A DNA stretch of 40,212 nucleotides from Methanotrichaceae archaeon (GTDB taxonomy: Archaea > Halobacteriota > Methanosarcinia > Methanotrichales > Methanotrichaceae), in assembly GCA_016927055.1 (NCBI GenBank), contig JAFGNK010000171.1, positions 1 to 40,212 of the forward strand. Reading direction: 5' to 3'. The position numbers and the translations under genes were made by a program. How positions within the stretch are numbered: the first letter of the stretch is position 1; every line of letters starts with the position of its first letter. Shown in pieces: positions 1-40,212 of this stretch. The notes below the pieces were generated by a model. That model was given only the letters and a program-made list of their open reading frames with translations, had not been told where the DNA came from and searched no databases.

Positions 1-84
1 GAGGCTTTGACCTGCATCAAGAGGGCGGGCGCGGATATGATCATCACCTATTGGGCCAAGGAGTATGCCAAATTATATCGATAA
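1..84 (+). CDS. hemB: C-terminal end of probable porphobilinogen synthase (HemB), truncated by window start
   Basis: Frame 1 reads EALTCIKRAGADMIITYWAKEYAKLYR*, resembling the HemB C-terminus. Confidence 0.75.
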   Translation, partial: EALTCIKRAGADMIITYWAKEYAKLYR

Positions 85-94
85 AGCCAGCATT

Positions 95-1441
95 TCAGGA
101 AATCCTGCCTAAAAACCAATAAATCAGGAGGATGGCTGATAGGGCCCACAGGTGCAAGTGGGCATTTTGGGGCAGAGAATCGGCATTCTTAAGCCCCTTA
201 GTGTGGCCTGCGTCAAATGCCGACCGGTTTTCAGGTTGGCTTTCTTCATTGGACAGTTTCTTCTGAGCAGATGAACTGTTCGATGAACTATTCGATAAAT
301 TGTTTGCCTTCCTTACCTGTCCCCACTGGGGGTCAATCACATCCACGGAATTGCTCTCGGAGGTCACCTTGTAGGCCTTGCCGCCGATGCTGTATTCTGC
401 AGTGGCACCTGGCAGGATGAGGCTTTCCCTTGCTTTTGTGGCGTTCTTTGGCACGAGGGTATAGTTTTTAAAGATCGTATTCCCAGGCGTGACTGCGATT
501 GAGGACCAGTTTAGATTTGAACCCAATTTCGAGCAATTGCACCCAGTACAATCAAAGCACCTGCTGCGATTGACTTCGAAAAACTCCGCACAAACCTCAT
601 CCGTGAGGTTCACCATCAGGGTTTTCTCTCCTAAATTTCTTATAGAAAGAATGATCTGATAGCTCTTATTGATCTCCATCAAGTCGTTCATGTATTTATG
701 CAGATGAAGCTGGCCGGCAACATCAAAGGTGCAATCGCTTGAGTAATTGCGGACTGTGCCTCTAGTATCCGAAAAATTCACTCTGGCTATTATGTTATAT
801 CTTTTAGGATAAGGCAGGCAAGGTGCTCTAAGCGTTATCTTCTTTGGTTTACGATCGTCGGTCTTGCCCATAATATGAGTCTCGCCTGCACCGATCTGCG
901 AAGTACTGTATTTGAAAACACCATTTTTAAAGCCGCTCATCAACGAAGGGTCTTGGGAACTAACCTCAACATCGATGTCCTCTGCGTCCTCTGTTCCAAC
1001 GTTCTCCATATCAAGCCTGAGAACTATCTCTTCTCCTGGATTGTAAACGTCTTTATCTGAGAATATGTGATGGATCAGATCCGGCCCAGCAGGTAGCCAG
1101 AGGCTGACCTCGGCATGAGGGCCAAGATACACCTCCCCCAGTGGATCGGATACTACGACGCGTCCCACGGTCACATTGACCAGGTCGTCGTCTAGGCAGA
1201 AGCTGTCGTTCTCCCCGAGAATCAGGCTCCGTTCATGGCTTTCATTGGCCAGATTGAGGAGTACCTTCGGACTGGAGGAGTTTTCGCTCGAGAAGGCTTT
1301 CACTGTGACCGTATAATTCTCCAGGATCAGGCTATCGTTCCAGTGGAGATCGCCGCGGGCATAGTCTTGCCATTGCACGGTGGCTGTGCAAGTCGATAAG
1401 AGAAATAGAAGTGGCAAGAGGCGAATTGCGCACATGTTCAT
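95..1441 (-). CDS. Secreted/surface protein with CARDB-like segments, many N-X-S/T sequons and a C-terminal hydrophobic anchor
   Basis: Signal peptide, DVYNPGEEIVLRLDMENVGTEDAEDIDVEV segment, C-terminal TM helix; 4-bp overlap with the upstream gene. Confidence 0.65.
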   Translation of the reverse strand: MNMCAIRLLPLLFLLSTCTATVQWQDYARGDLHWNDSLILENYTVTVKAFSSENSSSPKVLLNLANESHERSLILGENDSFCLDDDLVNVTVGRVVVSDPLGEVYLGPHAEVSLWLPAGPDLIHHIFSDKDVYNPGEEIVLRLDMENVGTEDAEDIDVEVSSQDPSLMSGFKNGVFKYSTSQIGAGETHIMGKTDDRKPKKITLRAPCLPYPKRYNIIARVNFSDTRGTVRNYSSDCTFDVAGQLHLHKYMNDLMEINKSYQIILSIRNLGEKTLMVNLTDEVCAEFFEVNRSRCFDCTGCNCSKLGSNLNWSSIAVTPGNTIFKNYTLVPKNATKARESLILPGATAEYSIGGKAYKVTSESNSVDVIDPQWGQVRKANNLSNSSSNSSSAQKKLSNEESQPENRSAFDAGHTKGLKNADSLPQNAHLHLWALSAILLIYWFLGRIS

Positions 1442-2412
1442 CGCCTGAAAGCAAAGTAGATGGTGATCAGGAGCATGAGCAGGTAGATCAATAAGACACT
1501 GCTGTCGTCTCCTTGCGCTTCGCGCATGCCCTCTTCCTGCAGTATATCTTCTTGCAGAGACGGATCTTTAAATTGCAGGGCTGTGATGGAGAGGGGGTCG
1601 TTGGCATCTTCCTTCTGGATAACCTGGATTGCCTCTCCTTTCTGGATCACCTGGATTGGCTCGGGCTCGTTTTGAATCTCAGAGAGGTTCTTGGCTGTTT
1701 CATTGTCTTGGGGCTCTACAGATCTCATTCCTTTTGTAGCAACGAAAGAAAGAGATTCATCGCCGTCGAGGTAGACTCTCTTTGTCTTCTTGTACTCCTG
1801 GTTTGTGATGGGATCAATCCATTTTATCGATACTTCATGATCGCCCTGTTCAAGCTCAACAATAAAGGGATCTTTTTTTCCAGGAATTACATTTCCAACC
1901 TCAATTTTGTCTCGGAAATTCCCGTCAACATATAAGAAAACCTGGGTTTCTTTTTCGGCTTCGTTCTTCACGTAGACTGTTAGCTTATATTTCGGAACTC
2001 TGTATATATAGAATTTAATCCAATCGTTCGTGGAAATATTTTTTTCTTTTATGAGTTGTTTACTTTGTTTAGTTTCAGTATCATACCAATCAATCTTAAA
2101 CTTATGAGTCCCGGCTATTAGATTGTACGAGTATGGTCCAATCTCTGAATTGGGGCTACAAGAATATTGCTCCTTAAAATCTGAATCAACTGATAGATTC
2201 ACATCAAGGTTTGTATCTTGCATATTTTTAAAATAAAAATTTATTTTATATATATCATTATCGCTACTATTTTCGCTAATATTCTCGCTGGCATTTTGGG
2301 CACTGATTGACATTGTGAAAACGATTATTAAGCAAACTAGAACGATTGATAGATGTGTGATTTTCTTTGGGTACTTCTTCTTCCTTTCTGATATCTTTCC
2401 ACCCCCAAGCAA
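1438..2412 (-). CDS. Membrane-anchored surface protein with repeated beta-rich (PEGA-like) segments
   Basis: N-terminal hydrophobic segment, repeated KFKIDWYD / EVSIKWIDP motifs, C-terminal TM helix. Confidence 0.55.
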   Translation of the reverse strand: MLGGGKISERKKKYPKKITHLSIVLVCLIIVFTMSISAQNASENISENSSDNDIYKINFYFKNMQDTNLDVNLSVDSDFKEQYSCSPNSEIGPYSYNLIAGTHKFKIDWYDTETKQSKQLIKEKNISTNDWIKFYIYRVPKYKLTVYVKNEAEKETQVFLYVDGNFRDKIEVGNVIPGKKDPFIVELEQGDHEVSIKWIDPITNQEYKKTKRVYLDGDESLSFVATKGMRSVEPQDNETAKNLSEIQNEPEPIQVIQKGEAIQVIQKEDANDPLSITALQFKDPSLQEDILQEEGMREAQGDDSSVLLIYLLMLLITIYFAFRR

Positions 2413-2600
2413 TCTATGGTCTTGGATTGGAGCTACTTTGAAATAATGAATGCACCAAATATCTGGCTTTGTATATCTTCCTTTTTCCGTAAATAACTTT
2501 CCCAGTTCTCGATTACATTATGCAATTGTTTTACCAAAAGAATTTTAAGCTAATACATGACATGTTTATATTAACTGTATAGTTATCTGAAGGAGAATTT

Positions 2601-3035
2601 ATGCACTTCAATTTATTAGGCATGGTCGTTTTGTTTGGCATCCTTACATTTGTCTGCATACCATGCAATGGTGCCGAAATTGTTATCAACCGGCTGGACA
2701 ATTGTAAGGGCGAAATTAAAGAAGAAATAGACGGAAAAATTCCTTCATCTCCTGCGAATCATTTCTTTATTGCGAGCATAGAAATAATAAACTATGGCTA
2801 TGACAGCTTCTACGTGGACCCCATGTTCTTTTCCGTAACAAGAGCTAATAAATTATACCCCAGCACTCACGCAACCAGTTATCGGAGGCAGCCACTTAGA
2901 TCAACCCTGCTCAGGAATGGGGAGCGCGTCCAGGGGGAATTAGCTTTTGAAATCCCTAAATCCAATCTTGACAGTAATAATAATATTCAATATACAGGGA
3001 CGGAAAGCGCTAGGATTGTATATTACTGTGCATAG
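2601..3035 (+). CDS. Secreted hypothetical protein (DUF4352-like Ig fold possible)
   Basis: Signal peptide; NYGYDSFYVDPMFFSV and GERVQGELAFEIP resemble DUF4352-type proteins. Confidence 0.5.
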   Translation: MHFNLLGMVVLFGILTFVCIPCNGAEIVINRLDNCKGEIKEEIDGKIPSSPANHFFIASIEIINYGYDSFYVDPMFFSVTRANKLYPSTHATSYRRQPLRSTLLRNGERVQGELAFEIPKSNLDSNNNIQYTGTESARIVYYCA

Positions 3036-3061
3036 ATTCGGATTTCATGATGTGATAGAGT

Positions 3062-3430
3062 ATGAGTGATGCAGCGGTTTATGTAGCATTAGTAATGGGT
3101 TTGCCCCTTCTGGGGTTCATCTATTACTTAGAGCATAAGAAAAGAATGTACCTTCTGGAAAGGTATGGGCTAAGAGAAGAACCTAATGAAATCGTCGGAG
3201 AGAAGAAGCTAATAAAAGGGCTCTTTCTTTCGCTATCCGGGCTGTCTCTGACCTTTGTTCCCAACATTGCCAGTATTATGAACATAGAGGCAACGCTCAC
3301 CTTAGAGATGCTGCTCATTGGAGCTATTGTAACCTGTGCTGGTTTGGCGATTCTCATTAGTGGCAGCATATTGAGGGAAAAGAGTCCCTCTTCCCCATCC
3401 CAGAGTTCTTTTGAGCTTGATGAAAATTAA
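3062..3430 (+). CDS. Small membrane protein, DUF6249-like
   Basis: Three predicted TM segments with a LEHKKRMYLLERYGL motif. Confidence 0.5.
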   Translation: MSDAAVYVALVMGLPLLGFIYYLEHKKRMYLLERYGLREEPNEIVGEKKLIKGLFLSLSGLSLTFVPNIASIMNIEATLTLEMLLIGAIVTCAGLAILISGSILREKSPSSPSQSSFELDEN

Positions 3431-3549
3431 TTCCATTAGCCAATGCAGCGTGTTTCGTGAGAATAATCGATTAGAGTGGTGCGAATTGTCCTCACCCACT
3501 GGTCCAAAAGTTAGCGAAGCTTGGGGCCTTTAGCATCAAAACATCGGTT

Positions 3550-3595
3550 GGAAGAGACATGACCTCCCCCTGCCGAGAGGGGGTGAGTCTCTTCC
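3550..3595. terminator. Large nested stem-loop between convergent genes, candidate bidirectional terminator or structured RNA
   Basis: GGAAGAGAC (3550-3558) pairs with GTCTCTTCC (3587-3595); inner CCCCCT (3566-3571) pairs with AGGGGG (3578-3583). Confidence 0.5.
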
Positions 3596-3610
3596 CCTTA
3601 CGTCTTTTTG

Positions 3611-5839
3611 TTAAATGGTCAGCTCAATGGTTCTGCCGTTGATTACGTCTTCCTCGCTCACATTAAGATTTTTCATCTTCACGGCATCTTTGTTTCCGGA
3701 GAATACCAAATACGGGTCGACAGCATGGCATCCATATCGGCTCTCTGTAGAGTAAGGAACTCTTATCTCAAATGAGTCACCGTTTGCTTTCGCCTCGTTG
3801 ACGTAAATAAAAGGCCTCCCTTGATTGGATGTCATATTGAGCAGGGCCCCTACCTTCTGGTCAGGCCCGGCCCGAATCCTAATCAGTGCTCCGGGAACAT
3901 ACTCAAAGATCTTAACCTCGCTCTTGGCCGGGCTTTCTCCCAAAAATGTCTTCGATTCATGAATCAGCCGGAAGTGGCCCGTGTCCGCGCCATCGAAGAA
4001 ATAGAGCCTTCCTAATGTCGTATTGAAGAGCCTCTTCTGTGGTATGACCGCGTATTGCGAGCCATAGTCTTCTGCTCTCATATAGCTGCCGAGATCCTCA
4101 TTGATCCAGGTAGTTAGAGACGCAAACTTCTGGTAAATCAGCTTATAATCAGCAAAAATGTATCTGGATCCCCTCGCATCCAGCAGGGCCGTGGCCTCCT
4201 CTTCGCTTTCCGATAGATAGAATTCGGCAGAATCCATCACACCTGCCTGGAAATTGTTGGCTACGACCGGCCGTTCGGCCAGATAGAGGATCCAATTGCC
4301 GTAGTCCCACCAGCTCATAACGCTGTACTCGGCGTTTTCTTGTGGGGACGCAAAGTTGCTGGTTGTTTCGCTGTTTTCTTTCAGCCAGGCAAGCGACTCC
4401 TCCCAGTCTCCAGCCACTGCAGGGGGGGTGCTCTGGGCAAAAGAGATAGCATCCCAGGCGGTAGGCAGCACAAGAAGCAATAATAAAATTGCAGCCAATA
4501 ATGTCGGAGATCCAGTCGGAGATCTTTCTTGTGTAGCTTGTCCCTCCTCTTTGTGCCTCTGGCCGGCATAGTCCAGCAAAAAGAAGAAGAGGATGCTTAT
4601 CAACAGTCCCATGGAGATCGTGGAGACGTAAAGGAACCTGGCCTGTCCTAAGGTGAGAATGAGTGTGGCCGTTGTCCATAGCAAGAGCAGGACCCGGCCC
4701 TGTCTTTTTGCACCACTACTGCGACGGATGTAATTTAAGAAAGCGGCCATTCCTACCAGGGAGAAGAGAATATTCAATCCCAGTTTAGAGAAGATCACCT
4801 GTGAAAAGGTCTCTGAATCATAGATGAGAGGCTCGGCCTCGCCGATCTTTCCAATCATTTCTCCGCCCCATATGTACTGCAATCCGGACTGAATCATGGT
4901 GCCTACACCGAAAAGTCCGCCGGCAAACTGAGTGAGCAGCGCAAATAAGGCGAATATTATCAGGATGCTCAGTGGAAATGCCTTCCAGGATATCTTCGTC
5001 TTCGCCTGGATGAGGGTAAGCGCAAACATGATAGAAAGGGCAATGATCATTGCTCCTATCCCCTGGAAGGATGCAGAGAGCCAGGAAGTGCCAGCAAACG
5101 GCAGAACAAGGATAAAAGCGATAGCAAAGGCGGTCAGGAGTATTGTCGCAATCTCTTTGCATGATTTGCCATCCTTTATGTCCAGTGTCATCTGTATGGC
5201 CGCATAAAGCAGAAATATTGCCAGGTAGATATCCGCCCCCTGCCAGGTATATGCCAGGGCTGCCATGGCAACACCAGCCGCGCTGGCAAAGAGGTACCTC
5301 TTTTCTCTCCGGCTGATGGCCATGACTATGAACAGGAGTGTTATGAGAGAAAGCAGCACCTCCAGGCAGTGGTGATCCAGGGCGGCAAACATCGTATAGA
5401 GGAGATAATATGGTGCCAGGGCGGCCATGAAAGCGGCCAAAAGAGCAATTTTATGGTCGAAGAGCTCTCTGACTATATAATAGACAACTACTATCGCTAT
5501 GATGCCGACGATAATAGGTACAAAGCAGGCCGCATTCTCCACTCCTGCTTTGCTATGCTGGCCCAAAGCCACACAGAGGGCCGCAGATATCTGATCGAAG
5601 AGAGGGGGCCAGGTTATGTCGAATCCATGAGGATAATTCAGGTAAGAGTCGAACCAGAGCGTATGGGGAAAATGGTTTGCAGTAAACAAGATTCTGCGCA
5701 TATGGTAATATTCATCATAACCTGGCAGCAGCACGCCGTTTTCGGTTAATGAGTTTCTCCCTGCAAACAACCTCAACAAGAGGCCAAGGATTAAAACTGC
5801 AAAAAGCTCTGCTGGCTCGCTCCTCTTCCCTTGATCCAT
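3611..5839 (-). CDS. aglB: Oligosaccharyltransferase catalytic subunit AglB/STT3 family
   Basis: WWDYG motif (MSWWDYGNWI), N-terminal GYDEYYHMRR, many TM helices. Confidence 0.93.
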   Translation of the reverse strand: MDQGKRSEPAELFAVLILGLLLRLFAGRNSLTENGVLLPGYDEYYHMRRILFTANHFPHTLWFDSYLNYPHGFDITWPPLFDQISAALCVALGQHSKAGVENAACFVPIIVGIIAIVVVYYIVRELFDHKIALLAAFMAALAPYYLLYTMFAALDHHCLEVLLSLITLLFIVMAISRREKRYLFASAAGVAMAALAYTWQGADIYLAIFLLYAAIQMTLDIKDGKSCKEIATILLTAFAIAFILVLPFAGTSWLSASFQGIGAMIIALSIMFALTLIQAKTKISWKAFPLSILIIFALFALLTQFAGGLFGVGTMIQSGLQYIWGGEMIGKIGEAEPLIYDSETFSQVIFSKLGLNILFSLVGMAAFLNYIRRSSGAKRQGRVLLLLWTTATLILTLGQARFLYVSTISMGLLISILFFFLLDYAGQRHKEEGQATQERSPTGSPTLLAAILLLLLVLPTAWDAISFAQSTPPAVAGDWEESLAWLKENSETTSNFASPQENAEYSVMSWWDYGNWILYLAERPVVANNFQAGVMDSAEFYLSESEEEATALLDARGSRYIFADYKLIYQKFASLTTWINEDLGSYMRAEDYGSQYAVIPQKRLFNTTLGRLYFFDGADTGHFRLIHESKTFLGESPAKSEVKIFEYVPGALIRIRAGPDQKVGALLNMTSNQGRPFIYVNEAKANGDSFEIRVPYSTESRYGCHAVDPYLVFSGNKDAVKMKNLNVSEEDVINGRTIELTI

Positions 5840-5961
5840 GGTTCCCGATAGATAGATGGAATATATAAAAGTTTTTTGCAGCAGCAGTCATCGATCGGCG
5901 GCGATCGTTAATTTCTCGGTCGCATCCTGACGCAATCTTGAATCAAAATTTCAAGAGAATT

Positions 5962-6462
5962 TCAATTTTCAATATCTTCCTGCCAGACCAGATCGCTGTA
6001 CTTGCTATTATCGATATCCTGGCTGTCAAAGATCACTAGCTCATAGATGACTTCGTTCTCTCTTACTTCCGCCCGAATGCTGTAGCTATCCTCTATCTCT
6101 ACGAGTATTTCTTCCTGCATATCAAGGCCGTGTTCAAGCTCAAAGCCCTCAATCTCTTCCAGAGAAAAGCCATGGTCTGATGCAACATTTGCCTTGATCT
6201 GCTCTAAGATATCCAGCTGCTCTATAGCGGCCAGGTAGATTATGAATCCGCCGATATCATCCTCGATCGGGTCGATCATGAGCTGAAATTCCCAGGTATC
6301 ATTTGCGATCTTCAATTCTCTTTTTTCCTTCAGATCATCAATCAGAGCGAGGGAGAGCTGGAGCTCTTCCGCCGCCTGATGCATAGCGGCAAAGAGTGAA
6401 TCGTGGGCTAGGGCAATTTCCTCAATGATCTCTTTCCAGAGATCGTAGGTAAGGCCAAACAA
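5962..6462 (-). CDS. Hypothetical acidic cytosolic protein
   Basis: Long ORF consistent with codon usage; no family recognised. Confidence 0.5.
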   Translation of the reverse strand: MFGLTYDLWKEIIEEIALAHDSLFAAMHQAAEELQLSLALIDDLKEKRELKIANDTWEFQLMIDPIEDDIGGFIIYLAAIEQLDILEQIKANVASDHGFSLEEIEGFELEHGLDMQEEILVEIEDSYSIRAEVRENEVIYELVIFDSQDIDNSKYSDLVWQEDIEN

Positions 6463-6546
6463 GTCGAAAGCTCCTATGGATGTTGGTTACATTGGTGTTA
6501 GATATCGGCTCTGATATTGCATGACATATTTTGTCATCAAAGGTAT

Positions 6547-7173
6547 TCAACCTTTTCGAGATAGCTCTGAATGCAGATGTCTTTGCATCAATCCCGCTTT
6601 CTTGAGATCGGAGACGAATTCTTCCATGAGATTTCTATTTCTCAAGACCGCGGCAGGATGATAGGTGACAAGAAAGCGATCCTGCAAGATCTGGCCGCGC
6701 AAGGATGTGACGCCCTGCTTGCCCAAGATGGCCATTGCGGCCGTGTTTCCCATCAGGCATATGATTTTAGGGTGAAGAATGTCTATTTGAGCCTGCAAAT
6801 AAGGGCGGCATTGATCGATCTCTGCTTTTTTCGGCTTTCTATTTTGCGGGGGCCGACATTTGATGACGCTGGTTATAAAGACCTTCGATCTCTCCAGGCC
6901 AGCCTGCCCTAAAGCCCCATCCAGCAGCTTTCCTGCCCGGCCTATGAATGGCAATCCTTTGAGGTCCTCTTCCCGGCCGGGGGCTTCACCCACCAGCATG
7001 ATCTCGGCAGGAGCAGGGCCGCTGCCTGGTACTGCAAAATTTCTGCCCTCGCATAGAGGACAAAGTTGGCAGGCACGGATTTGCTGGTGAAGGCGGCTGA
7101 GATCAGCTTGATTCATGCGGATGGCTTTTTCATTTTCATCATGATAATCTTTCTCTATACCGGGTTTCTGCAT
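6547..7173 (-). CDS. Family 4 (Fe-S) uracil-DNA glycosylase; real start may be an internal Met (MNQADLSRLH)
   Basis: GEAPGREEDLKGLPFIGRAGKLLD, NRKPKKAEIDQCRPYL, TYHPAAVLRN; Cys ligand pattern CQLCP. Confidence 0.93.
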   Translation of the reverse strand: MQKPGIEKDYHDENEKAIRMNQADLSRLHQQIRACQLCPLCEGRNFAVPGSGPAPAEIMLVGEAPGREEDLKGLPFIGRAGKLLDGALGQAGLERSKVFITSVIKCRPPQNRKPKKAEIDQCRPYLQAQIDILHPKIICLMGNTAAMAILGKQGVTSLRGQILQDRFLVTYHPAAVLRNRNLMEEFVSDLKKAGLMQRHLHSELSRKG

Positions 7174-7289
7174 GGCGCATGTTTCTTTATGACATTTTAT
7201 CTTTTCCTGCTATTATAGGTATTATTCTTCACGGAAAACGAAAGGTTCTTATTTCCTCAAAACCTGTAGCCAAAGGAGGAGGGCACTAG

Positions 7290-7526
7290 ATGCAGTTTGC
7301 TGAGTGGACTTATCCCTTGAGGAAGTTTGACGACATTTATTACACCATTGAGAGAATCGTTTACAGTAAGGGTGAGCTGAAGGGTTTCACCACGCAAGAT
7401 ATCTATAATAACCTGAGGGATAAACGCTTTTTCCAGGATGTTCAGGACCTGAACCGATACTTGCTGGATAATGGGACAAAATATAAAATTAGAAAGATCG
7501 AAGAGGCCTGGGAGCGCTACTACTAG
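7290..7526 (+). CDS. Small conserved-looking hypothetical protein
   Basis: Strong upstream Shine-Dalgarno aaaggaggag; compact 78-aa ORF. Confidence 0.6.
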   Translation: MQFAEWTYPLRKFDDIYYTIERIVYSKGELKGFTTQDIYNNLRDKRFFQDVQDLNRYLLDNGTKYKIRKIEEAWERYY

Positions 7527-7542
7527 TTATTATAATTAGCAA

Positions 7543-8820
7543 CTAGCGCTTTATTGAACCTTTTTCTGCAAAGTAGATATTTCTTTCATCAATTCCCAGC
7601 TCCACGAATCTGCCGGTGGCCAGTATGCGGTGGCTGTGCTTGAGTGGAGCTACCCTTACGCCTGCGGATACCACCGATTCGGGCGGAAGAATGGCATTCT
7701 CGCCGATAACGGTGATGTGGTCCTCTCCCGCACCGTTTTCCCCTCCTAAAACGCTATGCTCCTCAATGGTGGAATGGCGGCCGACGATGGCGCGGCGGAT
7801 GCTTGCCATGTGCTGGATATGGGCAAAGCTCATGATCATGCACTCTTTGATCTCTACATTGCGTTCGATGAGGCTGGTATGGCCGATATGAGAGTTCTCT
7901 ATCATCACGCCCCTTTCGATGTGGCAGTTTCTGCCGATGGAGACGTTTCCTACAAGCTGAATATCGCCAGAGGCGAGGAAGGGCTCGATTCGGGCCAATG
8001 TACTGGGATGAACCCACTGATTGGGCTTGTAGTGATACTTGCGGTCGAAGTGGCGGACGGCGCCGGAGAGGCAGTCCATGGACGCCTGGTGCAGTCGCTC
8101 CGGGGTGCCGATATCTATCCAGTAGCCTGTGATGGGGTAGCCATAAACGGGATAGCCGTTCTCAGTCAAATAAGGGATCAAGTCGCCGCCGATGTCGCGG
8201 GCCCTGTCCCCCATCTCGGCCAGAACCTCGCGAATCTGGGGTGAGAAGAGGTAGAATGCGGTGTTTATCATGCGGCTGGGCTCGCTGCCAGCTTTTGGCT
8301 TTTCCACGAAGCCGGCGATGCGCATATCAGCGTCCACACGGGCCACGCCGTAATGGGAGACGTTCTCCTCCGGTCCCAGCTCTTTGAGGGCCACCGTGAG
8401 CAGAGGCTTGTGCTTTTGATGAAACTCGACAAAGCTTGCGAGGTCGATGTCGATGAGGTTGTCGCCCGAGACCACCAGCAGATCGTCTTTGATGTCATAA
8501 TAATTCATGCAATAGCGCAGGGAATCTGCGCTTCCCTTGTCATCGTAGAGGGGCTGGTAACTGAAGTCCTGGTGGTCGGTGATGCCCAGGCGTTTGAAGA
8601 AGCCCTCTCCGGCTTTGAAGTAATTGCTCAGGTTGAGGGTGTTGCTGGCGCCTTTGCTGCCCAGGATGAACCTTCTGCAGCCCTGACTGGCCAAAACCCG
8701 GAAGAGATTGGCGATGATTGCGGTGTCGCATAATTCTACCAGGGGCTTGGGCTGCTCTAGCGTAAGCGGGTACAAACGGGTTCCTGAGCCGCCAACCGTG
8801 GCTAAGACCTGGGGAAACAT
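7543..8820 (-). CDS. NDP-sugar pyrophosphorylase with C-terminal left-handed beta-helix repeats
   Basis: GGSGTRLYPLTLEQPKPLVEL signature, GYWIDIGTPERLHQA, hexapeptide repeats. Confidence 0.9.
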   Translation of the reverse strand: MFPQVLATVGGSGTRLYPLTLEQPKPLVELCDTAIIANLFRVLASQGCRRFILGSKGASNTLNLSNYFKAGEGFFKRLGITDHQDFSYQPLYDDKGSADSLRYCMNYYDIKDDLLVVSGDNLIDIDLASFVEFHQKHKPLLTVALKELGPEENVSHYGVARVDADMRIAGFVEKPKAGSEPSRMINTAFYLFSPQIREVLAEMGDRARDIGGDLIPYLTENGYPVYGYPITGYWIDIGTPERLHQASMDCLSGAVRHFDRKYHYKPNQWVHPSTLARIEPFLASGDIQLVGNVSIGRNCHIERGVMIENSHIGHTSLIERNVEIKECMIMSFAHIQHMASIRRAIVGRHSTIEEHSVLGGENGAGEDHITVIGENAILPPESVVSAGVRVAPLKHSHRILATGRFVELGIDERNIYFAEKGSIKR

Positions 8821-8904
8821 GCCTGCCGGTTATATTTCAACAAATATTAAGCCTGTCGCTTAGCCCTTTGCTGTGGAGTCCTTCGCCCGTCCTGCTGCAC
8901 CGCC

Positions 8905-8997
8905 CTAGTAGCCGCGCATGATCTTCATAATGATACGGGCGATCATGAAGGCGAGGGCGAATAAGACGACGTAGAAGGCAATGCTCATTATGTCCAT
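8905..8997 (-). CDS. 30-aa single-span hydrophobic microprotein, not in supplied ORF track
   Basis: Reverse strand reads MDIMSIAFYVVLFALAFMIARIIMKIMRGY*. Confidence 0.4.
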   Translation of the reverse strand: MDIMSIAFYVVLFALAFMIARIIMKIMRGY

Positions 8998-9255
8998 GAG
9001 GGCATGCTAGTCATTTCTGGTTTATAGATTTGACTGAAAGCCGATTGGGCCGGATATCTCTCATTCTGCGGTAAGACCAATTTTAAAAACAAGTCACTAC
9101 GCTTGTGGGCAGGGGGGTGGTCCCGTGGTCGGCGTTCTCGTCGATTTTTGCCCTTCACGGTATTGATCGCTGGCAAGCCAAACCACCGAAATAGCCCAAA
9201 ATCCGATTCTGCAAAAGGTTGATCTTCCAGAACCGCACCTACCCTTGAAGAACAG

Positions 9256-10464
9256 GTGCGAGATATGATTCATACTGAGGCCATAGAAAAGGCGAAGGAG
9301 CACTTCGCCAAGCTGCTGGAAGAGCAGCTTTTGCGCGTTGATCAGATAAAGGCGGGAGAGGACTGGGCTGACTACAGCAAGCTTCAGCCCATCATCATCG
9401 GCGTGGTGGGCGGCGACGGCATAGGCCCCTACATCACCAAAGAGGCGGTGCGCGTTCTTGAATATGTTCTGCAAAAAGAGATTGCTGAAGGGAAAGTCGA
9501 GCTGCGGGACATACCGGGCCTGGATATTGAGTCAAGGGTAAAGATCATGAAGGCTCTGCCCGAGGATGTCCTGGCGGCTCTAAAAGAGTGTCACGTTATC
9601 CTCAAGGGCCCTCTCACCACTCCCAAGAAGGGCGACAAATGGCCCAACCTGGAGAGCGCCAATGTCTCCATGCGCCGCGAGCTGGACCTCTTTGCCAACG
9701 TCCGCCCCGTCAAGGTGCCCGAGAAGGGCATTGACTGGATCTTTTACAGGGAGAACACCGAGGGGGAGTACGTTTTAGGCAGCAAGGGTTACAATGTCAC
9801 TGACGACCTGGCCGTGGACTTCAAGGTCATAACCACACCCGGTGCAGAGAGGATTGTGCGCCTGGCCTTTGAGTATGCCAAGAAGAACGGCATCAAGAGG
9901 GTCTCGGCTGTCACCAAGGCCAACGTCATCAAGGCTACGGACGGCAAATTCCTGGAGACGGCCAGGCGCGTGGCCAGGGAATACCCGGACATTGAGTTTG
10001 ATGACTGGTTCGTGGACATCATGGCCGCCAAGCTGGTGGACGAGAAGCGCAGGAAGGACTTCAAGGTCATAGTGCTGCCCAACCTCTACGGAGACATCCT
10101 GACCGACGAGGCGGCTGAATTTCAGGGCGGAGTGGGAACGGCCGGAAGCGCCAACATCGGCAAGCGTTATGCCATGTTCGAGGCCATCCACGGCTCGGCT
10201 CCCCGCATGGTAGAGGAAGGCAGAGCAATCTATGCCGACCCGGCCAGTATGATGCGAGCCTGCGTCATGCTGTTGCGCCACATCGGCTTTGTGGATCAGG
10301 CAGGCAAAATGGAGATGGCTCTGGATATCTGCGGCCAGCTCGAGAAGAAAGTTGTTCTCACCGGACGGTCCGATGGGGCAACGGGTGCTCAGTTTGCTGA
10401 TTATGTGATGCAGACCCTCCAGGACCCCGAGCTGGAGAGCCGCGCTAAGGGCTATAAGAAGTAA
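9256..10464 (+). CDS. icd: Isocitrate/isopropylmalate dehydrogenase family, probably isocitrate dehydrogenase (ATG at 9265 likely start)
   Basis: GGDGIGPYITKEAVRVLE, YRENTEGEYVLG, LPNLYGDILTDEAAEFQGGVGTAGSANIG, EAIHGSAPRM. Confidence 0.85.
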   Translation: MRDMIHTEAIEKAKEHFAKLLEEQLLRVDQIKAGEDWADYSKLQPIIIGVVGGDGIGPYITKEAVRVLEYVLQKEIAEGKVELRDIPGLDIESRVKIMKALPEDVLAALKECHVILKGPLTTPKKGDKWPNLESANVSMRRELDLFANVRPVKVPEKGIDWIFYRENTEGEYVLGSKGYNVTDDLAVDFKVITTPGAERIVRLAFEYAKKNGIKRVSAVTKANVIKATDGKFLETARRVAREYPDIEFDDWFVDIMAAKLVDEKRRKDFKVIVLPNLYGDILTDEAAEFQGGVGTAGSANIGKRYAMFEAIHGSAPRMVEEGRAIYADPASMMRACVMLLRHIGFVDQAGKMEMALDICGQLEKKVVLTGRSDGATGAQFADYVMQTLQDPELESRAKGYKK

Positions 10465-10511
10465 TGAAAAGAAGGCAAAGCTTTAGCTAAAATAATTGCA
10501 TAGTAGTATCT

Positions 10512-11381
10512 GTGGAAAATCTGGCTGAAGCATTATTGGGCCTGAGCAAGGAGGACCGCTCCCTGCTCAGTGCTATTGAGACCGGGATGAAGACTCACGA
10601 GTGGGTCCCATCCTTCGTGATCTCAGAGTTATCCGGCCTGCCGGTCCGCAAGGTGGATTTTCGGCTGGGCCTACTTTTTGAAAAGAAGCTGGTAGAGCGG
10701 GAGAGCATGCACTACCTCGGCTACCGCATAGATTTTGATGCCTACGATCTTCTGGCGCTGTCCGATTTTGTGAAACGAGGCACAATAAAAGCCTTTGGAG
10801 AGAGAATCGGGGTGGGTAAAGAGTCGGTAGTATACGAAGCCCTGGGAGAAATGCCTCTGGCCGTCAAGTTCCACCGCCAGGGAAGGACCAGCTTCAAGCA
10901 TGTGCGCCGCCTGCGCGATCATCTCACCGATAAGCCCAAGGTGCCCTGGCTTTATGCCGCCGCTCTTGCCGCAAGACATGAGTTTCAGGTAATGAAGAAG
11001 CTCTACGGAAAGGTCTCAATTCCCAGGCCGATCGCAACAAGCCGACATGCTCTGGCCATGGAATTTGTGAGCGGCCCTGCTCTACACCGCATCACGCTCT
11101 CCGATCCCGAGGACGGACTTCGCATGATCCTGGGCGAGGTGGGAAAGGCCCGGAGGCTGGGCATTATTCATGCCGACCTGAGCGAGTTTAACATAATGGT
11201 CGACGAGGCCGGTCCCAAGATAATCGACTGGCCTCAGGCGGTAGAGGTCACCCATCCTCATGCCCAGGAGCTCTTGGAGAGGGACCTAGGTAACGTCTTG
11301 CGCTTCTTCGAGCGAAAATACGGGATCGAAATGCCACTGGAAAGGGCGCTCGTGCTTATTGGGGGGGCAGAGAGCAGTTGA
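10512..11381 (+). CDS. rio2: RIO2-type serine/threonine kinase (winged helix + RIO domain), GTG start
   Basis: GKESVVYEA, HADLSEFNIMV, IIDWPQAV with N-terminal winged-helix segment. Confidence 0.92.
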   Translation: MENLAEALLGLSKEDRSLLSAIETGMKTHEWVPSFVISELSGLPVRKVDFRLGLLFEKKLVERESMHYLGYRIDFDAYDLLALSDFVKRGTIKAFGERIGVGKESVVYEALGEMPLAVKFHRQGRTSFKHVRRLRDHLTDKPKVPWLYAAALAARHEFQVMKKLYGKVSIPRPIATSRHALAMEFVSGPALHRITLSDPEDGLRMILGEVGKARRLGIIHADLSEFNIMVDEAGPKIIDWPQAVEVTHPHAQELLERDLGNVLRFFERKYGIEMPLERALVLIGGAESS

Positions 11382-13417
11382 GCATATTTGGGGTGGACAT
11401 CGCCAGCGGATCACCATCCGGCAGAAGGCCGCCAAGCTACTCTCTGGTGATCCTGGATGGGGGGGACATCACCAGCTTTCACATGATAAGCCGGCATAGG
11501 CTGATCCGGTTTATCAGGGATCGCCAGCCGGAGATTGTGGCCATGGACAACATCCATGAGCTGGCCTCTGATCGAAGAGAGCTGGTCAATATTCTGCGGC
11601 GTATGCCGCCAGCTACCAAGGTGGTGCAGGTGACGGGCGGAGAGCGGCCCGAGTCCCTGATCAAGCTGGCCCGCTACCACGGCATCACCTTCGACCGCAC
11701 CAAGTCCTTGCAAGAGGCGGGGGCCTGTGCCCGGCTGGCGGCCAGGGGCGTCGGAGCTGTTCTCTCTGCTTTCCAGGAGAGGACATGGATTAAGGTGAGC
11801 CGGCGCCGTTCGCTGGGCCGGGGCGGCTGGAGCCAGAACCGCTACACTCGCAAGATCCATGGCGCAGTGATGGGTCTGGCGCGCGAGGTAGAAAAGCAGC
11901 TACGCGAGGCCGGTTTGCAGTACACCTCCCGGGCTGTTGAGGGCCTGGGCGGCTATACCCGGGCCGAGTTCGTGGTGGAAGCGCCCCGGGAAAAGGTGCA
12001 TATCAATCCCGGCTACTACAGCGATGCGCAGCTTTTGGTGCAGAGCATGGAGCTGCCACAGCTGCAGTACAAACCACTTCTGCAAAGGCGCGGTTATATC
12101 ATCGCGGGCCTGGATCCGGGAACGACGACCGGCATCGCCGCTCTGAACCTTAGCGGCGAGCTGGTGGACCTGATCAGCTCCCGATCCATGTCCTCCTCGG
12201 ATGTGATTGAATGGATCGCCGCCCGGGGAAGGCCGCTTGTAGTCGCGACCGATGTTTCGCCTACCCCTGGGGCAGTGGAGAAGGTCAAGCGGGCCTTTAA
12301 TGCCGTTCTCTTCTCTCCGGGCGGGGATATTCCTGCAGAAGAGAAGATCGCTCTGGGAAAGGAGTTCGGCTACAAGAACGATCATGAGCGGGATGCTCTA
12401 GCGGCTGCCATAAGCGCTTTTAAAAAATACCGGAACAAGTTTTTGCAGGTGGAAAAGAAGGTTCCTGCCGAGATCGATCCTGATGAGGTGAAGGCCCTGG
12501 TGGTGCGGGGCTATTCCATAGAAAATGCCATCGCGGAATTCATGCCTTCTTCCGCTTCCCGGGCCAGGCTGGCGGCTGCACAGCCGGATGGGGGGCAAGC
12601 TTCTCTTGATACCCCTCTCGGAGCCTCTCCCGGAGCCTCAGCCGAAGCCTCTGCCGATGTCTCTGTTCTGCGCCAGCAAAATCAGCAGCTCGCCGAGCAG
12701 GTCAGGACGCTGCGCTCTTATGTGGATGAGCTGAAGGCCGGTCTCGCGGAAAAAGAGACCGCTTTGAGGGTAGTGAACGGCAAGCTCGACCGCCTGAGGG
12801 ATAAGACAGCCCGTGAGATCAAGCGGCAGCATGAGATCAAGATCCGGGACAAAGAGATAGCGCGACTGCGCTCGGTGCTGCGCTCGGAGAGAAAGCACAT
12901 CAAAAAACTGAAGAAGACCTTAACGCGCCAGAAGAAGGCAGAGATGATTGAGGAGACGCGGGGTCTGCTAAAGCTCAAGCCGCTGGAGGCATTTAGCCGT
13001 GAGGCCGTGCAGCTTGCCGCAGAGCAATATGGCCTGGAAAAAGGTGATCTGATTTTTCTGGAGGATGCCAGCGGCGGGGGCAGGAGCACGGTTGAGCTTC
13101 TTATGGAAGAGAAAATTTCAGGATTGGTGGCGAAAGGCGAGATGGCCCCTGCCATGCGTGAGCACTTCCTGGATCTGGGCATCCCCGTCTTCTCCTGCAA
13201 AGATCTGCCTGTGCAGATAATTAATAACATGCCCTTCGTGCGGCCGGAGGATGTATTGGCTGCACAGGCGGCCTGGGAGGTGGAGATGAAAGAGCGCCGG
13301 GCCAGGCTGGAGGCGGAAAAGCTGGAGAGCCTTTTCCAGGAGTACCGGGTGGAGAGAAAGAAGGAGGAGAAGAGAAAGCAAAAGCTTGCTAAGGATGCGG
13401 CAGGCTCTGCGAATTGA
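11378..13417 (+). CDS. DUF460 protein (RNase H/RuvC-like fold plus coiled coil), TTG start, overlaps rio2 by 4 bp
   Basis: FGVDIASGSPSG and GLDPGTTTGIAALN RNase-H-like strands; long coiled coil. Confidence 0.85.
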   Translation: MSIFGVDIASGSPSGRRPPSYSLVILDGGDITSFHMISRHRLIRFIRDRQPEIVAMDNIHELASDRRELVNILRRMPPATKVVQVTGGERPESLIKLARYHGITFDRTKSLQEAGACARLAARGVGAVLSAFQERTWIKVSRRRSLGRGGWSQNRYTRKIHGAVMGLAREVEKQLREAGLQYTSRAVEGLGGYTRAEFVVEAPREKVHINPGYYSDAQLLVQSMELPQLQYKPLLQRRGYIIAGLDPGTTTGIAALNLSGELVDLISSRSMSSSDVIEWIAARGRPLVVATDVSPTPGAVEKVKRAFNAVLFSPGGDIPAEEKIALGKEFGYKNDHERDALAAAISAFKKYRNKFLQVEKKVPAEIDPDEVKALVVRGYSIENAIAEFMPSSASRARLAAAQPDGGQASLDTPLGASPGASAEASADVSVLRQQNQQLAEQVRTLRSYVDELKAGLAEKETALRVVNGKLDRLRDKTAREIKRQHEIKIRDKEIARLRSVLRSERKHIKKLKKTLTRQKKAEMIEETRGLLKLKPLEAFSREAVQLAAEQYGLEKGDLIFLEDASGGGRSTVELLMEEKISGLVAKGEMAPAMREHFLDLGIPVFSCKDLPVQIINNMPFVRPEDVLAAQAAWEVEMKERRARLEAEKLESLFQEYRVERKKEEKRKQKLAKDAAGSAN

Positions 13418-13561
13418 GGTTGCCGCAAGAAAGAGCTGCAACACCGTTAAGCGGTTTTCATAAATTGTATGAAACCTGGGCTTAGGATCTTTTCACATTC
13501 TGTATGAATAAAACATACTTATTCCCAAATATGCTTATTAAATAGGTTTATGTCTTAATCA

Positions 13562-14851
13562 TTGGTGGTAACATTGCTTTCAGTCCGATCACTACTATTA
13601 TGCTCTTTAATATTATCCGCTCTGCTGGCAGGCACGGCCTTTGCAGATGAGGCCGCCATAAATGCGGCAGACAATGCCTGGGTGCTCATCAGCGCCGCCC
13701 TCGTCTTGATCATGATTCCCGGCGTGGGCCTCTTTTATGGCGGCATGGTCAGAAAGAAGAACGCCATCTCCACGATCATCTTCAGCTTTGCCGTGATGGG
13801 CGTGATAAGCTTGCAATGGATCTTATACGGCTACACTCTGGCCTTCGGACATGACGTCTCCGGACTCATCGGCGGCCTGGACTTCCTGGGCCTGGCCGGG
13901 GTGGGCATGGGTGTCAGAGAGGGCCTGACCATTCCTTCGCTCACCTTCATGATCTTTCAGGCGATGTTCGCTATAATTACGGTCTCCCTGATCACGGGAT
14001 CTTACGTGGAGCGAATCAAGTTCAGCTCTTTTCTCGTTTTCTCCTTAGCCTGGGCCACTTTAGTCTACGATCCGGTGGCCCACTGGGTCTGGGGCGGGGG
14101 CTGGTTGCAGCAGATGGGCGCTCTGGACTTTGCGGGTGGAATAGTGGTGCACATCACCGCCGGGGTCTCGGCTCTGGCCGTGGCCATGGTGATAGGCGCT
14201 CGCAAGGGCTTTGGCACCGACCCCATGGAGCCGCACAATATTCCCACCACGGTCATGGGGGCGGCCCTGCTCTGGTTCGGATGGTTCGGCTTTAACGCCG
14301 GCTCCGCTCTGGCGGCGGACGGCATTGCCGCCAACGCTTTCGTCACCACCAACACCTCAGCCGCGGCTGCCGCTACCACCTGGATGTTCCTCTCCTGGCG
14401 GCAGAGGGCGCCCTCCGCTCTGGGCATTGTGACGGGCGCCGTGGCCGGCCTGGCTGCCATAACGCCTGCTGCCGGATTCGTGACCCCATTGGCCGCCATT
14501 CCCATCGGCATCGTGGCTGCCATCGCGGGCTATTATGCCATCATCATCATCCGGGGCAGCGGCATGGTGGACGACTCACTGGACGTTTTGGCCTGTCACG
14601 GCATCGGCAGCACCTGGGGCGTCCTGGCCACCGGCATCTTTGCCACCATCGGGGCCACGGGCCTGCTCTCCGGAAATGCTCATCAAGTGCTGGTGCAGCT
14701 CATGGCCATAGCCGTCACCTGGGGCTACTCCTTTGCCGTCACCTACGGCCTGGCCAAGGTCATTGACGCGGTCATGGGCCTGCGGGTGCGGGATGAAGAA
14801 GAATCGGTGGGCCTGGATCTCAGCCAGCACGGTGAAGGCGCTTACATGTGA
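13562..14851 (+). CDS. amt: Ammonium transporter (Amt), copy 1, with N-terminal signal-like extension
   Basis: Amt signatures [47 protein letters not shown]. Confidence 0.97.
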   Translation: MVVTLLSVRSLLLCSLILSALLAGTAFADEAAINAADNAWVLISAALVLIMIPGVGLFYGGMVRKKNAISTIIFSFAVMGVISLQWILYGYTLAFGHDVSGLIGGLDFLGLAGVGMGVREGLTIPSLTFMIFQAMFAIITVSLITGSYVERIKFSSFLVFSLAWATLVYDPVAHWVWGGGWLQQMGALDFAGGIVVHITAGVSALAVAMVIGARKGFGTDPMEPHNIPTTVMGAALLWFGWFGFNAGSALAADGIAANAFVTTNTSAAAAATTWMFLSWRQRAPSALGIVTGAVAGLAAITPAAGFVTPLAAIPIGIVAAIAGYYAIIIIRGSGMVDDSLDVLACHGIGSTWGVLATGIFATIGATGLLSGNAHQVLVQLMAIAVTWGYSFAVTYGLAKVIDAVMGLRVRDEEESVGLDLSQHGEGAYM

Positions 14852-14861
14852 GGTGGAGAAG

Positions 14862-15200
14862 ATGAAGAAGATTGAAGCCATAATCAGGCCTGAGAAGCTG
14901 TACATTCTGAGAGACAAACTCGACCTGAAGGGCTATTCGGGAATGACCGTCACCGAGGTCAAGGGCCGGGGCCGGCAGAAGGGCATCTCCCTGCAGTGGC
15001 GGGCGGGAGGCTACCGGGTGGAGTTCCTCCCCAAGATAAAGCTGGAAATGGTGATCGATGACAAGGACGTGGAGCCAATCATCGACATCATCTGCGAGTA
15101 CGGTCAAACGGGCGAAGCGGGGGACGGCAAGATCTTCATCTACCCGGTGGAGGACGTCATAAGGGTGAGGACCAAGGAGAGAGGGGGCGGGGCGGTTTAG
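14862..15200 (+). CDS. glnK: PII signal transduction protein GlnK, copy 1 (internal ATG of the track ORF)
   Basis: MKKIEAIIRPEKL, GRGRQKGISLQWRAGGYRVEFLPKIKLE, GDGKIFIYPVEDVIRVRT. Confidence 0.95.
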   Translation: MKKIEAIIRPEKLYILRDKLDLKGYSGMTVTEVKGRGRQKGISLQWRAGGYRVEFLPKIKLEMVIDDKDVEPIIDIICEYGQTGEAGDGKIFIYPVEDVIRVRTKERGGGAV

Positions 15201-15285
15201 AGGGGTGCCTTCTCAAAAGCTCCCCTTGACACCTTTTTATATTTTGCATCTTTTGTCTTCCCTGATCTTTCCCCATTTTCATAGT

Positions 15286-15296
15286 AATATTTATAC
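15286..15296 (+). promoter_or_regulatory. Putative archaeal TATA box for the AAA-ATPase/TPR pair
   Basis: aatatttatac centred about 26 nt upstream of ATG 15318; suggests leaderless transcript. Confidence 0.4.
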
Positions 15297-15317
15297 GAAA
15301 TTGAATAACAACTACTC

Positions 15318-16670
15318 ATGATGAATCGTACCCCTCCTGCCACCAATCTGAAAGACGCCTACAATGCTGTATTGCTGGACCCTCTGCAAAGCGGAGATCC
15401 CCGTTGGGTTGACTGCAGCCAGGTGAGGGGTGGAACGGATGTTGTGGGACTCTTGGCTCTGCGAATTGAAGGCTCAAGTCACTCAACGGCCCAATTGATC
15501 AGTGGACACAGAGGCTGCGGAAAGTCCACAGAGCTTTTGCGCCTGGCCAATCGACTGGAGAGGGAGAAATTCCTGGTGGTCTACTTTGCCGCCGATGAGG
15601 ACATTGATATGGGCGATTTGGTCTATACTGATCTTCTCCTCTCTATAATCAAACGCCTGGAGCGTACACTATCTGAGAATGGTATCAAGATAGATGAGCG
15701 TCTCTCTAAAGGCATTCTGATGTGGTTTGCTGAAGTGGTTTATGGATGGAAGGACGAAACAGTCATGGAGGCGGCGCTCAAGACTGAATTTGAATTGGGA
15801 TTGAATGTGCCTGCTCCTCTTCCAATAATTGCCAAATTGCTGGCTCGCATTACCGGCCAAATTCGGACAGGCCATGAGATCCGAAAGGATATTCGTCTCA
15901 AATTGGACCCCCAGATCTATCCACTAATCGAGCGGATCAATGAGTTCATCCGGGCCGCTCTTCCCGAGATACAAAAGAAGGGCTATCAAGACCTGGTGCT
16001 CATCATCGATAACCTTGATCGCATCGTCCTTCGGGTGTTGGATGAAAAGACGGGAAGAACGACCCATGACGCTCTTTATCTGGAGCACGCTGAACAGCTC
16101 AAAGCTCTGGATGCGCATGTGGTCTACACTGTGCCTATCTCCATGTTTTATTCCCTCAAAGCCACCCAACTGGCGGGGGCCTTCCCCAATTATGAAATAC
16201 TTCCCATGATAAAAGTCGCGGAGCAGGACGGCTCGCCTTGCCAGGAGGGAATCGATAATCTCTCTGATGTGGCTGAGAAAAGGATCAATGTTCAATCGCT
16301 TTTAGAGAAGGGCGTTGTGGATTATCTGGCCGAAAAGAGCGGCGGGATGCTAAGGGATTTCATACGGCTGCTTGGCTACACCGTTGAGCTGGCCCAGGCC
16401 GAAGGCGGAAAAATTCCGATCTCTAAAAAGACGGCGGAAAACGCATTTCGGCGTTTAATCAATGAGTACGGTCGCATGGTCCCCGATGAGCATTTTAAGC
16501 TTTTGGCTAATGTTGCCAAGAATAAGCAGGTGCGAAATGATACCAAGCACCAGGCCATGCTTTACAACCTGAGCGTGCTGGAGTATATGAATCGAGATCG
16601 CTGGTGCGATGTTCATCCCGCGGTGAGAGAGCTGGCGGAGTTCAAGAATGCCTACAGACAAATTGAGTAA
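15318..16670 (+). CDS. P-loop AAA/STAND-like ATPase
   Basis: Walker A GHRGCGKSTE, Walker B DLVLIIDNLDRI; N-terminal PLQSGDPRWVDCSQVRGG. Confidence 0.85.
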   Translation: MMNRTPPATNLKDAYNAVLLDPLQSGDPRWVDCSQVRGGTDVVGLLALRIEGSSHSTAQLISGHRGCGKSTELLRLANRLEREKFLVVYFAADEDIDMGDLVYTDLLLSIIKRLERTLSENGIKIDERLSKGILMWFAEVVYGWKDETVMEAALKTEFELGLNVPAPLPIIAKLLARITGQIRTGHEIRKDIRLKLDPQIYPLIERINEFIRAALPEIQKKGYQDLVLIIDNLDRIVLRVLDEKTGRTTHDALYLEHAEQLKALDAHVVYTVPISMFYSLKATQLAGAFPNYEILPMIKVAEQDGSPCQEGIDNLSDVAEKRINVQSLLEKGVVDYLAEKSGGMLRDFIRLLGYTVELAQAEGGKIPISKKTAENAFRRLINEYGRMVPDEHFKLLANVAKNKQVRNDTKHQAMLYNLSVLEYMNRDRWCDVHPAVRELAEFKNAYRQIE

Positions 16671-18246
16671 GTTAGCGGTCGAGGCGAAACCAGGCCGCAC
16701 GAACTTTACTCCGCAGCAACCTCTTTTGGGCGAAACGGAGATATCTCCACAAAACCGGGATGTTTTGCTTCAAATCGCCAGCCTCATTCGTCTGGCAGAG
16801 AGCTTTCGCCTGGGTTTTGTCAAGTGCAACCAGCCGGTACAGTGCCGCCAGATGGCCGCCCGGCTGAAGGAAATGCTGGCCGGTGAAGCGAATATTATCT
16901 CCGTGGAGCTGAATGAACCGGTTTCAAGCTTAAGGAGAGCCATCCTGCAAGCACTGGAGTCGGATGAATCAGACTATGTGGGAAAAAGAGCCATCATGGT
17001 CTTAGGCTTTGAGCAATCCGTGCCCTCGGAGGGTCCAGCACCAGCTCTGGATGAGCTGAATCAATCCCGCGATAATTTCCCTAAATCCTTCTCGGGTCCC
17101 GTTCTTATCTGGCTGCCTGATTATGCGCTGACCCGTTTGGCCAGAGAAGCCCCGGATCTTTGGGGATGGCGTAGCGGAGTTTTTGAATTAGCACCTGAAT
17201 TGAGATTGATGGCATCTCTTGTGAATGTAATCATGCAAGATGTTGATACAGATAACTTGAGCTTGCCTTTAAAGAGAGAGCGCGCAGCTGCCCTGGAGGG
17301 GCTGATCAGTGATTACCAGGAAGTAAAGATAGGCGAAAGGAATGGTCAAGCATTAGCTGGAGTTCTTAATCAATTGGGAAATCTTCGGTACCTGCTTGGT
17401 GAATATGCCGAAGCAAAGAGACTCTACGAAAATAGCCTGAAAATATCACAGGAACTTAGAGATAAGAAAGAAACTTTAAAAGCTTTGGGTCAGCTCGGAA
17501 TGCTTGCAGAAGACATGGGTGACCTTGTTGAAGCTCGCAGACTTTTTCAAAATGGCCTAAAGATCTCCCAAAAGCATGGGGACAAGAAAGGAATTTCAAA
17601 GGCGCTACACCATCTTGGGAATTTGGCGTACCTTGCGGGTGATTTGGTAGAGGCTCGCCATCTCTACAATATTCGCTTGAAGATCTCCGAAGAGCTAGGG
17701 GACAAGAGAGGTAGTTCGACGGCTCTTCACCAGCTTGGCATTCTGGCTCAGGACGCTGGTGATTTATTCGAAGCTCATCGTCTCTACCAGGAAAGCTTGA
17801 ATATCTCCCAAGGGCTGGGGGACAAGCGAGGGATTTCAAAATCATTTCACCAGCTTGGTAATCTGGCATATCTCGCGGGTGATCTGGTCAAAGCCCGTCT
17901 TCTCTACCATAAAAGCTTGGAGATTTTTCAAGAGTTGGGAGATAAGAATGGAATTTCCGATTCGCTAGGACAGCTTGGCATCCAGGCTTATGCCACAGGC
18001 GATTTGGAAGGGGCCAGGCGGCTCATCCAGAAGAGCATGAGAATTTCTAAAGAGCTTGGAAACAAGAGCGGAATTGCTATTGCATTGAAAAATTTATCTT
18101 TTTTGGAAGAGAAAGAAGGAAACATTGGTGGAGCACTTGAATTTGTAAAGCAAGCAGAGGCTCTTTTTATTGAATTAAGAAGTCCAATTGCGGAACAGGC
18201 AGGGAAAGACCGTGAACGGCTGGAGAAGTTGCGAGATAGTTCTTGA
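16648..18246 (+). CDS. TPR-repeat protein with N-terminal degenerate-ATPase-like domain, overlaps upstream ATPase gene by 23 bp
   Basis: About seven 40-aa TPR units (LGNLAYLAGDLVEARHLYN...); N-terminal VLIWLPDYALTRLAREAPDLWGWRSGVFEL segment. Confidence 0.88.
   Translation: MPTDKLSKLAVEAKPGRTNFTPQQPLLGETEISPQNRDVLLQIASLIRLAESFRLGFVKCNQPVQCRQMAARLKEMLAGEANIISVELNEPVSSLRRAILQALESDESDYVGKRAIMVLGFEQSVPSEGPAPALDELNQSRDNFPKSFSGPVLIWLPDYALTRLAREAPDLWGWRSGVFELAPELRLMASLVNVIMQDVDTDNLSLPLKRERAAALEGLISDYQEVKIGERNGQALAGVLNQLGNLRYLLGEYAEAKRLYENSLKISQELRDKKETLKALGQLGMLAEDMGDLVEARRLFQNGLKISQKHGDKKGISKALHHLGNLAYLAGDLVEARHLYNIRLKISEELGDKRGSSTALHQLGILAQDAGDLFEAHRLYQESLNISQGLGDKRGISKSFHQLGNLAYLAGDLVKARLLYHKSLEIFQELGDKNGISDSLGQLGIQAYATGDLEGARRLIQKSMRISKELGNKSGIAIALKNLSFLEEKEGNIGGALEFVKQAEALFIELRSPIAEQAGKDRERLEKLRDSS
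17340..18165 (+). repeat. Coding tandem TPR repeats, about 120 bp period
   Basis: Repeated ggtgatttggtagaggctcgcc / ggggacaagagag blocks in frame. Confidence 0.8.
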
Positions 18247-18469
18247 AACAACTTGTCGATTTCGTTGAATTTGCCTCTATTAATCCGATGCTATGAACTG
18301 TTATGATCCTTTCATATCCCTTCCCAATTTATATCAAATACTCTTTTAAATAACCAGAGACAGGTTTTATTCAGCAAATCTTGCAGCCTGATCTGCTGTT
18401 TAGATCTGGTGGCTGAAACAAAAAATTGAATATCTTTCGCGTTTATATTAAATATATAGGTGATGTAGT

Positions 18470-19678
18470 TTGCCAATAAACAGTGGAGACACAGCTTGGG
18501 TTCTGGTGTCAACGGCCATGGTCATGCTCATGACACCGGGCGTTGGTTTGTTCTACGGCGGTCTGGTGCGCAGCAAGACCGTCGTCTCGATGATAGGCCT
18601 CTCTTTCCTGGCCTTTGCTCTGGCCAGCATCCAGTGGGTGCTGTTCGGATACAGCCTGTCCTTCGGCTCGGACATATCCGGATTTATCGGCGGCCTTGAC
18701 TTCCTGGCCCTCTCCGGAGTAGGCCTGGGCGAGGCTCCCCTGGCCAGCAACATACCGCATCTGATCTATGTGGCCTTCCAGCTCGTCTTTGCTGCTGTGA
18801 CATTGGCCATCCTCACCTCTGCGGTGGCGGAAAGGGTCAAGCTCAGCTCTTTTATCGTGCTGGCTCTCCTCTGGACCACACTGGTCTATGATCCCCTGGC
18901 CCACTGGGTCTGGGCGGGCGGCTGGCTGGCCCAGATGGGAGCTCTTGACTTTGCCGGCGGAACGGTGGTGCATATCAGCTCCGGCTTCTCTGCTCTGGCC
19001 ATAGCTCTGGTCATTGGCAAGAGGATGGGCTACGGATCATACGTCATGGAGCCGCACAACATCCCCATGGCCATGATCGGTGCGGGACTGCTCTGGTTCG
19101 GATGGTTCGGCTTTAACGCGGGCTCGGCTCTGGCCGCCAACGGTCTGGCCGCTTCAGCCCTGCTGGTCACCAACACCTCTGCAGCCGCGGGAGCGCTCAC
19201 CTGGCTTGCGGCCAGCTGGCTGAAAGGAAAGCCCAGTGCTCTGGGAATGGTGAGCGGCGGCATAGCCGGCCTGGTGGCCATAACCCCGGCTGCGGGATAC
19301 GTTGACGTGACGGGAGCCATCGTCATCGGAGCTGTTGCCGGTGTGCTCTGCTACATGGCCCTGCTATTTCGCGTCGGCCACGGCCTGGACGAAAGCTGCG
19401 ATGCCTGGGCGGTGCACGGCATGGGTGGCCTGTGGGGCGCCATTGCCACGGGCATATTTGCCACAGCATCCGTGAGCAGCTACACCGGCCTGATCTACGG
19501 CAACTTTAATCAATTTGCGGTACAGATAATGGCTGCTGGTGCATCTGTGGTCTATGCCTTCGTGATGACGCTGATTCTGGCCAAGATCGTGGACTCCGTC
19601 ATGGGCCTGAGGGTCACAGAGGAAGAAGAGTATGTTGGCCTGGATATCGCCCAGCACGGCGAGAAGGCTTACGCCTGA
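18470..19678 (+). CDS. amt: Ammonium transporter (Amt), copy 2
   Basis: [51 protein letters not shown]. Confidence 0.97.
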
Positions 19679-19714
19679 ATGTGCCTGAACCTGTTTGTGC
19701 CAGAATATGCTTAA

Positions 19715-20065
<351 letters not shown>

Positions 20066-20080
20066 AAATATTTTTTAAAA

Positions 20081-21205
20081 TCATATAGTTCGCAGCAAGC
20101 TTATGGGAAGTCGGGGCACCAGCCAGCGCATAAAATCCTTGTAAGATCTCTCGTCTGCAGCAATCTCGATATACCTGTCCAAAACCTCTTCTCGGCAGGC
20201 CAGGATGCGCAGGAATGTTTCCGGATAGCTGTGCATCATTTTTGCGAAGAATAAGGCATATTTCAGCTCCTCGCCGAATTCCTTTTTGCATCTTTTTTGA
20301 TAGGCATTGGCCACTTCTGTAGCAGGCACTTCTCCTATCACCCGGCCGGCTATCTGTCCGGAGGTGAGGGCATAGCAGATACCTTCTCCGGTGAAAGCAT
20401 CCACGAATCCTGCGGCATCTCCGGCTAGGAGCACTCTACCGGAAGCAGTCCTCCTCTTGTTGCCGCCTTGTGGTATGAGGTGGCCTGAAAGCCTCTGTTC
20501 CCCCGAAAAGCCGTTTTTCTTCAGGAACTGCTGCATGGCCTGGCGGGGGTGACGCAGGTGAGATAACAGGCCGCCTATGCCCACTGAATAGTATCCCCGA
20601 TGAGGAAAGATCCATCCGTAGCCGCCCTCTGCCACACCGAAGTGAATGTCCAGAGTGCTGGCCAGGCGTTCCTTGATCTTGTCGTCCTCTTCCTCTATCT
20701 CGGCAACCAGGCATATTCCCATGCCATCTTTCCTGTCCGGCCCCTGTATTCTGTTTTTGAGCGAATCCTGGCATCCGGAGGAGATCACCAGGAACCTGCA
20801 TTGGTAGGTCCTGTCCTTTGTTTTCACCGACACATGCCCGTCCTTTTCCTGGAAGTCCAGTACCTTTTGCGTCTTTAAGCCAGCCCCAGACTCTCGGGCC
20901 TTCTGCAAGAGAAGATGATCGAATCTGCTTCTGGTTATTAATGTGGTTAGATTGTAGCCCTTGTGCCTCTCAAGAATCCTGCCCTGGAAATGCACACGAG
21001 CTCCAGTTATGTTCCTCTCGCAAATGTCGTTTTGCAGAGGAAAGTCCAGCAGCGAGACTGCTCTACTGGAGAGAGCACCGCCGCAGGGTTTGTACCTGGG
21101 AAATGTCTCCTTTTCCAGGATCAGAGTATCTAATCCCTGCAGGGCTGCCGTTCGGGCCGCCGCAGATCCGGCTGGCCCCGCACCCACTACAATCAGGTCG
21201 TACAT
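20081..21205 (-). CDS. Geranylgeranyl reductase family FAD-dependent oxidoreductase
   Basis: GAGPAGSAAARTAALQGLDTLILEKETFPRYKPCGGALS; VLLAGDAAGFVDAFTGEGICYAL. Confidence 0.9.
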   Translation of the reverse strand: MYDLIVVGAGPAGSAAARTAALQGLDTLILEKETFPRYKPCGGALSSRAVSLLDFPLQNDICERNITGARVHFQGRILERHKGYNLTTLITRSRFDHLLLQKARESGAGLKTQKVLDFQEKDGHVSVKTKDRTYQCRFLVISSGCQDSLKNRIQGPDRKDGMGICLVAEIEEEDDKIKERLASTLDIHFGVAEGGYGWIFPHRGYYSVGIGGLLSHLRHPRQAMQQFLKKNGFSGEQRLSGHLIPQGGNKRRTASGRVLLAGDAAGFVDAFTGEGICYALTSGQIAGRVIGEVPATEVANAYQKRCKKEFGEELKYALFFAKMMHSYPETFLRILACREEVLDRYIEIAADERSYKDFMRWLVPRLPISLLRTI

Positions 21206-21341
21206 TGCAAATAGGGTTATGCACAGGATTACTTTAAATAATTTTCTAAAGTCTAAATCAAATAAAATTGCTTATAGTTAAACTGGGCAGATCAGGCAAT
21301 CTTAAATAATTGGTCCCCCTCCCCTCACCCTGGTGTTTTGA

Positions 21342-22625
21342 TTGGGACTCTTAGACGACGCATGTGCGGGCAGACTGACTGATGAGATGAAAATTGTAGC
21401 CGAAGCTGAAGGCAAGACCCCTGAGTTCATACTCAGAGGAATCGCTGCTGGTCGGATCGTGATCCCTCGGAGCCCTTACCGGTATACCAAACCGGTGGGC
21501 ATAGGCAAGGGTCTCGCCACCAAGGTCAATGCCTCCATAGGCACCAGCAGCGACATCGTGGATGTGGAGATGGAGGTGGCCAAAGCCCGCATGGCTGAGG
21601 CGAGCGGTGCCGATACGCTCATGGAGCTTTCCACAGGCGGAGACTTTATGGAGATCAGAAGGCGCGTGGTGGAGGCCACCACCTTGAGTGTTGGCAGCGT
21701 TCCCCTCTATCAGGCCTTCATCGAGGCCATAAGAAAGTATGGTGCAGGCGTGGATATGCCCGAGGATGACCTCTTTCGCGCCACGGAAGAGCAGGCGCGC
21801 GCGGGCACGAACTTTATGGCCATCCATACCGGCATAAACAGCATCTGCGTAGAGCGGCTGCGGCGCCAGGGCGGGCGCTTTGGAGGCGTCTGCAGCCGGG
21901 GTGGTGCTTTCATGATCGGCTGGATGCTTCATAACGGCAAAGAAAATCCCCTTTACAAGGACTTCGACTATCTTCTGGAGATTCTAAAAGAGCATGAAGT
22001 AACGTTAAGCCTGGGAAATGGCCTGCGCGCCGGAGCTGTGCATGATGCCACCGATCGGGCTCAGATCCAGGAGCTGATCATAAATGCTGAGCTAGCCGAC
22101 AAAGCCCAGGCCGCGGGCGTGCAGACTATTGTCGAAGGGCCCGGCCATATTCCCATCGATGAGATTGAGGCCAATGTTAAAATTATGAAGCGCATGACCA
22201 ATGAGCGGCCTTTCTACATGCTGGGGCCTTTAGTCACAGATATCGCTCCTGGCTATGATCATATCGTGGCAGCTGTGGGTGCCAGTCTCTCCAGCGCCTA
22301 CGGGGCGGATTTCATATGCTACGTCACTCCGGCAGAACATCTGGCTCTTCCCAATGTGGAGGATGTAAGGCAGGGTGCAATCACTGCCCGGATCGCTGCT
22401 CACATTGGAGACATGATCAAAAACCAGGATCGTAAGCAGGATTTGGCCATGGGGCGAGCTCGAAGGGATATGCAATGGGAAACACAATTCCAGCTAGCCG
22501 TCGACCCGGAGACGGCCAGGCAGGTGCGGGCAAGCAGATCACCAATTGATGCACATGTCTGCACCATGTGCGGAGACTCTTGTGCCATGAAGATAATAAA
22601 AGAAAATATCGACCTAGCTCGCTAG
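21342..22625 (+). CDS. thiC: Phosphomethylpyrimidine synthase ThiC (TTG start)
   Basis: GRIVIPRSPY, EGPGHIPIDEIEANV, MLGPLVTDIAPGYDHI, C-terminal CTMCGDSCAMK radical-SAM cluster motif. Confidence 0.96.
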   Translation: MGLLDDACAGRLTDEMKIVAEAEGKTPEFILRGIAAGRIVIPRSPYRYTKPVGIGKGLATKVNASIGTSSDIVDVEMEVAKARMAEASGADTLMELSTGGDFMEIRRRVVEATTLSVGSVPLYQAFIEAIRKYGAGVDMPEDDLFRATEEQARAGTNFMAIHTGINSICVERLRRQGGRFGGVCSRGGAFMIGWMLHNGKENPLYKDFDYLLEILKEHEVTLSLGNGLRAGAVHDATDRAQIQELIINAELADKAQAAGVQTIVEGPGHIPIDEIEANVKIMKRMTNERPFYMLGPLVTDIAPGYDHIVAAVGASLSSAYGADFICYVTPAEHLALPNVEDVRQGAITARIAAHIGDMIKNQDRKQDLAMGRARRDMQWETQFQLAVDPETARQVRASRSPIDAHVCTMCGDSCAMKIIKENIDLAR

Positions 22626-23104
22626 CTGAAGAAGAGGCTATAACCGAACCGAAGAACGCTGGTGCTGGATAAGGCGGCCTTTAGCTTGGCCTCTGCCAAC
22701 CAGCTTTTTGCCTCGAAACGGATCTGGCCTTCATTCGTCAGATTTTGGAAGGCAGCGATTCGATCCTCTGATCTTACAACTTCATTCATTGCGCCCTCTG
22801 TGGTGGTTATTAAGATGGTAGAATTGTTGTAACCTCCTTCAACTGTTCTCTCTATCCTTGCGCTCACCACGTCCATACCCACGCGAAATACGCTTCCGTT
22901 ATCCCTGGTTATGATCAGGTTGATCTTCTCGCTGCCAAGCAAGTTTTTCAGGATCGAAGGCGCATTGTCGATCTTGCTGTTGTAGTTGGTAACATCGTTT
23001 TGTATGCCTGGCATATCCAGGGAAAATGCATCAGCAAAGGATATTAAGAGCATCAGCAAGATCGCAGCGGAGAGTAGGGAAGGTCTTATAAAACGGGTTA
23101 GCAT
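22622..23104 (-). CDS. Secreted hypothetical protein (start moved to internal Met with signal peptide)
   Basis: MLTRFIRPSLLSAAILLMLLISFADAFS signal peptide; track ORF starts further upstream at 23260. Confidence 0.55.
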   Translation of the reverse strand: MLTRFIRPSLLSAAILLMLLISFADAFSLDMPGIQNDVTNYNSKIDNAPSILKNLLGSEKINLIITRDNGSVFRVGMDVVSARIERTVEGGYNNSTILITTTEGAMNEVVRSEDRIAAFQNLTNEGQIRFEAKSWLAEAKLKAALSSTSVLRFGYSLFFS

Positions 23105-23305
23105 ACCAGATGCTAAGTCATAATAAGATAAATAACTTTGGATATTTCTTTGGATGATGATTGCAGCAAAAAGCCATTTATGAATCCGTAGACATCTTGA
23201 TGATAATGACATTTGCTGCGATGGATTGTCGCAGGGTGAATAAAGGATGCAATTTCCCAAATGGCTACAGAATCCTTTAAGTACAATCTTTTCAAATAGT
23301 AGGCT

Positions 23306-24397
23306 ATGGATGTCCTGGTGCTCTGCATTGACCGCGACAATGACTTAGGCCGCAAGGGTGGGGTCGAAAGTCCTGTTGTGGGCAGGCAGGCCAATATCGA
23401 TGCTGCCCTTAAGCTGGGCATGGCCGATCCGGAGGACTCGGATGTCAATACTATATTCGGAGGTATAAAAGTCCTGGATGATCTCGTCGCCTCTGGCAAA
23501 ACGGCTGAGATTGCATCCATTGCAGGTGACTTAAAGGTCGGCTTGATATCAGACAGCAAGCTTGCTTCACAGTTAGAAGAACTTGTGGCGCACCTGCATC
23601 CCGACGGAGTAATCGTAGTATCAGATGGTGCTGAGGATGAGGCCATACTGCCTATTATCCAATCTCGCATCAGAGTTAACGGTGTGCGCCGCGTATTGGT
23701 TAAACAAAGTCCCAATCTGGAGAGCACCTACTACCTTCTCAAGCAGGTCTTCACCGATCCCAAGATCAGCCATACTGTCTTCATACCACCCGCTTTAGCT
23801 CTTCTCATGTTTGCCATCTTCAGCCTCCTGGGCTATCCCAGTGGTGCTGTGGTGGCTATCACCGGTGCGGTGGGCCTTTATCTCTTATTTCGGGGCCTGG
23901 GATTGGACGACTCTATGGAGGAGGCTAAGCAGACATTAAGAAAATCCCTTTATGCCGGCAAGATCGCTTTCATAACCTACATTTTGGCGGCCATGCTGGT
24001 GATCATCGCCACCGTGAGAGGATTTGCCTATTCCTGGCAGTACTATCATGAACCCATATCGCCCGGATTCTTCATTCTGGTGATGATCTACCTTCATGAG
24101 AGCATCTGGTGGTATGTTGTCGCGGCTTTATGTGTGGATCTGGGCAAGATCATGGATATGTATCTGGAGGGAATAAGAGATGCTCGCACCATTTCCTATC
24201 TATTTTTCTTGCTGGCAACGGGCCTTATCATCTGGTCTGCAACTGGATTTATCCTGGCCAGCAATGCCGATCTGAAGTTTGGTATCGGCATGGTGGAATC
24301 GGTCCAGTATCTAGCCATATCGGCGATAGTCGCTATCCTGATCACAGTGGTTGGCGTCAACGTCTCCAAGCGCATAGCCGGAGAGGGGCCGCTCTAA
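23306..24397 (+). CDS. DUF373 family membrane protein
   Basis: MDVLVLCIDRDNDLGRKGGVESPVVGR start, VVSDGAEDEAILPIIQSRI, C-terminal TM helices. Confidence 0.88.
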   Translation: MDVLVLCIDRDNDLGRKGGVESPVVGRQANIDAALKLGMADPEDSDVNTIFGGIKVLDDLVASGKTAEIASIAGDLKVGLISDSKLASQLEELVAHLHPDGVIVVSDGAEDEAILPIIQSRIRVNGVRRVLVKQSPNLESTYYLLKQVFTDPKISHTVFIPPALALLMFAIFSLLGYPSGAVVAITGAVGLYLLFRGLGLDDSMEEAKQTLRKSLYAGKIAFITYILAAMLVIIATVRGFAYSWQYYHEPISPGFFILVMIYLHESIWWYVVAALCVDLGKIMDMYLEGIRDARTISYLFFLLATGLIIWSATGFILASNADLKFGIGMVESVQYLAISAIVAILITVVGVNVSKRIAGEGPL

Positions 24398-24410
24398 GCC
24401 TGCCAAGTGA

Positions 24411-25319
24411 TTGAAGTACGGTGATTGGCAAATGCTGCATATTCATGCCTCGGGCGAAAGATGTCTTTGCGACTTTACCTTTGATTTTTACTGGCAGCAT
24501 CAGGGCTCAAGACTTGACATGGATCAAACCGTAAGTGGCATAAGCTATCGAAAGCTGGTGCAGGCCCTCTCTCAAGGCGAGACGGTTAAGATCTTGGGGG
24601 ACGTGGGCAGTCGCCTGGGTTCCAGTCTGGGAGTTGATCTGCAGCGGTTGGGGGGAAAGGGTGGGCCCATCGAGGCGGCCGGTAAGATAATTGTGGATGG
24701 CAATGTGGGCAGCCACATGGGAATCTCCATGCTACGTGGAGCTATCTACGTATCGGGGGAGATAAAACCGCCTTTGGGAAACGTTGTGCCGGTACAGAGC
24801 GATCTGACTGGCTACAGAAAGTTCGTCTCGGCCACAGAGGTATTGGAAAAAAGCATGACTGTACTGGGACCGAACAACGCAGATAAAAACGGCCTGACCA
24901 TCTTTGACCGCGTTTTGAGGGATACCCTGGGAGCCAGAAATTCCACCGACAAGAAAATTTGCCTGCAAGGCGATGCGGGAATGAGTACCGGCATCCTTTT
25001 GCGCTCCGGCTTGATTGAGGTTTTGGGCAATGCCGGCCCTAACACAGGCGTGCTCATGCGGGGTGGCAGAATTGTGGTACGGGGCAAGGCCGGCGACTTT
25101 ACAGGTGCGGAGATGAGGGGCGGCGAGATCTTGATTGAGGGTGATGCAGGAAGTTTCGCCTGCGCTTGCATGAAAGGTGGGGCCGTCTATGCCAAAGAGG
25201 GCAAGAGCGTGCCTCCCGTCGGCGTGCAAATGCCCAGCTCCTCCGAGCAGGCAGCTATTGCCCGGGCTCTGAAAATTCCATTACTGCATGCTATGATGTA
25301 CCGCAAATTTTGCCTTTAA
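24411..25319 (+). CDS. GXGXG-domain protein related to formylmethanofuran dehydrogenase subunit C / glutamate synthase C-terminal domain
   Basis: Repeated G-x-x-G-x-x-G beta-helix motifs (GDAGMSTGILLRSG, GNAGPNTGVLMRGG, GKAGDFTGAEMRGG); true start may be ATG 24519. Confidence 0.8.
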   Translation: MKYGDWQMLHIHASGERCLCDFTFDFYWQHQGSRLDMDQTVSGISYRKLVQALSQGETVKILGDVGSRLGSSLGVDLQRLGGKGGPIEAAGKIIVDGNVGSHMGISMLRGAIYVSGEIKPPLGNVVPVQSDLTGYRKFVSATEVLEKSMTVLGPNNADKNGLTIFDRVLRDTLGARNSTDKKICLQGDAGMSTGILLRSGLIEVLGNAGPNTGVLMRGGRIVVRGKAGDFTGAEMRGGEILIEGDAGSFACACMKGGAVYAKEGKSVPPVGVQMPSSSEQAAIARALKIPLLHAMMYRKFCL

Positions 25320-25368
25320 ATGGCAGCTAATTGTATTAAAAAATATAAACAAAGAGCCTAAGCTCTTG

Positions 25369-25740
25369 CTATTTTAGCGGGCTGATCTTCTCTATAGCCA
25401 CTTCGCCCTCGACGCCCATCACAATGGAGAAGATCCACTCACTGAGCTTAGCACAATGCTCAGGAATGCATTCCTCTATGCAGCCTGCGCAGGGCTCGAA
25501 TGCATCAAGCGCCAGCAGTGAATCAAAACGCCTGCTGCGAGACTTTTCCGCGCAATGGAGCCGATAGGTTCTGATGCCATTTACCGACTCCTCTTCTCTG
25601 GTGATGAGATTATCTTTGAGGAGCTTGGCCACAATGCGAGAGCATTTCCGAGAATCGATCTTCAAAACCTTCCATAGATCACTTTGCAAGGCTCCTTCAG
25701 GATGCGACTCTATATACTCCAGCGCCTCCTCAGCAGACAT
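25369..25740 (-). CDS. Winged-helix transcription regulator with C-terminal Cys cluster
   Basis: Winged-helix pattern LWKVLKIDSRKCSRIVAKLLKDNLITRE; CAGCIEECIPEHC. Confidence 0.75.
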   Translation of the reverse strand: MSAEEALEYIESHPEGALQSDLWKVLKIDSRKCSRIVAKLLKDNLITREEESVNGIRTYRLHCAEKSRSRRFDSLLALDAFEPCAGCIEECIPEHCAKLSEWIFSIVMGVEGEVAIEKISPLK

Positions 25741-25760
25741 TTCCGACCTCTTTAGTTATT

Positions 25761-25985
25761 TTATTCAATTGGGCTTATGAGGATAATATTGTTGCCGCGC
25801 AGGATAACCGATCCTAAAGAGCGAGTCTTCTCGCCGCCTATAAGTTCCACTGTCTCCAGGAGGTGAAGGTTCAAGTATTCATCGACACTGTTGAGAATTC
25901 CTTCCAGGACATAGCGCGGTGAGCCCTTCATCTCCACCTGAATCTTGCTGCCTACCAGACTCTGTACCTTTTTAGTTGGGAACAT
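25761..25985 (-). CDS. LSm/Sm-like RNA-binding protein
   Basis: VGSKIQVEMKGSPRYVLEGILNSVDEYLNLHL and GSVILRGNNIILISP (Sm1/Sm2). Confidence 0.88.
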   Translation of the reverse strand: MFPTKKVQSLVGSKIQVEMKGSPRYVLEGILNSVDEYLNLHLLETVELIGGEKTRSLGSVILRGNNIILISPIE

Positions 25986-26072
25986 AAACCAGACTCCTTG
26001 GAAATTTGCATGAGCAATATTGCATAGCTGAATGATTGATCAATTTGCGTGAATAAAATTTGGGCGCAATTC

Positions 26073-26300
26073 TCAGGCGGATACCACGCCTTTTACGCCC
26101 TTTACACTCTTCACGAGTTCTTTCTCGATGAAATTTTTAAGCGTCATCTGTGAGAAGGGACAGCCTGCGCAGTGCCCTTGCAGCTTTACCTTGACAATTC
26201 CATCCACTATATCGACGAGCTCGACATCTCCACCATCTACGCGAAGGCCTGCCCTGATCTTTTCCAGAGCGAGCTCGACGTCATCTTTAAGGTTTTCCAT
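26073..26300 (-). CDS. NifU C-terminal domain-like Fe-S scaffold protein
   Basis: ALEKIRAGLRVDGGDVELVD, GHCAGCPFSQMTLKNFIEKEL. Confidence 0.93.
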   Translation of the reverse strand: MENLKDDVELALEKIRAGLRVDGGDVELVDIVDGIVKVKLQGHCAGCPFSQMTLKNFIEKELVKSVKGVKGVVSA

Positions 26301-26307
26301 GAATATT

Positions 26308-26661
26308 TCAGTCCCCTTTCACCTTTATAGATGCAACTTTGTGCCCAATGATCGTGTACCTTATCCCTTTTAAAGCTTCCTCGAGCTGCTTGATGAGCTT
26401 TTCGCACTTATCGGAGCCTACGACGGTATTAACCATGACTCCTGGTTCCGAGTGGTCTCTGATCGCTTTTAAAGCCAGATCAGGGTCTTCGCTCAGCTGG
26501 AATGTCTTCCAGGTATTCGGTGCCATTCCCTGATACTCCATAAGATAAAAGCCGGTAATGCCCAGTTCTGTTAAGGTATTTATAACTCTAACCAGGTGCT
26601 CGTGATCCACAAAAATCTTGACCATCGTCTTCATAGATTTCCCCTTTGTTATATCGAACAT
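26308..26661 (-). CDS. PII-like small protein; start probably MKTMVKIF internal
   Basis: Ferredoxin-like pattern VKIFVDHEHLVRVINTLTELGITGFYLMEYQG; lacks canonical GlnK T-loop. Confidence 0.55.
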   Translation of the reverse strand: MFDITKGKSMKTMVKIFVDHEHLVRVINTLTELGITGFYLMEYQGMAPNTWKTFQLSEDPDLALKAIRDHSEPGVMVNTVVGSDKCEKLIKQLEEALKGIRYTIIGHKVASIKVKGD

Positions 26662-26729
26662 CGAACCTTAAATAACTTCGCGATTATCCAGATATTTTTT
26701 TATCCTACCCCGGCTAAGCAGGCCTTACT

Positions 26730-27212
26730 ATGGCCATGAGAGATATCAGAGATGTGTTAAAGAGCAAGGGAATCGGTGAGGACGAGGTCGTCTCCGCGGC
26801 AATGCAACTTTACTTCCCCCATCCGGGAGTGGAAACGCGCGAGAAGGCGGAGGCTGTTTTTCGGCAGGAAATGGCTCTCGCGCTTTCTGATCCCAATCTG
26901 GCGCTTCTCATTTACGCGGGAGTCCTGCTGGAGTTGGAGGGTGAAAGATGCAATCTTCCTAATTTGCAGCCAGCTGACTATGAGAACGATCTGACCTGTC
27001 TGATCGCGGATGAGGTCCTGGGTCTTGCCATTGCCAAGTATGTGGGCGGCTACAAAGGGCTTTTCGATTACGTTCGCTACGACAAGGCCAAGCCGGGGAT
27101 CCTCTCCCGCCTGGGCCCCTTCATGGACGATGTGGTGGCCGGGCTCATCGGTGGAGTATCTGCTAATATGTATACCCGGGCGGCGCAGTTCGCTGAAGGG
27201 AGCTGCCATTGA
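26730..27212 (+). CDS. cobZ: Alpha-ribazole phosphatase CobZ (PgpA-like family)
   Basis: PgpA-like ADEVLGLAIAKYVGGYKGLFDYVRYDKAKPGILSRLGPFMDDVVAG; adjacent to cobS and cobY. Confidence 0.88.
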   Translation: MAMRDIRDVLKSKGIGEDEVVSAAMQLYFPHPGVETREKAEAVFRQEMALALSDPNLALLIYAGVLLELEGERCNLPNLQPADYENDLTCLIADEVLGLAIAKYVGGYKGLFDYVRYDKAKPGILSRLGPFMDDVVAGLIGGVSANMYTRAAQFAEGSCH

Positions 27213-27982
27213 AAGACCTGCTTTTTGCTCTCAAGTCAGGATTCGGCTGGCTGTCTACCATACCGGTAGGCATCTCCATGGAGGGCATCGAGGCCCTGAT
27301 GAAGCATGTTTATGTCTTTCCTCTGGTGGGCCTGGTATTGGGTGCGATTTTGGGAGCAGTGGCCTATATCGCGGGGCAGGTTCTGCCTGCCAATCTGGTG
27401 GCTGTAGTGGCGATAGTTGCCATCTACAAGCTCTGCGGCATAAACCATATCGACGGCCTAGCCGACTTCGGGGATGGGGTGATAGCTCATGGCACTAGTG
27501 AGAAAAAGGTACAGGCTATGAAGGATGTCTCTCTGGGCACGGGCGGAGGAGTTTTCATCGCCGTAATCCTGCTGGCAGCCTTCGCGGTTATTTCAGACAT
27601 CCCCCAAAAGGTACTGCCCCTGGCCCTTCTGGTGGCAGAGGTCTCGGCCAAAGAGGCCATGATCTGCTTTGCTGCTTTTTCCACCTCGCTGCAGAAGGGT
27701 TTCGGCCAGATCATGATTGAGCGGACGGGGGCAAAGCAGTTTGCTATCGGCCTGGTAATATCGGCCATTGTGTGCGTGGCGGCCTTGGGCCCCCTGGGCC
27801 TGGCCGCTCTGGTCGCGGCTCAGGCGGCCGCCCTTTACATGATTCTTGTGGCGAATAGGAACTTTGGTGGGGCCACGGGCGACGGTATTGGGGCTACCAA
27901 TGAGGTGGCAAGAGTGGTGGCTCTGGTAGTGGTTCTGACTTTAGTGACCTTTGGAGGTGTTCTTCCCTGGATGCTCTGCTGA
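27209..27982 (+). CDS. cobS: Adenosylcobinamide-GDP ribazoletransferase CobS (TTG start)
   Basis: FPLVGLVLGAILGAVAYI, GINHIDGLADFGDG, FGGATGDGIGATNEVARVVAL. Confidence 0.95.
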   Translation: MKDLLFALKSGFGWLSTIPVGISMEGIEALMKHVYVFPLVGLVLGAILGAVAYIAGQVLPANLVAVVAIVAIYKLCGINHIDGLADFGDGVIAHGTSEKKVQAMKDVSLGTGGGVFIAVILLAAFAVISDIPQKVLPLALLVAEVSAKEAMICFAAFSTSLQKGFGQIMIERTGAKQFAIGLVISAIVCVAALGPLGLAALVAAQAAALYMILVANRNFGGATGDGIGATNEVARVVALVVVLTLVTFGGVLPWMLC

Positions 27983-28569
27983 TGGCTGGGGGGCGCGGCT
28001 CGCGACTGAAGATGGGGGAAAAGCCGATGGTGACTCTCTTTGGCAGGCCGCTCATCGATTATGTAGCCCTGGCTTTGGAGGACAGCTCTGTGGGTAGGAT
28101 CTTTGTGGCCACCACTGAGAATGTGCCTCAGACCCGAGAGTGGGCCATGGAGAGGGGGCTATGTGTAGTAGAGACGGGCAGCTATGGCTATGTGGCGGAC
28201 ATGATTGAGGCCGTGAAGAAGGCAGAGGTCAAAGATCCCATAATGATTATCATGGCTGACCTGCCCCTGATCACATCCGATCTGATTGATGAGGTAATAG
28301 AGGTTTATGAGGAGCGGCCCGAGCCGGCTTTATCCACTCACACTCCCCTGGATCTGCACAGCCGCCTGGGACGAAGGCCCGATTCCCTCTTCAACTATCA
28401 GGGTCGGCTCATTGTTCCGGCAGGCATAAATGTACTGGATGGCTGCGAGATAGAAAAGGAGCAAGAGGACTTTCACCTGATACTGGAGAGAATTGAGCTG
28501 GCGGTGAATGTGAATGTGGTCGGGGACCTCAAGCTCTGCGAGAAGATAATGCAAGGTGATTTCCTTTGA
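27982..28569 (+). CDS. cobY: GTP:adenosylcobinamide-phosphate guanylyltransferase CobY
   Basis: MAGGRGSRLKMGEKPM nucleotidyltransferase motif; IIMADLPLITSDLID; operon with cobS. Confidence 0.93.
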   Translation: MAGGRGSRLKMGEKPMVTLFGRPLIDYVALALEDSSVGRIFVATTENVPQTREWAMERGLCVVETGSYGYVADMIEAVKKAEVKDPIMIIMADLPLITSDLIDEVIEVYEERPEPALSTHTPLDLHSRLGRRPDSLFNYQGRLIVPAGINVLDGCEIEKEQEDFHLILERIELAVNVNVVGDLKLCEKIMQGDFL

Positions 28570-28937
28570 ACAACTCCATAACCGCAAACGGCGAGAAATT
28601 CTCGACCGATGACCTGCTGCTGCTTACCGGAGAGGATGAGATCAAACAGCCCGATCAGATCAAGGGCTACATCCTGCTCATGGCTCGGGCTCTAAGAAAT
28701 CCCATGAGGCTGCCCTGGCTGATCAAGGACATCTTCAATCTCTGCATTCAAGAGGAGGACCAAAGGGACATGAGGCTCTGCCTGATCCGGGTGCAGGTGG
28801 AAGCGGAGCTGAAGATGAACCAGGATATCCAAAGGTATCAGCAGAGGCGCTACGTGGCCCAGGTAATCGAGATTCTGCTCTTCAATGAGCTCTTGCTCGC
28901 GCCGCGCGAGCCGGTGGAAGAGGGGGATATTGAGTAG
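28566..28937 (+). CDS. Hypothetical protein coupled to cobY (TTG start, 4-bp overlap)
   Basis: ORF overlaps cobY stop; good coding character. Confidence 0.65.
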   Translation: MNNSITANGEKFSTDDLLLLTGEDEIKQPDQIKGYILLMARALRNPMRLPWLIKDIFNLCIQEEDQRDMRLCLIRVQVEAELKMNQDIQRYQQRRYVAQVIEILLFNELLLAPREPVEEGDIE

Positions 28938-28940
28938 AGC

Positions 28941-29313
28941 TCAAACCTCTTTTTTCCCATTTGATCGCTCGCGGTTGAGTATGGCCTCGATTTCTGAGCG
29001 GATCTCTGGCGCGAACTTCTTGGAGGTCTTCCACACAATCTCATCGTCAATCCCAAAATAACCATGGATAAGCCGATCTCTCATTCCGGCCATATCCTTC
29101 CAGGGTACCTGAGGATTCCGTTGCCTGACGGCGGTAGGCACTTTCTTGACAGCCTCTCCTACGATCTCAAGCGCGCAGATCACGGAATAGCGTGTCTTTT
29201 CATCAGCCAGAAAATCCTCAAGGTCCATTCCCTCCACGAAGTTTTCTGCCTTCTCCAGATTATATATTCACGATATCCTGCAGAAAGTCGATGTACCTTC
29301 GCCCGGGCTTCAC
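28941..29313 (-). pseudogene. HepT-like (DUF86) toxin gene with frameshift near 29260-29271
   Basis: GTG start at 29313 gives VKPGRRYIDFLQDIVNI*; +1 frame continues IYNLEKAENFVEGMDLEDFLADEKTRYSV...RDRLIHGYFG (RX4HXY intact). Confidence 0.75.
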
Positions 29314-29654
29314 AATGCTACCTTCTCTCGAAGAATACGCTCTCCTATCTCGCCTTTTAAGGCGCGAATTGATACGAGATCAACTTTGATACCGGTGATC
29401 TCGCGAAGCTTCCGCTCAAGGGAGATGAACTTGGGAAGGGTGGGCACTTCCTCGAATTCCACTAGAATATCAAGATCGCTATGCTTGTGCTGCTCGCCCC
29501 GGACGTAGGATCCGAAGAGCCAAAGGGTACTGACGCGATATTCCTTACGCAAGTCCGCCAAGTTATTGCGAAGCAACTGCTTTAGATCCTCTAGAGCAGG
29601 CTTTGGCTTATATTTCAATGGCTTTGAGACGGCTTGAGACTTCTTGCTTTGCAT
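29310..29654 (-). CDS. MntA-like minimal nucleotidyltransferase antitoxin
   Basis: GSYVRGEQHKHSDLDIL (GSX10DXD); TGA overlaps HepT GTG. Confidence 0.9.
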   Translation of the reverse strand: MQSKKSQAVSKPLKYKPKPALEDLKQLLRNNLADLRKEYRVSTLWLFGSYVRGEQHKHSDLDILVEFEEVPTLPKFISLERKLREITGIKVDLVSIRALKGEIGERILREKVAL

Positions 29655-29857
29655 CGAATACTATCCGGGTTTTAAGGGATAAATACATACGGATTCTTTT
29701 CACGATGGGTGAGATTTGACAGTTGACCTAACAAATCCACACATGCAGGATATTGGTGTTGGTCTTCTTAAGAAGATCTTGTAGCAGTCGGAGATTTTGC
29801 AGTGACTTGAATAAGGTGAGGCACCTCTACTTAGGGGTAAAGCACCAATTTGCTAGC

Positions 29858-31030
29858 TCAATTGGATTCTTGATCCTTTTTGGGATACTCATCTACGATT
29901 ACATTAGTCTTTATGGGCTCTGCAAAATAGCCTAATTCGTTTTTTAGAAAGTTAAGATCATCTTGGTCTTTTTCCGTCCAATTATTTTTGAAATAATAAA
30001 TTGCATCCATTGAATAGCCCTTTCCTTTTTCATATATTTCTGTTGCTATTCCAACTACTGTTTGATTTTCAGGATATAAACCTCTAATAACAAAGCAACG
30101 AGCACCCAACTCAGCTATTCTATATTTGCGATCAAAGTCTGGAGAACAAGTTAAAAAGACATAACTCACACCAGAAGGAGAAAGTACGCATCTTGATCTT
30201 ATCTTACTTTTTTGTGTTAAGAATTCAAAAAACGCCTTGCTTAAGATCCTTCTATTAAACCTATTTTCTTTTGCCATTGTTCGCATGGATCTTTCAACAT
30301 CTGTTAAGGACGAACTAAATTCTAAATTATTTTCATAAAAATCGTTGCAAAATATTTCGATGATATTATCCTATACATAACTGATCCGATCTTCTTCCTT
30401 ATTAGTAATAAATTCTGGTTTCTCCGTAACCTTTGACCACAATCCGTCGCTAACTAGGAAGCAATCAAAATTTATTGGAAGCATTCTATTGTTATAAATG
30501 TATAATGCAAGCAAATCTTCTTCATATCCCAGAAACATAGTCTGTATGCCGGCTATCGATAAGAATTCCTTATCATTTAAATACTTAATAAAATCCGTTA
30601 TTGTATCAAGCATGTTTATTATAATATTTAGTGAATATTCATCAAAAACATGAACAAAGCCCTTTCCAAGTTCCCCAAAATAAATTGGAACTTCTCTTTT
30701 TCCACCAAGAGCTACTGCAATACGATGTATTTTGCGACGATCGCTTTGCGGAAATGAGAGACTCTTTCGTCCTTCCTTTGTGATTACATGTGTCGCTCTC
30801 TTGATCCATTTTTCAGCTCCATAAATTTGCCCACAAGATTCTTCGATTGCTTTTTTTTTTTGCCATCGACTCCAATCAACCGAAATATCGCCACTATTTG
30901 TTAATTCTATCTCTTTAACAGATAAGATAATAATGTCAGGATCGCATACTATTAGCACGTCACACAGTTCTTTACCGTTCTTGCCTTTTGGATTAGATAG
31001 CTCCACATAGATAAAAATGAATTCCTGCAT
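29858..31030 (-). pseudogene. Single ~390-codon ORF interrupted by one in-frame TAG at 30371-30373; putative nuclease-like hypothetical protein
   Basis: ORF tracks 30371..31030 and 29858..30286 are in the same frame, separated by 28 sense codons (DNIIEIFCNDFYENNLEFSSSLTDVERS) after the TAG. Confidence 0.75.
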
Positions 31031-31058
31031 ATTTTATAAACTAGTTCTTCAGACTTGT

Positions 31059-32009
31059 TCATGTTCTCAAGACATTGTTATCTCTTTTACACAGACTATT
31101 TAAATCCATCTTTCTGAACACGTACTCCCCTTCCACCGTCACCTTCTCCGCCATCCCCCCAAACCGTGCCCCTAAGATCAGCTCCCCGATCTCCTCCTTC
31201 ATCACCCTGGATATGCCGATGATGGACGTGGTGGGCCGTGCATTGACATCCACCGCCCAGGGCCGCTCCCCCAGCACGAAGTCGATTCCTGCATATCCGC
31301 GCAGGCCCAGGGCCGCTGCCGCCTTTCTTGCCTCAGCCCAGATCTCATCGGCGCGAGGCGTATTATAGGGAACCTGGCTTCCCTGATAGCTCATGCCTTC
31401 GCCGGAGAAGTCGATGAGCTGGCGGTTGATGGTCAGCGGCAAGAAAAAGCCCTCCCGGCTTACCATGAAGCTGGCGGAGAGGTGCAGCCCCTCATGGTAG
31501 CGGGTGACGATCTCCTCCGGGCCCGCTTTGGTCAAGGAGGTGATTCGAACACCCTCCGAGCCGCAGCCCGTGCGCGGCTTTACCACGTAGCGGTGGCAGC
31601 CTTTCTCAACAGGATCGGGCCTGTCCACGATCTCAGCCACGGGGACGCCTGCCAGCGCCAGAGCCCGGGTGCAGAGCAGCTTGTCAGCGGCCAGGCGCGC
31701 CGCAGCTGGGCTGCAGCCCAGGTTCACCGTATGCCTCTCCAGGATCTCCAGTAGGTGGGGCTGCATGCCGTCTGGGGCAATTAAGAGCCCGGCGTCTGCA
31801 TCGCTGTCCAGGACGCTTTCAAAATCCTCTTCACTCTTCATGAGAATGGGTCGGCCTGCTGCAATGGTGAGCCCGAATGTGGGGTAGAGCACCTCATGCC
31901 CGCACCTCGCAAAGCTCTTCGCCAGGGTGGCCAGCATGGCCCGCCCCTCCAGCTCGCACGTCCCGCCCAGGCCAAGAGCGGAGGCGTATTCGGCAATAAG
32001 AATCTTCAT
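31059..32009 (-). CDS. ATP-grasp ligase, possibly tyramine-L-glutamate ligase MfnD
   Basis: ATP-grasp features RYVVKPRTGCGSEGVRI, GYAGIDFVLGERPWAVDVNARPTTSI; N-terminus LIAEYASALGLGG. Confidence 0.8.
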   Translation of the reverse strand: MKILIAEYASALGLGGTCELEGRAMLATLAKSFARCGHEVLYPTFGLTIAAGRPILMKSEEDFESVLDSDADAGLLIAPDGMQPHLLEILERHTVNLGCSPAAARLAADKLLCTRALALAGVPVAEIVDRPDPVEKGCHRYVVKPRTGCGSEGVRITSLTKAGPEEIVTRYHEGLHLSASFMVSREGFFLPLTINRQLIDFSGEGMSYQGSQVPYNTPRADEIWAEARKAAAALGLRGYAGIDFVLGERPWAVDVNARPTTSIIGISRVMKEEIGELILGARFGGMAEKVTVEGEYVFRKMDLNSLCKRDNNVLRT

Positions 32010-32113
32010 GGAAAGTCAGGTCGGATTAGCGGCGCAAATGTACTTAATTGCATCCGATCTCGTACTTGCCTTGGGCATAGAGATCAAAGCCTTTATTGGG
32101 CCAATCATCTCCA

Positions 32114-33037
32114 TCACAGCGCCGCTCCCTGAGACAGTTCCGCCCGCAGCAGCACATCGACAATTATGGCGGCAAAGAGCACGGCCCGGTAGTTGGCTGA
32201 CTGGTAGAAGAGCTGCTCCCCCCTCACCGATGTTGGGTGGCGCACGAAGTCCAGGTTTTGCAGCAGCAGCCAGCCGCCTGCGCCGCCTGCTACGGCCAGG
32301 TAGAGCCATCCCAGATTGGCGGAAAGGCCCAGGGCGATGGATAAAACGACGCCGATGACCCAGAAGCCTGCCACCATTTTGGCGGTGGCAGAAATTCCGA
32401 AGGTAGCCGGTGTGGTGGGAATTCCTTTTTCTTTATCGCCGACCACGTCTCGTGAGGCATCGCAGTTGGTAAAGCCCCAATCTGTGATACCAATCATGGC
32501 CGCCAAAATCAGGGCGGCGGGATGCAGACCGGGGCCCGCTTTGAGAAGTCCGGCCGGTTCCATGGCCAGCCAGACGCCCAGAGGCACCAGTCCGAAGGAC
32601 AGCCCCACAAAGATCCAGGAGAAGGGCGTATTTCTCTTGGCCCAGGCGGAGTAGATGGTGATGAGCAGCGTGGCGGCAATCAGGATGGCAAAGCTCTCCG
32701 GGTTGAGGTATAGGGCCACTGCCCCGGCCACGAGAAAAAGAAATAGCGACCAGAGCTGGGCCTCGCGCTTGCTCAGCATGGCCGAAGGCAGAGGGCGGTC
32801 GGGCATAGCAATGCTGTCCACATCGATATCGCAGCAGTCGTTGTAGACATATGAGCTGGTGATGGCACAGTAGGCTCCTATAGCGGCTATGATAAAAGGC
32901 AGCAGCGGCGGCAGGGCCCCTTCCACGGCGTAAACCGCCAAAAGCGCCGCCGCGGCGGGCATGGCCAGATCCATTGCCGCGAGGGGTGGACGCAGGAGCT
33001 CGATGTGTGCCCTAAATCGGGAAAGGCTTTGATGCAT
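32114..33037 (-). CDS. UbiA family prenyltransferase
   Basis: YVYNDCCDIDVDSIAMPDRPLPS (NDxxDxxxD) and NCDASRDVVGDKEKGIPTTP; multiple TM helices. Confidence 0.9.
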   Translation of the reverse strand: MHQSLSRFRAHIELLRPPLAAMDLAMPAAAALLAVYAVEGALPPLLPFIIAAIGAYCAITSSYVYNDCCDIDVDSIAMPDRPLPSAMLSKREAQLWSLFLFLVAGAVALYLNPESFAILIAATLLITIYSAWAKRNTPFSWIFVGLSFGLVPLGVWLAMEPAGLLKAGPGLHPAALILAAMIGITDWGFTNCDASRDVVGDKEKGIPTTPATFGISATAKMVAGFWVIGVVLSIALGLSANLGWLYLAVAGGAGGWLLLQNLDFVRHPTSVRGEQLFYQSANYRAVLFAAIIVDVLLRAELSQGAAL

Positions 33038-33057
33038 GGCGATTTATCCTGAAATCT

Positions 33058-33777
33058 TCAGATGAGCCCCGCGAAGAGCTCAAGATGCTCCTCGGGCTTT
33101 GTCAGGTAATCCAGAAGACCCGGCTCTCTTAGCAGCGGATACATCTCCCTGTTCTTGGCCAGGCCGAGTTTGCGTAGGCTTGAGCTGTCAGGTGCTTCTA
33201 TCCGGCGAAGCTGTCCTGCCTCTGGGCATCGATCGTTCTTTATCCAACCATCTCTGGTGAAAAAGTAGGCCCCCCCAGCTTTTTCCCGGAAGGGATCGTA
33301 AAGCGATGAGAAGTTCCTGGCCACGAAGTTAGCCATCTTAAGAGTCTTATTGGAGCGATTTATGGTGATGTGGCCGTAATCGGGCGGCACAAGGACCTTA
33401 TCTCCGGCTGAGGCGTAAACTGCCACCACATCGCTGAGATCCAGGTTTTGCAGAAGGTAGAGTGCCTCTCCTTCTATTACCTCGTAAAGCTCCGGGTAGG
33501 TGATGGTCCCGTTGGGCACAAGCGGATGGTAATGGCCGGCTGTCTTGATATATTCGCGACCGAGCATATTTGGTGGAATAATAGTGATATCATAGCGTAG
33601 ATCCTGCTGCAGTAGCTTCTCTTTATCCGCCCGGCTTAAGAAAAGGTCGCGATACATGTAATAAAGCTCAAAGTCCTCTGCCCCGGCAAGCCAACTCTGA
33701 TCGAAGATCACTTCCTTCATATCGAAAAGCTGACGAACGTCGGGCTCCTGTCTCTTGCCGCCAAATTCAATTTGCAT
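33058..33777 (-). CDS. pgiA: Cupin-type archaeal glucose-6-phosphate isomerase
   Basis: AGHYHPLVPNGTITYPELYEVIEGEALYLLQ and YGHITINRS. Confidence 0.92.
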   Translation of the reverse strand: MQIEFGGKRQEPDVRQLFDMKEVIFDQSWLAGAEDFELYYMYRDLFLSRADKEKLLQQDLRYDITIIPPNMLGREYIKTAGHYHPLVPNGTITYPELYEVIEGEALYLLQNLDLSDVVAVYASAGDKVLVPPDYGHITINRSNKTLKMANFVARNFSSLYDPFREKAGGAYFFTRDGWIKNDRCPEAGQLRRIEAPDSSSLRKLGLAKNREMYPLLREPGLLDYLTKPEEHLELFAGLI

Positions 33778-33944
33778 CTTTCAGCCACCAAATGACATTG
33801 AGCTTTTTCAGGATTAAATATGATCGCATTATCTTCCTTTTCCTGCAAAGGTCATGAGCACAGCTAAGGTCGGGCAATTCCAAGGGCAATTTTCTTTTTT
33901 TCTTTTGCCAGATTGTACCGGATTTCTTTCAGTTGCTGCCGTCT

Positions 33945-34394
33945 TTAGCAGGCCTGCGGGCTGGTGATGGTGAAGTACTCCGTGAGCACCTTTCTGTAGT
34001 CCACAATCACGTCCACCTTCCAGGTTCCAGGCAGGCGGGCGACGTCGGTTCCCTTGATCTTAAGGCAGCTCCAGACAGGTGCGGCCCACATTCCCGTGAA
34101 TCCATCGATAGGAGGAATGGTGCTGAAAGACCGGGCATACGTTCTACCCTCCGGCCAGTACCATCTCCACTCCACGCTGTGCACCCTCGCGTCCCGCCAG
34201 ATAAGCAGCCAGGAGGCGACCTGCTCGTCATCGGATGTAAATGTATACGTCCTGTAGAGCGGCATGCCATTCGGGCTAATCTCTTTGGCTATCGTATGCT
34301 CGGAAAGCGGAAAGAAGGTAGGATGGGATGCCTGACAGATCCCGCCCATGAGCAAGACTGCCAGAACAACTAAAGCTAGAACTCTTTCTCTCAT
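33945..34394 (-). CDS. Secreted hypothetical protein (DUF3859-like)
   Basis: Signal peptide MRERVLALVVLAVLLMGGICQA; PGTWKVDVIVDYRKVLTEYFTI. Confidence 0.6.
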   Translation of the reverse strand: MRERVLALVVLAVLLMGGICQASHPTFFPLSEHTIAKEISPNGMPLYRTYTFTSDDEQVASWLLIWRDARVHSVEWRWYWPEGRTYARSFSTIPPIDGFTGMWAAPVWSCLKIKGTDVARLPGTWKVDVIVDYRKVLTEYFTITSPQAC

Positions 34395-34685
34395 TGCTAC
34401 TCACCCATTACTGCATAAGTTTATTGCGACCCCAATAGTATAATAATTAACTGTACCATAAAAAGATGACGATTGATCGGACCGCTGAACAGAAGTTTTA
34501 AGTCTCTCTTAACCTCTGCGGCTTTGCGTCTTGAAATAATGGCAATTGGGTTCCAGGTGATGCGCGCAAAGATCATTCCCTCTTCGCGAATGCAAGCTCC
34601 TGCAACATGCAACCTTCAACCCTGAATATGCAACTCGGAATATGTAACCCGCAAATATGCAGCCAGGAAATTTTATGCAGAAAAG

Positions 34686-35324
34686 TTAAATGCGAAGCGG
34701 AGTTATGCTCAGCCTTCTGGCAATTTCTGCCGGAAGATCTATTACGCTGGATGCAGCATCGATCACATTTCCATCGCTGGTGGCGACTATGGCCCCAACA
34801 CTGCAGATTTTGAGCTGATGGTCTGCATCCCTAGCGGTCCTGGCCTCTCCTGGTAAGCCCAGATCCGCCATATGTATTCTTATCTGCCCGGCCAGCTCGC
34901 CGCTGCCGCTCATTTGCTGGTCCAACAGAATAGCTACTTTTGCAGGGCCCGCTTCGGCAAGAAGATTCAGTATTTCCTGGAGGGCTGAAGAAGTATCCTG
35001 GGACGGCCTATAGCTTCTGAAAATCCCCCGTACGTCTCGCAAAAAGCCGTCGTCGCATAGATATACGGGAAATCCTGCCCGCAGGCTTTCTGTGGTGATG
35101 AGTACGTTGTAGCCGTCCACGAACACCGCTTTGCTGCGCAGGGCCGGCAGGACGACCGTCTTTGCCATTCTGCTCTGGGCGATCTCTTTTGCAATGACAG
35201 TTCTTCGCAGCACAAACCTCTGCTCATCCGGTAGGCGGTGGTGGTCAGATACGTAGCGAACGGCAGAGTCACCGGGATAGCCTTGATCTACTAAGTATCT
35301 GGCCTCCTGGGCGGCTCGTTTCAG
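34686..35324 (-). CDS. DUF434 domain protein; proposed CTG start at 35324 extends the track ORF (34686..35213) by 37 codons
   Basis: Upstream in-frame LKRAAQEARYLVDQGYPGDSAVRYVSDHHRLPDEQRF resembles DUF434 N-terminus; FVDGYNVLITTES. Confidence 0.7.
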   Translation of the reverse strand: MKRAAQEARYLVDQGYPGDSAVRYVSDHHRLPDEQRFVLRRTVIAKEIAQSRMAKTVVLPALRSKAVFVDGYNVLITTESLRAGFPVYLCDDGFLRDVRGIFRSYRPSQDTSSALQEILNLLAEAGPAKVAILLDQQMSGSGELAGQIRIHMADLGLPGEARTARDADHQLKICSVGAIVATSDGNVIDAASSVIDLPAEIARRLSITPLRI

Positions 35325-35854
35325 TCCGGCTCCTGCCTTTGCACCGACCCTCTCACCTCCTGGTAGAGATCTCTGCCGTGGGCGTCTACGGCCACGATCA
35401 TGGGGCCAAGCTCTCTTGCCTCAAACTCCCAGAGGGATTCGGCCATACCCAGTTCCTGCAGATGCACGCGGAGCACGCTCAACTGCTGGGCAGCGGCAGC
35501 GCCACAGCCTCCCGGATAGGCCAGGTAAACGGCTCTGTTCCGGAAAGGCTCGCCGGGCAGGCCGCCCTTGCCAATGATGGCCTTCACCCCCAGCTTCAGG
35601 ATCTCCTCTGTGTAGCGGGCCATGCGGCCGCTGGTGGTCGGCCCGGCGGATAGAACCCGTTCATTCTGGATGATCGGACCACAGTGATAGAGGGCTGCCC
35701 CCTGCAGGGAGACGGGGCTTCCCGCCTGGCGTATCAGGGCATGAGCTTTGTCGCGGGCGGTGAAGATTGGTCCGCTCAGAAATACCACATCGCCGGCCAC
35801 GAGCTTCTTAACGTCCTCATCGGAGAGGGGCGATCTTAGATGGTGCTCGGTCAT
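35321..35854 (-). CDS. fumB: Fumarate hydratase beta (C-terminal) subunit; ATG at 35854 preferred to 35890
   Basis: VVFLSGPIFTARDKAH, GPTTSGRM, KAIIGKGG; ATGA overlap with fumA stop. Confidence 0.94.
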   Translation of the reverse strand: MTEHHLRSPLSDEDVKKLVAGDVVFLSGPIFTARDKAHALIRQAGSPVSLQGAALYHCGPIIQNERVLSAGPTTSGRMARYTEEILKLGVKAIIGKGGLPGEPFRNRAVYLAYPGGCGAAAAQQLSVLRVHLQELGMAESLWEFEARELGPMIVAVDAHGRDLYQEVRGSVQRQEPD

Positions 35855-36657
35855 TGGATCACCTCTGTTGCGCTGCGGTTGGCCCAGCACTGAAAGTTTA
35901 TGGCGACGGGCAGGGAGGCGGTGTGGCAGAAGGCCTTCTCGATTTTTATGCCAAGAGCTGTGGTATCCCCGCCCAGGCCCATGGGACCGATACCTAGCCT
36001 GTTGATCCTCTCCAGGAGCTGCAACTCCTCCTCGGATGAGCCGGGCATATTGAGCAGAGCTCGCTTGGCCAGGCGGGCTGCCAGGTCGAAGCTGCCGCCG
36101 AGGCCAATGCCCAGGAACAGGGGTGGGCAGGCATTGGCGGCGCGCTTCGCCACACTCTCCAGTATGAAGTCAAAGGGATCGTCTGCGGGATTGAGCATGC
36201 CTACCAGGCTCATGTTCTCCGAGCCTGCTCCTTTGGGAAAGGCGGTGAGCTGCAGGCCCTTGCCATCCACATAATCCAAAATTACATCCGGCATACCGGG
36301 ACCGGTGTTATCTCCGCTGTTCTTGCGGGTCTGGGGATGGACGGCATTGGGGCGCAGAGGGACCTCTTTTGTGGCGATTCTTACTCCCTGTGCTATGGCC
36401 TCGAAGAGGCTGAAGTCCAGACTTAGATCGCGCCCCATCTGCACGTGAAAGATAGTAAGGCCCGTGTCCTGGCAGAGGGGCAGTCCTTTGCTCTTTGCGA
36501 TCGATACATTTTCCAGCATGAACTGCAGGTGGTGCCTGGCGACGGGATTACTCTCCCGGGCCATTGCCTCTTCGATTCTCTGCAAAACCCAGTCGGGCAG
36601 AGATGTCTCCGCTCTCTGCAAGGCCCGGACCGTGGCCTCTACCGTTTTCTCTCTCAT
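35851..36657 (-). CDS. fumA: Fumarate hydratase alpha (N-terminal) subunit
   Basis: LPLCQDTGLTIFHVQMG, KNSGDNTGPGMPDV, GLGGDTTALGIKIE. Confidence 0.95.
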   Translation of the reverse strand: MREKTVEATVRALQRAETSLPDWVLQRIEEAMARESNPVARHHLQFMLENVSIAKSKGLPLCQDTGLTIFHVQMGRDLSLDFSLFEAIAQGVRIATKEVPLRPNAVHPQTRKNSGDNTGPGMPDVILDYVDGKGLQLTAFPKGAGSENMSLVGMLNPADDPFDFILESVAKRAANACPPLFLGIGLGGSFDLAARLAKRALLNMPGSSEEELQLLERINRLGIGPMGLGGDTTALGIKIEKAFCHTASLPVAINFQCWANRSATEVIQ

Positions 36658-37388
36658 GCCCTCTTCCCCTTCTTGCCCGGCTCGATCTTGATGGGCTTGG
36701 ACTGCTCGGGGAGCTTGAGATTGGTGAGCTTGCCCAGAGCTCTTTCCATGGCATCTTTGTGCAGGTCTCCTGAGGTATGGATGCCGCCCGGCGTTCCCCG
36801 CACGGCGCGACAGGGATACTGCTGGCAGAAGAGGCCGGTAAAGGCCGGCGCCTCATTCACTGTCCTCCCTACTATGCCCTCTGCGGCATGCCAGGTGGCT
36901 CCGCAGGGCGAGCCGCGCACAACTGTCACCTTGCTGATGCGCCCGTCCTTTGTCTCCACCTCCAGCTCGGGCTTGCCCAGCTTTTGTGCGAACTCATCGA
37001 TAACCGGAACGCCGCACTCTTCCAGGGTGCAGCAGATCTCATCCACCTCGATGTGAATGCCGGTCTCCTCTGCGATCTTCTCCAGCTCGCTGATGGAGCC
37101 GGCCCTTCCCATGCCCCCGGGAATTATGGCCGCTTTGACTCCGTGCTCGCCTGCCAGGCGCACGATCTCTGGAGTCAGGTCAGGGTGAAAGGTATAGAGA
37201 ATGAGCAGATCTGCCTGGAAGATCCTGGGATCAAGGTTTAGTTCTTTAATAAACTCTTCCGGGTCTTCGATGAAGCCCGGCAGCACCTGAGGAACATCCA
37301 CGGAGACGACTGCGAAGTCTGTCCTGGTCTTGATGACCTCTAAAAGGCGCTCGCCGTACTTACCACGTTTAACTACGCCAACCAGCAT
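36654..37388 (-). CDS. DUF166 family protein
   Basis: MLVGVVKRGKYGERLLEVIK, IEVDEICCTLEECG, RGSPCGATWHAAEGIVG. Confidence 0.85.
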   Translation of the reverse strand: MLVGVVKRGKYGERLLEVIKTRTDFAVVSVDVPQVLPGFIEDPEEFIKELNLDPRIFQADLLILYTFHPDLTPEIVRLAGEHGVKAAIIPGGMGRAGSISELEKIAEETGIHIEVDEICCTLEECGVPVIDEFAQKLGKPELEVETKDGRISKVTVVRGSPCGATWHAAEGIVGRTVNEAPAFTGLFCQQYPCRAVRGTPGGIHTSGDLHKDAMERALGKLTNLKLPEQSKPIKIEPGKKGKRA

Positions 37389-37439
37389 GCTAAGACATCT
37401 GCCTGGCGTGTTAATATCCTTGCCGGATAAAGGATATTT

Positions 37440-38783
37440 ATGAGCCCGTCAGATACGAAACCCATGATTCCAGCCGTCCTCATCGCAGGCACCCACAGCG
37501 GCGTGGGCAAGACCACAGTCACTTTGGGCCTCATGGCTGCGCTTCGCGCTCGCGGCCTGGTGGTTCAGCCCTTCAAGGTGGGCCCGGACTTCATCGACCC
37601 GTCTCATCATACTGCTGTCTGCGGCCGCCCCTCCCGCAATCTCGATCCCTTTATGATGGGCGAGGATGGCGTGCGCCGCTCTTTCTGCTCGGCTCTTGCC
37701 GGGGCGGACGTGGCCGTGGTGGAAGGTGTCATGGGCCTTTTCGACGGGATGGACGGAACTGACGTGAGCAGCTCCGCTCAGGTGGCCAAGATCCTGAATA
37801 TCCCGGTTCTTCTGGTCATAAATGTGCACGGCATGTCGCGCAGTGCGGCAGCCATGGAGAAGGGCTTTGCGGAATTTGACCCCTGCATGCGTCTGGCCGG
37901 CACCATTCTCAATCAGGTGGGAAGCGAGCGTCACCTATCCATGCTGAAAAGCTGCATGGACAGGCCCATATTCGCCGCTCTGCCCCGGGAGAGGGAGATG
38001 GAGATGAAGAGCCGCCACCTTGGATTGGTGATGGGCTTTGAGAAGGAGCATGATGTGCAAGCGTTGGCCTCCTGGCTGGAAGGCCATGCCGCCATCGACG
38101 AGATCCTGAAGCTTGCTTCTCCCCCCTGTCCGGCGCGGGAAGAGGTGTCTCCCGTCGAGAAGTCAGTGCGCATAGGCATTGCCCAGGATGATGCCTTTTG
38201 CTTTTATTACTACGAGAATTTGCGCGAATTGGAGAGGCGGGGCGCAGAGCTGGTCTTCTTCAGCCCGTTGCAGGACGATCTGCCCGATGTGGACGGCCTT
38301 TACATTGGGGGTGGCTATCCGGAGCTGCATGCCGCCCGGCTGGAAGCAGCTCCTGCCCGAAGACAGGTTAAGCGGGCCTCAGAAGAGGGCATGCCTATCT
38401 ACGGAGAGTGCGGCGGGCTGATGTACCTGGGCCGCGCCATCGAGCTGGAGACTGGCACTTTTAGAATGGTAGGGGCTCTACCTGGCTCTACTATTATGAC
38501 TAAACGGCTGGCTGCTCTGGGGTATGCCAAGGCGCAGGCAATAAGAGACAATCCCGTGGCAGGGCTGGGCGAGACTCTTCGCGGGCATGAGTTTCATTAC
38601 TCTCGATTTGAGTGTGAAGAGGACGCTCGCTTCGCTTACCGGCTATGCAGAGGCAAAGGCATCAAGGATGGCTGGGATGGCCTGGTGGAGTACAATACCC
38701 TGGGTGGGTACCTGCATGCTCATTTCTATTCCTTTTCCGTGGATCGGTTCATTGAGAGCTGCAAGCGCTATCGGAAAACATAA
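37440..38783 (+). CDS. cfbB: Cobyrinate a,c-diamide synthase / Ni-sirohydrochlorin a,c-diamide synthase (CbiA/CfbB)
   Basis: GTHSGVGKTTVTLGLMAAL, PDFIDPSHH, GVMGLFDG, YGECGGLMYLG amidotransferase motif. Confidence 0.93.
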   Translation: MSPSDTKPMIPAVLIAGTHSGVGKTTVTLGLMAALRARGLVVQPFKVGPDFIDPSHHTAVCGRPSRNLDPFMMGEDGVRRSFCSALAGADVAVVEGVMGLFDGMDGTDVSSSAQVAKILNIPVLLVINVHGMSRSAAAMEKGFAEFDPCMRLAGTILNQVGSERHLSMLKSCMDRPIFAALPREREMEMKSRHLGLVMGFEKEHDVQALASWLEGHAAIDEILKLASPPCPAREEVSPVEKSVRIGIAQDDAFCFYYYENLRELERRGAELVFFSPLQDDLPDVDGLYIGGGYPELHAARLEAAPARRQVKRASEEGMPIYGECGGLMYLGRAIELETGTFRMVGALPGSTIMTKRLAALGYAKAQAIRDNPVAGLGETLRGHEFHYSRFECEEDARFAYRLCRGKGIKDGWDGLVEYNTLGGYLHAHFYSFSVDRFIESCKRYRKT

Positions 38784-39133
38784 CCTGAGAGGCAAGGGGC
38801 TATGGAGCTGAACTGTTAGGTGAATTCTCAAAGGATATATGTGGTTTCTCTATCACCATGAATGAATAATATGTTCGCGATCAGCTCATTGAAATTCATT
38901 TTCTGATAAAAAGGCATGAGTTCTCTCTGGGGTGCAATTTTATTTCATATTTATTTCTAAATGATGAGGGATTGAATGTGATGTACTGTATATTATCGTT
39001 TTCTATTCGGCAAAAATACATAGAATATTGACAAAAGCCTGTCGCATTGTAAAATATATAGATTCGTTATGGAGAAAAGCTTAAATGCAGATTGGTGTCC
39101 ATATAGCTCCATAACGCAAATGGAGTGTAAACT

Positions 39134-39373
39134 ATGAGCAAAATAACAAGCGGAATTGTGCTCTTCTCTCTCCTGATGGCCCTCTCTTTGGGAGTTGCCT
39201 TCGCTGAGTCCGAAGTTGCCGAAGTTGTTGAAGTAACCGAGAACGCCACCAACCTTACAAACCTCACTAATGCTACCAACCTCACCAACGTCACCATCGA
39301 CATCAACCAGACAAACGAGACCATTGAGGTAGTCGAAGAGGCAACCGAAGAGCCAGTCGCCGAGGCAGAGTAA
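39134..39373 (+). CDS. Short secreted sequon-rich peptide
   Basis: Signal peptide MSKITSGIVLFSLLMALSLGVAFA followed by NATNLTNLTNATNLTNVT...NQTNET. Confidence 0.75.
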   Translation: MSKITSGIVLFSLLMALSLGVAFAESEVAEVVEVTENATNLTNLTNATNLTNVTIDINQTNETIEVVEEATEEPVAEAE

Positions 39374-39406
39374 GCTATTATTGTGATCTGTCCTATTGGC
39401 AGGAAA

Positions 39407-39437
39407 GCCGGGCAGGATCTTCCTGCCGGCAATTTTT
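39407..39437 (+). terminator. Hairpin plus T-run downstream of the sequon-rich peptide
   Basis: gccgggcaggatcttcctgccggc followed by aattttt. Confidence 0.65.
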
Positions 39438-39541
39438 CTCTTGCTTTGATTCCTATTAATAACTCCTATAAGTATAATTAAAGAATACAAAGAAATTTTT
39501 AGAAAGGCTTATATTTTTCAGAGAATAGCATTGTTTGAGGT

Positions 39542-40212
39542 ATGAATATGAGAAGCTCAATTGCGTTGATACTATTAGCAGTATTGGTGACCTTTTCAGC
39601 GGGGTCGGTCCAGGCACAGGATGCCCCGAATGGGACTGAAGCCGTGAATATTACAAATGAAACAATCGTCGAAGAAGTTGCGCCGATAGAAGAAGCTGCC
39701 GCTCCTGCGATCGAAACCGTGGAAGCCGTGGAAGTAGTGGAAGCAGTCGAAGAGGCTCCCCAAGCGGCTGCCTCGAGATATCAGCAGCTCTCTACATACG
39801 TCGAAGGAGCCGCAACTGTTCTGGGAAAGGATGTGGCACATGAATATCAGGATGTGTCCCAAACCGTTAACACTGGCACGGTATTCACCCGTGATGCAGG
39901 CGTTTCCTCTCCTGCCGTGAAGGTTGGCATCACCAGGGTAGGCACTGCAGAAGACAAGTACGTCCAGGTAACCAATCAGGCGGTCGGCTCCTGGGACATA
40001 ACGGGATGGACTCTGGCCTCGGCCGAGAATACCACCTTCACCTTCCCGGCCATGACCCTGGAAGAGGAAGCTTCCGTGCGCGTTCATGAGGGCGAGGGTG
40101 TGGGCAGTGCGACCGAGATCTACACCAACAGCTCTGCACCTCTATGGATTGATAACCTGGTCTCTTTGCAGGATGCGGAGGGAAATATCATATCCACTTA
40201 TGATGTCTCCAC
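39542..40212 (+). CDS. Secreted lamin-tail-domain-like protein, truncated by window end (alternative ATG at 39548)
   Basis: Open frame to window end: MNMRSSIALILLAVLVTFSAGSVQAQ...KYVQVTNQAVGSWDITGWTLASAENTTFTFPAMTLEEEASVRVHEGEG. Confidence 0.75.
   Translation, partial: MNMRSSIALILLAVLVTFSAGSVQAQDAPNGTEAVNITNETIVEEVAPIEEAAAPAIETVEAVEVVEAVEEAPQAAASRYQQLSTYVEGAATVLGKDVAHEYQDVSQTVNTGTVFTRDAGVSSPAVKVGITRVGTAEDKYVQVTNQAVGSWDITGWTLASAENTTFTFPAMTLEEEASVRVHEGEGVGSATEIYTNSSAPLWIDNLVSLQDAEGNIISTYDVS

Follow-up and report, generated by a model that had tools for sequence, protein, structure and literature searches.

The minus strand of the window (the whole 40,212-nt stretch of Methanotrichaceae DNA analysed here) contains, between positions 29858 and 31062, what is very probably (about 0.88 by our estimate) a pseudogene: a decayed, horizontally acquired accessory gene with two lesions, located at a variable site. 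The ancestral protein, of ~400 aa and island- or plasmid-borne, is recognized by its full-length relatives and by an N-terminus that matches a relative encoded in the draft genome of the uncultured archaeon LFW-280_4 (G150, CABMII010000072.1), which belongs to the same class. As compared with intact homologues, the gene of the window has TAG in place of the TGG of a conserved tryptophan and has lost one nucleotide after codon 22.

The first of these changes had drawn attention to the locus in an earlier note on this DNA. Inspection of the ORFs revealed one in-frame stop only between positions 31030 and 29858 of the minus strand, the TAG at 30371-30373, and the coordinates given in that note were right: the ORFs 30371-31030 and 29858-30286 (both on the minus strand) lie in a common frame, with 28 sense codons between the TAG and the ATG at 30286. 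Its proposal that the two ORFs derive from one ancestral protein was borne out by the relatives, which align at full length on both sides of the TAG, and this indicates that the in-frame arrangement is not due to chance. In the alignment with the relatives, the amber codon, located ~55% along the gene, falls on the tryptophan of SYxWDxLIE, a conserved motif. At this site the eight relatives that cover it and align well all have TGG, and only a very distant one (L005) differs, which indicates that the TAG of the window arose by a single-base change from the ancestral codon. Homologues with a sense codon at this position, which the earlier note had proposed to look for, therefore exist, and a nonsense mutation, its default reading, is supported by them.

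The second lesion became visible at the N-terminus. The plasmid-borne relatives, like the N-terminal half of the LFW-280_4 protein, have ~22 residues (ending in SFLSLWSYRNPLGKNSKELCD) ahead of the part that aligns with the frame described earlier. In the window, a matching N-terminus (MNKSEELVYKICRNSFLSMWSY, versus MNKSEQYVSTICKKSFLSLWSYRNP in LFW-280_4) is encoded from an ATG at 31062-31060, in a different frame from the rest of the gene, which ends at its native stop TGA at 29858-29860. After this N-terminus the relatives go on with Y-x-N-P-x-GK, and it is there that the frame of the window is lost, through a 1-nt deletion at about 30991-30992 (lesion at 30991-30994, minus strand): the relatives read TAT-NNN-AAT, e.g. 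TATCGCAAT with TAT-CGC-AAT in LFW-280_4, and the window reads TAT-CT-AAT. As a result, translation from the ATG at 31062 terminates after 36 codons. The start previously assigned to M31030 is consequently mistaken, since this ATG lies out of frame inside the gene and the native start is the ATG at 31062; residues 1-11 of the ORF reported earlier (MQEFIFIYVEL) are an out-of-frame translation. No slippery heptamer was evident by inspection at the frameshift site. The gene also contains a run of 12 A, with an extra in-frame Lys codon (WQKKKAI versus WxK-xAI) that is not inactivating.

Relatives of the protein were found by tblastn in 142 plasmid records; in 107 of these, a single location accounts for 80% or more of the query. 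The closest known counterparts are plasmid proteins of ~400-490 aa annotated as 'hypothetical protein' or 'SEC-C metal-binding domain-containing protein', such as WP_240939628.1 (Diaphorobacter), WP_015205596.1 (Crinalium) and WP_020324153.1 (Citrobacter). The family (L006-L012) is common on plasmids of Klebsiella, Citrobacter and Providencia, and some members carry a C-terminal SEC-C. These proteins cover 90-97% of the query with 29-40% similarity and share with it the motifs GKELCDxLxV...IIIxSxK, YGAExW, WDxLIE and GIATE, whereas the copy of the window is broken by the frameshift and the amber codon and is devoid of the SEC-C motif found at the C-terminus of the enterobacterial members. In LFW-280_4 both halves of the protein were matched with 51-58% identity. 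Like the window, this relative has the N-terminus MNKSE...SFLSLWSYxNP; unlike the window, it is intact at both lesion sites, with TGG where the window has the amber codon, and its two halves lie on two contig ends. In a genome of the same genus (G007), a relative in a syntenic setting is truncated by the end of its contig, and its final 50 codons are present. No intact copy was seen in the same lineage, the former being split and the latter truncated by contig ends, and this counts against the pseudogene reading. Over the 50 codons shared by G007 and the window there are 20 differences, distributed as 5/7/8 over the three codon positions with no third-position excess, a pattern that would fit relaxed selection, although 20 differences are a small sample. 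No matches were obtained in the scan of genome contigs with the single protein, in viral contigs searched with the alignments of the C-half and the N-half, in the phage search or, at this locus, in Rfam. The only PADLOC match was to the SEC-C tail carried by one of the plasmid-borne relatives. Pattern scans were precluded by the diversity of alignments A1 and A2.

The surroundings of the gene also point to a foreign origin. An insert of low GC content (32-41%), spanning approximately 29698-31101, lies between conserved flanks, as delimited by composition, by blastn against genus relatives and by the junctions; the GC content is 32-35% within the gene, versus 50-65% upstream and 50-58% further downstream. 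Upstream, the homology to same-genus genomes ends at ~31100, close to the 3' end of a host ATP-grasp gene (PF02655; 31059-32009, minus strand, assigned by profile match and junction comparison). On the other side, the homology to a related species (G001) ends at 29697, beyond an intact gene for a small MNT-like nucleotidyltransferase (PF18765/PF01909; 29310-29654, minus strand, assigned by profile match and genus comparison). The segment that spans this gene (29186-29697) has 92% DNA identity with G001, far more than its surroundings. Between the same flanks, G001 carries a different cargo of 674 bp with a 197-aa ORF, and in other genus relatives the ATP-grasp gene is followed by unrelated sequence. 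Among these relatives the flanks are thus shared, whereas the cargo is different or missing. The 197-aa ORF (L040, 1273-1866, minus strand), situated between the ATP-grasp and MNT-like genes, had no significant Pfam match. The C-terminus of the ATP-grasp protein in the window runs about a dozen residues beyond the FRK-x-DL near which its relatives end, and reaches into the insert; at 31059-31103 (minus strand) the insertion lengthens this protein and creates an ATGA in which its stop codon overlaps the native ATG of the pseudogene. On the plus strand, positions 29711-29795 encode a C-terminal remnant of a HicA toxin, which reads DLTVDLTNPHMQDIGVGLLKKIL up to a stop; comparison with relatives, among which intact HicA/HicB-like pairs are present, showed that it has in-frame stops and lacks the N-terminal half. 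In comparisons with genus relatives this segment appears at first as a dispersed 83-bp repeat, and is actually the conserved coding end of HicA. Together, the HicA fragment, the variable cargo and the flanks indicate that the locus is a variable accessory site with at least two decayed genes, and the position between the ATP-grasp and MNT-like genes is possibly an insertion hot spot.

The main alternative is that the actual gene is intact and that both lesions are sequencing or assembly errors, to which we give a small probability. Either lesion might be an artefact of assembly. The assembly is a draft in 212 contigs with 93.7% completeness, a single-base deletion and a substitution are typical error types, and the gene contains the A-run mentioned above. 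However, neither lesion lies within this run, and the flanking genes, which encode ATP-grasp, UbiA, GPI, ThiC, the ammonium transporter and STT3, each have an uninterrupted frame across most or all of the respective profile. Moreover, base errors cannot explain a neighbouring HicA piece devoid of its N-terminal half.

Far less probable is that the TAG is read through, or decoded as pyrrolysine, to give one protein of ~390 aa. In its favour are the presence of a single stop, a frame that is open on either side and good conservation beyond the stop; in addition, according to PMC7918605, many bacterial genes with in-frame stops are not pseudogenes. Nevertheless, a search for pyl genes, which the earlier note had suggested, was negative for PylS: the N-terminal domain model (TIGR03912) had no match in the 93.7%-complete genome and the C-terminal model (TIGR02367) gave only sub-cut-off matches. 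Such matches occur likewise in 13 of the 14 control genomes and are consistent with other class II synthetases. MtmB, the classic pyrrolysine protein, was also absent from the genome, and the window has no tRNA genes. Thus, apart from a TAG in frame, the gene does not resemble the pyrrolysine-containing methylamine methyltransferases: relatives carry Trp at the site, neither Lys nor pyrrolysine, and the TAG itself is not conserved, as programmed readthrough would require. The earlier observation that TAG serves as an ordinary stop elsewhere was confirmed, as it closes 5 of the 29 long ORFs of the window, including the complete genes for ThiC (profile positions 3-419 of 420) and P-II (1-102 of 102). 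Finally, the frameshift further upstream disrupts the gene regardless of how the TAG is decoded. Stop-codon recoding, which the note had left formally open, is consequently not supported, and a regulated combination of frameshifting and amber readthrough by which the full-length protein is still expressed is hardly credible.

It is just as improbable that 30371-31030 and 29858-30286 are two separate functional genes. Both halves are open frames with an ATG, but the relatives are a single protein across the site, a start at M30286 would omit the conserved DNIIEIFCND... encoded between the TAG and this codon, and the upstream piece lacks the native N-terminus.

The PD-(D/E)XK nuclease core suggested earlier for the N-terminal half is no more than a weak lead. 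A weak local match to NERD (PF08378) extends across this half, with the window protein at 14.2 bits, below the gathering cut-off of 22.1, and individual members below or near threshold (E-values 0.0065-0.065 per member). The candidate catalytic motif consists of a D followed by SVK in the window and its closest relatives and by SDK in most others; unlike in the NERD/PD-(D/E)XK superfamily, this subgroup has Ser in place of the E of the ExK motif, and EVK is kept only in the distant relative L005. No match was found for the protein in PDB or for the intact family among curated families, a DpnII family search of the own genome was negative, and the single-sequence AlphaFold2 model had a pLDDT of 33.6, too low for fold searches. 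The weak resemblance to NERD/PD-(D/E)XK and the plasmid distribution tentatively suggest that the ancestral protein might have been a nuclease-like protein with an accessory role on mobile elements.

On the pseudogene reading, an accessory gene would have integrated at the 3' end of the ATP-grasp gene, would then have lost its function and would now be drifting. A ribosome starting at the ATG at 31062 would yield a 36-residue peptide only, and an internal start would give at most an N-terminally incomplete fragment terminating at the TAG. Just two lesions in ~1.2 kb indicate that the decay is young, and this is an ordinary young pseudogene. The source is shown to be archaeal by the AglB/STT3, cobamide and cupin-type GPI genes, and may be a Methanothrix-like methanogen. 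The locus is eliminated as a candidate for stop-codon recoding. The site exemplifies the arrival and decay of accessory genes at a variable chromosomal position, and the intact plasmid-borne family might deserve study by itself.
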